In this document: in pieces, positions 1 to 64,000 of the stretch | How the letters are laid out: every line of letters begins with the position of its first letter | Position numbering within the stretch: position 1 is the first letter of the stretch | Source: Gammaproteobacteria bacterium | Lineage (GTDB): Bacteria > Pseudomonadota > Gammaproteobacteria > Tenderiales > Tenderiaceae | DNA length: 64,000 nucleotides | Reading direction: 5' to 3' | Assembly: GCA_016200485.1 (NCBI GenBank) | Contig: JACQEP010000013.1 | Span: 1 to 64,000 of the forward strand | Position numbers and translations under genes: made by a program | Notes under the pieces: generated by a model | What the model saw: only the letters and a program-made list of their open reading frames with translations | The model's database searches: none | Told to the model about the DNA's origin: nothing

Positions 1-84
1 CGTAAACTGCTGCATGCCATTCACGGCATGTTGAAGGACAACAAGCCCTTCGATAACACCCGCTTTTACGCGATTCCAGCATGA
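1..84 (+). pseudogene. 3' end of an IS110-family transposase (cut by window edge)
   Basis: Frame 1 is open from the first base to a TGA at 82-84. The peptide begins RKLLHAIHGMLKDNKPFD, which looks like the C-terminus of IS110/IS1111-family transposases (DEDD recombinases that insert without a DDE domain). Only 27 codons are inside the window, so I cannot tell whether the element is intact upstream. The next 59 bases hold no gene and may be the right end of the element. Family assignment rests on this short tail only. Confidence 0.6.
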
Positions 85-143
85 GCCGGAAAGTGCAAAA
101 ATTACAGAAAAAATGCTTGACCTCGAACAGAGTATCTACGGTA

Positions 144-1346
144 CTATGGTGCCGGCGGAATGATTGAATACACCGCGTTTCGCAGCGCGAGGTCGCGCGG
201 GTCGCCGGTGAGCGTTGTCCCCATTTGGCTGGTGACGTACGCGTAGCCGATGCCGGCCTTCGGATCGGCGAAGCCGAGAGAACCGCCTGATCCGGGATGT
301 CCGAACGAGCCCTCGTTTCCAAAAGACAATGTGAGGCCGGGCTTCATGAAGCCCAGCGAATACCGCAAGTCGCCCATCATGCACTCGTCGTAGAAGCCGC
401 CGTGCGTGGCGGGAATCGCCGGTGCCGACAACGCCTGCAATGTCTCCGGGCGCAGCTGCAATTCTTGTCCGTCTGTCGCGAACACGCTGTAAGCGCGGGC
501 GATGGCGCGCGCAGTGCCGACGCCATTGCCCGACGGCACTTCGAGGTTGCGGGCGTAGATGCGTTCCTTGTCCAGGTACATCTCGGTACCGGGGTTCACG
601 ACCAGCGCCCGATAGATGTTCGAGCGGCGATTGAACGCGGCGAGCGTCAGCCGGATCGGAAACCCGAGCAGCATCCGCAACATGCCTGGCGCGGCAAGGG
701 TCGCGAGCCGGGAGTTCGGGATAGCCTCGGGCAGACCGATGTAGAAGTCGAGTCCCAGCGGCGAGGCGATTTCGTCCTGAAAGAACCGCCCCAGACTGCG
801 GTGTTGCGGATCGACCCGGCGCAGCAGCTCGCTTTCGTAGAAGCCGAGGGTCAGTGCGTGATAGGCCTGCCGCGTGCCGGGCTCCCACGCCGGTTTCTCG
901 CGGGCCATGACGGCCGCCAGCCGATCGAGGTCGGCGACCACGCTCCGATCCACGGGCTCGTTGAAGGCAAACAGGCCCGCCTGGTGGGCCAGGAGTTGGC
1001 GCACGGTAATGGTCTCTTTTCCGTTCTGGGCAAACTCCGGCCAGTAGGTGCAGACCCGCTGCTCGTAGTCGAGCCAGCCCCGGGAATGGGCGACCGCCAG
1101 CGTCATCGCCGCCAGGCCCTTGGTGGCCGAGTGGACCACCACCATAGTGTCCTCTTGCCACGGCTCGCCGGTCGCCTTGTTGCGCACACCGCCCCACAGG
1201 TCAACGACCTTCTCGCCGTGGTGGTACACGCAACAGGCGCCGCCCAGCTCGTGGCGCCGGGAGAAATTTTCGGCGAACGCATCTCGCACGGCCTCAAAAC
1301 CCGCGCTCACATGTCCCTCAATACGGATGCGTTGTGATGCTTCCAT
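144..1346 (-). CDS. Beta-lactamase-fold serine hydrolase (EstB/class C type)
   Basis: The 400-residue protein belongs to the beta-lactamase-related (PF00144) esterase/hydrolase family. The nucleophile motif SATK follows VVVH near residue 72, the YHAL segment near residue 160 fits the catalytic tyrosine region, and HPGSGGS near the C-terminus replaces the KTG-type motif. No signal peptide is evident, so it is probably cytoplasmic. I chose the ATG at 1346 because AAGGAGG lies 8 bases before it; a longer frame reaches 1397. It stands alone between IS debris and pnp and looks accessory. The natural substrate (ester, lipid or beta-lactam) cannot be told from sequence. Confidence 0.85.
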   Translation of the reverse strand: MEASQRIRIEGHVSAGFEAVRDAFAENFSRRHELGGACCVYHHGEKVVDLWGGVRNKATGEPWQEDTMVVVHSATKGLAAMTLAVAHSRGWLDYEQRVCTYWPEFAQNGKETITVRQLLAHQAGLFAFNEPVDRSVVADLDRLAAVMAREKPAWEPGTRQAYHALTLGFYESELLRRVDPQHRSLGRFFQDEIASPLGLDFYIGLPEAIPNSRLATLAAPGMLRMLLGFPIRLTLAAFNRRSNIYRALVVNPGTEMYLDKERIYARNLEVPSGNGVGTARAIARAYSVFATDGQELQLRPETLQALSAPAIPATHGGFYDECMMGDLRYSLGFMKPGLTLSFGNEGSFGHPGSGGSLGFADPKAGIGYAYVTSQMGTTLTGDPRDLALRNAVYSIIPPAP

Positions 1347-1512
1347 GGGCGGACCCTCCTTCCGGTTAAGCTTACACGTCGGATTGAAGAGTGACACGGC
1401 TACTAGGTCACCGAGGTTCTTCGATGCGCCGACTGAAATCCCACTTCTTCCGTGACTAGATCGTCTCCAACCCTATTCAGTCATTGAAACAGACTCCGCG
1501 AAGTCGGGAGCA

Positions 1513-1619
1513 CGTAGGATGTGGTGAACGCAATGAACCGCATCGTTCGCGATTGATGCTAATACCTAATTGTAACACCCTCTCTCCCCATCCCCTCTCC
1601 CGCACGCGGGAAAGGGGCG
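1513..1619. repeat. Two dispersed-type palindromic repeats between the hydrolase gene and pnp
   Basis: From 1347 to 1670 there is no gene. At 1513-1560 lies GATGTGGTGAACGCAATG with its partner ACCGCATC, an imperfect inverted repeat. At about 1578-1619 a C-rich tract CCCTCTCTCCCC runs into CCCGCACGCGGG. Both resemble short intergenic elements scattered through many proteobacterial genomes. Copy number cannot be judged from one window. Confidence 0.5.
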
Positions 1620-1620
1620 T

Positions 1621-1645
1621 AAAAAAGGGGCCTTTCGGCCCCTTT
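1621..1645 (-). terminator. Rho-independent terminator after pnp
   Basis: Read on the minus strand, a perfect 9-bp stem AAAGGGGCC / GGCCCCTTT closes a GAAA loop and runs into six Ts. It lies 25 bases past the pnp stop codon. Confidence 0.85.
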
Positions 1646-1670
1646 CTCATACAACACTTACTTCAAACAA

Positions 1671-3767
1671 TCAGGCCGTAGCCTTTTCGTTCACCGCCTT
1701 GATGCTGAGGCGGATGCGGCCTTGTTTGTCGACTTCCAGTACTTTGACCTTGACCACTTCACCTTCGGACAATTTGTCGGCAACATTCTCAACGCGCTCA
1801 TCGGCGATTTGAGAGATGTGTACCAGGCCGTCTTTACCGGGCAGGATGGTGACGAAGGCGCCGAAGTCCATCAGTTTGGAGACTTTGCCTTCGTAGATCT
1901 TGCCGACTTCAACATCGGCGACCAGGTCGTTGATGCGGCGCTTGGCTTCTTCACCGGCAGATTGATCAACAGAAGCGATCTTGATGGTGCCGTCGTCGGT
2001 GATGTCGATGGTGGCGCCGGTTTCTTCGGTGATGGCACGGATGGTGACACCGCCCTTGCCGATGACGTCACGGATACGATCCGGGTTGATCTTCATGGTG
2101 ATGATGCGCGGCGCGTAGGTGGACAATTCAGAACGCGGCTTGTCGAGACCCTTGGCCATTTCACCCAGGATATGGATACGACCGATCTTGGCTTGGGCCA
2201 GGGCGGCTTCCATGATTTCGCGGGTGATGCCGTCGATCTTGATGTCCATTTGCAGTGCGGTGACACCATTGGCGGAACCGGCGACTTTGAAATCCATGTC
2301 GCCGAGGTGATCTTCGTCGCCGAGGATGTCGCTCAGTACTGCAAAACGGTTGCCTTCCTTGATCAAGCCCATGGCGATACCCGCCACTGGCGCCTTGAGC
2401 GGGATACCGGCATCCATCATCGCCAGCGAGCTGCCGCACACGGAAGCCATGGAGCTGGAGCCGTTGGATTCGGTGATTTCAGACACGCAACGCACGACAT
2501 ACGGATAACTGGCCATGTCGGGCATCATGGCTTGTACGCCACGCTTGGCCAGACGACCGTGACCGATTTCGCGGCGCTTGGGGCTGCCGACCATGCCGGT
2601 TTCACCGACGCTGTACGGAGGGAAGTTGTAGTGGAACATGAACGGGTCTTTGCGCTCACCGGCGATGGCGTCAATCAATTGCGCATCTTTACCGGTACCG
2701 AGTGTAGCGACGACCAGCGCTTGCGTTTCACCGCGCGTGAACAGTGCAGAACCGTGAGTACGTGGCAATACACCCACCTTCACAGTAATCGGACGCACGG
2801 TCTTGGTATCGCGGCCGTCAATACGTGGCTTACCATCCAGAATTTGATTGCGAACGATGCTGCTTTCGAGCGCGCTCACTGCATCAGAAACGGTACGTGC
2901 AGTCCACTTCGGCGCATCGCCACTGGCCAGCTGTTCGGTCACGGCATTGCGGATTTCTTTCAGGCGCGCATAGCGATCCTGCTTGATGCGGATTTGATAG
3001 GCTTCGATCACTTTTGCTTCGGCGGCTTGCTTCACTGCGGCCTTAAGTTCGGTGTCTTCAGCAGGGGCATTCCAATCCCAAGCCTTGACGCCCACTTCTT
3101 GCGCGAAGTCCTTGATTGCCTTGATCACCACTTGCATTTGGTCATGGCCATACACCACGGAACCGAGCATCACTTCTTCGGAAAGTTCTTTGGCTTCAGA
3201 TTCAACCATCAGCACGGCGTTTTCAGTGCCGGCGACGACCAGATCCAGATCAGACTTGGCCAGCGCGGAGGCAGTCGGGTTCAACACATATTGACCGTTG
3301 ATGTAACCGACGCGGGCGACGCCCAGCGGGCCACCACACGGTACACCAGACAGTGCAACGGCGGTAGAGGCGCCGATCATCGCTGGGATGTCAGCGTCGA
3401 TTTCAGGATCAAGCGAGACAACGGTGGCGACGATTTGCACTTCGTTGTAGAAACCTTCAGGGAACAGCGGACGCAGCGGACGGTCAATCAAACGCGAGGT
3501 CAGTGTTTCTTTCTCACTGGGGCGGCCTTCACGCTTGAAGAAACCACCGGGGATCTTGCCCGCGGCATAAGTACGCTCTTGGTAGTTGACGGTGAGCGGG
3601 AAGAAATCACGGCCTTCGACAGCCTGCTTCAGCGCAACACAGGTGACGAGCAAGGTGGTATCGCCCATGCTGACCATGACTGCGCCTGAGGCTTGGCGGG
3701 CAATTTCACCGGCTTCCAGAGTGATCGTGTGATCGCCGTATTTAAAGACTTTTTTGATTGCTGACAT
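1671..3767 (-). CDS. pnp: Polyribonucleotide nucleotidyltransferase (PNPase)
   Basis: This 3'-5' phosphorolytic exoribonuclease degrades RNA to nucleoside diphosphates as a homotrimer and is a degradosome partner in many proteobacteria. The 698 residues show the two RNase PH cores joined by a helical domain. The second core has [11 protein letters not shown] with the catalytic Asp486 and Asp492. A KH domain has VIGKGG at 568-573, and an S1 domain starts near residue 622. Length is close to the E. coli enzyme. It is the last gene of the rpsO-pnp unit, with a hairpin upstream at 3849-3890 and a strong terminator downstream. The long open frame antisense to it is a shadow. Confidence 0.98.
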
Positions 3768-3848
3768 TCGTATTCCTTAATGAATTCTTTGGTTCAGATT
3801 TTAGTGCACATCGTGCACACCATTGACGGGAAAATCAAAACACATAAA

Positions 3849-3890
3849 GACAAAGGGCCGCCGGAAGTTTTCTTCTGACAGCCCATTGTC
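3849..3890 (-). promoter_or_regulatory. rpsO-pnp intergenic hairpin
   Basis: On the minus strand an imperfect stem of about 18 pairs (with G-U pairs and two mismatches) closes a GAAAA loop, followed by TTTATGTGTTTTGATTTT. In E. coli the same spacer holds the rpsO terminator and the RNase III-cut leader through which PNPase represses its own mRNA. The structure is visible; that role here is inferred by analogy. Confidence 0.5.
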
Positions 3891-3910
3891 CAATTGAGAA
3901 GCCCTCGGAA

Positions 3911-4180
3911 TTAGCGGCGTAGACCGAGACGCGAAATCAGATCGCGATAACGGTTGGAATCTTTTTTCTTCAGATAGTCGAGCAGCTTACGGCGCTTGCT
4001 GACCATTCTCAGCAGACCCTGACGCGAATGATGGTCTTGGATATGGGCCTTGAAATGATCAGATAATTGATCAATACGCGCGCTCAACAGTGCAACTTGC
4101 ACTTCTGGGGAACCGGTGTCGGTCGTTGCACGCTGAAAGTCGGCCACAACTTTCTGCTTGATTTCGGTGGTAAAAGCCAT
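3911..4180 (-). CDS. rpsO: 30S ribosomal protein S15
   Basis: S15 binds the 16S rRNA central domain early in small-subunit assembly. The 89-residue protein starting [10 protein letters not shown] has the expected length and the conserved [22 protein letters not shown] segment. The ATG at 4180 is preceded by TGGAG; the frame extends ten codons further upstream but without a ribosome site at a family-like position. It lies between truB and pnp, the usual order, and has its own promoter candidate at 4228-4256. Confidence 0.97.
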
Positions 4181-4227
4181 GTTTACTCCAGAGTTAATGT
4201 GTACGTTCAATCCGCTAGAAGCGGCGT

Positions 4228-4256
4228 ATTTTACGCCCAGGCGCGGCCAGAGACAA
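4228..4256 (-). promoter_or_regulatory. Candidate sigma-70 promoter for rpsO-pnp
   Basis: On the minus strand, TTGTCT and TAAAAT are separated by exactly 17 bases. The expected start leaves a leader of about 40 bases before the rpsO ATG. The same -10 hexamer and spacing are seen upstream of rpsF. Confidence 0.5.
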
Positions 4257-4302
4257 GATCAAATACCCGCTTTTTTTGAAAAAAGGCCAGAGCCACAAGC
4301 GG

Positions 4303-5214
4303 TTAGGCCACAATCAGGCGCTTTGGGGCCACCCGGCCATCGTCAAGGATATACCCCACTCCCAAAAACCGGCCGCCGCCATAGAGTTTGACGAGCCCTT
4401 CCAGCGGCAAGCGTGGCACCAATACTGCCTGCCCCCGCAGCAAGTGGTACATCAGGTCATCCGACAGGGAGACCTCCGGCCAGCCGATGAGCGCACTTTC
4501 AGTGGGTAACAGGCAGTCATCCAGGGCAGTGAAAGACTCATTTCGGATATGCGTCAATTGGTCGAGGGTATAAGCCTGATCCAGGGTAAACGGGCCCGCA
4601 ATGGTGCGCCGCAACGTGCTGACATGACCGCCACAGCCCAACACCTCGCCGATATCCTCGGCCAGGGTTCGGATGTAGGTGCCTTTCGAGCACAGGACTT
4701 CGAGGTCCAGTTCGTCGGTACGCAGGTCGACCAGATCCAGGCGATGAATAACGACCGGGCGCGCTTCACGTTCTACTTCAATGCCTCGATGGGCAAGCTT
4801 GTATAGCGGCTGGCCATCACGCTTGAGGGCCGAGAACATCGGCGGTACTTGTTCAATCGGGCCACGGAAACGGGCCAATGCGGATTCGATTAGGGGCGCG
4901 GACAACGCCGGTACTGGGCGGGTTTCAATGGCTGCGCCCTCGGTATCGCCGGTATTGGTACGCACACCCAGTTTGACGGTGACGCGATATCCCTTGTCTG
5001 CATCCAGCACAAAAGCCGACATCTTGGTCGCTTCACCTAAACAGATCGGCAACAGGCCGGTCGCGATGGGGTCAAGGCTACCGGTATGGCCCGCCTTGCT
5101 GGCATTGAACAGACGCTTGACCTTCTGCAAGGCCAGATTGGAGGTAATACCTGCGGGCTTATCCAATAACAATACGCCGTTGATATCCCTGCCATGCTGA
5201 CGACGCCGACTCAC
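4303..5214 (-). CDS. truB: tRNA pseudouridine-55 synthase
   Basis: TruB makes pseudouridine 55 in the T loop of nearly all tRNAs and also acts as a tRNA chaperone. The 303-residue protein has the catalytic motif HTGSLDPIATGLL with Asp48 at the same position as in E. coli, and GVLLLDKPAGITS near the N-terminus. A C-terminal PUA-like part follows. It is downstream of rbfA with a 29-base gap, as in most proteobacteria. Confidence 0.97.
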   Translation of the reverse strand: MSRRRQHGRDINGVLLLDKPAGITSNLALQKVKRLFNASKAGHTGSLDPIATGLLPICLGEATKMSAFVLDADKGYRVTVKLGVRTNTGDTEGAAIETRPVPALSAPLIESALARFRGPIEQVPPMFSALKRDGQPLYKLAHRGIEVEREARPVVIHRLDLVDLRTDELDLEVLCSKGTYIRTLAEDIGEVLGCGGHVSTLRRTIAGPFTLDQAYTLDQLTHIRNESFTALDDCLLPTESALIGWPEVSLSDDLMYHLLRGQAVLVPRLPLEGLVKLYGGGRFLGVGYILDDGRVAPKRLIVA

Positions 5215-5243
5215 GCTGACCTCACTGGAACTACTTAGAGCGA

Positions 5244-5615
5244 TTATTTATTACGATCTGAAGCGACTGCGGCATCAATCAGGGCGCTGAGATTGGCACC
5301 ACGTTCAACCGATGCGTCATAGACAAAATGCAATTGCGGCGTGACCCGCAGCTTCATCCGCGCACCCAGTTCATGGCGCAGGTAACCCGCGCCATGATTC
5401 AGGGCCGCCAAGACTTCTTCGGGCGTGTGCTTGGTGTCGAGCACCGTCACATAGACCTTGGCATGACCAAAATCCTTCGCCACCTCAACACCAGACACCG
5501 TGACCAACCCTACGCGCGGATCTTTCACTTCGAACTGGATCAATTGCGCCAGTTCACGTTGAATTTGCGCCGCAACGCGCTTGGCACGACTAAATTGCCT
5601 TTGCATAATTACCAA
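5244..5615 (-). CDS. rbfA: 30S ribosome-binding factor A
   Basis: RbfA binds the pre-30S particle and assists late 16S rRNA maturation and cold adaptation. The 123-residue protein has the single KH-like fold with KDPRVGLVTVSGVEV and a C-terminal PQLHFVYDASVERG segment. The start may be this ATG or the one three codons later (MQRQFSRAKR). It follows infB by 23 bases in the nusA-infB-rbfA-truB operon. Confidence 0.95.
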   Translation of the reverse strand: MVIMQRQFSRAKRVAAQIQRELAQLIQFEVKDPRVGLVTVSGVEVAKDFGHAKVYVTVLDTKHTPEEVLAALNHGAGYLRHELGARMKLRVTPQLHFVYDASVERGANLSALIDAAVASDRNK

Positions 5616-5638
5616 TACTCAATCAAACACAAGAACGC

Positions 5639-8158
5639 TTATTGAATGGTCTTTTTGACAACCACACGTTCAAACACTTCAATCTGGTCACCGGGCTTGA
5701 CGTCATTGTAGTCCTTCACGCCGATACCGCACTCGGTACCTGCCTTGACTTCAGAGACGTCGTCTTTGAAGCGGCGTAAGGATTCCAACTCGCCTTGATA
5801 AATAACAACGTTATCACGCAAGACGCGAATCGGATTACTACGTTTGACCGTGCCTTCAACCACCAAACAACCTGCAATCGCGCCAAACTTCGGCGAGCGG
5901 AAGACATCGCGCACCTCGGCAAGACCAATGATTTCCTCACGAATCTCGGGCGACAACATACCCGACATCGCCTGTTTAACCTGATCGATGACTTCATAAA
6001 TGATGCTGTAGTAATTCAAATCAACGCCATTTTCCTGACTCAGGCGTTTTGCAGCATTGTCAGCGCGGACATTGAACCCGATGATGATCGCGTTCGAGGC
6101 CATGGCCAGGTTGACGTCAGATTCGGTGATACCACCGACACCACTGGCAATGATCTTGACACGAACTTCATCCGTTGAGAGCTTGGACAACGAATCACGC
6201 AATGCTTCAGCACTACCTTGCACATCGGCTTTAACCAGGATATTAAGAGTATTGATCTTGCCTTCTTCCATCTGTGAGAAGACATTCTCAAGCTTCGACG
6301 CCTGCTGTTTAGCCAGTTTCACATCGCGGAACTTACCTTGACGGAACAGCGCGATTTCACGAGCCTTGCGCTCTTCTGCAATCACAGCCGCGTTGTCGCC
6401 TGCATCTGGCGTACCGGACAAGCCGAGCACCTGTACCGGAATCGAAGGACCCGCCTCATCGACAGGATGACCATTCTCATCAAACAGAGCGCGTACACGA
6501 CCATACTCTTTGCCAACCAGCAAGATGTCACCTTTACGCAGCACACCGCTCTGAACCAGCACCGTCGCTACTGCACCGCGGCCTTTATCCAGACTTGATT
6601 CAATCACAACACCACTCGCCTCGCCTTCACGGCGGGCTTTCAATTCCATCACTTCCGCCTGTAGTAAAATCGATTCCAGCAGGCGTTCAACGCCTTCGCC
6701 GGTCTTGGCGGAGACGCTCACAAACATCGTGTCACCACCCCATTCTTCCGGCACAACATGATGACCTACCAATTCCTGCTTGACACGATCCGGCTGCGCT
6801 TCCGGCTTATCAACCTTATTGACGGCAACAATCAACGGCACGCCGGCCGCTTTCGCGTGCTGCACCGCCTCAATCGTTTGCGGCATCACACCATCATCAG
6901 CCGCCACAACCAAGATGACGATGTCCGTGACTTTCGCACCACGGGCACGCATCGCAGTAAATGCAGCATGACCTGGGGTATCAAGGAAGGTCACCATTCC
7001 ACGCGGCGTTTCGACGTGATAAGCACCGATATGCTGTGTAATACCACCCGCTTCGCCCGCTGCAACTTTCGCCCGGCGAATATAATCAAGCAATGATGTC
7101 TTGCCATGGTCAACATGGCCCATGATAGTGACGACAGGCGCACGCGGCAAAAATTCGCCGGTTGATGCACTTGAAGTCAGAGCTTCGGTTTCAAGGGCAT
7201 CTTCACGTAACATCTTTGGCTTATGCCCCATTTCCTCAACCACAATCGCCGCCGTTTCCTGATCGATGACCTGATTAATGGTCACCATAGTGCCCATTTT
7301 CATCATGACTTTGATGACTTCCGCAGCTTTAACTGACATTTTTTGCGCCAGCTCAGCCACAGTCAATGTTTCAGGTAACGCGACTTCATGGGTCACAGGT
7401 TGCGTAGGCTTCTGGAAGCCGTGCTGCGTTGCAGCTGCAACAACTCTGCCAGCCATTGCTCTGGCGGGAGCTTTTTTCTTGCGACGCCCCACCTTGTCTG
7501 CGGAAACGTGCAATTCCTGGCGATCCATTTTATTGTGGCGTGAAGCGTAAACTTCACCACCTTCTTCACGACCACCACGGCCACGTTTCTTACCTTTCTT
7601 ATCCTTGGCGGCTTCTTTCACTGCGGCATCAACGGCTACTGGTTGAGCGGCTACGGTTTCAGTGCCCTTAGTTTGAGCGGCCTCTTCAATAGCTCGACGT
7701 GCAGCAGCGGCTTCTTCTTCAGCGCGCTTCTTCTCTTCAAGCGCCTGACGGCGTGCCATTTCCTCTTGCGACAAACGGGTCTCTTCTTCGGAGCGACGGC
7801 GATCACCTTCGGCTATTTTGGAATCCAAAACAGCCTTTTCTTCGGCGACTGCAACACTACGTTTAACGTAAGTGCGACGCTTACGAACCTCGACACTGAT
7901 CGTTTTCGCCTTGGTACCACCGCCCGCCTGTTTCAATTCACTGACAGTTTTACGTTTCAGCGTAATCTTTTTGGGTGCTGAGGCATCCGTTTCCACGTCT
8001 TCGTGGCGTAGATGCTTTAGCAAGTGCGCTTTATCTTCGTCACTGATTTTTGCGTTTGGACCAGACACAGCCAAACCAGCTTCATCAAGCTGTAGCAGCA
8101 GGCGATCCACAGGAATCCCCACTGTCTCCGCCAATTGTTGTACCGTTACTTCAGACAT
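5639..8158 (-). CDS. infB: Translation initiation factor IF-2
   Basis: IF-2 is the GTPase that brings initiator tRNA to the 30S subunit and promotes subunit joining. The 839 residues comprise an IF2N helical module (1-50), a long charged, coiled-coil-like region (about 60-230, rich in E/K/R/A), a second IF2N module (about 262-312), then the G domain with GHVDHGKT at 347-354, DTPGH and NKVDK, and the C-terminal beta barrels that hold fMet-tRNA. It lies between nusA and rbfA, 39 bases after nusA. Confidence 0.98.
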
Positions 8159-8197
8159 TGACTCACTCCCGCTTCCGGCGCATGTTTTTCCCTGGAA

Positions 8198-9682
8198 TTA
8201 CTCAGCTGCAGCAAACCACGGCGCACGCGCCGTCATGATCAGCTGACTAGCGCGCGCCTGATCCAAGCCTTCGATATCCGCCAAATCGTCAACTGCCTGC
8301 TCGGCCAAATCTTCACGTGTTACAACGCCATGCGCTGCAAGTTTGTGCGCCAAATCATGATCCATTCCTTCCATTTCCAGAAGGTCTTTGGCTGGCTGAT
8401 GTTTGTCCTGCTTAGCAATCGCACGCGTCAACAACACATCACGGGCACGATTACGCAATTCCTCGATAATCTCTTCATCGAATTCTTCGATCTGAGACAT
8501 TTCCTGCAATGGCACATAAGCCACTTCTTCGAGCGAGGTGAAGCCTTCCTGTACCAGGATCGACGCCACTTCCTCATCAACATCAAGATGCTCCATGAAC
8601 TGCTTCAGAACCTCTGCAGATTCTTTTTCGCTCTTGGATTCGGCATCGGTAACCGTCATCACATTGAGTTCCCAGCCAGTCAATTCGCTTGCCAATCGCA
8701 CATTTTGACCACCACGGCCAATGGCCTGCGACAAGCTTTCTTCGTTGACTGCGACATCCATAGATTGACTGTCTTCATCAACAACAATCGATACCACTTC
8801 CGCAGGAGACATGGCGTTGATCACGAATTGTGCAGGATTATCATTCCACAGAATGATATCCACACGCTCTCCCGCCAATTCATTCGAAACTGCCTGTACG
8901 CGTGAACCACGCATACCGACACAGGCGCCGATGGGATCGATACGCGAATCATTGGACTTGACCGCAATCTTTGCTCTTACACCCGGATCACGTGCCGCGG
9001 CAATAATTTCAATCAGGCCTTCACCTGCTTCAGGCACTTCCAGCTTGAACAATTCGATCAACAATTCAGGCGCGGTACGGCTGATGAATAATTGTGGGCC
9101 GCGCGTTTCGGCACGCACCTCTTTCAAGTAGCCACGGACACGATCACCTGCACGCAGCGATTCACGTGGAATCATGTCTTCGCGACGAATCAATGCTTCA
9201 ACATTACCCCCAAGATCCAGGATCACATTACCGCGATCATTGCGTTTAACGACACCCATCACCAGTTCCCCGATGCGGTGTTGATAGGCATCCACAACCT
9301 TAGCCCGCTCTGCCTCACGCACCTTCTGCACGATGACTTGCTTGGCGGTCTGAGCCGAGATACGGCCAAACTCTACCGCTTCCAGAGGCTCTTCAATGAA
9401 TTCGCCTATGGCGATATTCGGATTCTTGGCCTTTGCCTCATCCAGCGAGATCTGGCGATCTTCGTACTCGACGTCATCTTCGGTCGGCACCACTTCCCAG
9501 CAACGAAATGCAGAGTATTCGCCAGTAGAACGATCAATAGCGACCCTGACGTCGATTTCACCGCCATGCCGTTTTTTCGTTGCCATTGCCAACGCTGCTT
9601 CAATCGCCTCGAAAATTACGTTCTTTTCGACGCCCTTTTCGTTGGACACCACATCTACAACCAATAAGATCTCTTTGTTCAT
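8198..9682 (-). CDS. nusA: Transcription termination/antitermination factor NusA
   Basis: NusA binds RNA polymerase and modulates pausing, termination and antitermination. The 494 residues have the N-terminal polymerase-binding domain, an S1 domain, two KH domains ([19 protein letters not shown] and the following [15 protein letters not shown]) and two acidic repeat domains of about 50 residues at the C-terminus, as in E. coli. It follows rimP by 51 bases in the same operon. Confidence 0.97.
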
Positions 9683-9733
9683 AGTTCAGCCTCTATAGCC
9701 GCTGCCGATTATCAACTAAATTACATTCAACCT

Positions 9734-10195
9734 TTAAAACTTTGGTACCAAGCGGGCCTGATCAATATCGTCAAAAACAATATGGTGCACCTTACCGTCT
9801 ACTTCCAGTGCGATCACGTCATTTTCCAGACCACGTACAATACCTTTAAAGTTCTTTCGTCCCTGCTGCGCTACCGACAGCTTCACACTTACTTCTTCGC
9901 CAATAAAGAGGGCAAAGTCTTCAACTTTAAACAACGGCCTATCCAGCCCAGGTGACGAAATCTCCAGCGCATATTGCCCAGCAATCGGATCCTCGACATC
10001 GAAGACACCGCTGATCTGGCGACTGACGCGCTCACAATCGTCAACCGATATCCCGGTCTCCGTTTTGTCAATGTAGATTCGCAATAACGAATGCCTGCCT
10101 TGAGGCAAAAACTCTGCCCCGACAAACTCATAACCCAAACCTTCAACAACAGGTTGTATCAATTGCCGCAATTTCGGCGCCGCCTGACGAACCAT
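9734..10195 (-). CDS. rimP: Ribosome maturation factor RimP
   Basis: RimP is needed for maturation of the 30S subunit. The 153-residue protein shows the two-domain family pattern, with VVEGLGYEFVGAEF at the N-terminus and the signature ALEISSPGLDRPL before the Sm-like C-terminal barrel. First gene of the rimP-nusA-infB operon, downstream of the initiator tRNA gene, the same order as metY-rimP-nusA in E. coli. Confidence 0.96.
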   Translation of the reverse strand: MVRQAAPKLRQLIQPVVEGLGYEFVGAEFLPQGRHSLLRIYIDKTETGISVDDCERVSRQISGVFDVEDPIAGQYALEISSPGLDRPLFKVEDFALFIGEEVSVKLSVAQQGRKNFKGIVRGLENDVIALEVDGKVHHIVFDDIDQARLVPKF

Positions 10196-10504
10196 TCAAT
10201 CACCTTAAACAAAAAGTGAGCCTGCGGCCCACTTCTTATTGTTAATTCGTTTCGTTACCCTGGGGGTACCCGGCAACAAGTTTGCCGCCACCCTTCTTAA
10301 GCACGAAAGCCCCTCGATAGGGGCCTTCGGAACCAAACCTTTGCTGGTAGCGCGGGCAAAAACACTCTTCAGCCCGACCCACATACCCTACAGATGGGCG
10401 CTATTATAGAGACTTCACGCTCTTTAGTCTATATGAGGATAACTTCTTGTTTCAGATAGCGTTGGTAAATGCTAAGGATTGGTAAAAATTTCCGGGGAAA
10501 GCCG
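10196..10504 (-). other. Long leader of the rimP-nusA-infB operon
   Basis: These 309 bases hold no gene. Reading on the minus strand they contain a promoter candidate (10403-10431), a hairpin GCCCC TATCGA GGGGC followed by TTTCG near 10306-10327, and a second short hairpin CGGCAA/TTGCCG near 10275-10291. The hairpins lie inside the predicted leader of about 200 bases, so they could attenuate or be processed; this is inference. Confidence 0.4.
10403..10431 (-). promoter_or_regulatory. Candidate sigma-70 promoter for rimP-nusA-infB
   Basis: The minus strand has TAGACT, 17 bases, then a perfect TATAAT. It is the best promoter match upstream of rimP and gives a leader of about 200 bases. Confidence 0.6.
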
Positions 10505-10696
10505 TCAGGCGCGATTTCGTTCCTGCTTTTCAACCACCCGCTCAGCCCATTGTTCCAGAGGAACTTGTTGATTTTGGGCCTCTATTTGCAATCGGGTATA
10601 GGCCGCTAGCCGTTTCACCTTATAAATCCCCATGATTAGCCCAGTTGCCAAGGCTATCACCACTTCCCGTTTACCCCAGCCGTTATTGCTTTTCAT
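10505..10696 (-). CDS. Small hypothetical protein
   Basis: A 63-codon frame starting MKSNNGWGKREVV has one hydrophobic stretch (VVIALATGLIMGIY) followed by a charged tail rich in Q, E and R. I do not recognise it. The frame can be extended to 10762, but the extension looks less protein-like. Ribosome site is weak (GGAC just before the ATG). It lies alone between the rimP promoter and the initiator tRNA gene and could be a small membrane-anchored protein or a chance frame. Confidence 0.35.
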   Translation of the reverse strand: MKSNNGWGKREVVIALATGLIMGIYKVKRLAAYTRLQIEAQNQQVPLEQWAERVVEKQERNRA

Positions 10697-10907
10697 GTCC
10701 AGCGATATTGACAAAAAGCCCCTACAATTGAATAAACAATTGTAACTTAAGACAAAACACAAGCTTGCCTTGGCCGATGATCTTGATATGTTGGGGATTG
10801 AACCAAAAGAAGACTGATGTTTAAAGAATTGATAACGGGGGATGACGCGTACGAGAGTAAAATTTTACCGCCCAGGCTCGCATACCACTCACTGTGTTAA
10901 GTAAAAG

Positions 10908-10984
<77 letters not shown>

Positions 10985-10996
10985 TCAACGGTCGCT

Positions 10997-11025
10997 ATAA
11001 TACAAAGCCAAGTACACTTATGCAA
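10997..11025 (-). promoter_or_regulatory. Candidate promoter of the initiator tRNA gene
   Basis: The minus strand reads TTGCAT, 17 bases, TATTAT, then a G+C-rich discriminator AGCGACCG, a pattern typical of stringently controlled stable-RNA promoters. The tRNA starts about 12 bases after the -10. Confidence 0.45.
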
Positions 11026-11074
11026 GGTAAATATTATTGCGCAATGTAATAAATAAAATATGCGCAAAATACTC

Positions 11075-11470
11075 TTAAATATCAGTCTTTCGTACGCAGG
11101 TGAGCGTTACAAAGGCAATTGCATATTCTTTTTCATCCGCCAAACTTAGATGCGTTGATTCGATACCCAAGTCGCGGATCAATGTTAGCGCCTTACCGCT
11201 AAATTCCAGCGTTGGCCGGCCTAATGGGTCATGCGCTACCGTGATCTGGGACAGACTCAGACCATCCCGAAATCCCGTCCCCAAGGCCTTGGCGGTGGCT
11301 TCCTTGGCGGCGAAACGCTTGGCCAAATAATTTGCAGGGCTGATTGCCACAGCAAATCCAGAGAGTTCTGCTTCTCCTAGTATCCGCTGCGCGAAGCGCT
11401 CACCATGGCGCACCAAACCATCGCTGATGCGCTGTATCGAAACGATGTCGGTACCTATGCCGTAGATCAA
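11075..11470 (-). CDS. acpS: Holo-[acyl-carrier-protein] synthase
   Basis: AcpS moves the 4'-phosphopantetheine group from CoA to a serine of acyl carrier protein, making it active for fatty acid synthesis. The 131-residue protein has the family motifs [12 protein letters not shown] (Mg-binding Asp8) and [16 protein letters not shown] (Glu57). Its start overlaps the pdxJ stop by four bases, so the two are probably translationally coupled, as in many gammaproteobacteria. Confidence 0.96.
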
Positions 11471-12198
11471 CGACGCCGCGCCTCCAACATCAGGCGCTTC
11501 ATTTCTCTGACAGATTCCTGTAATCCGGTAAATAACGCGCGGGCGACAATGGCATGACCGATATTCAATTCCCGTAACTCCGGAATCGCCGCAATGGGGG
11601 CGATATTTTGATAGTTCAAACCATGGCCGGCGTTGACCTGCATTCCCAACGTCGTCCCAAGATTGACGGCGGCGTTAATGCGCTTCAATTCGGCGTCTCT
11701 GGCACGATGATCTGTTAACTCTGCGTAATGACCGGTATGAATTTCAATGACCGAGGCACCCACATCGGCCGAGGCTTCTATTTGGGCCGGATCGGCATCG
11801 ACAAACAATGAAACGCGAATCCCAGCCGCCTTGAGGCGCGCACAGGCATCGCGCAGTCTTTCACGGTGACCAGCGACATCAAGACCACCCTCCGTCGTCA
11901 GTTCGGCGCGACGCTCTGGCACAAGACAGCAATCTTCGGGTTTGATCCGTTCGGCGATTACCAGCATTTCATCAGTCACCGCCATTTCCAGATTCATGCG
12001 CGTCAGGAGAATATCGCGCAACATTTCGACATCACGGTCCTGGATATGGCGCCGGTCTTCGCGCAGGTGCAAGGTCACCGAATCGGCCCCGGCCTGCTCA
12101 ACCTCGATCGCCGCCTGAATCGGATCGGGGTAACGGGTTCCACGTGCCTGACGAATCGTGGCTACGTGATCAATATTGACGCCCAATAGAATAGTCAC
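11467..12198 (-). CDS. pdxJ: Pyridoxine 5'-phosphate synthase
   Basis: PdxJ condenses 1-deoxyxylulose 5-phosphate with 3-amino-2-oxopropyl phosphate to give pyridoxine 5'-phosphate in the DXP-dependent vitamin B6 pathway. The 243-residue TIM barrel starts with [16 protein letters not shown] and has [15 protein letters not shown] and the glycine-rich [11 protein letters not shown] near the C-terminus. It lies between recO and acpS, the usual order. Confidence 0.97.
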
Positions 12199-12264
12199 TG
12201 CTGAATACCTGAAGTTTTCCCAGACTTTATTTTACGCGACCCAGGCCCAACACGCCACGGCGCG

Positions 12265-13008
12265 TCAATAAGCGTGGAGGTCACGCAATAGGCGACGACT
12301 ATGAAGCGGACGCCCAGCCAGTTGTTGATCAATGGCGGCTCGCATCAAGCGTTTGACCTCACGCAAGCTGCCCGGGTCATGACACTGTCCTTGGTGCAAG
12401 GCCAGTAAGCTATGGCCATGGAGCATAGCATCGGCGGCATGTTCTACGAGATCGGACTCACACCACACCGGCCCATGACCAAGGACATAACGGTAGGTTT
12501 CCGTCTCCTGGATCGGATCGCCCGTCTCTACATCATGATCCAGCACCAGACCATAACCCAACTCCTGTAACAGATCGCGTTCGAAGATGCGCAACCCCCA
12601 TTCAATCTCACCCGGATTTTCATTCACGCGGGCAAGAACACTCAAGGTAGTGGCGTAGACATTAAACAATTGCGCATGCGGATCGAAACGCTGCAATAGG
12701 CGTAACAGTAGCTCGTTGAGATAGAACCCGCACAACAACGGTGTACCCGCCAGTGAATGCGCCGCGCCTGCGGACTCAATGGCAGTTAAAGTCGCCAATT
12801 CACCACGCCCGGACCAAGACAGCAATAGCGGGACAAACGGTTGCAATAATCCTTGCCATTCACGACGTCCACGCCCGCCGCGAGCGACCAGGCCAAGTCG
12901 TCCATGCTCTTCGGTGAAAACATCTAGAATATGGCTAGTATCGCGATAAGGGCGGCGGTGTAAGATGTAACCGCGATGCAGAGTGAGCCGAGTCCCTGAG
13001 GTTGACAC
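12265..13008 (-). CDS. recO: DNA repair protein RecO
   Basis: RecO anneals single-stranded DNA and with RecR loads RecA on SSB-coated gaps (RecF pathway). The 247-residue protein has the N-terminal OB-fold pattern (GYILHRRPYRDTSHILDVFT, then HGRLGLVARGGRG) and the helical C-terminal half with LCGFYLNELLLRLL. No zinc-finger cysteine set is seen, as in E. coli. It starts with GTG, three bases after the era stop. Confidence 0.94.
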   Translation of the reverse strand: MSTSGTRLTLHRGYILHRRPYRDTSHILDVFTEEHGRLGLVARGGRGRREWQGLLQPFVPLLLSWSGRGELATLTAIESAGAAHSLAGTPLLCGFYLNELLLRLLQRFDPHAQLFNVYATTLSVLARVNENPGEIEWGLRIFERDLLQELGYGLVLDHDVETGDPIQETETYRYVLGHGPVWCESDLVEHAADAMLHGHSLLALHQGQCHDPGSLREVKRLMRAAIDQQLAGRPLHSRRLLRDLHAY

Positions 13009-13011
13009 GAA

Positions 13012-13914
13012 CTACTCGTCGGAATAGCCCAAACTACGCAGTGCGCGCTCGTCAGAAGACCAACCTTCCTTGACTTTGACCCATAGCTGGAGAAATACCT
13101 TTTGTTCTAATTGTTTCTCCAGATCTTCGCGCGCCTGTTGACCGATTTGTTTCAATACCTGGCCCTTTTTGCCGATCACTATGGCTTTTTGCCCATCGCG
13201 TTCCACCCAAATAACGGCGTGGATGTGCACCATAGCGTCTTGTTCCTTGTAAGATTCGATCTCTACCGTCAACGCGTAAGGCAACTCCTGCCCCAGGCGC
13301 CGCATGAGTTTTTCACGGATGATTTCGGCGGCCAGAAAACGCATGCTGCGGTCTGTCACTTGATCTTCAGGGAAGACCGGTGAGTTGAGTGGCAACAGTT
13401 GACTGACTTCACGATCCAGCGCCTCGACATTGCTACCGACGCGCGCCGACAAAGGAATCACCGAGTGAAATTGCATCTTGGTCGCCAGCTTTTGGATGTG
13501 CGGCAATAACGCCTCTTTCTCAAGCTCATCAATCTTATTGATCACCAGAATCACTGGCGTTTTTTGCTCGCTAAGACGTTGCGCGATCCATTCATCTTCA
13601 TCGGTCCATTTGAGCCCATCCACCACGAAAATGATGACATCAACATCATTCATCGCGCTGCTGGCGGCACGATTAAGATAACGATTCATTGCCTTTCCCT
13701 GCGCCTGATGCAGGCCAGGCGTATCGACATAAATGGCCTGGTACTGCTCCGTGGTGTGAATCCCAATAATCCGATGACGTGTCGTTTGTGGACGATGCGA
13801 GGTAATGCTGATTTTCTGCCCCAGGATTCGATTCAGCAATGTGGATTTACCCACATTGGGACGCCCGACGATGGATGCGTAACCGCAACGGAAATGATCG
13901 CTATTATCTACCAT
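13012..13914 (-). CDS. era: GTPase Era
   Basis: Era is an essential GTPase that binds the 3' end of 16S rRNA and acts in 30S assembly. With the ATG at 13914 the protein has 300 residues, matching the family. The P-loop GRPNVGKS is at 17-24, DTPGLH and NKID follow, and the C-terminal KH domain has VIGKKGQVLKQIG. I chose this start because GAGGA precedes it and the distance to the P-loop matches E. coli; the open frame runs on to 14013 inside rnc. It starts four bases after rnc ends. Confidence 0.97.
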   Translation of the reverse strand: MVDNSDHFRCGYASIVGRPNVGKSTLLNRILGQKISITSHRPQTTRHRIIGIHTTEQYQAIYVDTPGLHQAQGKAMNRYLNRAASSAMNDVDVIIFVVDGLKWTDEDEWIAQRLSEQKTPVILVINKIDELEKEALLPHIQKLATKMQFHSVIPLSARVGSNVEALDREVSQLLPLNSPVFPEDQVTDRSMRFLAAEIIREKLMRRLGQELPYALTVEIESYKEQDAMVHIHAVIWVERDGQKAIVIGKKGQVLKQIGQQAREDLEKQLEQKVFLQLWVKVKEGWSSDERALRSLGYSDE

Positions 13915-13918
13915 TTTT

Positions 13919-14605
13919 TTATTCATTCCTCGATGACTTTTTAGTGCCGGATAATTTCTGCAAGGCCACACTCGCCGCTGCTTGCTCTGCAAACCTGCGG
14001 CTACGTCCTTCACCCATCGTTGGCTCGGGCAATCCGGTCACTCGACATTCGACATAAAACGTCTGTGAATGCGCTTCACCTTCAACCTTGCTCAAATCAT
14101 ATACTGGTAAAGGCAATTTCCGAGCCTGAAGATATTCCTGTAACTGAGTTTTGGGATCTTTCTCCACCATGTCTGGAGAAACCTGATCAAGACGTGACGC
14201 AAACAAGGACTGGACCAATGGGCGGCATGCGGCTTCACCGCCATCAAGATAAACCGCGCCGATCAGCGCCTCCAGGGTACAGGCCAAAATCGAATCGCGG
14301 CGATAACCGCCACTCTTCAACTCGCCAGAGCCTAACAGCATGAACTCGCCAAGCTCCAACTCGCTGGCAATCACGGCCAAGGTTTGCCCCTTCACCAAAC
14401 TGGCCCGCAAGCGGCTCATCTCACCTTCGGCGGCCGTCGGAAAACGACGATACAGTTCCTCGGCGATGAGAAAACCCAATATGGCATCCCCCAAAAATTC
14501 GAGACGCTCATTGTTGGTATTGCTGACGCTACGATGGGTCAGCGCCAGACGGAGTAGACTTGCATCCTGAAAGTTATAACCAATGCGGCGAAGAAGCTTT
14601 TCCAT
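13919..14605 (-). CDS. rnc: Ribonuclease III
   Basis: RNase III cuts double-stranded RNA, including rRNA precursors. The 228 residues have the signature NERLEFLGDAILG beginning at residue 32 (catalytic acidic residues), a second acidic site in TLEALIGAVYLDGG, and a C-terminal double-stranded RNA-binding domain with the AEQAAASVALQKL end. It is between the DUF4845 gene and era, as in most gammaproteobacteria. Confidence 0.97.
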   Translation of the reverse strand: MEKLLRRIGYNFQDASLLRLALTHRSVSNTNNERLEFLGDAILGFLIAEELYRRFPTAAEGEMSRLRASLVKGQTLAVIASELELGEFMLLGSGELKSGGYRRDSILACTLEALIGAVYLDGGEAACRPLVQSLFASRLDQVSPDMVEKDPKTQLQEYLQARKLPLPVYDLSKVEGEAHSQTFYVECRVTGLPEPTMGEGRSRRFAEQAAASVALQKLSGTKKSSRNE

Positions 14606-14632
14606 TAGCGGTTTGTAAAAGCCGAGATCAAG

Positions 14633-15007
14633 CTAATGAATCTCAACTCTTTCGCCTTCAAATTTAACCACGGCGTCAACATTGCCCACCATATTGACCC
14701 TGGATTCATATTCAATGGTGACCGTCCGCCCATCACGTGAATCGCTAATCTGTATGTCGTCTTTGGTCAGGCTTTTGACATCATCGATCTGGAGTTTTTT
14801 CATGATGGTTTCTTTAATTTCATCATCACTGGCATCTTTTGAGCGTTGATCGCTTGCCATGCTTTTGAGGGCCGAAGAAACCTTGAAGTGCTCCAAATAC
14901 ACGGGAAATAGCTTGATCGCGATCATGCCGATGAAACCAAATATCATCAACAGGATTATAAAACTTATCGCCGTCATTCCTTGCTGCTTGCGTGGTGCCA
15001 TGATCAT
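14633..15007 (-). CDS. DUF4845 family membrane-anchored protein
   Basis: The 124-residue protein has one N-terminal membrane segment (MTAISFIILLMIFGFIGMIA) after a basic start, then a soluble domain that fits DUF4845, a conserved family of unknown function found between lepB and rnc in many gammaproteobacteria. The pilin-like N-terminus suggests export with the C-terminal domain in the periplasm; this is inference. I chose the ATG at 15007 because AGGAG sits seven bases upstream; the frame extends to a TTG at 15025. Confidence 0.85.
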   Translation of the reverse strand: MIMAPRKQQGMTAISFIILLMIFGFIGMIAIKLFPVYLEHFKVSSALKSMASDQRSKDASDDEIKETIMKKLQIDDVKSLTKDDIQISDSRDGRTVTIEYESRVNMVGNVDAVVKFEGERVEIH

Positions 15008-15031
15008 CGATCGTCTCCTCATCAAAGGTTA

Positions 15032-15850
15032 TTACTCGACAAATTCACCAATGCGTTCCCAGGATACCCGTTTCAAAATCGAGTCCCAGCTCATCCAGAT
15101 CATAAACGCCCGGCCGACGAGATTCTCATCCGGGACAAAGCCCCAGACCCGGCTATCATTACTGTTATCCCGATTATCACCCATCACAAAATAATGCCCC
15201 TCGGGCACGACAAATTCACCACCCAGGGAAGGTCTGCTTTCAACCACTAATAACTTATGATCGACTTCTCCCAGTTTTTCTGTACGCAAGTCAGCCCCGG
15301 GCATATACCCTTCTCCAGTCGCAACATAGATCCCCTGCGATTGAGTCGGCACCAATTCACCATTGATATAGAGTTGTCGGCCCAAGTACACGACACGATC
15401 CCCAGGCAACCCAACAACACGCTTGATGTAATCGACCGACGGCTCCTTAGGATAACGGAAGACGACGATGTCACCACGCTTTGGACTACCAAATTCGATC
15501 AGCTTTGTATGCAATACCGGTAATCGCACGCCGTAAGTATATTTGTTCACCAGGATGAAGTCGCCTGATAACAGCGTCGGCATCATTGACCCTGATGGAA
15601 TGCGAAAGGGTTCGATCAGAAACGATCTTAACAACAACACAATCAGGATAACCGGGAAAAAAGAGCGGGCGTACTCCACCAGTATCGGCTCTTTTGAGAC
15701 GGCGGCAACCGGCTCACCTTCAATGCCCTGCTGCTTCAATTGATCAGCAGCACGCTGACGTTTCGGCTTCCATAAAATCAGATCGATCGCCCAGACCATG
15801 CCCGTCACCAGGGTCGCGAATACCAGCATTGCCTCAAAATCGAAATCCAT
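15032..15850 (-). CDS. lepB: Signal peptidase I
   Basis: LepB removes signal peptides from exported proteins at the outer face of the inner membrane. The 272 residues have two N-terminal membrane segments (about 7-25 and 63-80), the nucleophile Ser88 in IPSGSMMPTL, and the general base Lys143 in YIKRVVGLPGD, followed by the family motif GDNRDNSNDSR. It begins directly after the lepA stop codon, the standard lepA-lepB pair. Confidence 0.97.
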   Translation of the reverse strand: MDFDFEAMLVFATLVTGMVWAIDLILWKPKRQRAADQLKQQGIEGEPVAAVSKEPILVEYARSFFPVILIVLLLRSFLIEPFRIPSGSMMPTLLSGDFILVNKYTYGVRLPVLHTKLIEFGSPKRGDIVVFRYPKEPSVDYIKRVVGLPGDRVVYLGRQLYINGELVPTQSQGIYVATGEGYMPGADLRTEKLGEVDHKLLVVESRPSLGGEFVVPEGHYFVMGDNRDNSNDSRVWGFVPDENLVGRAFMIWMSWDSILKRVSWERIGEFVE

Positions 15851-17644
15851 TTATTTTTTTCCTACGTGGAGAATAGATAGAAATGCTTCTTGTGGAATCT
15901 CGACCGAGCCCACCTGCTTCATGCGCTTCTTGCCTTCTTTTTGTTTTTCCAACAATTTGCGTTTACGGCTGGCATCACCGCCATAACATTTTGCGGTCAC
16001 GTTTTTACGCAATGCCTTGACCGTGGAGCGGGCAATGATGTGAGAGCCGATGGCCGCCTGAATGGCGACTTCAAACATTTGGCGCGGTATCAATTCCTGC
16101 ATCTTTTCGACCAGCTCCCGGCCGCGATAAAAGGCCTGATCACGATGCACAATCAGAGACAAGGCATCAACACGCTCGCCGTTGATCATGACATCCAGCT
16201 TAACGACATTAGCTGTCTGGAAGCGCTCAAACTGATAATCCAGCGAGGCATAACCGCGGCTGACCGATTTCAGACGATCAAAGAAATCGAGTACGACTTC
16301 GGCCATAGGTAATTCATATTGCATGGAAACCTGGTTCCCGGCGTAATGCAAACGTTTCTGAACACCACGTTTTTCAACACACAATCCAATCACGTTACCC
16401 ACGTACTCTTGCGGCACCAGGATATTGGCGACAATAATCGGCTCGCGAATTTCAGCAATCTTCCCGGCATCGGGCAATTTCGACGGGTTATCAACCTTCA
16501 TGGTTTCACCGCTGGTGGTGACGACCTCATAAATTACGGTCGGTGCGGTAGTGATCAACTCCAGATTGTATTCACGTTCCAGGCGCTCTTGCACAATCTC
16601 CATGTGCAGCATGCCGAGAAACCCACAGCGGAAACCAAATCCCAAGGCGGTCGATGATTCCGGTTCATAGAACAACGCTGCATCATTCAAGCGTAATTTA
16701 GCCAGTGCATCGCGAAAATCTTCATAATCGTCCGAGCTGATCGGGAATAATCCGGCGAAGACGCGCGGCTGGATCGGCTTGAATCCGGGCAAAGGTTTGT
16801 CTGCTGGTTTGGCTGCATCCGTCAAGGTATCGCCTACCGGCGCGCCATTAATTTCTTTAATACCGGCGATAACAAAACCAACCTCGCCCGCCTTGAGCAC
16901 ACCGGTCTCCTTGCGCTTGGGCGTAAAAACTCCGACGCTATCGATCTCATGAATGCCACCCGTCGACATGACCTTCATTTTGCGCTTGACGGCCAGGGTT
17001 CCATTAAACACCCGTACCAGCGAAACCACACCGAGATAGTTATCGAACCAGGAGTCGATAATCAGCGCTTGCAAGGGCGCATCCGGATCACCTTTTGGTG
17101 GCGGAATCCGTCTTACGATTTCTTCCAGCAGCAGATCGATATTCTTGCCTGTTTTGGCGCTCACCTGCACCGCATCCGTGGCATCGATGCCGATAATATC
17201 TTCAATTTCCTTGGAGACACGATCAGGATCGGCCGCAGGCAAATCGATCTTGTTGAGGACCGGCATGACTTCCAAGCCTTGATCTATAGCGGTATTACAG
17301 TTGGCAACGCTTTGGGCCTCAACGCCCTGTGAGGCATCCACCACCAGCAAGGCCCCCTCACAGGCCGCCAATGAACGCGACACTTCATATGAGAAGTCCA
17401 CATGGCCGGGGGTATCGATGAGGTTGAGTTGATAGATTTCTCCGTCAGCGGCCTTGTATCTCAAGGTCACACTCTGGGCCTTGATGGTAATCCCACGTTC
17501 GCGCTCGATGTCCATTGAATCCAGGACCTGCTCTGACATTTCACGGGCTTGAAGCCCGCCACAGAGCTGAATCAGCCGGTCTGCCAGTGTCGATTTACCG
17601 TGGTCAATGTGGGCAATAATGGAGAAATTTCGGATATGATTCAT
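15851..17644 (-). CDS. lepA: Elongation factor 4 (LepA)
   Basis: EF4 is a ribosome-bound translational GTPase, implicated in back-translocation and in 30S biogenesis. The 597 residues match the family length. G1 is AHIDHGKST at 11-19, followed by DTPGHVDF and NKIDLP, then EF-G-like domains and the LepA-specific C-terminal domain ending in [20 protein letters not shown]. First gene of the lepA-lepB-rnc-era-recO-pdxJ-acpS series. Confidence 0.98.
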
Positions 17645-17752
17645 TCAAGTCACTAATTGGGGAATCCACTCGGAGGCGGCCTAGACCGCAGATTTGGCGA
17701 GGATTTTAACTGATTTCCGTCTGGGCCGAAATCCCCACACCCGCCTCATAAA

Positions 17753-17781
17753 ACGACAGGGGCTGGTTTACCCAGCCCCTC
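17753..17781 (-). terminator. Terminator after degP
   Basis: On the minus strand an 8-bp perfect stem GGGGCTGG/CCAGCCCC with a five-base loop is followed by TGTCGTTTTAT. It separates the rpoE-rse-degP unit from lepA. The T tract is interrupted. Confidence 0.6.
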
Positions 17782-17801
17782 TCCTGAATACCGCTTACGC
17801 C

Positions 17802-19256
17802 TCACTCCTTGCCGTTCAATTTCAGGGCAACAAATACCGGACCTCCCTGGCGCTGGATCAACACGGGAACCGGCTTGCCCGCTGGCAACTCATCCACCAG
17901 TTCCTTGAATTGGGCAAGGCTTTTGACTTCCGTGTTATTGATCATCATCAGCACATCGCCCTCACGAACTCCGGCCGACTGCGCTGGACCTTCCTTGACC
18001 GACTTCACTAATACACCGTTCTTTTCAATGCCTAGCTCTTTGCGTTGAGCTGGCGTTAGTTCCGCCACATCTATCTTGAGACGGCTATTCGGCGTACCCC
18101 CATTCTTACTGGGTGCCGCTGCCACTTCAATTTGCTCTTCCGGCGGCAACTCACCAATCATCACTTGTAGTGTTTTGGTCTTGCCATCACGAATGATCTT
18201 GACCGGCACTTTTTTGTCGATGGGCGTCGTCCCCACCATCGGCGGCAACACTGAGGATCCCGTGACCTCTCTGCCGTTAAATTCGGTAATGACATCACCC
18301 ACCTTGAACCCCGCCTTTTCCGCAGGACTCTTCGGCAAAATTTGGGACACCAATGCGCCTCCTGGCTTCTCCATGCCAAACGATTCCGCCAGTTCACGGG
18401 TCACATCCTGAATCAGGACACCCAACCAGCCACGGCTGACATGACCACTCTTTTTCAATTGTTCCGTCACATCCATCGCCAGGTCGATAGGAATCGTGAA
18501 CGACAAGCCCATAAAGCCACCGGTGCGACTGTAAATCTGAGCGTTTATCCCGACAACCTCGCCATCCATATTGAACAACGGACCACCGGAATTGCCTGGA
18601 TTGATGGCGACATCGGTTTGAATGAAGGGCACGTAATTCTCATTCGGAAGGCTACGGCCCACGGCACTCACAATCCCGGCCGTCACCGAATAATCGAAAT
18701 CAAAGGGGGAACCAATCGCCAACACCCATTCCCCGACTCGCAACTTAGTGGAGTCACCAATCTTTACCGTGGGCAGGTTTTCGGCCTTTATTTTCAATAA
18801 TGCAACGTCGCTGCGTTCATCGCTGCCGATCACCTTGGCCTCTACCTCACGACGATCCCGCAAGCGCACAATGATCTCATCGGCATCTTTCACGACGTGA
18901 TTGTTGGTCAAGATATAACCATCGGCTGAGATAATGAATCCGGACCCCAGCGATCGGGCCTCAAAATCGCGAGGCTCGCCATTACCATTTCCATCCTCGT
19001 CATAGAACTTGCGGAAAAATTCATCAAACGGCGTGCCTTCAGGGAATCGAGGCATTTGCTTGCCATGAGGCACGCCATTACTCTTGGATTTCTTCTGTGT
19101 CGTACTGATATTCACCACTGCCGGACCATTCTTGTCGACAATAGCAGTAAAATCCGGAAGCTGAGCAGCCGTAGCCACACCAGCCACTAACCATGCCAGC
19201 AGGGCCACAGTACCCAACATAATTCCTTGCATTTTTGTATTACGAGTAATGATCAC
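17802..19256 (-). CDS. degP: Periplasmic serine protease DegP/MucD
   Basis: This HtrA protease-chaperone degrades misfolded envelope proteins. The 484 residues have a signal peptide (about 1-31, ending ATAA), a trypsin-like domain with His120 (TNNHVV), Asp150 (RSDVALL) and Ser223 (GNSGGPL), and two PDZ domains. The GTG start overlaps the rseC stop by four bases (GTGA), with AAGGAGG just upstream; an ATG eight codons in is an alternative. Its place at the end of the rpoE-rseABC operon is the arrangement of mucD in pseudomonads, so sigma-E control is likely. Confidence 0.95.
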   Translation of the reverse strand: MIITRNTKMQGIMLGTVALLAWLVAGVATAAQLPDFTAIVDKNGPAVVNISTTQKKSKSNGVPHGKQMPRFPEGTPFDEFFRKFYDEDGNGNGEPRDFEARSLGSGFIISADGYILTNNHVVKDADEIIVRLRDRREVEAKVIGSDERSDVALLKIKAENLPTVKIGDSTKLRVGEWVLAIGSPFDFDYSVTAGIVSAVGRSLPNENYVPFIQTDVAINPGNSGGPLFNMDGEVVGINAQIYSRTGGFMGLSFTIPIDLAMDVTEQLKKSGHVSRGWLGVLIQDVTRELAESFGMEKPGGALVSQILPKSPAEKAGFKVGDVITEFNGREVTGSSVLPPMVGTTPIDKKVPVKIIRDGKTKTLQVMIGELPPEEQIEVAAAPSKNGGTPNSRLKIDVAELTPAQRKELGIEKNGVLVKSVKEGPAQSAGVREGDVLMMINNTEVKSLAQFKELVDELPAGKPVPVLIQRQGGPVFVALKLNGKE

Positions 19257-19753
19257 ATGGCCTCCTTAGCTGTGATTCCTTCGATGATATTGCACTGACC
19301 TGCCTCATGATCAAGACGCAGAATGAGCAACTGATAGCGACTATCCGCCGCGATTCTGGATGAAAAAAATCTCACCCAAACAAAACCCAACGCCAGACCA
19401 AGCAATCCGGCAACCGCAGTCACACCGTCATTGGCAACATAACCCAGATTAACCGCCACGGCCCCCCCCACAAGCGCGCCAATTATCATCAATACCAGCG
19501 GCACAAAGTATATTGCCAAGGACCCGCGCAACAACGCGCTTTCCTGAAGCCCGACCACCACCTTGTCGCCAATCTTGGCGCCAACGGGATTCAATACCTT
19601 GACCTTATCCATGCGCTTGCCAAGATAGTCGCTCAATGCACCGGTGCCGCAACCTTTGTTCACGCTACAGCTTTGACATGCTGTTTTACGATAGGTCTCG
19701 ATCCAGGCGAACTCGCCCTCGGCAGAAACCACTTGTCCACGTTCTTCGATCAT
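19253..19753 (-). CDS. rseC: RseC/MucC family protein
   Basis: RseC-family membrane proteins act in sigma-E signalling and, in E. coli, in the system that reduces SoxR. The 166 residues start with a soluble part carrying Cys26, Cys29 and Cys35 (TACQSCSVNKGC), followed by two membrane segments near 80-100 and 108-125. It sits between rseB and degP, with a four-base overlap with degP. The cysteine cluster could bind a metal or Fe-S centre. Confidence 0.93.
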   Translation of the reverse strand: MIEERGQVVSAEGEFAWIETYRKTACQSCSVNKGCGTGALSDYLGKRMDKVKVLNPVGAKIGDKVVVGLQESALLRGSLAIYFVPLVLMIIGALVGGAVAVNLGYVANDGVTAVAGLLGLALGFVWVRFFSSRIAADSRYQLLILRLDHEAGQCNIIEGITAKEAM

Positions 19754-19766
19754 TATCGTGATTACC

Positions 19767-20699
19767 TTAATGTGTTACCGAGGCGCCTATCATTTTTACT
19801 GTAGCCTCCGGTACTTCGCCCACTACAGTAAGCTGATGGCCATCCATTAAATTGCCAAAGGCGCTGACAGCACCCATGCGCGACACGCCAACAAAGGCAT
19901 CATCCTTGGACTTCGCTTTTTCAACAAACAGCGATACCGAGGCCAAACCATCGGTAAAAATGCGATGCACGCCATTACCTTCCTGCTTTAATGCTGGACT
20001 CTCGATCTGCGAAAACCCGGCCGGCAACTTCGTCACTCGCCACTGATTGATCACCGGCTTAGCATCCGCACTGCCCACTCCTTTAACGCCAGCAGCTGGC
20101 TTGAGAGGCGTCTTTCTGGGGGATGCTTTTCCGATCGCCATCGACGTAAACATTACTTGCTCAATCACGCGACCATCTACCGCTATCAAATCCGAGCGCA
20201 AAAGCAGGCCCGTACTTTCATCCAGCCATAAACGGTATCCGTAGCGATATTCGTCCTTTGGATTTACAATCACGATCCGCGCGATGCGCCCGGCCACGCG
20301 ATCTTTTTCACCCATTTTAAGCAGGTAGTATTTTTCGACCTCGGCCAAATGTTTGGCGATACTGTCACTCTCCGCATCCATTTTATTGGCAAAGTAATTA
20401 AATTGCTGGTTTTCGTTCACCGATTCCCGCTTTTCGCCGGTCAATGTTTGCAACAGTTCACGATCACCTTGCGGACCTATCTGATGGACTACCCGCATGG
20501 CAGCCAATTCATCATCCGCCCGATAAACGAAGGTGCCTTCGTAATTAAGCTGCTGTAATGCGGTGGACATTTTCACCAACCACTGCCGCGCGTCGATCGA
20601 TTCTTCGGCAACAGCAACCTTCATCATCGATAACAACAGCATCAAAACACAACAATGACTGCCATTTAACGTTTTGCGGAATGGGGACGAGATCAACAT
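19767..20699 (-). CDS. rseB: Sigma-E regulatory protein RseB/MucB
   Basis: RseB is a periplasmic protein that binds RseA and shields it from proteolysis until lipid or LPS signals release it. The 310 residues begin with a hydrophobic export signal (about 14-31, ending VAVA) and then the MucB/RseB domain with MSTALQQLNYEGTFVY and, near the C-terminus, GAVSAFGNLMDGHQLTVVGEVP. It follows rseA by 49 bases. Confidence 0.95.
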   Translation of the reverse strand: MLISSPFRKTLNGSHCCVLMLLLSMMKVAVAEESIDARQWLVKMSTALQQLNYEGTFVYRADDELAAMRVVHQIGPQGDRELLQTLTGEKRESVNENQQFNYFANKMDAESDSIAKHLAEVEKYYLLKMGEKDRVAGRIARIVIVNPKDEYRYGYRLWLDESTGLLLRSDLIAVDGRVIEQVMFTSMAIGKASPRKTPLKPAAGVKGVGSADAKPVINQWRVTKLPAGFSQIESPALKQEGNGVHRIFTDGLASVSLFVEKAKSKDDAFVGVSRMGAVSAFGNLMDGHQLTVVGEVPEATVKMIGASVTH

Positions 20700-20748
20700 A
20701 ATTCAATACCACCGGCCGTAGACTGTAGGGTAAAAATATCAAAGCCCT

Positions 20749-21345
20749 CTACTGGTTATATGCCTGCATCTCGACCGCAAATTGCGCCCGAGGCACCATC
20801 CTGCCATTAATCACCATCGCGCCAGAAAGCTGTTGATGATTTTGAAGATAAGCATTGAGTCTGGATTGAACTGCGGGTTGCTGCTCTGTCCACTGCAAGC
20901 CGTGAACCTGCTGATAATGGTTTTGTTCGACGATTGGTATTACCGGTGAAGATGCGATGGAAGCTACTCGTGCCGTCACCGGCTGATCTTCAACCGCGAT
21001 CATTGAGAACCCCAAAAATCCCACTACTGCTACCGAAGCTGCCACAGCGAACCCTGCTACGGAACGGGTGTGGTTTGCTTTTTTACGAACGGCTTTGGCG
21101 GAGGTGATGGTAACTTGAAGTACAGGTTCCGAGGCGATGGCAGCGCTAACACGCTCTGCAAGGCGGTTATCCATTGCCGGTGGTAGATTATTACGGAGGG
21201 CATCCCCAATAAGATGATAATTATGCCAACAACAACGATCTTCATCGTTGGTACGTAAATGCCGAATCACGCTTTGCATTTCCGGCGCGGATAATTCTCC
21301 ATCCACCAACGCCGAAATACTCTCTTTCACATCTTCATCCGCCAT
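20749..21345 (-). CDS. rseA: Anti-sigma-E factor RseA
   Basis: RseA spans the inner membrane and holds sigma-E inactive until DegS and RseP cut it. The 198 residues have the N-terminal sigma-binding domain (ESISALVDGELSAPEM, then WHNYHLIGDALR), one membrane segment near 101-118 (VAGFAVAASVAVVGFLGF) and a periplasmic tail. It follows rpoE by 21 bases and precedes rseB, the standard order. Confidence 0.94.
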   Translation of the reverse strand: MADEDVKESISALVDGELSAPEMQSVIRHLRTNDEDRCCWHNYHLIGDALRNNLPPAMDNRLAERVSAAIASEPVLQVTITSAKAVRKKANHTRSVAGFAVAASVAVVGFLGFSMIAVEDQPVTARVASIASSPVIPIVEQNHYQQVHGLQWTEQQPAVQSRLNAYLQNHQQLSGAMVINGRMVPRAQFAVEMQAYNQ

Positions 21346-21366
21346 AACTTCACCTTCTTTGAGTTC

Positions 21367-21939
21367 TTAAAGCAGTGGTTGCAGCCGTTTCTGTATTGCC
21401 TCTCGCGCCCGAAAGATACGTGATCTCACCGTACCTACCGGGCAACCCATTGCTTCGGCAATTTCTTCGTAACTCAATCCTTCGAGCTCCCGAAGTGTAA
21501 TCGCCGTCTTCAGATCATCGGGCAACTCGTCAATGCTGCTCGCCACCACCCGTTCGATCTCATCCTTCAACAACATCCGCTCAGGCGTATCGTAATCCTT
21601 TAGATCACTCACCCCCTCTAATTGTTCCGCATCCTCAACATCAATATCACTGCCAGGTGGCCGCCGTCCCCGAGCAACGAGATAATTCTTGGCAGTATTG
21701 ATCGCAATCCGATACAGCCACGTATAAAAAGCACTCTCACCCCGGAAGTTCGGCAAGGATCGGTAAGCCTTAATGAAGGCATCCTGGGCAACATCAAAAA
21801 CCTCATCATTATCATGAATATAGCGCCCGATCAAGTGGATCAGCTTATTCTGATACTTCAACACCAGGAGGTCATACGCCGCCTTATCACCGCCCTGGAC
21901 GCGTTCTACTAGCGCCTGGTCGGTTACATGTTCCCCCAT
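21367..21939 (-). CDS. rpoE: RNA polymerase sigma factor RpoE (sigma-E)
   Basis: Sigma-E directs transcription of the envelope-stress regulon. The 190-residue ECF sigma factor has region 2 with DVAQDAFIKAYRSL and FYTWLYRIAINTAKN, and region 4 with LRELEGLSYEEIAEAMGCPVGTVRSRIFRARE. The length fits. A sigma-E-type promoter candidate at 21984-22011 suggests autoregulation. It is transcribed away from nadB. Confidence 0.97.
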   Translation of the reverse strand: MGEHVTDQALVERVQGGDKAAYDLLVLKYQNKLIHLIGRYIHDNDEVFDVAQDAFIKAYRSLPNFRGESAFYTWLYRIAINTAKNYLVARGRRPPGSDIDVEDAEQLEGVSDLKDYDTPERMLLKDEIERVVASSIDELPDDLKTAITLRELEGLSYEEIAEAMGCPVGTVRSRIFRAREAIQKRLQPLL

Positions 21940-21983
21940 TAGAGTATCCCGGTATTATTGTTGTGATTCATTGCTGCAATCGA

Positions 21984-22011
21984 GTAGACCAAAAACACGG
22001 CCGCCAGTTCA
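21984..22011 (-). promoter_or_regulatory. Candidate sigma-E promoter of rpoE
   Basis: The minus strand reads TGAACTG, then 16 bases, then TCTAC. This matches the sigma-E -35 core (GAACT) and the -10 TCT with the usual 16-base spacing. It gives a leader of about 35-40 bases before the rpoE ATG. Confidence 0.55.
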
Positions 22012-22032
22012 ATAATTAAAATCATTCTAGAG

Positions 22033-22044
22033 TATCATATGATA
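22033..22044. promoter_or_regulatory. 12-bp perfect palindrome in the rpoE-nadB spacer
   Basis: TATCATATGATA is its own reverse complement. It lies between the candidate rpoE promoter and the candidate nadB -10, so it could be an operator for nadB. The regulator is unknown, and short A+T-rich palindromes also arise by chance. Confidence 0.3.
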
Positions 22045-22069
22045 ACTCGTTGAAAACAAACTATATCAG

Positions 22070-22075
22070 TATAAT
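22070..22075 (+). promoter_or_regulatory. Candidate -10 box of nadB
   Basis: A perfect TATAAT lies 13 bases before the nadB ATG, so the transcript would have a leader of only a few bases. A TTGAAA lies 14 bases upstream, closer than usual for a -35. Confidence 0.35.
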
Positions 22076-22088
22076 GAAAATTGTATAA

Positions 22089-23735
22089 ATGGGCATTTCA
22101 ACTCAATATGACGTCATTATAGTCGGCGGCGGCGCGGCTGGGCTGAGCTTGGCCCTCCATCTTGCACCGCAAGCCAGGATCGCCGTTATTACCAAGGGCC
22201 CCCTCACCGAAGGCGCAACCCTCTACGCGCAAGGTGGGATTTCAGCCGTGCTCGATGCTGAAGACTCCATTGAGTCCCATATTGAAGATACCCTGCGCGC
22301 TGGCGCAGGACTTTGTGACCCTGATGTCGTCCGTTACACCGTTGAGCGCGCCCGCGAATCGATTCAATGGTTGATCGATAGCGGCGTACCCTTTACCCGC
22401 GAAACCCGTGCCGACGGTTCAACCGATTATCATTTGACCCGCGAGGGTGGCCACAGTCATCGCCGTGTCATTCATGCGGCAGATGCCACCGGCCGCGCCA
22501 TTGAGACAACGCTGGTGTCGCAGCTCCGCCAACACCCAAATATCGATATTTTGGAAGATCATCTCGTCATTGATCTGATTACCGGTGAGAAACTGGGCCT
22601 GCCACAACACCGATGCTATGGCGCCTATGTGCTCGATAAGCAATCACAACAAGTTGTTACATTAAGCAGCCGTTTCATGGTGCTGGCGACCGGCGGCGCA
22701 GGTAAAGTTTATCTCTATACCAGCAACCCCGATGTATCGACTGGCGATGGTATCGCCATGGCCTGGCGCGCGGGCTGTCGCATCGCCAACATGGAGTTCG
22801 TGCAATTCCATCCGACCTGTCTTTATCACCCCAAGGCCAAATCGTTTTTGCTGACGGAGGCCATGCGCGGTGAAGGTGGCCGTTTATTGTTACCTGATGG
22901 CTCGACGTTTATGCACAGGTTTCATCCTGATGCAGAACTGGCACCACGCGATATTGTTGCCCGCGCCATTGACCATGAGATGAAACGATTGGGGGCCGAC
23001 TATGTTTATCTCGACATCAGCCACAAGCCCGCTGACTTCATCAAGAGCCATTTCCCAACGGTATACGCCACCTGCCTCGAATTCGGTTATGACATTACGC
23101 GCGAGCCGATCCCCGTGGTCCCGGCTGCACATTACACCTGTGGCGGAGTGATGACCGATTTACACGGTCGTACCGACATTGAAGGCTTATATGCCATCGG
23201 CGAAACTGCGTTTACAGGATTGCATGGCGCCAACCGTATGGCCAGCAATTCGCTGCTCGAATGCCTGGTGTTTGCCAAGGCCGCTGCGGAGGATATTAGC
23301 CGCCTGTTGGGAGAGGCCATATCGTCACCCGTGTTACCGCAATGGGATGAAAGCCGGGTCACGGATTCCGACGAAGAAGTGGTGGTCGCCCATGACTGGG
23401 ATGAGCTGCGCCGTGTGATGTGGGACTATGTCGGCATCGTCCGCACCGATCGCCGCCTGCAGCGCGCATTACGGCGTATTCAATTACTGGCCAGCGAAGT
23501 CGATGAATATTACGCCAACTTCCGCGTCACCAATGATTTAATCGAATTACGGAATCTAGTCACCGTCGCCGAATTAATTGTGCAGTCGGCCTTGTCACGC
23601 AAGGAAAGCCGGGGCTTGCACTATACGTTGGATTACCCTGCGACGAACGACTTAGCGCCACCGGTGAACACGATATTGGTTCCACCACGACCCAATTCGA
23701 TAATCTTAAATAGCAGCCGGGTCAAGGCGTCTTAA
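22089..23735 (+). CDS. nadB: L-aspartate oxidase
   Basis: NadB oxidises L-aspartate to iminoaspartate with FAD, the first step of NAD synthesis; NadA then makes quinolinate. The 548 residues begin with the dinucleotide fold [15 protein letters not shown] (Gly13-Gly18) and carry the active-site parts [17 protein letters not shown] and [12 protein letters not shown], plus the C-terminal helical domain. No clear ribosome site precedes the ATG. The last 30 bases overlap the convergent ygfX-like gene. Confidence 0.97.
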
Positions 23736-24155
23736 GCGCACGTTCAAACGGCGGAAACTGTTGCTATCGGTACCGCCGGGGGCAATGACTACCGAACAAA
23801 CACCCTTCTCACCCTCGATACGGAAGTTTAATACCAGCAACCAGCTGCTGACAAAGGTGCTATCCAACAACTCAGCACTACACCGCTGATCGTTCGCCAA
23901 TTTCAAATCCCACTCATTACTATGACAATATAACTCCACTACCGATCGCGGATGTTTGAGCAGTACATAACGGCGAAAATTAGCGGCCAAACTCCATACC
24001 AGCAATGCCGCTAAACCAAACTTTAACAAGCCAGGAATTGCCAAATACTTGAGCCAGTATATGGCACCGATATAAATCACCAGCAGCACAACGGCTGCCA
24101 GTAAAGATCCTTGCAGATTGACTCTAAGCGGCGCTACGAATTTTGGTGATGACAT
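23706..24155 (-). CDS. YgfX-like (CptA-family) membrane protein
   Basis: A 149-residue protein with two membrane segments near 15-32 and 38-58 and a soluble C-terminal domain. Size, topology and position next to sdhE match the YgfX/CptA family, proposed in E. coli to inhibit cytoskeletal proteins and to form a pair with SdhE (CptB). Its start overlaps the sdhE end by 32 bases and its end overlaps nadB by 30 bases. Sequence identity in this family is low, so I rely partly on context. Confidence 0.75.
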
Positions 24156-24390
24156 TGGCTAAGGCAGGGTCTTCTGTTTCTTGTTGTTCCAGCAGCAATT
24201 CAAGCAACTCTTGATCGGCGGTATCCAATAATCGCTCAAAATCATGTTTTTCGGTATCCGTTAACGCATCGTAGCCGTTGTGCACAAACCCCTGCAATAG
24301 CAAATCAAGTTCCAGCATGCCACGGCGACAACGCCAGTAGAGACGGGATTTTGCCCCAGCAGTTATTGAGGATGACTCTGCCATGGTCAT
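24124..24390 (-). CDS. sdhE: FAD assembly factor SdhE
   Basis: SdhE promotes covalent attachment of FAD to the succinate dehydrogenase flavoprotein. The 88-residue protein has the family motif RRGMLELDLLL (RGxxE) and a short all-helical fold ending in an acidic LLELLLEQQE stretch. It lies just downstream of the sdhCDAB genes on the same strand, which fits its role. Confidence 0.95.
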   Translation of the reverse strand: MTMAESSSITAGAKSRLYWRCRRGMLELDLLLQGFVHNGYDALTDTEKHDFERLLDTADQELLELLLEQQETEDPALANVITKIRSAA

Positions 24391-24400
24391 ATCAGAATGT

Positions 24401-24458
24401 GTAGCCTGGATGGAGTCGCAGGCGCAACCCGGGTTACGCTTCGCTCCACCCAGGCTAC
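24401..24458. repeat. Dispersed-type inverted repeat between sdhB and sdhE
   Basis: GTAGCCTGG at 24401 and CCAGGCTAC ending at 24458 form perfect 9-bp arms. The interior holds a second pairing, CAACCCGGGTTACGC-like. Elements of this form are common between operons in gammaproteobacteria. It could also fold as a transcript-end hairpin after sdhB. Confidence 0.6.
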
Positions 24459-24489
24459 CGGAGTTCGCATCAAGACGAGTTTTTTCACG

Positions 24490-25182
24490 TTAAATCATCT
24501 GCTTCAGTAGAATTTTCTTGATCTCGCCTATCGCCTTGGTGGGATTGAGCCCCTTGGGACAAACATTGGCGCAATTCATGATGCTGTGACAACGGAATAA
24601 TCGATACGGCCCTTCGAGTTCTTCCAATCGTTGCGCCGTCGCCTGATCACGGCTGTCGGCAAGAAAACGATACGATTGCAACAACGCCGCTGGACCACGG
24701 AACTTGTCCGGGTTCCACCAAAATGACGGACATGAGGTAGTACAACAGGCGCAAAGAATGCATTCATACAAGCCATCGAGCTTGTCGCGATCTTCAGGGC
24801 TCTGACGATATTCCTCTTCCGGTTCCGGATCATGAACAATCAAATACGGTTTCACTGAACGATATTGATGATAGAACAGGGTCAAATCCACCACCAGATC
24901 GCGAATCACCGGCAATCCCGGCAAAGGACGCACTTCGACCCGATTCCCCAGCTCCGCCATCGGCGTGATACAAGCCAAGCCGTTACGACCATTGATATTC
25001 ATACCGTCTGAACCGCAAACACCTTCACCACAGGAATGGCGGAAATTCAAGGTTTCATCTTGCGCTTTGATCTGCAACAGGGCTTCACGCAACATCATCC
25101 CTGGCGTAACGGCGACCTCATACTCTTGCATATAAGGTTGCTTGTCCGTTTCTGGGTTGTATCGGAAAACAGTTATCTGCAT
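24490..25182 (-). CDS. sdhB: Succinate dehydrogenase iron-sulfur subunit
   Basis: SdhB passes electrons from the flavoprotein to ubiquinone through three Fe-S centres. The 230 residues show the [2Fe-2S] set Cys51, Cys56, Asp59, Cys71 (CGEGVCGSD, the Asp as in E. coli), and the [4Fe-4S]/[3Fe-4S] ligands among Cys141, 144, 147, 151, 198, 204 and 208. I chose the ATG at 25182 (MQITVFRYNP), with GGGG upstream; the frame extends to 25227 inside sdhA. Ten bases separate it from sdhA. Confidence 0.97.
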   Translation of the reverse strand: MQITVFRYNPETDKQPYMQEYEVAVTPGMMLREALLQIKAQDETLNFRHSCGEGVCGSDGMNINGRNGLACITPMAELGNRVEVRPLPGLPVIRDLVVDLTLFYHQYRSVKPYLIVHDPEPEEEYRQSPEDRDKLDGLYECILCACCTTSCPSFWWNPDKFRGPAALLQSYRFLADSRDQATAQRLEELEGPYRLFRCHSIMNCANVCPKGLNPTKAIGEIKKILLKQMI

Positions 25183-25192
25183 GGTGATCCCC

Positions 25193-26971
25193 TTAATACA
25201 CTCGCGCCTTAGGCGGGAAAGAGTCAACCGTGAGCGGCTTCATGCGCACTGGCTTGTATTCCAAGGCCCGACCCTGTTTGAAATAGAGTGTGTGCTTGAG
25301 CCAGTTTTCATCGTCGCGTTCTGGATAATCGATGCGCGAATGCGCGCCCCGGCTTTCCTTCCGCGCATGGGCGGAGGCTACCGTCGCCAGGGCTACATCC
25401 ATTAGATTTTCCAATTCCATCGCTTCAATACGCGCGGTGTTGAAAGTTTTGCTGTGATCTTTGAGCCGGACATGTGTCATCCGCTCTTCGAGTTCGATCA
25501 CTTTTTTCACACCTTCGGCCAGCACATCATCTGTACGGAAAACACCACAATAATCTTCCATCGCCTTTTGCAATTCCTTGCGTAGCGTGTCGACGGATTC
25601 ACCCTCGCCTTTCTGATCCCAGCGGACGACTCGTGCTAACGCACGATCAATGGCATCGCCGGTCATTGGTCGGTGATAACGGCTCTCTTTCAGGAATTCG
25701 ATGATGTGATTGCCGGCGGCACGACCAAACACCACAATATCAAGCAACGAATTGCCACCCAAACGGTTCGCGCCATGCACGGAGACGCAGGCGCACTCAC
25801 CCACCGCGTACAATCCCGGCACGGGTTCCTCTGGACTATGTCCATGCGGCACCACCACCTGGCCAAATCGATTGGTTGGAATCCCGCCCATGGTGTAATG
25901 GGCCGTTGGATAAATCGGAATCGGTTCAAACGCCGGATCAATGTGCAAAAAGGTTTTCACGGTAGCGCGAATGCCGGGCAGACGTTTTTGAATCACATCC
26001 ACACCTAAATGTTCGAGCTTGAGCAGTACATGATCGGCATTGGGGCCACAGCCACGACCCTCTTTAACTTCAGTATAAATGGCGCGGCTAACTACATCGC
26101 GGCTGGCCAGATCCTTGGCATGTGGCGCATAACGCTCCATGAACCGCTCGCCATCTTTATTCAGCAAGTAACCGCCCTCACCGCGCGAACCTTCGGTAAT
26201 CAGCATCCCCTTACCGGCGATACCGGTAGGATGAAACTGGAAGAACTCCATGTCTTGCAACGGAATCCCAGCGCGTAAGGCCATGGCCATGCCGTCACCG
26301 GTATTGATCTTGGCATTGGTGTTGGTGCGATAAATCTGGCCTGCGCCGCCGGTTGCCAGCAACGTTGTCTTCGCCTCAATCACCAGCAGCTCGCTGGTTT
26401 CGATTTCCATGACCAAAGCACCCAGCACATAACCATGTTCATCCCGCAACAGGTCGATGGCGAAATATTCATCGAAGAAATGAGTCTTGGCGTGAATATT
26501 TTGCTGATACAGCGAATGCAGAATGGCATGCCCCGTGCGATCCGCCGCCGCGCAGGTGCGTGCGGCCTGATCACCACCAAAATTCTGGCTCTGTCCGCCA
26601 AAGGGCCGTTGATAGATCTTGCCATTGTCGAGGCGCGAGAAGGGTACCCCGGCATGCTCTAATTCAACCACCAGTCGTGGCGCGGCGCGACACATGTATT
26701 CGATCGCATCCTGATCACCGAGATAATCACCGCCCTTGATGGTGTCGAACATGTGCCAATGCCAGTTATCCGGCAACACATTGGCTAAAGCAGCGTTGAT
26801 GCCACCCTGTGCGGCAACGGTATGCGATCGCGTCGGGAACACCTTGGAGACGACGGCGACATGCACATCATCCTGGGCCAGCTGCAACGCGGCACGCAAA
26901 CCGCCGCCACCGGCGCCGATTACCAGCGCATCAAAATTACGTCGCGGAATATTCGCCGCTGTTACTGTCAT
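25193..26971 (-). CDS. sdhA: Succinate dehydrogenase flavoprotein subunit
   Basis: SdhA oxidises succinate to fumarate in the TCA cycle using covalent FAD. The 592 residues have the FAD fold ALVIGAGGGGLRAAL and SHTVAAQGGINAAL with His50 as the likely FAD attachment site. HPTGI and HGANRLGGNSLLD are active-site parts. The ATG at 26971 overlaps the sdhD stop by four bases (ATGA), which decides the start; the open frame runs further upstream. Confidence 0.98.
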   Translation of the reverse strand: MTVTAANIPRRNFDALVIGAGGGGLRAALQLAQDDVHVAVVSKVFPTRSHTVAAQGGINAALANVLPDNWHWHMFDTIKGGDYLGDQDAIEYMCRAAPRLVVELEHAGVPFSRLDNGKIYQRPFGGQSQNFGGDQAARTCAAADRTGHAILHSLYQQNIHAKTHFFDEYFAIDLLRDEHGYVLGALVMEIETSELLVIEAKTTLLATGGAGQIYRTNTNAKINTGDGMAMALRAGIPLQDMEFFQFHPTGIAGKGMLITEGSRGEGGYLLNKDGERFMERYAPHAKDLASRDVVSRAIYTEVKEGRGCGPNADHVLLKLEHLGVDVIQKRLPGIRATVKTFLHIDPAFEPIPIYPTAHYTMGGIPTNRFGQVVVPHGHSPEEPVPGLYAVGECACVSVHGANRLGGNSLLDIVVFGRAAGNHIIEFLKESRYHRPMTGDAIDRALARVVRWDQKGEGESVDTLRKELQKAMEDYCGVFRTDDVLAEGVKKVIELEERMTHVRLKDHSKTFNTARIEAMELENLMDVALATVASAHARKESRGAHSRIDYPERDDENWLKHTLYFKQGRALEYKPVRMKPLTVDSFPPKARVY

Positions 26972-27306
26972 ATCGCCCCCATCAACACCACACGCAACGC
27001 CCACAATCCCAATGTCAACAAACCTCCTGCCAGCAATATCAACAAGATCAGTCGTACCGCAAATGGCTTAACGTAATCAATCAATACATCGCGCATCCCA
27101 ACCCAGGCATGCGCCAGCAAGGCCAGAAAAAACAATGCTGTCGCCAGTGCCATGGGCAACTCTGACATCCAACTCTTTAACTGTAGATAATTTTGGGGAG
27201 GCGCGATGAGTAACACGGAGGTAACATAAATAAAAAATGCAGCCAAGTAGACCGCGCTGACGCGCTGCAATAACCAGGCTCGGAGTCCACTCGCCCGCCA
27301 GCTCAT
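26968..27306 (-). CDS. sdhD: Succinate dehydrogenase membrane anchor subunit
   Basis: SdhD anchors the enzyme and shares haem b and the quinone site with SdhC. The 112-residue protein has three membrane segments (about 14-34, 52-72 and 85-108). HAWVGMRDVLIDYVK matches the conserved region with the haem-side histidine and quinone-site Asp/Tyr. It overlaps both sdhC and sdhA by four bases. Confidence 0.93.
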   Translation of the reverse strand: MSWRASGLRAWLLQRVSAVYLAAFFIYVTSVLLIAPPQNYLQLKSWMSELPMALATALFFLALLAHAWVGMRDVLIDYVKPFAVRLILLILLAGGLLTLGLWALRVVLMGAI

Positions 27307-27686
27307 AACAGAATCACCATCAACACCAATCCGAGTACAGCGGCCATCGTCACGAAATAGGCGCTGGCCCGGGCTGCTGCCAGCTCGATCCCAATATCAA
27401 AATCGAGGAGGATAAAGCGGAGTCCGGCCAGGATATGATGTAGCAATGCCCATCCGATCACCAGCAATCCCAGTTTACCTGCGGGCGACGATAATGCGGT
27501 GAGCACATCGTAATAACCGGCCTCAGTAGCCAATGCCCGGTCAAGATGCCAAATCAATAATGGAATCGCCAATACCAAAATCACCCCTGCGATTCGGTGC
27601 GCAATGGACGCAACCGCAGTGATGGGTTGACGAATTTTGAGGAGATTGAGAAAAACCGGTCTTGTGTCGGGTTTATGATTTCTCAT
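27303..27686 (-). CDS. sdhC: Succinate dehydrogenase cytochrome b556 subunit
   Basis: SdhC binds haem b and forms the quinone site. The 127 residues have three membrane segments, RPVFLNLLKIRQPITAVASI at the N-terminus (quinone-site Ser and Arg lie in the following IAHRIAG) and HHILAGLRFILLD with the candidate haem ligand. First gene of sdhCDAB. On the other side, ygfZ diverges from it. Confidence 0.93.
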   Translation of the reverse strand: MRNHKPDTRPVFLNLLKIRQPITAVASIAHRIAGVILVLAIPLLIWHLDRALATEAGYYDVLTALSSPAGKLGLLVIGWALLHHILAGLRFILLDFDIGIELAAARASAYFVTMAAVLGLVLMVILL

Positions 27687-27803
27687 ATGGAGTCTAGTCT
27701 AGCGAAGACAGAATTTTTGTCCACCATTAATCTTAGTGTGTTAGAAGTCACGGGTTAATTACGTTATCATCCTTGGCTCGATAATCTTTAGCAGCGCACT
27801 CTC

Positions 27804-28838
27804 ATGAACCAGATCTGGCAACAATTTCTGACCCAACATGGCGCCCACGTCGATCATGACGCTGTGACTCACTTTGACACAGTTGCCGCAGAAATCAAAC
27901 TGGTGGCAAAAGGCAATGTCATCGCCGACCTCTCGCATATTGGCCTGATCAAGGCCGAAGGCCCAGAGGCGCAAACCTTTCTTCATAACCAGCTGACCAA
28001 TGACCTGAAAGCGCTGACCGAACACCAAAGTCAACTTAGCGCCTACTGTAACCCCAAAGGACGCATTTTGACGCTGTTTCGTGTCTTTATGCACAGCGGC
28101 TGTTATTACCTCGCCATGCCGCGAGACCTATTAGAGGCAACGCTGAAACGGTTGCGGATGTTTATCCTCCGCTCTCAGGTTACGCTCAGTGATGCCAGCG
28201 ATGAAATGGCCAGTTTTGGCGTTTCCGGCCCGATGGTTGAATTCTTGTTGCAGGCGCAGCTCGGAACCGTCCCCGCCAAAGTCGACGCCGCAATCCACAC
28301 CGGAACCGTGACCCTGCTCCGCGTTCCCGGTCCTTACCCTCGTTTTGAGATCCATGGCGCTGTGGAAAACGTGATCCCGGTCTGGCAGATGTTAGCCGCC
28401 GGCGCCCGCCCAGTAGGCGCCGCCGCCTGGCAATGGCTGGATATCCAGGCGGGTCTGCCAATGGTTTTACTTCAGACGGTGGAAGCTTTTGTCCCGCAAA
28501 TGGTGAATCTTCAAGCCGTCAATGGTCTGAACTTCCAAAAAGGATGTTACCCGGGCCAGGAAATCGTGGCCCGCATGCAGTATCTGGGCACGCTCAAGCG
28601 CCGTATGTTCAAACTGACCGCGGCTACAGAGACGCTGCCTCTACCGGGTGATTCCATTTTCGTCCATGACGGCGCAAGCGAGCGCAAAGCCGGAGAAATC
28701 GTTGCTGCCCAACCTGCACCAGCGGGCGGCATTGACGCCTTGGCGGTCATCGAAATCGAGGCCAGCAAGCTACCCTTATTTCTTCAACCGGAATCAAAAA
28801 CACCGCTTCAGCTGCAGGAACTTCCATACCCACTATAA
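27804..28838 (+). CDS. ygfZ: Folate-dependent Fe-S assembly protein YgfZ
   Basis: YgfZ/IBA57-type proteins use tetrahydrofolate and support maturation or repair of certain [4Fe-4S] proteins. The 344 residues have a GcvT-like fold and the family signature KGCYPGQE at 246-253, including the functionally important Cys248. It diverges from sdhCDAB, an Fe-S enzyme operon, as in many gammaproteobacteria. The next gene on the strand is the first HDOD gene. Confidence 0.95.
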   Translation: MNQIWQQFLTQHGAHVDHDAVTHFDTVAAEIKLVAKGNVIADLSHIGLIKAEGPEAQTFLHNQLTNDLKALTEHQSQLSAYCNPKGRILTLFRVFMHSGCYYLAMPRDLLEATLKRLRMFILRSQVTLSDASDEMASFGVSGPMVEFLLQAQLGTVPAKVDAAIHTGTVTLLRVPGPYPRFEIHGAVENVIPVWQMLAAGARPVGAAAWQWLDIQAGLPMVLLQTVEAFVPQMVNLQAVNGLNFQKGCYPGQEIVARMQYLGTLKRRMFKLTAATETLPLPGDSIFVHDGASERKAGEIVAAQPAPAGGIDALAVIEIEASKLPLFLQPESKTPLQLQELPYPL

Positions 28839-28903
28839 GGTCTTGAGATTTCCCGGCAAACGCCGATAGATATACCGGAAAAGGAAAACCATGGACGATT
28901 CCC

Positions 28904-29746
28904 TTGAAGGTAGAAGACAAATTTATCACCTCGTTGCTGGATGACATCACCCACAACCGGCTGGTACTGCCAAGCCTGCCGGAAGTTGCGATGAAGGTCC
29001 GCAAACTGGCCGATGATCCTTATTCACCGGCCGAAAAAATTGCCAAAATCATCAGTACGGATGCGGCGTTATCAGCACGCCTGCTGCAAATCTCAAACAG
29101 CGTTTTCTTCAAGGGGTTAAATCCGGTCGAGAACGTGCGCACGGCGGTGGTACGGCTCGGCGGCGTATGCGTCCGCAATGTCGTCACTTCACTAGTGATG
29201 GATCAGCTATACCATGCCAAACACTCTGCAGCAGTCAAATCCCAACTCCATAAATTATGGGTACACTCTACCCGCGTTGCGGCTATCAGCCACGTCTTTG
29301 CCAGACGTTTTACTTCACTTAACGGGGATGAGGCATTACTCGCCGGCCTGATTCATGATATCGGCACACTACCCATTCTCAGTCGCGCAGCGGATTTTCC
29401 TGAAATCTTGAAGGATCCGGACGCGCTAAACAGGGTCATTGAAAACATGCATCAGGATCTGGGAAAACTCATCCTTGAAGATTGGCACTTTCCTGAAGAG
29501 CTAATCAATGTTGCTGCGGAACACGAGGATATAAATCGCGATCCGGCACCAATTCCGGATTACACTGACATTGTTATTGTAGCCAACATGCACTCCTATC
29601 TCGGCCAGAGAAAAAGCCATAAGCACTTTGATTGGGAAAATGTTCCCGCCCTTGACAAACTTGGACTAACACCCGAACAAAGCATTTCCGCCTTGGGCGA
29701 AGCCAAGGCGGAAATTAACGAAATCCAAAAATTGTTACTTTCATGA
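28904..29746 (+). CDS. HDOD domain protein 1
   Basis: HDOD proteins are signalling proteins related to HD phosphohydrolases, linked to motility, cyclic-di-GMP and stress responses. The 280-residue frame is almost entirely one HDOD domain (PSLPEVAMKV to LIHDIG and AAEHED). It begins with TTG and has no good ribosome site. An ATG at 28891 with AAAAGGAAAACC upstream is out of frame by one base; dropping one C in TTCCC would give the natural start MDDSLKVEDKF. So the start may carry a one-base disruption or error. GCCGATAG at 28862 resembles a sigma-28 -10, without a matching -35. Confidence 0.88.
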   Translation: MKVEDKFITSLLDDITHNRLVLPSLPEVAMKVRKLADDPYSPAEKIAKIISTDAALSARLLQISNSVFFKGLNPVENVRTAVVRLGGVCVRNVVTSLVMDQLYHAKHSAAVKSQLHKLWVHSTRVAAISHVFARRFTSLNGDEALLAGLIHDIGTLPILSRAADFPEILKDPDALNRVIENMHQDLGKLILEDWHFPEELINVAAEHEDINRDPAPIPDYTDIVIVANMHSYLGQRKSHKHFDWENVPALDKLGLTPEQSISALGEAKAEINEIQKLLLS

Positions 29747-29751
29747 AGTGA

Positions 29752-30612
29752 TTGGATACCATTGTGGAAATCGAAAAAAAATTACTGACCAAGTTTCTTG
29801 ATGACATCAACAATAATCGGATTTCGTTGCCCACGCTGCCCGAAGTGGCGATGAAGGTACGCGAAGTCGTGCAAAATCCGGAATCCACCGCCGCCCAGAT
29901 TTCCGTTATCCTCGGTTCTGACCCGGTCCTCTCGGCCCGATTACTGCAAATCGCCAACAGCGCGATGTATCGACCCGCCAAACCGATCGAGAATCTACAA
30001 AACGCCATCGCACGCCTGGGCAACACGGTGGTCAGAAATCTTATCACCAGCATGGTGATGGAAAATATTTACCAAGGACAGGCGAACAGTGATCTCAACA
30101 AACTGTTAAAGAAACTCTGGCTCCATAGCACCAAGGTTGCCGCCATCAGTCATGTGCTGGCCAGAAAATTCACCAAGCTCAAACCGGATCAGGCCATGCT
30201 CGGTGGCCTCATCCACGATATTGGCGTTATTCCTATTTACACCGAAGCGGCCAACATCCCGGAACTGCTCGCCGATGAATCATTATTGGATTCGATTGCT
30301 GGAAAAATGCATATCCTGGTAGGCACCTCAATTCTTGACGAATGGAATTTCCCTCAGGAACTGATTGCTGTTGTCGCAGAACATGAAGATCTTGAACGGG
30401 ACAGCGGTGGTAATACAGTCGACTATGTCGATATCGTTACGGTCGCCAATCTGCATAGCTATCTAGGATCACAGCATCGGCTGGCAAAACACGACTGGTC
30501 AACGATCCCCGCCTTCAAAAAACTGGGGCTGACCCCCGAAGAAAGCATCCAGGCGATGGAGGAGGCGCAGGAAGAAGTCAGCCTGGTGCAAAAAATGTTC
30601 ATGCCGTCCTAA
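29752..30612 (+). CDS. HDOD domain protein 2
   Basis: A 286-residue HDOD protein clearly related to the preceding one (shared LPEVAMKVR, LSARLLQI, LHSYLG and LGLTPE segments), so the pair arose by tandem duplication. The two genes are five bases apart and surely co-transcribed. The start is uncertain (TTG at 29752 or GTG at 29764). The gene ends seven bases from the convergent lysS stop, and no terminator is visible between them. Which pathway they serve cannot be told from the window. Confidence 0.88.
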   Translation: MDTIVEIEKKLLTKFLDDINNNRISLPTLPEVAMKVREVVQNPESTAAQISVILGSDPVLSARLLQIANSAMYRPAKPIENLQNAIARLGNTVVRNLITSMVMENIYQGQANSDLNKLLKKLWLHSTKVAAISHVLARKFTKLKPDQAMLGGLIHDIGVIPIYTEAANIPELLADESLLDSIAGKMHILVGTSILDEWNFPQELIAVVAEHEDLERDSGGNTVDYVDIVTVANLHSYLGSQHRLAKHDWSTIPAFKKLGLTPEESIQAMEEAQEEVSLVQKMFMPS

Positions 30613-30619
30613 AACAGCG

Positions 30620-32116
30620 CTATATCTCAGGCCTCATGTATGGGAATAACAGCACATCCCGTATCGAAGGTGCATCAGTAAACAACATCACTAAACGATC
30701 AATACCAATCCCCTCGCCTGCGGTTGGCGGCATGCCGTGTTCCAGGGCACGAATATAATCCGCGTCAAAGTGCATTGCCTCGTCATCGCCAGCGTCCTTT
30801 TCTTCCACTTGTTTGCGGAAACGCTCGGCCTGATCCTCAGCATCATTCAACTCGGTAAAGCCATTGGCAATCTCGCGACCACCTACAAAAAACTCAAACC
30901 GATCGGTGACCAGTGGATTCGAGTCATTACGCCGTGCCAGCGGTGAGACTTCGGTTGGATATTCGGTAATAAAGGTGGGTTCGCGCAAACGATGTTCAAC
31001 CGTTTTTTCAAATACTTCAATCTGAAGCTTGCCAATTCCCCATGAATCCTTGACCTGAATACCCAAATCTTTGGCCACCTCACGCGCCTGGCTTAGATCC
31101 GAAATCTGGGCGTCACTCAGACCCGGATTAAAATTCAGAATCGACTGTTTTACGGTCAACCGGTGAAAAGGCTTACTGAAATCATATTCTTCGCCTTGAT
31201 AGGTAATTTGCGTCTTACCCAGAACTTCCTGTGCCATGCCGCGCAACATTGACTCCGTAATATCCATCAAGTCATGGTAATCAGCATAAGCCTCGTAAAA
31301 TTCCAGCATCGTGAATTCCGGATTGTGTCGTGTTGACACGCCTTCATTACGGAAGTTGCGATTGACTTCATACACCCGCTCAAAGCCACCGACAATCAAC
31401 CGCTTGAGATACAACTCCGGCGCGATGCGCAGGAACATTTCGAGATCCAGGGCGTTGTGATAAGTCACAAACGGCCGCGCCGTCGCACCGCCCGGAATCG
31501 AGTGCATCATCGGCGTTTCAACTTCCAGGAAGCCACGATCATCGAGAAAACGACGGATATATTGCACAATGCGGGTGCGAATGCGGAACGTTTCACGCGC
31601 CACATCGTTCATGATCAGATCAAGATAACGCTGACGGTAACGCGTCTCCTGATCAGTCAGACCGTGGAATTTTTCCGGCAACGGCCGCAACGATTTGGTC
31701 AACAGACGAATGACATCGACCTTGATCGACAACTCGCCCGTTTTGGTGACAAACAACACGCCTTCAGCGCCGAGGATGTCACCCACATCCCAGCCTTTGA
31801 ATTCTTGATATATTTCTTCACCAACGCTGTCGCGCTGCACAAACAATTGTATGCGCGCAGATTGATCCAGAATCTGGGCAAAACTCGCCTTGCCCATGAC
31901 CCGCTTGGCCATCATCCGGCCTGCAACACTCACCCGCACCGGATTGGCTTCCAGCTCCTCAGCGCTTTTGTTGCCGTATTCAGCATGCAGTTCACCGGCC
32001 ATCACATTGCGGCGAAAATCACTGGGAAACGCCACACCTTTTTCACGAATTGCCGCCAGTTTGGCGCGGCGTTCGGCAATCAGTCGATGTTCGTCGGGTT
32101 GTTGTTGGTCTGTCAT
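30620..32116 (-). CDS. lysS: Lysyl-tRNA synthetase (class II)
   Basis: LysS charges tRNA-Lys. The 498 residues have the N-terminal OB-fold anticodon-binding domain and the class II core with motif 1 ([16 protein letters not shown]), motif 2 ([26 protein letters not shown]) and motif 3 ([13 protein letters not shown]). It follows prfB by 14 bases, the same prfB-lysS pair as in E. coli. Confidence 0.98.
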
Positions 32117-32130
32117 GTTAGTTTCCCGTC

Positions 32131-33226
32131 TTAGAGTCCGCTCTTAAGCGAAGCCTCGATAAAATCATCCAAATCGCCATCCAGCACGGCCTGGGTATTT
32201 CCCGTCTCGACACCGGTACGCAGATCCTTGATCCGCGACTGATCCAGCACATAGGAACGAATCTGATTACCCCATGACACGTCTGACTTACTATCTTCAA
32301 TCACCTGTAACGCACCACGACGTTTTTGCATTTCCATTTCGTACAACTTGGCCTTCAACTGCTTCATCGCCGTTGCACGATTTTTATGCTGCGAACGATC
32401 GCTTTGGCAAGCGACGACAATGCCGCTCGGCATGTGCGTAATACGAATCGCAGATTCGGTACGGTTAACGTGCTGACCACCGGCACCCGAGGCGCGGTAA
32501 GTATCCACTTTCAAATCAGCCGGATTGACTTCGATGTCGATGTCGTCATCGACTTCTGGCGACACAAACACTGAGGCAAATGAGGTATGACGCCGGTTAC
32601 CGGAATCAAACGGTGATTTACGCACCAGGCGATGCACGCCAGTCTCGGTGCGCAGCCAGCCAAAGGCATACGGTCCTTCAAAACGAATCGTGGCGCTTTT
32701 GATACCCGCCACTTCGCCGTCGGATGCTTCAATCATCTCTGTCTTAAAGCCGCGCCGCTCACCCCAGCGCAAATACATACGCAACAGCATCGATGCCCAA
32801 TCCTGCGCCTCGGTGCCACCGGAACCTGACTGAATATCAAGGAAGGCGTTGTTGGGGTCCATCTCGCCCGCAAACATACGGCGAAACTCGAGATCCGCCA
32901 GCTGCTTATCTTGCAGATCAAGATCGGCCACCACAGCGGCGACAGCATCTTCGTCGTTCTCGCCTTCAGCCATCTGCAACAATTCATCGGCATCGGTCAG
33001 GGCATCGCGGATGCTCGTCAGCAAACCGACGATCTGCTCCAGCTGCGCCCGCTCCTTACCCAGTTGCTGGGCGCGCTCGGGATTGTTCCAGACATCCGGA
33101 ACTTCTAGTTCCCGCCGGACCTCTTCAAGACGCTCGCGTTTGGCATCGAAGTCAAAGATACCCCCTCAGAGCGTCGGCGCGCCCCTGCATGTCCTTGATA
33201 CGGCGATAAATAGCATTAACTTCCAT
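32131..33226 (-). CDS. prfB: Peptide chain release factor 2, with programmed +1 frameshift
   Basis: RF2 ends translation at UGA and UAA. The gene is in two frames: codons 1-24 from the ATG at 33226, then CTT TGA C at 33157-33151, where the ribosome shifts +1 and continues from GAC at 33153. The slip site has the Shine-Dalgarno-like AGGGGG just upstream, as in E. coli. The joined product has 364 residues, with SPF at 204-206 (stop-codon reading) and GGQ at 249-251 (peptide release). This lets RF2 control its own level. It is not a pseudogene. Confidence 0.97.
33152..33170 (-). promoter_or_regulatory. prfB +1 frameshift site
   Basis: On the minus strand the site reads AGGGGGTATCTTTGAC. The in-frame UGA is codon 25, and the AGGGGG element sits at the spacing known to stimulate slippage on CUU. 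Confidence 0.95.
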
Positions 33227-33311
33227 GGCTTCGATTCTGGCTGCTCAAAAGCGGCTGATTTTACACCAGCCACGGGGCTAACGATACTATTGTGGCGATA
33301 CTACAACCAAA

Positions 33312-35042
33312 TCACACCGGCTCCAGGTAATCCACAATCAACTGTGGGCTACGTTGCCCCCGATAATCGTTAATATCGAGTTTATAGGCGATCCGTACCG
33401 CCTCTGTGCCCTGCGGCCAGTCGCTGTCATTGTGATTAAAGGCAATGGCATCAATGGATCGACCGTCTGCCATTTTGAGCACCAATTTCAGATGGCGCTC
33501 ACCCACAATACGCCGGTTGATGACACCGAATTCACCATCGAACACCGGTTCAGGAAATCCCTGCCCCCAGGGACCGGCATGACGCAACTCATCCGCCAAG
33601 TCCAAATTAATATCCTCAGCTCCGAGCGCACCATCGCTCCAGATCACGCCTTGCAAATCCTCGGTTGACAAATGGCGCCTGACTTCTTCATCGAAAGCCG
33701 CCTGGAATTCTTCAAGACGATCCTGCTTAAGACTCAAACCCGCCGCCATGGCATGGCCACCAAACTTGGTAATCAGTCCCGGATAACGGGTGGCGATACT
33801 ATCCAGCCCATCACGAATATGAAAGCCGGACACCGAACGCGCCGAACCCTTGATCTCCCTGGCGCCGGCACTCGCAAACACAATCACGGGTCGATGAAAG
33901 CGATCCTTGATCCGTGACGCAAGAATCCCGATCACACCTTGATGCCAGTCTTCATCAAATAACGACAAACCACTCGGCAATTCAGCACCATCTTCCAACT
34001 GCATTTGCGCCAGATGCGACAGCGCCTGTTCCTGCATCTCCTGTTCAATCGATCGCCGCTCACGATTGAGACGATCGAGCTCCTGCGCCAGACGTAATGC
34101 CTGCGCACGATCATCTGTCAATAAACACTGAATGCCAATCGACATGTCTTCCAAGCGGCCTGCGGCGTTCAACCGTGGCCCGACAATAAATCCCAAGTCT
34201 GAAGCTACCGCTTGTGCTTGTGTACGTCCACCGACTTCCAATAGCGCTGAAATTCCCGGACTACACGCACCTTTCCGAATCCGCGCCAAACCTTGCGCCA
34301 CCAAAATACGATTAGTATGATCAAGTGGCACCACATCAGCCACAGTGCCCAAGGCCACCAAATCCAACAGCTGCCCCAAGTTCGGCTCTGCAACACTGCG
34401 GCGTTCAAACCAGCCATTCGCACGTAACGCGGCGCGTAACGCCAACATCACGTAAAAAATCACACCCACGCCAGCGAGATTCTTACTTGGGAACCGGCAT
34501 CCGGACTGATTAGGATTAACGATAGCATCCGCCGCTGGCAAAATCGCGCCTGGCAAATGGTGGTCGGTGACGATCACTTGCATACCCAGCCGCTTTGCCG
34601 CTGCAACACCTTCTACGCTGGCGATACCATTATCCACCGTCACCAGCACATCCGGTTGCCAGCGAGCCGCCACCGCGACAATCTCCGGCGTCAAACCATA
34701 GCCATATTCAAAACGATTAGGTACCAAAAAATCCACCTCAGCAGCGCCGCACAGGCGCAAGGCGCGTACTGCAAGCGCGCTACTGGTCGCACCATCGGCA
34801 TCAAAATCGCCCACCACCAAAATCCGCCGCTGATCTTCAATGGCGTCCACCAAAATTTCAGTGGCACGTTCGATATTGTGCAACGCACCCACCGGTGCCA
34901 AACGCTCCAGCCCGCGTTCCAACTCCAGATCACCACCGACCTTGCGGGCGGCATATAACCGAACCAATACCGGATGCAGCGGCTTCGAGAACGTAGGCAT
35001 CCGATCTGGAATGGCGCGGCGAATAATTTTTTTTACTGTCAT
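33312..35042 (-). CDS. recJ: Single-stranded-DNA-specific exonuclease RecJ
   Basis: RecJ degrades single-stranded DNA 5'-3' in recombination and mismatch repair. The 576 residues match the E. coli length when the ATG at 35042 is used (the frame runs on to 35117 inside the upstream gene). DHH-family motifs are visible: VVGDFDADGATS, VTVDNG, VTDHHLPG and, in the DHHA1 part, KFGGHAMAAGLSL. It starts two bases after the upstream gene and precedes prfB, as in many proteobacteria. Confidence 0.96.
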   Translation of the reverse strand: MTVKKIIRRAIPDRMPTFSKPLHPVLVRLYAARKVGGDLELERGLERLAPVGALHNIERATEILVDAIEDQRRILVVGDFDADGATSSALAVRALRLCGAAEVDFLVPNRFEYGYGLTPEIVAVAARWQPDVLVTVDNGIASVEGVAAAKRLGMQVIVTDHHLPGAILPAADAIVNPNQSGCRFPSKNLAGVGVIFYVMLALRAALRANGWFERRSVAEPNLGQLLDLVALGTVADVVPLDHTNRILVAQGLARIRKGACSPGISALLEVGGRTQAQAVASDLGFIVGPRLNAAGRLEDMSIGIQCLLTDDRAQALRLAQELDRLNRERRSIEQEMQEQALSHLAQMQLEDGAELPSGLSLFDEDWHQGVIGILASRIKDRFHRPVIVFASAGAREIKGSARSVSGFHIRDGLDSIATRYPGLITKFGGHAMAAGLSLKQDRLEEFQAAFDEEVRRHLSTEDLQGVIWSDGALGAEDINLDLADELRHAGPWGQGFPEPVFDGEFGVINRRIVGERHLKLVLKMADGRSIDAIAFNHNDSDWPQGTEAVRIAYKLDINDYRGQRSPQLIVDYLEPV

Positions 35043-35044
35043 AT

Positions 35045-36079
35045 TCACTGCACGTAACTCAATAGGCTGCGTCGGCGTCGCCACCAACGGCGCTGATTTC
35101 GCGCCGTGATCCGCCATTCAAACCCCGCATCAGTCACCAGCCGTATACTCATTATTTTCTGCTCACCCAATGCCGAACTCAGTTCAGACACCCATTCACT
35201 GACAAACGCATCAATAAAATTTCGCCAGCCCTCAATATCGCCAAATTGACCGGTCTTTACCGCACCATCCAACACCACCAGATGCTGCCCACCCTCCGTC
35301 GACAACGCCAACCACTCCGCAGCGGTGGGCGGCAAACCATCTACTTTCACATCTGAATAAGATGCCAAGGCCTGAGTCAGCGGCTCATTTGACCACACGT
35401 GCGTCCAAGGCACAGACTGACAACTAACAAGTTCCCCACCACCCCAAAACCATAGGCTGTTAATCTCTGGTTTGCCCCCTAATTGTCGACGTCGATTCAC
35501 CTCGGAACTGTGAAATATCATCTGGACTTCATTCATCACGCGATGCCACGCCATTGCCTGCGAGCCTTGCGGCAAATTGGGATCGACATCCTGCCCGATC
35601 ACAGCATTCAACGGTCGCGTTCGCACCTGCGGCCGTTGCGACAATCGTAAATACCAACGTAAAGGATGGGGCGCAAACAATTCCATACCATCGTCACGAA
35701 ACACGGCGTTGAACTCACGCACAAGTTGTTGCGCCTCCTGCGGCTGAATCAACAACTCACAATTATCAAACATCACCAATCGATCGCGATCCGGTTTCAA
35801 ATGCACAGGATCTGCCCGCAACCATACCCCATCACCACGCACGCCATCCGTAATACGCGTAATTTCAGCGACTGGCAAATCCTGATCAGCGACCGCAGAG
35901 ATGCCAAACAACAAGAACAGCGCCTCCATAAATCCAGGAACGCATGAGTGCTGCTCGCTGCGGGCTAACCAGCGCTCCAAATGAGCCAGCGCCAAGCCAT
36001 CTAAGGCCCCCGAAGTACAGCGAACCGCTTCCGCGCCGAATAAACCAGGAACGAACAACGTAATATGGCGATCTTGCAT
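35045..36079 (-). CDS. Conserved protein of unknown function (COG4255-like, upstream of recJ)
   Basis: A 344-residue soluble protein, with no signal peptide or membrane segment. It has a conserved-looking core INSLWFWGGGEL and an Arg-rich C-terminus (RNQRRWWRRRRSLL). I associate this pattern with the COG4255 group, sometimes annotated as RpfE-type regulator or phosphoglycerate-mutase-like and often found beside recJ; I do not see a complete catalytic site that would support an enzymatic name. It ends two bases before recJ starts, so the two are one transcript. The function is unknown. Confidence 0.7.
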   Translation of the reverse strand: MQDRHITLFVPGLFGAEAVRCTSGALDGLALAHLERWLARSEQHSCVPGFMEALFLLFGISAVADQDLPVAEITRITDGVRGDGVWLRADPVHLKPDRDRLVMFDNCELLIQPQEAQQLVREFNAVFRDDGMELFAPHPLRWYLRLSQRPQVRTRPLNAVIGQDVDPNLPQGSQAMAWHRVMNEVQMIFHSSEVNRRRQLGGKPEINSLWFWGGGELVSCQSVPWTHVWSNEPLTQALASYSDVKVDGLPPTAAEWLALSTEGGQHLVVLDGAVKTGQFGDIEGWRNFIDAFVSEWVSELSSALGEQKIMSIRLVTDAGFEWRITARNQRRWWRRRRSLLSYVQ

Positions 36080-36153
36080 CTTAGGTTAACTAAAGAAATC
36101 GAGAGTGCGCCCATCATAGGTGCTAAACGAGAATGGCGCAAAAGCCTACGCAT

Positions 36154-36176
36154 AAAAAAGGCGCCATTCTGGCGCC
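36154..36176 (-). terminator. Terminator after the small gene at 36225-36563
   Basis: On the minus strand GGCGCC AGAAT GGCGCC is followed by six Ts. It lies about 50 bases past the stop, after a palindromic repeat. Confidence 0.75.
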
Positions 36177-36184
36177 CAACGATG

Positions 36185-36212
36185 GTAGGGGCACGGTGCG
36201 CCGTGCCCCTAC
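36185..36212. repeat. Near-perfect palindromic repeat
   Basis: The arms GTAGGGGCACGG and CCGTGCCCCTAC pair completely around a GCGC-type centre. This sequence type is scattered in many bacterial genomes. It sits between the small gene and its terminator. Confidence 0.65.
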
Positions 36213-36224
36213 TGAAAGGGCGGG

Positions 36225-36563
36225 TTACCCTGTCTTGAGGAGGAGCATTAATTCACTGGATACGTTTTTGGCCTGGGCCGCCAGAGCCAGGCCGCTATTG
36301 CCTTCAAACAGGCCGCGGAGGGTCTGTGCGACCTGTGAAGCATGTTCAGCCGACTGGATCACCCCATTACCTCGACTGTCATCCTTTCGATTCAGCACCT
36401 CAGCTGCACGGCTCACGGTTACGGCATCATCTTGCCGCCCGCTGGCAACCGTTGACGCCTGATCACTTGTTGACACCTGATTGAGATCGAGCTGATTACC
36501 CAGCCGCGACGCATGACTCTGGGTTAGATTTTGTAACCCGTTGTTATCAATTGGTTTTGCCAC
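36225..36563 (-). CDS. Small protein with flagellin-tail-like C-terminus
   Basis: A 112-residue soluble protein of unknown function. The N-terminal half is rich in N, Q, S and T and looks disordered; it includes DAVTVSRAAEVLNR. The C-terminal half is helical (AEHASQVAQTLRGLFE, then GLALAAQAKNVSSELMLLL) and resembles the C-terminal helix of flagellins, but the protein is far too short to be a flagellin. The GTG start has AAGGAG eight bases upstream. A sigma-54 promoter candidate lies upstream at 36636-36651, and a strong terminator follows, so it is a complete single-gene unit. A link to motility is inference. Confidence 0.65.
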   Translation of the reverse strand: MAKPIDNNGLQNLTQSHASRLGNQLDLNQVSTSDQASTVASGRQDDAVTVSRAAEVLNRKDDSRGNGVIQSAEHASQVAQTLRGLFEGNSGLALAAQAKNVSSELMLLLKTG

Positions 36564-36635
36564 TGGTAATTCTCCTTGATCTGGGTGACGATATTTTGGC
36601 GGTCCGGAACCTTATTCCCTGCTTAACTGATTAGG

Positions 36636-36651
36636 TGCAAAGACCGGGCCA
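36636..36651 (-). promoter_or_regulatory. Candidate sigma-54 promoter
   Basis: The minus strand reads TGGCCCGGTCTTTGCA, one mismatch from the -24/-12 consensus TGGCACG-N4-TTGCA, with the required GG and GC elements ten bases apart. It lies about 75 bases upstream of the GTG of the small gene at 36225-36563. Confidence 0.6.
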
Positions 36652-36849
36652 ACTATAAAAGCCACCCTCACTTCTCCCCCTTTAACTTTGGTAATTCGCC
36701 CACACTCCAGGCAATGCACAAATTTAAATAGGCTATAGACAATTATTCCCAGGATGATGTACATTGTTATACGAATATATAAACCAAGAAACGATTGATT
36801 GTTTGGGGTTCGTTCTCGGTATAACTAATAACTCGCAGGGGATTGGGGT

Positions 36850-37836
36850 ATGAAGCATAATTCTAAGGTATTGATTGTACTTGGTTTCTCGACAATTTGC
36901 GCACCTGGGTTCGTCCTTGCTGCCGCACCTTTGGCGTTCGATGGCTGGACCACCAATGCCTCCGGCGCAATTGACACCAGTTCTTCCTGCTCCTCAAAAC
37001 CTGGGGTGAGCTGTAAAACCTTGGCTTCTGACAAGGGTTTTCTCCAAGAAGAAGTGAAAACACCTGATTACACCTATGTTCGCATGATCGTTACTGATCC
37101 AAGCGGTGCGGGCGGCCCATCAGGCAAGGCGTTTGCAGCTGAGTCCTTTGTTCCGTTTGCTCTGGGTAGTTCCTCGGGGATTACTCAAGGAGTGGCCTCA
37201 AAGCAAGTGGTTCGCGACGCAGCCCAAGGGTTTACCGATCAAGCCGAAGTACAAAGCGCTATGATGCGTTTCAGCAACCCAGCGATGACCGGCTTCAACC
37301 AGCCACTAACGCCGACTCCGGCAACTGAGATGTTCAAGGTGCGTCTGACGCAGACCTTTGACAAACCTGATTATCAATCAACCTTTAAATACACTGACTA
37401 TACCGCATTCGCAAGCGGCGGTCTTACCCCTGACACCGATACTGTCATCGGCCACACCATGGAAATATCGCAGACAATTCCGATCCCCAACGCACCAAAC
37501 GCCAACGCCAAGCAAGGCTTCGTACACAAACAGGCAGGTGGTTACGCGGGTAATTCTGTTCCATTTCCGTTCCCATTCGGTAACTACTTTGTTAGCGAAA
37601 AGATTACCACTGCCGGTTCAGCAGTACTTAACGGTAAGACAGTTTCGTGGAGCGATGCCGACACGATTTCCACAAGCTGGGTCGCCGAGGATACCAGTGG
37701 CCTGGCGACCACTGCTCAAGCACTCACCAACATAACCACGAGCAGCAGCGCAAGCCAAACTTTGACCAATGTACCGACGCCTACATCGCCAACTGTTTGG
37801 CCGGCGATTTTCGGTACTGCACCAAGCTTCCCATAA
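36850..37836 (+). CDS. Secreted or periplasmic protein of unknown function
   Basis: A 328-residue protein with a clear signal peptide (basic start, hydrophobic core VLIVLGFSTICAPGFVLA, cleavage likely after AAA near 26). The mature part is rich in S, T, G, P and A, has two closely spaced cysteines (SSCSSKPGVSC) and no membrane segment, and looks like an extracellular beta-rich protein. I do not recognise the family. GGGG precedes the ATG. It has its own terminator and is transcribed alone, diverging from the sigma-54-linked small gene. Confidence 0.75.
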   Translation: MKHNSKVLIVLGFSTICAPGFVLAAAPLAFDGWTTNASGAIDTSSSCSSKPGVSCKTLASDKGFLQEEVKTPDYTYVRMIVTDPSGAGGPSGKAFAAESFVPFALGSSSGITQGVASKQVVRDAAQGFTDQAEVQSAMMRFSNPAMTGFNQPLTPTPATEMFKVRLTQTFDKPDYQSTFKYTDYTAFASGGLTPDTDTVIGHTMEISQTIPIPNAPNANAKQGFVHKQAGGYAGNSVPFPFPFGNYFVSEKITTAGSAVLNGKTVSWSDADTISTSWVAEDTSGLATTAQALTNITTSSSASQTLTNVPTPTSPTVWPAIFGTAPSFP

Positions 37837-37858
37837 GCCGCGCAGGATAGAAACACTC

Positions 37859-37886
37859 AAAAGCCCCTCTAGAGGGGCTTTTTTGT
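37859..37886 (+). terminator. Bidirectional terminator between the secreted protein gene and alr
   Basis: AAAAGCCCCTCTAGAGGGGC is followed by six Ts, with a perfect AAGCCCCTCTAGAGGGGCTT palindrome. It can serve the secreted protein gene and, on the other strand, alr. Confidence 0.85.
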
Positions 37887-37956
37887 TTTGTGGCTTCGGG
37901 ATTCCTGTTGTGGCAATTCATGAATCGCCCCTACGACTGACTGTTGGGAATTTATT

Positions 37957-39033
37957 TCAGTTGCGCTCGGTAAAAAATACCCGCCCAGTCACTCCACACA
38001 ACAGCTCATAAGGAATCGTCGAGGCACGAATCGCCACCTCTTCTACGGGCAACCCTTTGCCCCAGAGCACGACAGGATCACCGACATCTGCGCGTGGTTG
38101 TTGTCGCAGGTCGACACAGATCATGTCCATCGACACGCGACCAATTAATGGCACGCGGATGTTGTTCACCAACACCGGCGTGCCAGGCACCGCATGGCGC
38201 GGATAGCCATCACCATAACCACAAGCGACAACGCCCACCAGCATATCTTCTGGACACACCCAACTGGCACCATAACCAATGGCATCCCCTGTGCGTGCCT
38301 GATTGATGGCAATCAAGCGCGAATGCAAGGTCATCACGGGGTGCAAACTTTCTTCCTCACCCTTCCCGGCCATGAATGGAGAAACGCCATACAGCATGAT
38401 CCCAGGCCGCACCCAATCGCCATGACTGCGCGGCCAACCCAGAATACCGGCGGAATTGGCGATGCTCATAGCACCATCCATTCCGCTAATGGCGTGACGA
38501 AACTTTTCCAATTGTTGTTCAGTCTGTTCACTGCTGCGATCATCCGCGCTCGCAAGATGTGTCATCACCCGCAACTCACCCACTGCGCTGCAACGCTGAA
38601 GACGCTGCCAAAGTGCTGGTGCTTGATCGATTCTCACGCCCAGACGATGCATGCCGGTATCAATCTTGAGCCAGGCGACCACTGGTTTTGCCAACCGTGC
38701 CCGCTCCAGCACTTGCACCTGATACTCGTGATGAATGACCACCTGCAAATCATGAGCCACGATTTCGCTCAGCTCACTGGCCTCAAGAAATCCTTCGAGC
38801 AAGACAATCGGCGTAACAATACCCGCCTGGCGCAACTGCAAGGCTTCTTCCAGTCTGGCAACCGCAAGGGCATCAACATCACTTAACGCCCCGGCTACAC
38901 GAACGATGCCGTGACCATAAGCATTAGCCTTGATAATAGCCATGATGCGCCGTCCTGGCGCAGATTGGCGGACTCGTTCCAGATTATGCCGCAGGGCCGT
39001 GAGGTCGATATGCGCCTCGACCGCCGGTGTCAT
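37957..39033 (-). CDS. alr: Alanine racemase
   Basis: Alr interconverts L- and D-alanine with pyridoxal phosphate, supplying D-Ala for peptidoglycan. The 358 residues have the PLP lysine Lys35 in IIKANAYGHG and the second catalytic base Tyr254 in AIGYGASW. RVSMDMICVDL is a family signature in the C-terminal barrel. It overlaps dnaB by four bases (ATGA), so it is the last gene of the rpsF-to-alr unit. Confidence 0.96.
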   Translation of the reverse strand: MTPAVEAHIDLTALRHNLERVRQSAPGRRIMAIIKANAYGHGIVRVAGALSDVDALAVARLEEALQLRQAGIVTPIVLLEGFLEASELSEIVAHDLQVVIHHEYQVQVLERARLAKPVVAWLKIDTGMHRLGVRIDQAPALWQRLQRCSAVGELRVMTHLASADDRSSEQTEQQLEKFRHAISGMDGAMSIANSAGILGWPRSHGDWVRPGIMLYGVSPFMAGKGEEESLHPVMTLHSRLIAINQARTGDAIGYGASWVCPEDMLVGVVACGYGDGYPRHAVPGTPVLVNNIRVPLIGRVSMDMICVDLRQQPRADVGDPVVLWGKGLPVEEVAIRASTIPYELLCGVTGRVFFTERN

Positions 39034-40430
39034 GCATAACCCTCGTTAGAGTAATGATCAGAAATGAAATTTTCAAAGCGGGTGTATTTACCGAGGAACG
39101 TCAGCCGAGTGGTGCCAATCGGCCCATTACGCTGTTTGCCGATAATGATTTCAGCCGTGCCTTTATCCGGACTGTCTTCATTGTAGACTTCATCACGATA
39201 AATAAAGACGATAATATCGGCATCCTGTTCGATAGCACCGGATTCGCGCAAATCAGACATCACCGGGCGTTTATTCGGACGTTGCTCCAAGCCCCGATTA
39301 AGCTGCGACAATGCGATGACGGGCACATGTAGTTCCTTGGCCAAACTCTTCAACGAGCGCGAGATTTCGGAGATTTCTGCAGTACGATTTTCCTTGTTGC
39401 CAGGCACCTGCATCAGTTGCAGGTAATCGATCAGTATCAAACCTAGCTGACCATGTTCACGCGTCAAGCGGCGGCAACGAGTACGCAATTCGTTAGGCGA
39501 TAAGGCGGGAGTATCGTCAATAAATAGCGGCTTCTCAGCCAGCAAACCTACCGCCGAAGCCAGCCGTGGCCAATCTTCATCATCCAGTTTACCGGTACGC
39601 ACTTTATGTTGGTCGATGCGACCCAGCGACGATAACATACGCATCGCCAATTGCGCGGCGGACATTTCCATGCTGAATACGGCAACGGGCTTTTCAGTTT
39701 TGATCACCGCATGTTCGGCAATATTCATCGCAAAGCTGGTCTTACCCATCGAGGGACGACCCGCAACGATGATCAAGTCCCCCTTCTGCAATCCTGATGT
39801 CTTCTCATCGAAATCACTGAATCCTGTAGGGATGCCTGTCAATGGATTGTCTTGCTGGAAGAGCTCATCGATACGATCGACGACTTCCGTCAAAACATCC
39901 TTAATCGCGGCAAAACCACCCTTGCCGCGCGCGCCTTGTTCTGCGATTTCAAATACCAGCCGCTCGGCATTATCGAGCAGTTCTTCGCTTTTTCTACCTT
40001 CGGTGACAAAGCCGCTGTTGCTGATTTCAGTACCGACATGAATCAATTGCCGCAGCACGGAACGTTCGCGCACAATCTCAGCATAGGCCTTGATATTAGC
40101 GGCGCTGGGCGTGTTATTCGCCAGCATGCCCAGATAAGCCAGGCCACCCGCCTGATCCAGTTGATTCCGCTTTTCCAACCACTCAGAAAGCGTGACCACA
40201 TCGAAGGGCGTCGATTCGTCGGCCAGATCGCGCACCGCCTGAAAAATCAGCCGGTGATCCCGCCGATAAAAATCATCGTCGCTGACCATATCTCCCACCT
40301 GTTCCCAGGAGGCGTTATCCAGCATCAAACCGCCCAGCAGGGACTGCTCGGCTTCAATGGAATGGGGCGGGATTTTGAAGGCCTCTGTGGCCTCATCCGT
40401 CCGGACGACAACACGCGATACTTCAGGCAT
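39030..40430 (-). CDS. dnaB: Replicative DNA helicase
   Basis: DnaB is the hexameric 5'-3' helicase of the replication fork. The 466 residues have the N-terminal helical domain (1-105), a linker that contacts primase, and the RecA-like core with Walker A GRPSMGKT at 224-231, Walker B LILIDYLQLM and the C-terminal motif RNGPIGTTRLTF. No intein is present. It lies between rplI and alr. Confidence 0.98.
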   Translation of the reverse strand: MPEVSRVVVRTDEATEAFKIPPHSIEAEQSLLGGLMLDNASWEQVGDMVSDDDFYRRDHRLIFQAVRDLADESTPFDVVTLSEWLEKRNQLDQAGGLAYLGMLANNTPSAANIKAYAEIVRERSVLRQLIHVGTEISNSGFVTEGRKSEELLDNAERLVFEIAEQGARGKGGFAAIKDVLTEVVDRIDELFQQDNPLTGIPTGFSDFDEKTSGLQKGDLIIVAGRPSMGKTSFAMNIAEHAVIKTEKPVAVFSMEMSAAQLAMRMLSSLGRIDQHKVRTGKLDDEDWPRLASAVGLLAEKPLFIDDTPALSPNELRTRCRRLTREHGQLGLILIDYLQLMQVPGNKENRTAEISEISRSLKSLAKELHVPVIALSQLNRGLEQRPNKRPVMSDLRESGAIEQDADIIVFIYRDEVYNEDSPDKGTAEIIIGKQRNGPIGTTRLTFLGKYTRFENFISDHYSNEGYA

Positions 40431-40510
40431 GGCGAATCCGATTTATTGAGTGAACTACTTAAGGCAGTTTACAACGACAAGCCACGGTCGGAAAAGCAGC
40501 CTCTGGAAAT

Positions 40511-40551
40511 AAAAACGCGGCGGAGAGAGGGATACCCTCTCGTCCGCCGCG
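40511..40551 (-). terminator. Terminator-like hairpin between rplI and dnaB
   Basis: On the minus strand a long stem CGCGGCGGA/TCCGCCGCG enclosing AGAGGG/CCCTCT is followed by TTTTTATTTCC. It would end or reduce transcription from the ribosomal genes into dnaB. Confidence 0.75.
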
Positions 40552-40566
40552 TCTGAGTGCCTGTGA

Positions 40567-41019
40567 TTAGGCTTCAGCGACGACGTTAACGGTCACGGTC
40601 GCAGTCACATCGGCATGCAGTTGCAGATCGATGGAATACTGACCGATGGCACGCATCGGGCCTTCTGGCAGCAGCACTTCGTGCTTGGCTACCGGAATAC
40701 CGGCCTTGGCCGCCACGGCAGCCGCCACATCGGCAGTACCCACGGAGCCAAACAGCTTGCCTTCATCACCCGCACGACGTGCAATTTCAACGGTCAAGCC
40801 ATTGATTTTGGCAGCGCGCGCCTGATCGGCGGCCAATTCCTCGGCCACCTTCTTTTCCAGCTCTTTGCGGCGTTGTTCGAAAACGGCCCGATTCGCTGCG
40901 TTGGCCGTGACAGCCTTGCCGCGTGGAATCAGAAAATTACGACCATAGCCAGGACGGACCTTGACGGTGTCGCCCAAGTTACCCAAGTTTTGGACCTTAT
41001 CCAGCAAAATTACTTCCAT
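40567..41019 (-). CDS. rplI: 50S ribosomal protein L9
   Basis: L9 binds 23S rRNA with its N-domain, and a long helix holds its C-domain away from the surface. The 150 residues have the signature [20 protein letters not shown], the central helix rich in E, K and A, and the C-domain with [13 protein letters not shown]. Located after the DUF2232 gene and before dnaB. Confidence 0.97.
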
Positions 41020-41061
41020 CTCGCACCTCTGCTCAATGTCAATTCATCAAAAAATCAAAAT

Positions 41062-42012
41062 TCAATTCGGATCATGATTGTCGCCGGGCGTTTTCACCAC
41101 CGGCTTCAATCTGGACCTGAAATCCACAAAGCTGTCGACCAAACCCATCACCGACAGCACTATCATCACATGGGGCAACAAAACGAACGCCACCACATAT
41201 AAACCAATCAACCACCCAATACTGGCACCGGTAATAGCGACGATTGCATGCGTCAGGGCCAGACCAAAGATGCTGTAGATTACAATCACCACAACCGCAG
41301 AGTCTCTGGCGATATCGGCCATGGCACCCGATCCCGCCAATCCCAGCACCACAATCGCTAACGCAATCACAGCGGCCGTCTGACTCTGGCGCAAGGCCAG
41401 AAACTCCTGCCGAAACCCGCCAGGGTTGTACAGCACCGCCTGCCACCAGCGCCCCACCATCAGGCTGCTAATCAAACCGAGCACCACTGCCCCGGACAAA
41501 AATCCGGTCATCCAATCGGCAATCCGCGGCAATTGGTCGCGAAGCGCGTCCATCTGCCCCATACCGCCCTGGTTCGCCATGGTGTCCATCACCGACTTCA
41601 ACACCTGTTGCCAGAACTGCGCCGGATCGGCAAATATGCCATACATCACCAGCACACCTGCGATGCCGATCGCCGCCACCGCATCCAGCGTTAACGGCCA
41701 GGATTGAGTTTTGCGTAACAGCAGCGCCAACAACCACAGCGGCAGCCACAATACCAACCCGAACAACACGGCAACTGCGAATCCGGCTTGTCCCTGTACC
41801 AGAAACATGACCAACCCCATCAGCAAGCCAGCGCCGCAAAACACCGATAATCCGCGCTGCGCCCCCATGCGTAATGTCACCAGCGCAACGGCAGCACCGC
41901 TCAACACGCTCAGTACTCCCAGGATCGGCACCAGGGAGAACAGTGCCATGACGGCCACTGCGAGAATAGCCTGCCATGGGCCGCGCATGATAAAGCGCGC
42001 AATCGCTAACAT
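41062..42012 (-). CDS. DUF2232 family membrane protein
   Basis: A 316-residue polytopic membrane protein with about eight hydrophobic segments, fitting DUF2232 (YybS-like), a family of unknown function that often sits beside rpsR and rplI. The N-terminus is basic (MLAIARFIMRG) and the C-terminus is a short hydrophilic tail. It lies inside the ribosomal protein unit, 65 bases after rpsR and 42 bases before rplI. E. coli lacks a gene at this place. Confidence 0.85.
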   Translation of the reverse strand: MLAIARFIMRGPWQAILAVAVMALFSLVPILGVLSVLSGAAVALVTLRMGAQRGLSVFCGAGLLMGLVMFLVQGQAGFAVAVLFGLVLWLPLWLLALLLRKTQSWPLTLDAVAAIGIAGVLVMYGIFADPAQFWQQVLKSVMDTMANQGGMGQMDALRDQLPRIADWMTGFLSGAVVLGLISSLMVGRWWQAVLYNPGGFRQEFLALRQSQTAAVIALAIVVLGLAGSGAMADIARDSAVVVIVIYSIFGLALTHAIVAITGASIGWLIGLYVVAFVLLPHVMIVLSVMGLVDSFVDFRSRLKPVVKTPGDNHDPN

Positions 42013-42077
42013 TACCTTAAAGCGCCCTTTATCTTTTTAACTCCGTCCCGCACCCAAGGCATGAGACACAACAACTA

Positions 42078-42302
42078 TTAATGCGAATCGCTGTACGGCA
42101 ACAAGGCCAGGAAACGGGCGCGCTTGATTGCAGTAGAGAGCTGACGCTGATAACGCGCGTTGGTACCCGTGATCCGGCTTGGAACGATCTTGCCGGTCTC
42201 AGTGATGTACTGACGCAAGGTACCGATGTCTTTGTAATCGATTTCCTTTACGCCTTCAGCGGTAAAGCGGCAAAACTTGCGACGACGAAATTGACGTGCC
42301 AT
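42078..42302 (-). CDS. rpsR: 30S ribosomal protein S18
   Basis: S18 pairs with S6 on the 30S platform. The 74-residue protein has [19 protein letters not shown] and the conserved [21 protein letters not shown] segment. A single cysteine follows the basic N-terminus. It is between priB and the DUF2232 gene. Confidence 0.97.
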
Positions 42303-42359
42303 GTTGATCTCCTAAAATAAATTCTGTTTGTTTGCGTGGAACGGGTTTAAATCCCGCCC

Positions 42360-42662
42360 CTACCCTAATTCAATACGCTGTGCATGTAGAATCAGTCTAC
42401 TCTGCCCTTGGCGACTGTCGGCGCGAGTTACAAAACCGCTGATTTCAACTAACTGTCCGATCTGTAATCGAACTGCGGTTTTCGTTAACTCATCACCGGC
42501 GGCAATCACAACTATCTTGCAATATGCCTCGCGTTCCATGCCTGCTTCTGCTTGCCTGGAACGATGTTCCAAGGTGAAGCGGGTAAGCGGGACGCCAGCC
42601 GGTGAGTAACGCGTTTCGGCCGCTTTACAAATAATTCCGGCCAGGCACCACTGATTCTCCAA
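42360..42662 (-). CDS. priB: Primosomal replication protein PriB
   Basis: PriB is a small SSB-like protein that helps PriA restart stalled forks. The 100-residue OB-fold protein has GVPLTRFTLEHRS, YCKIVVIAAG and LVEISGFVTRADSRQG. It follows rpsF by five bases and precedes rpsR, the order of the E. coli rpsF-priB-rpsR-rplI operon. Confidence 0.93.
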   Translation of the reverse strand: MENQWCLAGIICKAAETRYSPAGVPLTRFTLEHRSRQAEAGMEREAYCKIVVIAAGDELTKTAVRLQIGQLVEISGFVTRADSRQGQSRLILHAQRIELG

Positions 42663-42667
42663 ACGAC

Positions 42668-43036
42668 TTAAGCGTCAACCGCTTCGCGGGCTTCGAAACG
42701 CTCTTCGCGCTCGTCATCCTTGCGATTCAACATCGGAGAAGCGTCGGTAACCGCTTCTTCACGACGGATAATCATGTTGCGAATCACGGCGTCATTGAAA
42801 CGGAAGGCATTGCCCAGCTCGGTGATGACATGGTCGGTACACTCTATGTTCATCAACACGTAGTGAGCCTTGTGCGCCTTCTGGATAGGATAGGCCAGCT
42901 GACGACGGCCCCAATCTTCCAAACGATGAATTTTGCCGGCATCGCCCTCGATCATCGAGCGATAACGTTCAATCATGGCGGGCACCTGCTCACTTTGATC
43001 CGGGTGAACCAGGAATACAACTTCATAATGTCTCAT
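42668..43036 (-). CDS. rpsF: 30S ribosomal protein S6
   Basis: S6 binds the 16S central domain as a dimer with S18. With the ATG at 43036 the protein has 122 residues starting [18 protein letters not shown], and AGGAG lies nine bases upstream; the frame extends to 43198 but that part is the leader. The tail after residue 95 is acidic and basic by turns ([14 protein letters not shown]), as in other gammaproteobacteria, where glutamates may be added. Confidence 0.97.
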
Positions 43037-43049
43037 GCTAAAACGCTCC

Positions 43050-43112
43050 TCACGGTTTAAGCAGTCTTCCGCACCATGCGGTAAGACAAGGAGTACCATC
43101 CCCAAGGGGAAT
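43050..43112 (-). promoter_or_regulatory. Structured rpsF leader
   Basis: Between the promoter and rpsF, the minus strand can form CCGCA TGG TGCGG and CCAT-CCCC/GGGG-ATGG hairpins. In many bacteria the rpsF leader binds the S6:S18 complex for feedback control. I cannot show the specific motif here, so this is a candidate only. Confidence 0.3.
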
Positions 43113-43125
43113 GGCAAGGCCCGGT

Positions 43126-43154
43126 ATTTTAATGGACTTTCCCTAAGAAAACAA
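43126..43154 (-). promoter_or_regulatory. Candidate sigma-70 promoter of the rpsF operon
   Basis: The minus strand reads TTGTTT, 17 bases, TAAAAT. It gives a leader of about 80 bases and matches the -10 used at rpsO. Confidence 0.5.
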
Positions 43155-43559
43155 TTAATTCGGGGCTTGAGTGGCTGCCCCCCAGCCGAGCCGCCCAATC
43201 ATCCCATACCCCGTTCTTGCGGGTTTACCGAAGGAGTGGCTTGTAATCCTTGAAGGTCAGCACCTCGTTTATTCTCTTCAACCGTGCAAAGGGCCTGAGC
43301 TGGAGGCTCAAATAAGCATTTCATCCCCATATGCTATTATTAAAGTGCCTCTAAATTAGGCTGAGTTTCAACAGGAAGGAAGCCAGCATGATGAAAAATA
43401 TGGAAATTATGGACCAGACTCAGACGTTACAAGTCGTTATCGGTTGGTACTCGCGATGAATACGGGGTCAACACCGAACTCCTCTCACAGGTAGACAACA
43501 CGGTTTGATACCAGTAACTCCAGCGCGCCAAACCATCCTCAATATCAACGGTTATTGTG
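43155..43559 (+). other. Spacer between the rpsF promoter and the Crp/Fnr gene
   Basis: No substantial gene is visible in about 400 bases. At 43388-43459 a 23-codon frame (MMKNMEIMDQTQTLQ...) is preceded by GGAAGGA at a good distance, so a leader peptide or a truncated gene is possible. I do not recognise the peptide. Promoter elements for the Crp/Fnr gene could not be fixed. Confidence 0.3.
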
Positions 43560-44243
43560 ATGACTGCGGCACTCATCCGCCGTCTAGCCAGCAGTTTTCC
43601 GGCACTTGGTGAACCCGGGAGCCCCCTCTTCAGTTTTCTTGCTGAACATGGACGGGTGATCAGCGTGCTTGCCGGTGCGCCGCTGTTTCACGCCGGCGCC
43701 ACCTGTGACGAGTTTATTCTCACATTGGAAGGGACGATACGGGTGCAGAAAGTCAGCGCCGATGGACACGAAATCGTGCTATTCAGAGTGGACAGCGGTC
43801 ATTCCTGTATCCTCACCAACAGTTGCCTGCTCGGCGGTCATGACTATCCGGCCGCAGGCGTTGCGGAAACGGACTGCCAGCTATTGCTGCTGGCCGCCAC
43901 GCATTTTCAGCACGCACTCGCTCAATTTGATAACTTCCGTCAATTTGTTTTCGCCGGCATCAGCGATGGCGTGAACAACATCGTCGATCTGCTCGAAGCG
44001 GTCGCCTTCGGTCCCCTGAATCAGCGGTTGGCACATCTGCTGCTGTTGCGCGCCAACGGCGGCCGCCTCGTCATCAAGACCACTCACCAAGCGTTGGCGA
44101 TGGATCTCGGTACTGCCCGTGAGGTTGTCAGCCGTTTACTAAAAGAATTTGAACATCATGGATTAGTTCGCCTAAGCAGGGGCAAAGTGCAGATTCTAAA
44201 TCCAGAGAAATTACAAAACATCAGTCACGGCCTTGATCAGTGA
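43560..44243 (+). CDS. Crp/Fnr family transcriptional regulator
   Basis: A 227-residue regulator with an N-terminal cyclic-nucleotide-binding-type beta barrel (about 15-125), a dimer helix and a C-terminal winged helix with TTHQALAMDLGTAREVVSRLLKEFEHHGLV. It lacks the N-terminal cysteine set of the oxygen sensor Fnr. It does have Cys residues in SCILTNSCLLGG and ETDCQ, which could be redox-active. The ATG at 43560 follows a GTG directly. It is followed by a DUF2892 gene on the same strand, its likely target. The signal is unknown. Confidence 0.9.
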   Translation: MTAALIRRLASSFPALGEPGSPLFSFLAEHGRVISVLAGAPLFHAGATCDEFILTLEGTIRVQKVSADGHEIVLFRVDSGHSCILTNSCLLGGHDYPAAGVAETDCQLLLLAATHFQHALAQFDNFRQFVFAGISDGVNNIVDLLEAVAFGPLNQRLAHLLLLRANGGRLVIKTTHQALAMDLGTAREVVSRLLKEFEHHGLVRLSRGKVQILNPEKLQNISHGLDQ

Positions 44244-44285
44244 GTTTGTCACAGATACTTAAGCCACATTGGCGTTTAATAATAA

Positions 44286-44307
44286 TTCGGCACCATTCGT
44301 TGCCGAA
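44286..44307 (+). promoter_or_regulatory. Inverted repeat before the DUF2892 gene
   Basis: TTCGGCA and TGCCGAA are perfect 7-bp arms around eight bases. The repeat ends 11 bases before the AGGAGG ribosome site. It could be an operator for the neighbouring Crp/Fnr protein or an mRNA hairpin near the start codon. Confidence 0.4.
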
Positions 44308-44330
44308 AGCAAAACAAGGAGGTGAGAACT

Positions 44331-44705
44331 ATGTTTACCGATACTAAAAAACTCGGCGCACTTCAGAACGTCGGTCTCTGGGATCGGATACTGCGTGTCA
44401 TCATTGGCAGCGGTCTCATCGCCGTCGTGCTCGTTGACCTCTACCAAAGGACCGATTTGGGTTGGCATGCCTATCTGCCGATCATTGCGATTTACCCGAT
44501 GCTAACCGGCATCTTAGGCTTTGATCCGCTTTACTCAAGCGTCAACTATCGAACCTGCGACAGTTCCATGCGCAATCGCTGCGGAACGTTCCCGTTTGAA
44601 GTCGAGGCGGCGTTCGGTAAAGACGTAAAGTGTGATGAGACCTATCACGATTGCAGCCTGTCCGGCAATGACCACGTAAGTGGCAGCAAGACATCGCACG
44701 CATAA
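44331..44705 (+). CDS. DUF2892 family inner-membrane protein
   Basis: A 124-residue protein with the DUF2892 domain: the N-terminal motif NVGLWDRILRVIIGSGLIAV gives one membrane segment and YLPIIAIYPMLTGILGFDPLY the second. The C-terminal half is an extra soluble tail with four or more cysteines (YRTCDSSMRNRC, KCDETYHDC). The ATG has AGGAGG eight bases upstream. DUF2892 is often found in or near rhodanese/sulfide genes, so a role in sulfur or redox handling is possible but not shown. Confidence 0.85.
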   Translation: MFTDTKKLGALQNVGLWDRILRVIIGSGLIAVVLVDLYQRTDLGWHAYLPIIAIYPMLTGILGFDPLYSSVNYRTCDSSMRNRCGTFPFEVEAAFGKDVKCDETYHDCSLSGNDHVSGSKTSHA

Positions 44706-44745
44706 CGTCTGCACGTTTCCCGTGAAACCGCTTTACCAACAGAGG

Positions 44746-44776
44746 TACCACGGACGGGTTTCTCCCGTCCGTGGTA
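44746..44776. terminator. Strong hairpin between the DUF2892 gene and rlmB
   Basis: TACCACGGACGGG and CCCGTCCGTGGTA form a perfect 13-bp stem with a five-base loop. No clear T tract follows on either strand. Placed between convergent genes, it may end both transcripts. Confidence 0.55.
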
Positions 44777-44803
44777 GAACGGTTAACGCAACCCGGCAGA
44801 CTA

Positions 44804-45547
44804 CTAGCCTCGTGTTCTTTGCCGCACCGCCTCAAACAGACAAATGCCCGTCGCGACAGAGACATTAAGGCTTTCAACGCTACCGGCCATCGGAATGTGA
44901 ACTAACAAGTCACAGTGTTCGCGGGTCAAGCGCCGCATCCCCTGCTCCTCCGCGCCCATCACCAATGCCAACGGCCCTTTCAGATCGGTCTGGTAAAGGC
45001 TAGCCTCGGACTCACCGGCCGCACCAATCAACCAAATACCTCGTTCCTGCAAGTCCCGTAGCGTACGGGCCAGATTGGTCACCTGGAAGAAGGGCACGCT
45101 TTCAGCAGCGCCACAAGCGACCTTACGGACGACGGGCGTAAGACCCGCAGCCTTGTCCTTGGGGACGATGACGGCATCAACGCCAGCGGCATCCGCCGAG
45201 CGCAGACAGGCCCCCAGGTTTTGGGGATCCTGCACCCCATCCAGGATCAACAAGAAGGCCGGATGATCGAGCCCCTCCAGCAAATCCTCAAGGTGACCGG
45301 CCACAACCGGGGGCTCGGCGCCACTCAACATGGCCACGACCCCCTGATGACGCTCCCCCTCGGCGGCGTCATCCAGAGCCTCGCGCTTCACCTTGCGGAG
45401 AGTGACCCCGGCATTTCTGGCCTGATCCAGCAGCTTGGTCAGGCGAGGGTTCATGCGCCCATCCTCGGCGATCAATAACTCCTGCACCGCACCAGGACGC
45501 CGCAAGGCCGCCGAAACGGCGTGGATACCATAAACACAGCGACTCAC
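44804..45547 (-). CDS. rlmB: 23S rRNA (guanosine-2'-O-)-methyltransferase RlmB
   Basis: RlmB methylates G2251 of 23S rRNA using S-adenosylmethionine. The 247 residues have the N-terminal substrate-binding domain (YGIHAVSAAL) and the SPOUT knot with LDGVQDPQNLGACLRSADAAG, LVMGAEEQGMRRL and IPMAGSVESLNVSVATGI. It overlaps rnr by four bases, the usual rnr-rlmB pair. Confidence 0.96.
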   Translation of the reverse strand: MSRCVYGIHAVSAALRRPGAVQELLIAEDGRMNPRLTKLLDQARNAGVTLRKVKREALDDAAEGERHQGVVAMLSGAEPPVVAGHLEDLLEGLDHPAFLLILDGVQDPQNLGACLRSADAAGVDAVIVPKDKAAGLTPVVRKVACGAAESVPFFQVTNLARTLRDLQERGIWLIGAAGESEASLYQTDLKGPLALVMGAEEQGMRRLTREHCDLLVHIPMAGSVESLNVSVATGICLFEAVRQRTRG

Positions 45548-47937
45548 CGGCGGCCTCGGCGCTTCTTCTTGGTCCCTCCGCCGGAGTCCGGCTTCTTGTC
45601 CGAATCAGCCTTGGCCGTTTTCTTACCACCCTTGCCTCTGGGCGCACTCGTCGCTTGGCGTTTGGCCTTATGCTCGCCAACAGTAGCGGGCTTGCCCTTA
45701 CCGGACCGTCCACCAGGTTTGCGTTTGCCTTTATCGGCATCGGCCGATGAGGGCACGACGACGCCATCCTCGACCAATTCAAAGTCGATACGACGACGAT
45801 CGAGATCGACCCGCGCCACCTTGACCCGCACCTTGTCGGCCAGCCGATAGCTACGGTGGCTGCGCTCACCCACCAGGCGATGACGCGCCGGATCATAGTG
45901 ATAATAATCTAGCGGGAAAGCGGTGATGTGCGCCAAACCCTCAACAAAAATCTCATTCAGCGAAACAAAGATACCAAAGCTCGTGACGCTACTGATAATG
46001 CCATCGAACTCCTCGCCAACGCGATCCATCATGTATTCGCATTTCAACCAATCGACGGCATCACGCGTCGCATCATCGGCACGCCGCTCGGTCATCGAGC
46101 AATGCTCACCGAAAGACAACATCTCAGCGACGCCGTATTCAAAACGATTCACCGGCTGACGGCGCACCAGATGACGCAGTGCGCGATGCACCAGCAAATC
46201 CGGATAGCGGCGGATCGGCGAGGTGAAGTGGGTATAGGATTCAAACGATAGGCCAAAGTGGCCGATGTTTTCCGGACTGTACACCGCCTGACTCAAGCTG
46301 CGCAGCATCACGGTCTGAATCAAATGCACATCCGGCCGGTCGGCGATACTGGCCAACAACTTGGCGTAGTGCTTCGGTTCAGGTTCTTCGCCACCGCCCA
46401 GACTCAGACCTAACTCACTGAGAAAATCACGCAAATTGGCCAGTTTTTCCTCGGAAGGACCGCTGTGGACGCGATACAGGGCCGGGATTTCGTTTTTCAA
46501 CAGGAACTCGGCAGCGCAAACATTCGCCGCGATCATGAATTCCTCGATCAAGCGATGTGCGTCGTTACGTTCCACCGGCACAATTTTCTCGATCTTGCGG
46601 TCGCCGCCGAACATGATACGTGTCTCGGTGGTTTCAAAATCGATCGCACCGCGCTTGTCGCGCTGACCACGAAACACTTTGTACAACTCATAGAGATTTT
46701 CCAGATACGGTACCAAATGTTCATTCGTGCGCCGCAATTCCACGTCACGATCAACCACCATTGCGGCAACCTCGGTGTACGTCAACCGTGCTGCCGAACA
46801 CATCACCGCTTCAATAAACTCATAACGTTTCACCGTGCCGCTGGGAGTGATTTCCATATCACAGACCATGCACAAACGATCCACTTTAGGATTGAGTGAA
46901 CAGAGGCCATTGGACAGAATCTCCGGCAGCATCGGAATCACCCGACCCGGGAAATAAACCGAGTTGCCGCGATTACGCGCTTCTTTATCCAGTGAGGTGA
47001 CAGGATTCACATAATGTGACACATCGGCAATTGCCACCAACAGGCGCCATCCCTTGCCCTGACGCTCGCAATACACCGCATCGTCAAAGTCACGGGCGTC
47101 TTCACCATCAATCGTCACCAATGGCAACTGGCGCAAATCCACGCGCCCCAGTTTGCTTTCTTCTGGCACGTCGCGCTTGAGCCCCGCGATCTCCTGCTCC
47201 ACCTCTTTTGGCCATTCGAGCGGTAATTGATGAGCGCGGATGGCAATGTCGATCTCCATCCCAGGCGCCATGTGGTCACCCAGGATTTCAACAATTTTAC
47301 CGATCGGCTGCGCACGGGAGCTAGGCTGCTCGACTATCTCCGCCAGCACGATCTGGCCATCGGTAGCACCACCGCGATACTCAGCGGGAACCAGAATATC
47401 CTGGGTAATGCGCTTATTGTCCGGCACCACAATCCCGACGCCGTGTTCCAGAATGAAACGGCCGACGACTTGATTATTGGCGCGCTCAAGCACCTCAACG
47501 ACAGCGCCCTCGCGACGGCCACGGCGATCGACACCCGATACCCGCGCCAGCACCCGGTCGCCGTGTAACAGGGCGCGCATCTGCTTCGCCGACAAGAACA
47601 AATCCTCGCTGCCATCGTCCGGAATCAGGAAGCCATAACCATCGGCGTGTCCTGTCACCCGGCCACTGATCAGTGACATTTTCTGTACCAAGCCGTAACT
47701 GTCGCGCCGGTTTTTAGCCACCTGGCCATCGCGCTCCATCGCCCGCAGACGACGGCGCAGCGCCTCGAGATCGGTCTCATCCTCCAGGTTCAATAGTCCC
47801 GCGATGCGCGCGAAACTCATCGGCCCGTCTTCTTTGGCCAGAACCTCCATAATCACTTCCCGGCTCGGGATGGGGCGTTCGTATTTTTCGGCCTCGCGAT
47901 CGGCGTAAGGGTCGACCACGGTTTTGCGTGATGCCAT
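45544..47937 (-). CDS. rnr: Ribonuclease R
   Basis: RNase R is a 3'-5' exonuclease able to digest structured RNA, active in rRNA quality control. The 797 residues have an N-terminal winged-helix domain, two cold-shock domains, the RNB catalytic core with TIDGEDARDFDDAVYCE (metal-binding aspartates), an S1 domain, and a Lys/Arg/Gly-rich tail of about 80 residues. A GGAAGGAA ribosome site precedes the ATG. Beyond it lies the divergent tRNA-Leu. Confidence 0.97.
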   Translation of the reverse strand: MASRKTVVDPYADREAEKYERPIPSREVIMEVLAKEDGPMSFARIAGLLNLEDETDLEALRRRLRAMERDGQVAKNRRDSYGLVQKMSLISGRVTGHADGYGFLIPDDGSEDLFLSAKQMRALLHGDRVLARVSGVDRRGRREGAVVEVLERANNQVVGRFILEHGVGIVVPDNKRITQDILVPAEYRGGATDGQIVLAEIVEQPSSRAQPIGKIVEILGDHMAPGMEIDIAIRAHQLPLEWPKEVEQEIAGLKRDVPEESKLGRVDLRQLPLVTIDGEDARDFDDAVYCERQGKGWRLLVAIADVSHYVNPVTSLDKEARNRGNSVYFPGRVIPMLPEILSNGLCSLNPKVDRLCMVCDMEITPSGTVKRYEFIEAVMCSAARLTYTEVAAMVVDRDVELRRTNEHLVPYLENLYELYKVFRGQRDKRGAIDFETTETRIMFGGDRKIEKIVPVERNDAHRLIEEFMIAANVCAAEFLLKNEIPALYRVHSGPSEEKLANLRDFLSELGLSLGGGEEPEPKHYAKLLASIADRPDVHLIQTVMLRSLSQAVYSPENIGHFGLSFESYTHFTSPIRRYPDLLVHRALRHLVRRQPVNRFEYGVAEMLSFGEHCSMTERRADDATRDAVDWLKCEYMMDRVGEEFDGIISSVTSFGIFVSLNEIFVEGLAHITAFPLDYYHYDPARHRLVGERSHRSYRLADKVRVKVARVDLDRRRIDFELVEDGVVVPSSADADKGKRKPGGRSGKGKPATVGEHKAKRQATSAPRGKGGKKTAKADSDKKPDSGGGTKKKRRGRR

Positions 47938-48009
47938 GTTGTTGATTTTCCTTCCTATGTATGTAATTTAGTAGTTCGCCAGTTTCCAGTGCGAACTTGT
48001 AGCGGCTAT

Positions 48010-48038
48010 TTGACAATCTAACCGCATCCTTGTAAAGT
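48010..48038 (+). promoter_or_regulatory. Promoter of tRNA-Leu(CAG)
   Basis: A perfect TTGACA, 17 bases, then TAAAGT, followed by the G+C-rich discriminator GCGCGGCC typical of stringently controlled stable RNA genes. The tRNA starts about 20 bases on. Confidence 0.7.
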
Positions 48039-48059
48039 GCGCGGCCTATACACCACCAT

Positions 48060-48146
48060 GCCGAGGTGGCGAAATTGGTAGACGCACTAGCTTCAGGTGC
48101 TAGCGGGGGAAACCCCATGGAGGTTCAAGTCCTCTCCTCGGCACCA
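48060..48146 (+). tRNA. tRNA-Leu (anticodon CAG)
   Basis: The 87-base class II tRNA has the acceptor stem GCCGAGG/CCTCGGC, A73 and encoded CCA. The anticodon stem CTAGC/GCTAG holds the loop TTCAGGT, so the anticodon is CAG. The long variable arm GGGGGAAACCCC is typical of leucine tRNAs. Such tRNA 3' ends are common integration sites, and degraded mobile DNA follows it. Confidence 0.97.
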
Positions 48147-48260
48147 CTTAAGAAACCACCCCAGACCATCAAAGACCGCATTATACATTGATTTTCAATG
48201 AAATTTGTGGAATTCATGAATTTGGTTGCTTGTCTCTCATGATCTGTTATGTCGGATCCG

Positions 48261-48289
48261 TGGAACGTGGGTGGAACGCAGATGGAACG
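48261..48289 (+). repeat. Three direct repeats TGGAACG at 11-bp period
   Basis: TGGAACG occurs at 48261, 48272 and 48283, exactly one helical turn apart, about 115 bases past the tRNA-Leu 3' end. The arrangement resembles integrase arm sites or a small operator array. No copy is seen elsewhere nearby. Confidence 0.6.
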
Positions 48290-48770
48290 AAAAATCGCTC
48301 CTCGCAGTTGCTTCCAACCCACGCTCTACATATCAACCAAGCGATTCCGATTCCCTCCACCATTCTTCCTAAGCAATCTCGAGCATCAACATCCATATAA
48401 CAATGTAGTTTGATGAGCCAATTTGGCTCGTATTAAGGACAAGCCCTCAAAATGGCATATTTTACGATATAACCTATTGAACGTCTCAAAACCCCGAATC
48501 ATCTAACCAGCATTTATCTATCATTTTCCGCGGTGATCAATTTTTCTTATTCTGTCACAATGGTCGGGCTCAGTGAGACCCCTTCCACTAGTCGCGCACG
48601 ACGCAGCATACCATAGTCCTTTTTACCAATATGGGCAAAGCACCTCTGTTATTCTATCGATAGACTAAAACTCTCTCAAACCTTCGCCGCTATTCCCAGG
48701 CTTATGAATAGCGCTTCCCTCCTGGAGCACCACCTCTTTATTGACATACATTAAATATTGTAATGTACAC

Positions 48771-48888
48771 GACGTCGCGGCCATCATCTTTGCTCACAAT
48801 CATCCCAGCGGCGTTGCGGAACCGTCCCATGCCGACCAGAGCCTGACCCAGTGCCTAAAAGATGCACTGGTGTTGTTGCTGGTGCTGC
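48771..48888 (+). pseudogene. radC fragment (JAB/MPN domain)
   Basis: One frame reads [36 protein letters not shown] in pieces; [12 protein letters not shown] with the spaced His-x-His and Asp is the metal-binding signature of RadC-type JAMM proteins. After KDAL the frame no longer follows the family, and no start codon or N-terminal half is present, so this is a remnant. RadC-like genes are frequent on prophages and genomic islands. Confidence 0.75.
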
Positions 48889-49236
48889 CATCCATCGCAT
48901 CCTTGCAATAGCGTGCCCGCATTCCGCTTTTCGGACACAGTCAACGTCGGGGTGGCGCTGATCGACTGCGGCTGTTTGTACCCAATACGATCAGCTAAAT
49001 CGTGCCCCACCAAATTTTCTACATTGGTAACTCCTGGTGAGTTGAAGCGTTGCGATCAACACCTCGCTGGATACAAGACTAGGCCGGGGACGACATTAAG
49101 ACCAATTGAATGTAACACCAATTAGTATTGAGAAAGATCAATATATGAAGGTTGGGGGAGAGACCTGCGGAATCTAGTATCTTTCGGCGCCGGGACCAAC
49201 GCCAGCAGGCTTGTTTCCTGCGGCTAATAGCACGCT

Positions 49237-49542
49237 TCAGTCGGTGTCATCAGTGGGACGGTTATCCGCGTTGAGTACGCGCACAGCCGCGCGCGCCAGC
49301 ATGTGGGAGGCCACCGGCAGCGTCGCCCAGACGATGGCCACGATCGCCAGCGCACGGACAGTCCAGGCGGAGTCGCCGCCAATAAGTGCGACGCCGAGCA
49401 CGATGCCAACGATGCCTAGCGATCCAGCCTTGGTAGCCGCGTGCTGGCGTGACAATGCGTCGGGGAGCAGGAATAGCCCGATGCTTGCCAACAGCAACAC
49501 GAGCGCACCCAATGCCAACAGAATGTTTCCGGCGGCGTTCAT
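49237..49542 (-). CDS. mnhG: Mrp-type Na+/H+ antiporter subunit G
   Basis: Small membrane subunit of the multi-protein Mrp antiporter, which exports Na+ against H+ uptake. The 101 residues have three membrane segments; FLLPDALSRQHAATKAGSLGI matches the family signature. The ATG overlaps the mnhF stop by four bases; the open frame continues upstream to 49926 but that part is out of register with the operon. Last gene of mnhABCDEFG. Confidence 0.93.
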   Translation of the reverse strand: MNAAGNILLALGALVLLLASIGLFLLPDALSRQHAATKAGSLGIVGIVLGVALIGGDSAWTVRALAIVAIVWATLPVASHMLARAAVRVLNADNRPTDDTD

Positions 49543-49817
49543 GATTGAGGCTCCGACGGTTTGCGCGCATTGCTCCGCAAATCCACTATGCGCGCCCACG
49601 CGAGCGTGGTAACAAAGCCGATCAGTGTGACGCCGATGGCGATATCGAGAAACAGAACGCGCTGCGTGAAAAGCGCCGCTGCCGCGCACAAGGCCACGGT
49701 CGCTGCAAACAAAATGTCGAGCGCGATAATACGGTCGGCGTGGGTGGGTCCGCGCACGAAGCGTAGCGCGCCCAGTAGCACGCAGAGGGACGCGATGCTT
49801 ACGAGAAAAGTGATCAT
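49539..49817 (-). CDS. mnhF: Mrp-type Na+/H+ antiporter subunit F
   Basis: The 92-residue subunit has three membrane segments. RFVRGPTHADRIIALDIL is the family signature, with the conserved Asp-Arg and Asp in the second segment. It overlaps mnhE and mnhG by four bases at each end. Confidence 0.94.
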   Translation of the reverse strand: MITFLVSIASLCVLLGALRFVRGPTHADRIIALDILFAATVALCAAAALFTQRVLFLDIAIGVTLIGFVTTLAWARIVDLRSNARKPSEPQS

Positions 49818-50152
49818 GTCGGCGGCTCCGGAAACAACTGCGCAATGTCGCGTTCAAAGTCGTGACGAATCGACGCGATCGCCGCGTCCGCGCTGCCGAC
49901 ATCCAGCAGGTGCAGCAGTAGTTCACGCTTCTGCGGGTCGATGTCGACCACCGTGCTGCCCGGTGTCAACGTAATCATCGCGCCCAGGATGGCTGCGCCG
50001 GTTTCGCTCATCGGCGCAAAACTCAGCCGCACAAATCCGGATGCTGCTCGCTCGCGCCGCAAAATAATCCGTGCGGTCGTGAATCCCGACAGCACACAAT
50101 GGTAGACGAAGCGCAGTGATAGTCTTGCGAGCGCCCCCGCGTGAAATATCAT
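49814..50152 (-). CDS. mnhE: Mrp-type Na+/H+ antiporter subunit E
   Basis: The 112-residue protein matches the C-terminal part of MnhE, with the conserved LGAMITLTPGSTVVDID segment. It is shorter than typical MnhE proteins (about 150-160 residues), and the N-terminal membrane segments appear reduced. The ATG at 50152 overlaps the mnhD stop (ATGA), which supports this start; the open frame goes on to 50299 but overlaps mnhD too far. Confidence 0.85.
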   Translation of the reverse strand: MIFHAGALARLSLRFVYHCVLSGFTTARIILRRERAASGFVRLSFAPMSETGAAILGAMITLTPGSTVVDIDPQKRELLLHLLDVGSADAAIASIRHDFERDIAQLFPEPPT

Positions 50153-51603
50153 GATCTGGCTCCCCGTAATCCGGCCGCTGCATGGTTGGCAAATTCGATA
50201 AGCGTTTCGGGAAACAGTCCGACCCATAACGTGAGCGCGGCCAGGCTGGCCACACCTATGACTGCCGGTGCCACGCCCGGAGTGCCCGGCGTGCGCCATG
50301 TGTTATCGGGATGCGGTTTCCAGAAAGCTTCCAGCCATATTTTCATCATCGAATACAACGTGACCATACCGACCAGCAACGCACACGCCGCCCACACGTA
50401 GGCGCCCTGCGCCAGACTTTCGCGCACGATCAGGTATTTTCCCCAGAAGCCGCTGAGCGGCGGGATGCCGACCAGCGCTAGCGCCAATAGCAGGAACAGA
50501 ACGGCTAACCACGGTCGGGCAGCATACAAACCGCCGCAGCGGCGCAGATCATAGTGGCCGGTGTAACGAAACACCAGCGCCGCAACCAGAAACAAACTTG
50601 CCTTGACCACGCTGTGGTGGAGCGCAAAAAAGATCGCTGCCGCGTTGCCGGCACGCGAGGCCAGCGCGATGGCGAGCAGGACGTAACCGATCTGGCTAAT
50701 GCTGTGAAAAGCCAGAATGCGGCGTATGTCCCAGTGATAGGCCGCGCCCAGCACACCGGTGATCATCGATAACACCGCAATCCAGCCCAGCACGGCGAAC
50801 AGCAGATCCGGTGCCGGTGCGAACACATCGCTCAGCATGCGGATCACCGCGTAGATGCCTACTTTGGTCAGCAACGCGGAAAACAACGCCAACATCGGTG
50901 CCGGCAGGGTGTGGTACGACGCAGGTAACCAGGCAAAAAATGGAAACGCCGCCGCCTTGATCAGAAACGCCAGCAGCAGCAAGCCGAGCAACGGCAGTTT
51001 GATCGACACCTCCAGCTGCGCAATCGCCTGGCCCAGCGCGGCGAAGTTGAGCTGCCCGGTCACGGCATAGAGCAAGGCCACCGCGGTGAGCAACAGCAGT
51101 GTGCCGAACACATTGAGCACGAAATATTTCAGGGTCGCATCGAGTTGCCGCACGCTGCCGCCGTGCGCGAGTAATCCCAGCGCACAGATCAGCGCGAGCT
51201 CGAACCACACGTACAAATTAAACAGGTCGGCGGTGACGAACGCCCCGCCCACACCCGCGGCCAAACCGTGCAGCAGCGGATGCAATGTCGGGGATGCGGG
51301 TGCGGCGTCGGCGTCACTCCATTGCCACAGCACTGCGACGGTCACCATCACGGCGGCGATCAGCGCCAGCGCAGCACTGAGGCGATCCGCGACGAACTCG
51401 ATGCCGAACGGCAGCGGCCAGTTGCCGGCGACCACGGCAACGCTGCCGTCCTGCGCCACCTGGCGCAGCAACAGTGTGGTGCAGGCCAGCAACACCAGTG
51501 CCCCCAGCAGGCTGACGCCGTGTTGCAAACGCGGCGCGGATTGGGTCAGCGTGCACAACAACGCGGTGATCAGCGGCACCAGCAGTGGCGTCAGCGCCAG
51601 CAT
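50149..51603 (-). CDS. mnhD: Mrp-type Na+/H+ antiporter subunit D
   Basis: MnhD is one of the two large subunits related to the complex I proton-pumping subunits NuoM/N/L. The 484 residues form about 14 membrane segments; the conserved parts include YVWFELALICALGLLA (glutamate in TM5), LLLAFLIKAAAFPFFAWLPASY (lysine in TM7) and LTKVGIYAVIRM. It is followed by mnhE with a four-base overlap and preceded by mnhC with a one-base TGATG overlap. Confidence 0.96.
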   Translation of the reverse strand: MLALTPLLVPLITALLCTLTQSAPRLQHGVSLLGALVLLACTTLLLRQVAQDGSVAVVAGNWPLPFGIEFVADRLSAALALIAAVMVTVAVLWQWSDADAAPASPTLHPLLHGLAAGVGGAFVTADLFNLYVWFELALICALGLLAHGGSVRQLDATLKYFVLNVFGTLLLLTAVALLYAVTGQLNFAALGQAIAQLEVSIKLPLLGLLLLAFLIKAAAFPFFAWLPASYHTLPAPMLALFSALLTKVGIYAVIRMLSDVFAPAPDLLFAVLGWIAVLSMITGVLGAAYHWDIRRILAFHSISQIGYVLLAIALASRAGNAAAIFFALHHSVVKASLFLVAALVFRYTGHYDLRRCGGLYAARPWLAVLFLLLALALVGIPPLSGFWGKYLIVRESLAQGAYVWAACALLVGMVTLYSMMKIWLEAFWKPHPDNTWRTPGTPGVAPAVIGVASLAALTLWVGLFPETLIEFANHAAAGLRGARS

Positions 51604-51989
51604 CAGGGCGCATCCTCCAGCGCGGGTTTATGGTCGTCGGTCAGCGCGGGCTCCGCTGCCCGTAACTGCAGGGTGTCGTGGATGCCGGTGGTCAACATCA
51701 ATCGCACTGCCAGCACCAGCGAAAAACACAACAACGCGAAGCCTATGACGATGGCGGTGAGCACCAGCGCTTGCGGCAGCGGATTCGCCGCTGCACCCAG
51801 TTGCGCTTCCCCGTCGAGAATAATGGGCGGCACGTGCGTGACGAGTCGTCCGGCGGCGAACACCAACAGATTTACGCCGCTGCCGATCAACGCCAGACCG
51901 ATCAGGCAGCGCATCATGTCGCGCGACAGCGCCAAATAGGTGCCCGCCGCGATAACGATGCCCAGCGCGAGTGCGACGGCCCAGATCAT
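51603..51989 (-). CDS. mnhC: Mrp-type Na+/H+ antiporter subunit C
   Basis: The 128-residue protein has three membrane segments and is related to NuoK. Family parts: GLALIGSGVNLLVFAAG and LPQALVLTAIVIGFAL. The ATG at 51989 overlaps the mnhB stop; the long open frame to 52511 is not the gene. Confidence 0.95.
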   Translation of the reverse strand: MIWAVALALGIVIAAGTYLALSRDMMRCLIGLALIGSGVNLLVFAAGRLVTHVPPIILDGEAQLGAAANPLPQALVLTAIVIGFALLCFSLVLAVRLMLTTGIHDTLQLRAAEPALTDDHKPALEDAP

Positions 51990-52417
51990 GGCACCACCTC
52001 GATGGCCCGTATCAACGCCAAGCAATAACCGCCGAGCGCGCCCCAAACACACAGATACACGCCCAAGTCGAACAGCATCACCGTCGACAGCGGCAGCTCC
52101 ATGAATCCAAGCGGCAGCGTGAACCACAGATGTGTCAAGTACGGCAGGTTTTGAAACAACGCAGGTAAGCCGCTGGCCAACGACACCAGCACGCCGAGCG
52201 TGGCCAAGCGCAGCGAGCCGAGCGGTAGTCGTTGCAGCGCGCGCGTGGCGTCGAACGTGAGCGCGTAGGCGGCGGTGGCGGCGACCGCTAACAAGCCGCC
52301 GATGAAACCGCCGCCGGGCGCATTGTGGCCGCGCAGCAGCACCCACACGGAGGCCACCAGAATTACAATGTAAAGCCTGCGCACCAATACTTCCGCGAGC
52401 AGCGCGCGGGAATTCAT
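51986..52417 (-). CDS. mnhB: Mrp-type Na+/H+ antiporter subunit B
   Basis: The 143-residue membrane protein has the family motif RGHNAPGGGFIGGLLAVAA and four hydrophobic segments. It overlaps mnhA and mnhC by four bases at each end. Confidence 0.95.
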   Translation of the reverse strand: MNSRALLAEVLVRRLYIVILVASVWVLLRGHNAPGGGFIGGLLAVAATAAYALTFDATRALQRLPLGSLRLATLGVLVSLASGLPALFQNLPYLTHLWFTLPLGFMELPLSTVMLFDLGVYLCVWGALGGYCLALIRAIEVVP

Positions 52418-54699
52418 GTCGCCCTCCCGCGTGCGCAGTGCGCCAGCCGCAATAACGGCAGCGCCGCGAGCAACGCAAACAGCAGCACGCTGATTTCACC
52501 CAGGGTATCAATGCCGCGAAAATCGACGATGATCACGTTGACGACGTTGCGCCCGTGCGCGGCCGGCAAACTTTGCGCGGCGAAGAAATCGGCGAGTGCG
52601 GCATCGAACGGGAGTCCGGCGGTGTACAACACCAATACGGTGAGCGTCGCGCCGAAGGCAAGCGCAACCACCAGCGCAAACGGTCGCAGTCGCGCTTCCG
52701 GTTGCGCTGCATTAGGCAATGATCCGCCACGCCGCAGCATCACCAGCACGGCAGCGGCAACCACCACGAATACGGTCTCAACGGCAAATTGTGTGAAGGC
52801 GAGATCGGGCGCGCCGGTAAACAAAAACAATATCGCGCTGCCGTAACCAACCAACCCGCTGACCAACAGCAAGACCAAGTGATCGCGCATGAACAACGAC
52901 GCGATAGCCGCGGCGGCGATCAACGCACAAGCCTCCGCCACCGGCCAGGTCAAGGTGTGCCACGCGGGCCAGATCCAGATTGGCTGCGCAACCCACAGCA
53001 GCGCGAGCAGCGCCAGCGTGACAGCGCTCACCAGCACCAGCAGGTAGCGCGGCAATGCCCCATGCTGCAGCTGCCGCGTTTGCCATGCGGCGAGGCGCGG
53101 TAAGAATTTGAATATGCGCCAATACCACGATTCCGGGCCCAACTTGTCGAAAATGCGCACGCGGTCGAGCAACGCATGCAGCCTATCCCAACCCAGATAA
53201 ATGCCAATACCGAGCACGAGGGCGCTCAGCGTGGCGGTGATCACCGGCCCGGCGTCGTAGGCGGCGTCCACCGCCGCAGCGTCGAAGCCGGGCGCGATCG
53301 CATGGGCGGCGGCGCCCAGCAACGGATCGACCAGCGTCGGCGCCAAGCCGAAGACCAGCGCCAAGGTCACCAGAGCCAGCGGCGGCAGCAGCATGGTGAG
53401 TGGCGCCTCATGCAGATGCACTTCGCGCGGTACTGTGTCGCGCCCCCAGAACACGCGAATCGCGGCGATCGCGGCGACCGCAACCGACACACCACTGACG
53501 AAGACCGTGGCGTAGCTGACCAGCAAAAAAACGTCCGCTTCGGCCTTGGCGATCGTGAGCGCATCTTTGGCGACAAACCCGAACGACAACGGCAAGCCGG
53601 CCATGGAAAATGCAGCGAGTAGCGCGGCGGCGGCGGTCCACGGCATGTAGCGGCGCATGCCGGTAAGATGATCGATGACGCGTGTGCCGGCGCCGTGATC
53701 GAGATTGCCGGCGACGAAAAACAACGGTGCCTTGTACAGTGCATGAGCGAAGAACAGCGTGGCGACCGCGAGTGCGGCGCCGTTGCCGGGCAAACCCACC
53801 AGCATGGTCAGTGTGCCGAGTGTGGCTACGGTGGACCAGGCGAGAATCCGTTTTAAGTCACGCTCGCGTACTGTTTGAATCGCGGCGCCCACCGCCGTCA
53901 GTGTGCCGACGGTCAGCAGCGCAACTTCCCAGAACGGCAGATCGCTGAACACAGCATCGAGCCGCGCCAACAGGTAGATTCCGAGTTTGACCAGCGTTGC
54001 AGAGTGAAGATATGCGCTCACCGGCGTGGGTGCGGCCATCGCGTTCGGCAACCAGAAATGAAACGGCATTTGCGCCGACTTGGTAAACGCGCCCACAAAA
54101 ATCAGCGCAAGTGCCGCAGGAAGGCGCCCATCGTCGGGCAACATCGCGGTGCGCGCGATGAGTTGCTGGATGGAATAAGTGCCGCCGATTTCACTCAGCA
54201 GGATGAATCCCGCCAGCAGAAATAACCCGCCCAGACCGGTAATCAGCAGCGCCTGCTGTGCCGACTTGCGGCTGGACTCCTCCTCATGGTGCGTGCCGAC
54301 CAGCAGAAACGACAGCACGCTGGTCAGTTCCCAAAACACGAACAATACGATGAGATGGTCGCTGATGACCGCGCCGATCATTGCGGCCATAAACAGTAAC
54401 AGCAATACAAACACCCGCACGCGTTTTGGATCGTCCGCGAGGTAGCCCGCGCCGTAGACAAACACCAGTGTGCCGACGCCGGTAATCAATAACAGAAATT
54501 GCGCGGCCAGGCCGTCAACCTGCACCGTGAGTTCAATGCCGAGCGACGGAATCCACGGCCAGGAAAATGTCCATGGCAGCGCAACGCTGAACAGCGCGTA
54601 CAACAACAGTGCGAACAGCGTTGCAGGGACTAGCGCCAACGGCAGCAACGTGGCGGGTGATTTGGTGCTGACGATCAAATCAGACGGTTGCTGTCGCAT
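52414..54699 (-). CDS. mnhA: Mrp-type Na+/H+ antiporter subunit A
   Basis: MnhA is the largest subunit, related to NuoL. The 761 residues have the antiporter core with WELTSVLSFLLVG, KSAQMPFHFWLPNAMAAPTPVSAYLHSATLVK (key lysine and histidine) and LYKAPLFFVAG. A C-terminal extension has the DUF4040-type segment APDLAFTQFAVETVFVVV and ends with an MbhE-like LGEISVLLFALLAALPL. The ATG at 54699 comes one base after the exchanger stop. First gene of mnhABCDEFG. Confidence 0.96.
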   Translation of the reverse strand: MRQQPSDLIVSTKSPATLLPLALVPATLFALLLYALFSVALPWTFSWPWIPSLGIELTVQVDGLAAQFLLLITGVGTLVFVYGAGYLADDPKRVRVFVLLLLFMAAMIGAVISDHLIVLFVFWELTSVLSFLLVGTHHEEESSRKSAQQALLITGLGGLFLLAGFILLSEIGGTYSIQQLIARTAMLPDDGRLPAALALIFVGAFTKSAQMPFHFWLPNAMAAPTPVSAYLHSATLVKLGIYLLARLDAVFSDLPFWEVALLTVGTLTAVGAAIQTVRERDLKRILAWSTVATLGTLTMLVGLPGNGAALAVATLFFAHALYKAPLFFVAGNLDHGAGTRVIDHLTGMRRYMPWTAAAALLAAFSMAGLPLSFGFVAKDALTIAKAEADVFLLVSYATVFVSGVSVAVAAIAAIRVFWGRDTVPREVHLHEAPLTMLLPPLALVTLALVFGLAPTLVDPLLGAAAHAIAPGFDAAAVDAAYDAGPVITATLSALVLGIGIYLGWDRLHALLDRVRIFDKLGPESWYWRIFKFLPRLAAWQTRQLQHGALPRYLLVLVSAVTLALLALLWVAQPIWIWPAWHTLTWPVAEACALIAAAAIASLFMRDHLVLLLVSGLVGYGSAILFLFTGAPDLAFTQFAVETVFVVVAAAVLVMLRRGGSLPNAAQPEARLRPFALVVALAFGATLTVLVLYTAGLPFDAALADFFAAQSLPAAHGRNVVNVIIVDFRGIDTLGEISVLLFALLAALPLLRLAHCARGRAT

Positions 54700-54700
54700 G

Positions 54701-55792
54701 TCACGGCCTCGCGTGATTGCGGTGTGCGCGCCACTCGCGCCAGGCAATGACCAACACCGTAATCGCCGTCAGGGGTGCTACGAATTCCAGCAGCACCGCG
54801 CTATAGGCGGGCAAGGCGTCGTATTGTTGCGAAGCCAGAATCAGGAACGCGGTATACGCCGCGTAGTAGGCGAGAAACAACCCCCCTTCCCAGCGCGCGA
54901 TGCGGTGGCCGGTGAAAAAGATGGGCAGGCAGGCCAGGGCGACCGCGATCATCACGAGCATATCGAACGACAGCAGCGCGGGCGCGACCGCGAGCGGCTG
55001 CGGCGCCACCAGACTCGACAATCCCAGCACCGCTAGAATATTAAACGTGTTGCTGCCAATGACGTTGCCAATCGCGATGTCGCGTTCGCCGCGCAGTGTC
55101 GCGACCACCGAGGTCATCACTTCCGGCAACGAGGTGCCGGCCGCAACGATAGTGAGCCCGATCACCATTTCGCTGACGCCGAAATCACGCGCAAACGCGA
55201 CGGCAGCTTCGACCAGCCAGCGTGCCCCGAGCACCAGCAGCACCAGACCACCAACGATCAACAGCAGTTGCACCGGCCAATACCGGTCCCACTGCATCGC
55301 CGCAGGTTTACCAAACTCCTGCGCGTATTCATCGCGTGTCGCCTGATTCTCTTTGCGGCTTTGGCGAATCAGAAACGCGCTATACGCGGCGACGAGTCCA
55401 AACAGCAGCGCACCGTCCATCAGGCTGATACCACCATCCTGCGCCAGCGCGAACAACAGCAACGATGCACCGATCATGATCGGCACTTCCTGTCGGATGA
55501 TTTGCGGCGCCACGACCAAGGGTGCAATCAGCGCGCACACGCCGAGGATGAACAGTACGTTGAATATATTACTGCCGACCACATTGCCCAGCGCAATGTC
55601 GACCTGCCCGGCATACGCTGACTGGACCGACACCGCCAGTTCTGGTGCGCTGGTGCCGAACGCGACAATGGTTAATCCGGCGACCAAGGGAGAAATGCCG
55701 AACGACAACGCCAGCTTAGACGCGCCCCGCACCAGCAGTTGCGCGCCGGCGACAAGAAAGCTTAATCCGAGCACAAACCAGACGATGTTCAC
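54701..55792 (-). CDS. Ca2+/Na+ (CaCA family) exchanger, YrbG type
   Basis: The 363-residue protein has the two inverted CaCA repeats, each with the acidic signature: GTSAPELAVSV with GNVVGSNIFNVL, and GTSLPEVMTSV with GNVIGSNTFNIL, and about ten membrane segments. It likely exchanges Ca2+ for Na+ or H+ across the inner membrane. The GTG at 55792 has AGGAG six bases upstream and gives the expected N-terminus; the open frame runs on to 55849. It lies directly upstream of mnhA and may use the sodium gradient that Mrp sets. Confidence 0.93.
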   Translation of the reverse strand: MNIVWFVLGLSFLVAGAQLLVRGASKLALSFGISPLVAGLTIVAFGTSAPELAVSVQSAYAGQVDIALGNVVGSNIFNVLFILGVCALIAPLVVAPQIIRQEVPIMIGASLLLFALAQDGGISLMDGALLFGLVAAYSAFLIRQSRKENQATRDEYAQEFGKPAAMQWDRYWPVQLLLIVGGLVLLVLGARWLVEAAVAFARDFGVSEMVIGLTIVAAGTSLPEVMTSVVATLRGERDIAIGNVIGSNTFNILAVLGLSSLVAPQPLAVAPALLSFDMLVMIAVALACLPIFFTGHRIARWEGGLFLAYYAAYTAFLILASQQYDALPAYSAVLLEFVAPLTAITVLVIAWREWRAHRNHARP

Positions 55793-55912
55793 ATATGACT
55801 CCTGCGCGACAATGATTTGATCTGACTTGGCGTTGCGATCCCGGGGCACGCTACGCCGATTATTTCAGCGTGGCGGCCGCCTCAATAGTGTGGTAACTGT
55901 CGGAGCAGAATA

Positions 55913-56332
55913 TTAACTTTGTTGCGCACGGTGCGTGAGCCGGTCGGTAACGATACCGTAGCCAATCACCAGCGCCAGAATTATCACACCAATTCCGACC
56001 AAGGTCAGACCGTCATAGTCCTTGGGCTCAAAGATGATGATCTTGCGTCCGATCGCAATCAGCGCAACGCTGAAAATGACTTTCAGCTCGATGCGGCCTT
56101 TTTCAAGGTAATTACTGATCGTCTCCAGCAACTCGATGCCGATCAACACCAACAAGAAGAAGCCGAACACCTCCAGCAACTCATCGAGTTCCAGGATAAG
56201 CACCGGCTCCGACAAGAGGTCCTTGATCAGTATCCACGCCAGCTCCAACGCCGACACCGCGACCACGATCACGAGCATCGCGATCAGAAACACGACGACA
56301 GCGCGTTCGAATTTTTTCAGCAGCGGCAACAT
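55913..56332 (-). CDS. PsiE family membrane protein
   Basis: A 139-residue membrane protein with four hydrophobic segments. The core LELDELLEVFGFFLLVLIGIELLETI with the following IELKVIFSVALIAIGRKIII fits the phosphate-starvation-inducible PsiE family (PF06146), of unknown biochemical role. GGAGG precedes the ATG at 56332. It is on the same strand as the exchanger, with a 120-base gap, and probably opens the island transcript. Confidence 0.85.
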   Translation of the reverse strand: MLPLLKKFERAVVVFLIAMLVIVVAVSALELAWILIKDLLSEPVLILELDELLEVFGFFLLVLIGIELLETISNYLEKGRIELKVIFSVALIAIGRKIIIFEPKDYDGLTLVGIGVIILALVIGYGIVTDRLTHRAQQS

Positions 56333-56383
56333 CAATCCTCCGTGAAATTGCTTTACTGACCGACGACACTCAGCCCAAATCGA

Positions 56384-56547
56384 TCACTCTCGCCATCTAA
56401 CCATTACTCTACCACCACGCACCGTCGGTGTCATTGCCAGTGGCTGCTCTGCACGGCGTTCCAGATGTTCAAGGATCTGTTTGATAACCACTTGATTTTC
56501 GATGCAGGCAATCATCTTCACCGCCCCGCCGCAATGGCGGCACGCTA
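56384..56547 (-). pseudogene. C-terminal fragment of an IS91-like transposase
   Basis: The minus strand reads ACRHCGGAVKMIACIENQ followed by VVIKQILEHLE and a stop at 56384. The CxxC and I-A-x-I-E pattern then a short leucine-rich helix match the end of Y2-type (IS91) transposases. The rest of the gene is absent. Confidence 0.55.
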
Positions 56548-56699
56548 TCGCAGACTTTAACCAAAGTCATCCGCCATATTAATATCAACCATCTCGATCC
56601 TGCCGGCAGCACATCGGCCGCGGTTATAAACCTCACTCCTGTCACGCTGGATGGAACCTGCGGCGGTTCCGTGGCCAGTGGCCATTAGCGGGAGTCAAA

Positions 56700-56855
56700 T
56701 ACCACCGGCAAAGCCGGTGGCTTGAGATTGTGAGTGCCTCAAAGGCGCCCATAACACCGTGAGCCGCCGTTGGCGGCTTACCCCATAGTGAACTTCATCT
56801 GATCGTATCGCTCATCTTCCTCTTCCTGATTTCGGATGTACGTGATGTGGCCTAA
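56700..56855 (-). pseudogene. Fragment of an IS200/IS605-like Y1 transposase with palindromic end
   Basis: The minus strand reads SLGHITYIRNQEEEDERYDQ and stops at about 56778. The I-x-N-Q-E-E pattern fits the C-terminal helix of Y1 (TnpA/RAYT) transposases. Beyond the stop, CCACCGGCAAAGCCGGTGG is a near-perfect hairpin like the ends of that family, and AGCCGCCGTTGGCGGCT is a second hairpin. The family call rests on a short segment. Confidence 0.45.
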
Positions 56856-56913
56856 TGATTTTGAACACCCACAAAGGTGGTAAATTACCACCCGACAGAC
56901 GAGGTGTTCAACG

Positions 56914-57009
56914 ATGGCAAGAAGAACTTTTACAACAGAATTCAAACATGAGGCGACATGTCTGGTTCTAGACTAGGGCTACAACATATCCCAGGCCTGT
57001 GAAGCCATG
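56914..57009 (+). pseudogene. IS3-family orfA fragment with in-frame stop
   Basis: MARRTFTTEFKHEATCLVLD is followed by a TAG at 56974-56976, and the same frame goes on as GYNISQACEAM. This is the start of an IS3-type orfA helix-turn-helix protein. The rest of the element is missing after 57010. Confidence 0.75.
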
Positions 57010-57169
57010 ATTGAAAAATGTGCAGCTCTCTTTCAACCACCCAATGGTTGAGAGGGAGTCGGGATCGGGCCGTTTGACTGGGCAAATATAATGTGCGACG
57101 GGCTTGTTTTTTATGGCCTAAAATCCGCTAAGTCCGTTTCTTACTCAGTGCGAGTGAGTCCACTGCAAA

Positions 57170-57589
57170 TCACTGACCACAATATTCCTTGATCCGCTTT
57201 TGTTCCTCGGCAAGATGAGCGCGGCGTTCTTCTTCAGTAATCCGTCGCAGCGTCCCATCGGGTTCTTTAACGCTTACCCGAGGATGACTCGCCAATCCAG
57301 TGAAGCGTTCACTGGCCCGCCGGCAGGCTTCTGTACGAGCCGACTCTTCCCGCGCCCGGCTTTCTTGTTCCTTTGCCTTGTTATCCCGTAATTGCTGTGA
57401 CTGTTCCTGTGATTTCAGCAATTCCTTAAGCTGAGTTTCCATCTGCGGATCGGGTGTTGGAGCACTGGATTGAAATATCTGTTCAGCGTGCCCGTTGGCA
57501 GACTGCGTTTCGGAATAATGGGTAGTGCCATCTTTATCCACCCACCTATAGACAGCACTGTGAGCCACTGGCGATGACATCAAGAGCAC
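57170..57589 (-). CDS. DUF4124 domain protein (start disrupted or non-standard)
   Basis: DUF4124 proteins are small exported proteins of unknown role in gammaproteobacteria. The frame has AVYRWVDKDGTTHYSETQ (the DUF4124 motif), then a Q/E/R-rich coiled-coil-like stretch and a conserved-looking end with EEERRAHLAEEQKRI. The export signal ILVTLVLLMSSPVAHSA is in frame, but a TGA lies before it and only GTG (57589) or ATG (57580) starts are left, giving too short a signal. The ATG at 57614 is one base out of frame; removing one A would give a normal signal peptide. It may be frameshifted. Confidence 0.75.
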   Translation of the reverse strand: MLLMSSPVAHSAVYRWVDKDGTTHYSETQSANGHAEQIFQSSAPTPDPQMETQLKELLKSQEQSQQLRDNKAKEQESRAREESARTEACRRASERFTGLASHPRVSVKEPDGTLRRITEEERRAHLAEEQKRIKEYCGQ

Positions 57590-57807
57590 GAGCGTGACTA
57601 AAATAGTTATTCATAAGACAAATTTAAGCTGATCCTATATAAGCACCCTTGCTAAAAAAACACTCACTATCTTCGTGGCAGATACTTCTTATTTACACAA
57701 TAACAAACAATGACAATCTTTGTCAGCTCGCCTTAACGTAAATGGATTAAAAGATAACCAACTGAATAAACGAATACTTTCTGAAAAGATTATTCCCTAC
57801 ACCCAAC

Positions 57808-57841
57808 AAAAAAGCCCAAGGATTTGACCTTGGGCTTTTTT
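57808..57841 (-). terminator. Bidirectional terminator after purA
   Basis: AAAAAAGCCCAAGG and CCTTGGGCTTTTTT form a long perfect stem with T tracts on both strands, 25 bases past the purA stop. Confidence 0.9.
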
Positions 57842-57865
57842 GCTATTTCAATTTATTCAAACCTA

Positions 57866-59200
<1,335 letters not shown>

Positions 59201-59221
59201 TCAAAATCCAATTCAAAATCT

Positions 59222-59342
59222 AACGCGGAGACGCAAAGACGCGGAGGAAACCAGGGAACCCCTGATTAATTTAGAGATTCCTTAAAAGACTCCGCCACGA
59301 TAATTTTATTATCACCTTTGCACCTCCGCGTCTCCGCGTTGG
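59222..59342. repeat. Long inverted repeat between hisZ and purA
   Basis: AACGCGGAGACGC at 59222 and CTCCGCGTCTCCGCGTT ending at 59341 are inverted copies about 90 bases apart, each with further internal GCGGAG units. Similar CGCAGAG-type units are dispersed in many bacterial genomes. In an hisZ-purA transcript they would form a large hairpin. Confidence 0.6.
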
Positions 59343-59363
59343 ATTTTTAGTTAATCTCGCCTG

Positions 59364-60560
59364 CTAAATCGCCACCACTTCCCAGCGCCCTTTGCGTAAT
59401 TCAAGGCGGCGATCACATCCCATTTCGTCCAGGGTGCCTCCCTGCCCCGGCAGGGCACAAATCACCCGCTCACCTTGGGCGCGCAGTGCGTCGATTCGCT
59501 GACCAAGGGCTGCGTCATCCACTGCGGGCGCGAGTATACCCTTAATTGGGGCAGCTGCCACCTGGCTGATCTGAATCAAGGTCTTAAGATCGGTACTAAA
59601 GCCGGTCGCGGGACGGGCCCGACCAAAGCAACGGCCAATGGCATCGTAACGACCGCCACGGGCCACTTCCTGGCCATGGCCGGGGACAAAAGCGGCGAAC
59701 ACCACTCCGGTCTGATAACGATAACCACGCAATTCGGCCAGATCGAAATACAACGGCAAACCATGGAGATGACGCTTGGCCAGCGCTGTAATTTGGCATA
59801 GGTTATCCAAAGCGGCACCGACACCCTCACCGACACCGCTCAATATTTTTTTTGCTTCGGTCAGTACCGTCTCGTCACCATTCAAATCGACCAGTGATAA
59901 CAGATGCTGGCGTGCCTTGGCAGCAATCTTCCAATCACGCAGATATTCTTCAATTTGCGGTCTGGACTTGCGTTGCAACGCCTCGAACATCGCGACTTCT
60001 TGTTCTTGCGTTAGTCCCGCTTCTTGCACCAGACCACGATAGATCCCAACATGTCCAAGATCGATATGCGTATGCTGGATACCTGCCACGCGCAATGCTT
60101 CCACCATCAAGCGCAGCACTTCGACATCACTCTCAATTCCCGAGTGCCCATAAAGTTCTGCGCCAACTTGCAAAGGCGCGCGTGAACGGCTGAGTCCATT
60201 GGGACGGGTGTGCAGAACTTGGCCCAAATAACACAAACGCGTGGGTGCTTCACGCTTCAGTACATGGGCATCAATGCGGGCGACTTGAGGTGTCATATCA
60301 GCCCGAATCCCGATTAAACGCCCGGTCATCTGATCAATGAGCTTGAATGTCTGCAAATCCAGATCGCGACCAGTACCGACCTGCAGCGATTCGATATACT
60401 CGATCAACGGCGGCATGACCAGGTCATAGCCCCAGCGATCAAATAAATCGAGCAACTGGCGGCTCAAAGATTCCAAATGCCGTGCTTGTGCCGGCAACAA
60501 TTCAAAGATACCCTCTGGCAACAGCCAGCGGGCATAATCCGATTTAATCCGTTTTTCCAT
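59364..60560 (-). CDS. hisZ: ATP phosphoribosyltransferase regulatory subunit HisZ
   Basis: HisZ is a paralogue of histidyl-tRNA synthetase that forms a complex with short HisG and is needed for the first step of histidine synthesis. The 398 residues have the class II core (RWLLPEGIFELLPAQ, then IGIRADMTPQVARIDAH) but lack the tRNA synthetase anticodon domain and the histidine-binding set, ending in a short GQGGTLDEMGCDRRLEL tail. It implies a short-form HisG elsewhere in the genome. Confidence 0.95.
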   Translation of the reverse strand: MEKRIKSDYARWLLPEGIFELLPAQARHLESLSRQLLDLFDRWGYDLVMPPLIEYIESLQVGTGRDLDLQTFKLIDQMTGRLIGIRADMTPQVARIDAHVLKREAPTRLCYLGQVLHTRPNGLSRSRAPLQVGAELYGHSGIESDVEVLRLMVEALRVAGIQHTHIDLGHVGIYRGLVQEAGLTQEQEVAMFEALQRKSRPQIEEYLRDWKIAAKARQHLLSLVDLNGDETVLTEAKKILSGVGEGVGAALDNLCQITALAKRHLHGLPLYFDLAELRGYRYQTGVVFAAFVPGHGQEVARGGRYDAIGRCFGRARPATGFSTDLKTLIQISQVAAAPIKGILAPAVDDAALGQRIDALRAQGERVICALPGQGGTLDEMGCDRRLELRKGRWEVVAI

Positions 60561-60566
60561 TTTATT

Positions 60567-60755
60567 TCAGCGCACCAGATACAAAAGTACAATTCCTGCC
60601 ACCATACTCAGCAGCCCAGCCCAACGCAGTGTCTTGTCATCCATGTGCGCGATTTGGGCAAAGACCCGGCGCATACTTTGCGGGGATAAAAAGGGCATCA
60701 TGCCCTCTATCACCATCACGAGCGCCAGAGCGGCCCAAAAATCCTGCCATAGCAT
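60567..60755 (-). CDS. DUF2065 family small membrane protein (YjeT type)
   Basis: A 62-residue protein with two membrane segments (about 7-23 and 44-60) and the conserved parts LVMVIEGMMPFLSP and RWAGLLSMVAGIVLLYLVR. This family of unknown function is regularly found between hflC and hisZ or purA. It starts 98 bases after hflC, behind a terminator-like hairpin. Confidence 0.92.
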   Translation of the reverse strand: MLWQDFWAALALVMVIEGMMPFLSPQSMRRVFAQIAHMDDKTLRWAGLLSMVAGIVLLYLVR

Positions 60756-60777
60756 CTTACGCTAAGACCTCTGACAC

Positions 60778-60813
60778 AAAAAAAGCGGGCATCACACTGG
60801 TGTGTCATGCCCG
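60778..60813 (-). terminator. Terminator after hflC
   Basis: On the minus strand CGGGCAT and ATGCCCG with an inner ACAC/GTGT pairing form a stem, followed by seven Ts, 40 bases past the hflC stop. Confidence 0.85.
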
Positions 60814-60853
60814 GCCAAGTTTCTAATATCCAATCCGTCCAATCGCGCCGCGC

Positions 60854-61729
60854 TTATTTGCGGCCTTCACTATCGCCAAAATAACGGAAGAAATCGGTAT
60901 TCGGCTGGATCACCATCAGATCTTTCTTGTTCTTGAACGATTCCTTGTACGCCGTCAAACTGCGGTAGAAAGAATAAAATTCCGCATCCTTCTGGAATGC
61001 TTTGGCGTAAATCTGCGACGCCGTGGCATCACCCAAACCCCGCAATTGCTCGGACTCGCGATAGGCCTCGGCCAAAATCACCGTCCGCTGCCGATCGGCA
61101 TCGGCACGAATTCTTTCCGCTGCTTCAGCACCCTTGGACCGCAGATCCTTCGCCACACGCGTCCGATCCGATTCCATACGTCTATACACCGAATCACTGA
61201 CCGTACCCTTGAGATCAATACGCTTGATGCGCACATCGACCACCTCCATACCGAAGTCTCTAACCTGCTTGTCGGCGCTGGCAGCAAGAATCTTCATGAT
61301 CTCGGCCCGTTCTCCGGAAACCACCTCTTGAATCGTGCGCTTGGCAAACTCACCCCGTAAACCGTCTTTCATGATTTGCGACAGGCGCTGATTGGCCAGC
61401 GCTTCGCTGCCACCCATTGCCGTGTAATATCGTCCCACGTCACTGATTCGCCATTTTACGAACGAATCCACCACCACATTTTTCTTTTCAGCGGTCAGGA
61501 ATGACTCAGGCTCGGCATCCATGGTCAACACCCGACTGTCGAACTTGCGTACGGTTTGCACCAGTGGAATGCGGAAATACATGCCAGGTTTGATATCCGT
61601 GCGTTGGATCTTACCCAGTTGCAACAGGATCACTTTCTCACGTTCATCGACCGTAAAAAATGAGAACAACAAAATGATGAGAACGACTACCGTCGAAACG
61701 ATAATGGTTAGGCTCTTAGTCTGGTCCAT
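60854..61729 (-). CDS. hflC: HflC, modulator of FtsH protease
   Basis: HflC with HflK forms a large periplasmic cage around FtsH in the inner membrane and restrains its proteolysis. The 291 residues have an N-terminal membrane segment (about 7-27), the SPFH/band 7 domain (VDEREKVILLQLGKI) and a long helical region with SKGAEAAERIRADADRQRTVILAEA. It begins two bases after hflK. Confidence 0.96.
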   Translation of the reverse strand: MDQTKSLTIIVSTVVVLIILLFSFFTVDEREKVILLQLGKIQRTDIKPGMYFRIPLVQTVRKFDSRVLTMDAEPESFLTAEKKNVVVDSFVKWRISDVGRYYTAMGGSEALANQRLSQIMKDGLRGEFAKRTIQEVVSGERAEIMKILAASADKQVRDFGMEVVDVRIKRIDLKGTVSDSVYRRMESDRTRVAKDLRSKGAEAAERIRADADRQRTVILAEAYRESEQLRGLGDATASQIYAKAFQKDAEFYSFYRSLTAYKESFKNKKDLMVIQPNTDFFRYFGDSEGRK

Positions 61730-61731
61730 AA

Positions 61732-62940
61732 TTATCTCTCCCGCTCCCGGCTGCGCGTATCACGCTCAGCTGGCGTAGCCAGTTTTGCCGCTGGCGCCGC
61801 TTCGGGCGTTGCCGTTGACGCTGGCTGCTGTGGTACCGGCATGCCAGACTGTTCCATTATCCGATCCAAGGGCAGATAGATCATGTTGTTACCACCTTTG
61901 ACATCGACCATGACCTTGGAAGACTTGGATAACACTTCTTCCAACGCCTCAAGATACATGCGCTCCCGCGTCACGCGTGGTGCCTTTTTGTATTCATTGA
62001 CAACACGGTCGAAACGAGAGGCTTCACCCTCGGCCTTGGCAATGACTTCAGATTTGTATGCTTGCGCCTCTTCAATCAAACGTGCCGCGCCACCGCGCGC
62101 CCTTGGCAATATATCGTTTGAATAGGCTTCAGCCTCGTTAATCTGACGCTGTTCATCTTCACGCGCTTTGACGGCATCATCAAATGCGTGCTGCACTTCA
62201 TCCGGCGGCTGAGCATCCTGCATGTTGACACTCGTCACCAATAACCCAGTCTGATAGTGATCCAGTATATGCTGGGTCAGTGCCTGAATCCGGGCCACGA
62301 TGTCACTACGCCCTTCCGTCAATACAAAATCCATTTTGTTCTGCCCGACCACTTCGCGCACTGCACTTTCGGTCGCTTCACGCAAGGTCAGATCAGGATC
62401 TTTGACATTAAAAAGATAATCATTGGCTGACTTGACCCGATATTGAACCGCGAACTGGACATCGATAATGTTTTCATCGCGCGTCAGCATCAAGGATTCC
62501 GACGGCATGGGTGTCGTCTTGCCACCCTCACCGCTGGAACGGAAACCAATCTCAACGTTTCGACTCTTGTCGACATCCACCCGTTCAACACGCTCCAGCG
62601 GCCGTGGCATACGCAAAGTCATGCCAGGCTCCAAAGTGGCAACATACTGGCCAAAGCGCAGCACAACACCTCGTTCAGCGGGCTGAATGATATAGACCAT
62701 GTCGTAGATCAGCCACAGACCCACAACCAGAAGGATAACCCCCCCGATGCCTGCGCTACCGCCGCCTAAAGGAGAGCGGCCACCACCGGTGTCACCCTGC
62801 CTCCCCTTACCACCAAACAAGCCATCCAACTTGCGGCGTATATTGCGGACCACTTCATCCAGATCCGGCGGACCCGATTTCTTGCTCCGGTTGCCCCATG
62901 GATCGTTATCCTTGGAACCCCCTGGCTCATTCCAAGCCAT
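61732..62940 (-). CDS. hflK: HflK, modulator of FtsH protease
   Basis: HflK is the partner of HflC. The 402 residues start MAWNEPGGSKDNDPWG like the E. coli protein, then a Gly-rich stretch, one membrane segment near 69-88 (GGVILLVVGLWLIYDMVYII), the SPFH domain (AERGVVLRFGQYVAT) and a long helical part with EAQAYKSEVIAKAEGEASRF. I chose the ATG at 62940 because GGAG lies six bases before it; four further codons are open upstream. Confidence 0.96.
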   Translation of the reverse strand: MAWNEPGGSKDNDPWGNRSKKSGPPDLDEVVRNIRRKLDGLFGGKGRQGDTGGGRSPLGGGSAGIGGVILLVVGLWLIYDMVYIIQPAERGVVLRFGQYVATLEPGMTLRMPRPLERVERVDVDKSRNVEIGFRSSGEGGKTTPMPSESLMLTRDENIIDVQFAVQYRVKSANDYLFNVKDPDLTLREATESAVREVVGQNKMDFVLTEGRSDIVARIQALTQHILDHYQTGLLVTSVNMQDAQPPDEVQHAFDDAVKAREDEQRQINEAEAYSNDILPRARGGAARLIEEAQAYKSEVIAKAEGEASRFDRVVNEYKKAPRVTRERMYLEALEEVLSKSSKVMVDVKGGNNMIYLPLDRIMEQSGMPVPQQPASTATPEAAPAAKLATPAERDTRSRERER

Positions 62941-63054
62941 TCGCTTCTCCAATCAATAAATTTAAGCAGTTACGCATCAACCAGCCACTCCCGGCCAGAA
63001 CCTCTAATTCTAAAAAGCTTGAACAAGCACCGCAAGGCAATTATTCAGAAAAGA

Positions 63055-64000
63055 TTAGGCTACGTCCCGTTCCGATTCACATTGGCACCCCGGTTCGGAC
63101 GCCAAGGCCTCGATCTGACGCGGCCACAACATCACTTCCAGCAGCCAATCCCCATTTTCAGCCTGCTGCTCGGACTTCACCGCACCTTGCTGAAACAACA
63201 CTGCCCGCAGCCGCCCTGCCTCCGGGGCCAATCTTAGCTGGTACAGACGACGACGGCGCACTTGGCCATAGCCCTGGTCCTCACCTCGGGCCTGAGCCGC
63301 AATCACCTGCAAATACTCAGTAATTGCCTCACGTAATAGATCAAGTCCGGCCCCTGTCCGTGCCGACACCCAAACCCTCAAAGGCCGGCCATCATCAGCC
63401 CGATCCAGGTGCGGCTCCACTCCTTCCACCAGATCGATCTTGTTATAAACCTCCAACTGGGGCAAGGACTCGGCACCCACTTCCTGCAACACCTTATTCA
63501 CTTCATCAATCCGTGATTGACGCTGCTCGTCCCCGGCATCAATCACGTGCAGTAACAAAGACGCCGCTTCGGTCTCTTCCAAGGTCGACCGAAACGCAGC
63601 CACTACACTGTGCGGTAAATGGCGGATGAATCCTACTGTATCAATTAATACCACATCGCCCTCGGTGGCCAGCTCCAGTTTACGCAGTGTTGGATCCAAT
63701 GTCGCAAACAATTGATTCGCAACGTAGACATCCGCACGGGTCAACGCATTGAAGAGCGTCGACTTGCCGGCATTGGTATAACCCACCAGCGACACTGTGT
63801 TGACATCGGATTTACGCCGGGCACGCCGCCGATCCTCACGCTGACGACGGACTTTTTCCAAATGTTTGTTCAGTTGTTTAATGCGTTCGCCAATTAAACG
63901 GCGGTCAGATTCAAGCTGCGTTTCACCGGGGCCCCGCAGACCAATCCCCCCTTTTTGCCGCTCCAAGTGTGTCCAGCCACGCACCAGTCGCGTCGATAAG
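63055..64000 (-). CDS. hflX: GTPase HflX (5' end outside the window)
   Basis: HflX is a ribosome-splitting GTPase active in heat stress. The visible 315 codons run from the end of the N-terminal HflX domain (TRLVRGWTHLERQKGGIGLRGPGETQLE in pieces) through a basic linker helix to the G domain with GYTNAGKSTLFNALT, DTVGFIRHLPH and YNKIDLV, and a C-terminal beta domain. It precedes hflK with a 114-base gap. hfq would be expected upstream, beyond the edge. Confidence 0.95.
   Translation of the reverse strand, partial: LSTRLVRGWTHLERQKGGIGLRGPGETQLESDRRLIGERIKQLNKHLEKVRRQREDRRRARRKSDVNTVSLVGYTNAGKSTLFNALTRADVYVANQLFATLDPTLRKLELATEGDVVLIDTVGFIRHLPHSVVAAFRSTLEETEAASLLLHVIDAGDEQRQSRIDEVNKVLQEVGAESLPQLEVYNKIDLVEGVEPHLDRADDGRPLRVWVSARTGAGLDLLREAITEYLQVIAAQARGEDQGYGQVRRRRLYQLRLAPEAGRLRAVLFQQGAVKSEQQAENGDWLLEVMLWPRQIEALASEPGCQCESERDVA

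Follow-up and report, generated by a model that had tools for sequence, protein, structure and literature searches.

Flagellar assembly is timed by the export of the anti-sigma-28 factor FlgM, which leaves the cell once the hook is finished, and by the hand-off of the chaperone FliS. FliS wraps the D0-C end of flagellin (PMC6070490), and in Salmonella it is described as binding both flagellin and FlgM (PMC8527033; PMC8036289), the latter being itself an exported protein (PMC8527033). FliS and FliA are reported to compete for FlgM, and in Pseudomonas FlgM and FliS are products of the sigma-54/FleQ tier (PMC8036289). In Helicobacter, the protein HP1076 depends on RpoN and is a FliS ligand that competes with flagellin, and its deletion is described as leaving motility without defect (PMC7248283); a FliS ligand therefore need not be essential.

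A gene in the window (the whole 64,000-nucleotide stretch of gammaproteobacterial DNA that was analysed) may encode a further FliS ligand. Its product would be a FliS client made before flagellin under sigma-54 control, probably with FleQ, and would tune the switch to filament building, a reading to which we give a probability of roughly 0.45. The gene has 112 codons and lies on the minus strand at 36225..36563, from a GTG start (36563) to a TAA stop (36225-36227), an assignment resting on the reading of the open frame, on homologues and on dN against dS. A Shine-Dalgarno sequence, AAGGAG, is read at 36572..36577 (minus strand). Further upstream on that strand, TGGCCCGGTCTTTGCA at 36636..36651 matches 11 of the 12 bases of the sigma-54 consensus TGGCACG-N4-TTGCW at the standard spacing; it occurs once in the window, and the GTG start is 72 nt past its end. 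Promoters of this type frequently drive flagellar genes. The one mismatch and correct spacing given in a preliminary description of the locus, the span of which stops at 36651, the exact end of the site, are thereby confirmed. That description also gave the gene its own terminator, and here the outcome is mixed: past the gene end there is a terminator-like hairpin with a T run (36159..36177, minus strand; 8 pairs, then TTTTTA), but with 8 such sites in 4 kb against a mean of 5.0 in shuffles it is weak evidence alone. Between stop codon and hairpin is a perfect palindrome, GTAGGGGCACGG-N4-CCGTGCCCCTAC (36185-36212), present in a single copy in the window where chance would be expected to give none. 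The next gene on the minus strand (35045-36079) specifies a 344-aa phosphoglycerate-mutase-like protein, matching PF10143 at E 0.0025, below the family cut-off; it is placed between the gene under study and, further downstream, what from their translations we take to be recJ, prfB and lysS. On the plus strand, 36850-37836 encodes 328 aa that begin like a signal peptide and match nothing in Pfam.

The tail of the protein, residues 69-112 (36228..36359, minus strand), aligns with the C-terminal D0 region of flagellin (FliC; PF00700), the FliS-binding end. For HHalign a target set of 13 rows, which omitted G243, G241, G328 and G230, was set against 14 FlgM and 19 flagellin sequences, FlgM loci L068 and L076 and flagellin locus L104 having been left out as their frames were not read at the expected offset. 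Residues 65-112 matched the 19 flagellin ends with a probability of 92.7 and P 4.3e-7, none of 200 column shuffles doing as well; against FlgM the same residues were at chance level, with 21/200 shuffles as good. Among PDB sequences a 10-row family profile found 16 matches, 15 of them flagellin C-termini (best E 5.6e-4), and a 16-row profile found 31, of which 26 were flagellin (best E 7.4e-5), including the FliS-bound flagellins 1ory_B (E 4.9e-4) and 5yud_C (E 5.2e-4). Of the five others, two were RecA constructs (best 0.004), two were designed proteins and one was a matrix-binding protein. The likeness of the tail to flagellin is, on these alignments, real, and the earlier suggestion of a helical end resembling the flagellin C-terminal helix is borne out by both searches. 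Pfam flagellin models (PF00669/PF00700) gave no reported match to the family, and there is no sign of an N-terminal D0/D1 region, Flagellin_N being absent in Pfam searches and the PDB profile matches to flagellin falling at its C-terminus only.

FliS is described as contacting Gln501 and Leu512/513 of Helicobacter FlaB (PMC7248283). With the C-termini aligned, in a mapping of our own, these residues correspond to Q97 and L108/L109; across all 10 rows of the first alignment Q97 and L108 do not vary, and the FliS-contact positions are kept in most members of the family. Counting against a FliS client, Q97 is replaced by H in G078, G200 and G230, and the tail residues may equally be conserved for filament packing. 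A minor exported structural protein is accordingly one alternative, the tail packing in the inner tube, either at the hook-filament junction or in the filament, or else blocking further growth, its partner N-terminal helix being missing, and the head serving as export signal. The last 42-48 residues do align with flagellin D0-C right through to the final LL. Flagellin D0-C, though, packs against its own D0-N helix, and a protein of 112 aa with low predicted order, lacking that helix and the D1 domain and belonging to the sigma-54 rather than the sigma-28 tier, makes an unlikely building block, even if a FlgM-like head would suit an exported substrate, as FlgM is (PMC8527033).

The head, residues 1-63 (36375..36563, minus strand), is mostly disordered and ends in the FlgM-like DDAVTVSRAAEVL (residues 45-57). 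Its likeness to FlgM (PF04316), which is of similar size at about 100 aa, was overlooked in the preliminary description. Residues 1-64 matched the 14 FlgM sequences with a probability of 59 and P 9.3e-5, again with 0/200 column shuffles as good, and against flagellin they were at chance level (128/200 as good). The family profiles matched FlgM proteins over the N half only, those of G263 and G160 at E 0.006 and 0.008 and that of G629 at E 4e-5, the last encoded by a gene followed by what by eye is a FlgN-like ORF; the single FlgM among the 16 PDB matches of the 10-row profile, 1rp3_B, covered residues 30-62 at E 0.81. Common to both is a disordered N half ending in D-x-V-T-V-S-x-A-A-x-x-L, which fits the looser FlgM helix pattern D-x-V-T-x-S/T-x-A-x-x-L. 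As the N half matches FlgM and the C half flagellin, with the crossed pairings at chance, the protein reads as a hybrid of two independent halves, FlgM-headed and flagellin-tailed, and both halves resemble late flagellar export substrates by these comparisons.

With such a head the hybrid could instead be a FlgM-related regulator, in which either the head or the VTVS-AA--L helix common to the two would be a rival of FlgM for sigma-28, for an export component or for FliS, and the tail would add chaperone affinity. The match of the N half to FlgM and the reported FliS/FliA competition for FlgM (PMC8036289) lend themselves to that; only about 20 columns are common to FlgM, however. The likeness stops at residue 60, the later, sigma-28-binding helices of FlgM are missing, and neither the Pfam nor the NCBIfam FlgM model is reached, one of 16 members touching TIGR03824 at E 0.068. 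A separate true FlgM is also present in 15/18 genomes, and we regard the regulator as rather improbable, somewhat more so than the structural protein.

Single-sequence scans of the window protein against Pfam and NCBIfam gave no match. By their models the hybrid stands outside the flagellin and FlgM families, and most likely it works with parts of both. Pfam matches of a few members to Stu2_CTS and to viral-named families (E 0.004-0.3) were set aside as chance matches of helix or composition. Two AlphaFold2 runs gave a disordered stretch at 22-45 followed by helices, at low confidence (pLDDT 56-57), and Foldseek returned two matches of no use, both with E above 3. No FlgM-flagellin hybrid of this kind was met in a literature search that covered mostly open-access papers.

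Within the Gammaproteobacteria, homologues are spread over at least seven families. When 56 genomes were searched, counting that of the window, 10 had a match, namely the window genome, eight more f1 genomes (f1 being its family) and G046; in two f1 members, G002 and G007, this search found no hybrid gene. From 370 genomes sampled across the class the 16-row profile recovered 12 stand-alone members in seven families (G000, G001, G003, G004, G046, G078, G200, G107, G328, G241, G243 and G230), and 73 of the 370 matched at E 0.001, most of the further matches being flagellin ends in long frames. Among the 348 genomes of a phylum sample a full-length match was found in the window genome only. A scan of genome contigs with the single sequence gave no match and with the alignment five loci, on contigs of relatives including Candidatus Tenderia and gammaproteobacterial bins. 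In f1 the order hybrid gene, 344-aa gene, recJ is kept in 7/7 wide loci, these representing seven of the eight other f1 carriers, with G008 not among them. In five of six pairs dN was 0.24-0.62 against dS of 0.85-3.0, and in the sixth dS was saturated. A chance origin, the frame being spurious or the remains of a decaying flagellin next to a fortuitous sigma-54-like site, might have been entertained given the silence of Pfam and NCBIfam on the window protein and the ease with which single sites of this kind arise; homologues in seven families, conservation of promoter, Shine-Dalgarno sequence and synteny, and dN so far below a dS of at least 0.85 rule it out for practical purposes.

For the promoter, the best match to the 12 consensus bases within 130 nt upstream of each gene was scored against a background of 1478 windows of 130 nt, of which 18 (1.2%) reach 10/12 and two reach 11/12. 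A single 11/12 site may arise by chance, but at least 10/12 is reached upstream of 11 of 16 homologues (five of them at 11/12), and a 17th, that of G230, which was picked up solely through its protein sequence, is preceded at 59 nt by TGGCACGACACATGCA, also at 11/12, so the promoter is above chance. With 12 of the 17 homologues at 10/12 or better against 1.2% of the background, it is conserved in relatives, and in G006 (9/12) and G008 (8/12) TGGCC and TTGC are kept at the same distance. In three of the 17 (G328, G241 and G243) the expected place is without a sigma-54 site, which, with the lower scores of G006 and G008, counts against the FliS client reading, and among members lacking the site a search for sigma-28 promoters gave none that was convincing.

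To judge by its title, Jyot 2002 reportedly places FleQ binding on the downstream side of the RpoN site. Between sigma-54 site and start, GTCA-N6-TGAC was sought in 12 homologues (G008, G243, G241, G328 and G230 being left out): it is exact in three (G001, G010 and G107), 7/8 in G003, G006 and G078, and 6/8 or less in G000, G004, G005, G009, G200 and G046. The exact copies are a point for FleQ; unfavourable to FleQ control is that the window itself has a degenerate, weak box-like position, GTCACCCAGATCAA, at 36576..36589 (minus strand) with 6/8 defined bases. The element GTCAAAAAAATGAC of G107 recurs as an identical 14 bases upstream of fliC in the window genome, where it adjoins TAAAGTTT...GTCGATA, a sigma-28-like sequence by the general consensus. 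Control of flagellin itself by sigma-28 is supported by predicted promoters, those of most f1 relatives being sigma-28-like, and sets it apart from the hybrid gene with its sigma-54 promoter. GTCA-N6-TGAC resembles the published FleQ box, which is given as GTCAaAAAAtTGAC or GTCAAT-NN-ATTGAC (PMC6120874, PMC10723142), and as FleQ consensus motifs are described as unreliable (PMC6120874), FleQ control of the hybrid gene is judged likely and no more. A FleQ domain was found in 18/19 genomes, some matches being weak or not FleQ proper. The fleQ of the window genome (G000:C4 ~90680, locus L163) has an in-frame TAG with the remainder of the frame open, the open frame being 311 against 474-526 in most relatives; this too speaks against FleQ control, and reflects either a sequencing error or a strain with a broken fleQ.

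Flagellin is present in each of the 12 class-sample carriers, while 207 of the 370 genomes overall have it. By random draw this has P 0.0008, which is too small since carriers are related; counting seven independent families gives P 0.017. In the marker-tested genomes, which include G002 and G007, rpoN was found in 19/19 and FlhA in 18/19, with FliS in 14/18 and flagellin C in 17/18. The window genome has on contig C4 an apparently whole cluster from flhA to flgN (names by eye), its flagellin, FliS, FlgM, FlhA and FleQ being confirmed by marker searches. Some flagellar markers are missing from G002, G007 and G008 (77-88% complete), and G046 (98% complete), whose flagellin is near a contig end, gave no FliS match. 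The exception in the association with flagella is G005 (83% complete), which has hybrid gene and promoter, no FlhA, flagellin, FliS or FlgM, and weak FleQ-domain matches; it either lacks its cluster from the assembly or is a real counter-example. Tenderia-type genomes have tandem, very short flagellins (frames of 235-239 aa) with two FliS genes each (G004:C1:1202378-1207864, G006:C96, G010:C8).

G005 would fit recruitment of the sigma-54 gene to a non-flagellar role, with a tail related to flagellin only historically, and so would the orphan location. In none of the loci looked at is the hybrid gene inside a flagellar cluster, a point against the FliS client; it is beside recJ in f1, and elsewhere its neighbours vary, none being flagellar by eye and those in G230 including response-regulator-like genes. 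It is also missing from most flagellated genomes, with 12 carriers to 207 having flagellin. Against such recruitment are the flagellin of every class-sample carrier, the FleQ-like element in some members and the resemblance of both halves to flagellar proteins, and we rate it on a par with the regulator. The accessory flagellar role foreseen in the preliminary description is well supported by this comparison, together with rpoN and the conserved promoter; its alternative suggestion of a secreted protein is one that we only infer.

For a sigma-54-tier protein with the two ends, the most fitting reading is a client of FliS that comes ahead of flagellin. From its own promoter, probably activated by FleQ, the hybrid would be made in the early or middle tier and would occupy the flagellin groove of FliS while flagellin is still absent, possibly competing with FlgM for it. 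FliS so occupied might be kept from acting too early, or be protected, until on hook completion the hybrid is exported or displaced by flagellin, with the hook-to-filament transition or filament growth being tuned as a result. Conservation of the promoter, the likeness of the two halves and the co-occurrence with flagella and rpoN are shown by the comparisons above; FleQ as activator, FliS binding, export and the timing role are what we infer here. The wider proposition, that fusion of a FlgM head to a flagellin tail gives sigma-54/FleQ-type gammaproteobacteria a dedicated exportable occupant of FliS, and with it an added timing step after the hook is complete and before the filament grows, is more tentative.

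If the FliS client reading is true, the hybrid would provide a direct handle on FliS restraint and the timing of late export. The nearest described counterpart is HP1076 of Helicobacter pylori, with which it has RpoN control in common. HP1076 is experimentally a small, flagellin-like FliS ligand, whereas FliS binding by the hybrid is proposed, and the part of flagellin that it resembles is D1, as against D0-C for the hybrid (PMC7248283). Among PDB profile matches at E 10 there is no HP1076-named chain, and HP1076 is an analogue with no detectable sequence relationship to the hybrid, which, should it act as proposed, would be a second, unrelated instance of the logic that HP1076 suggested.
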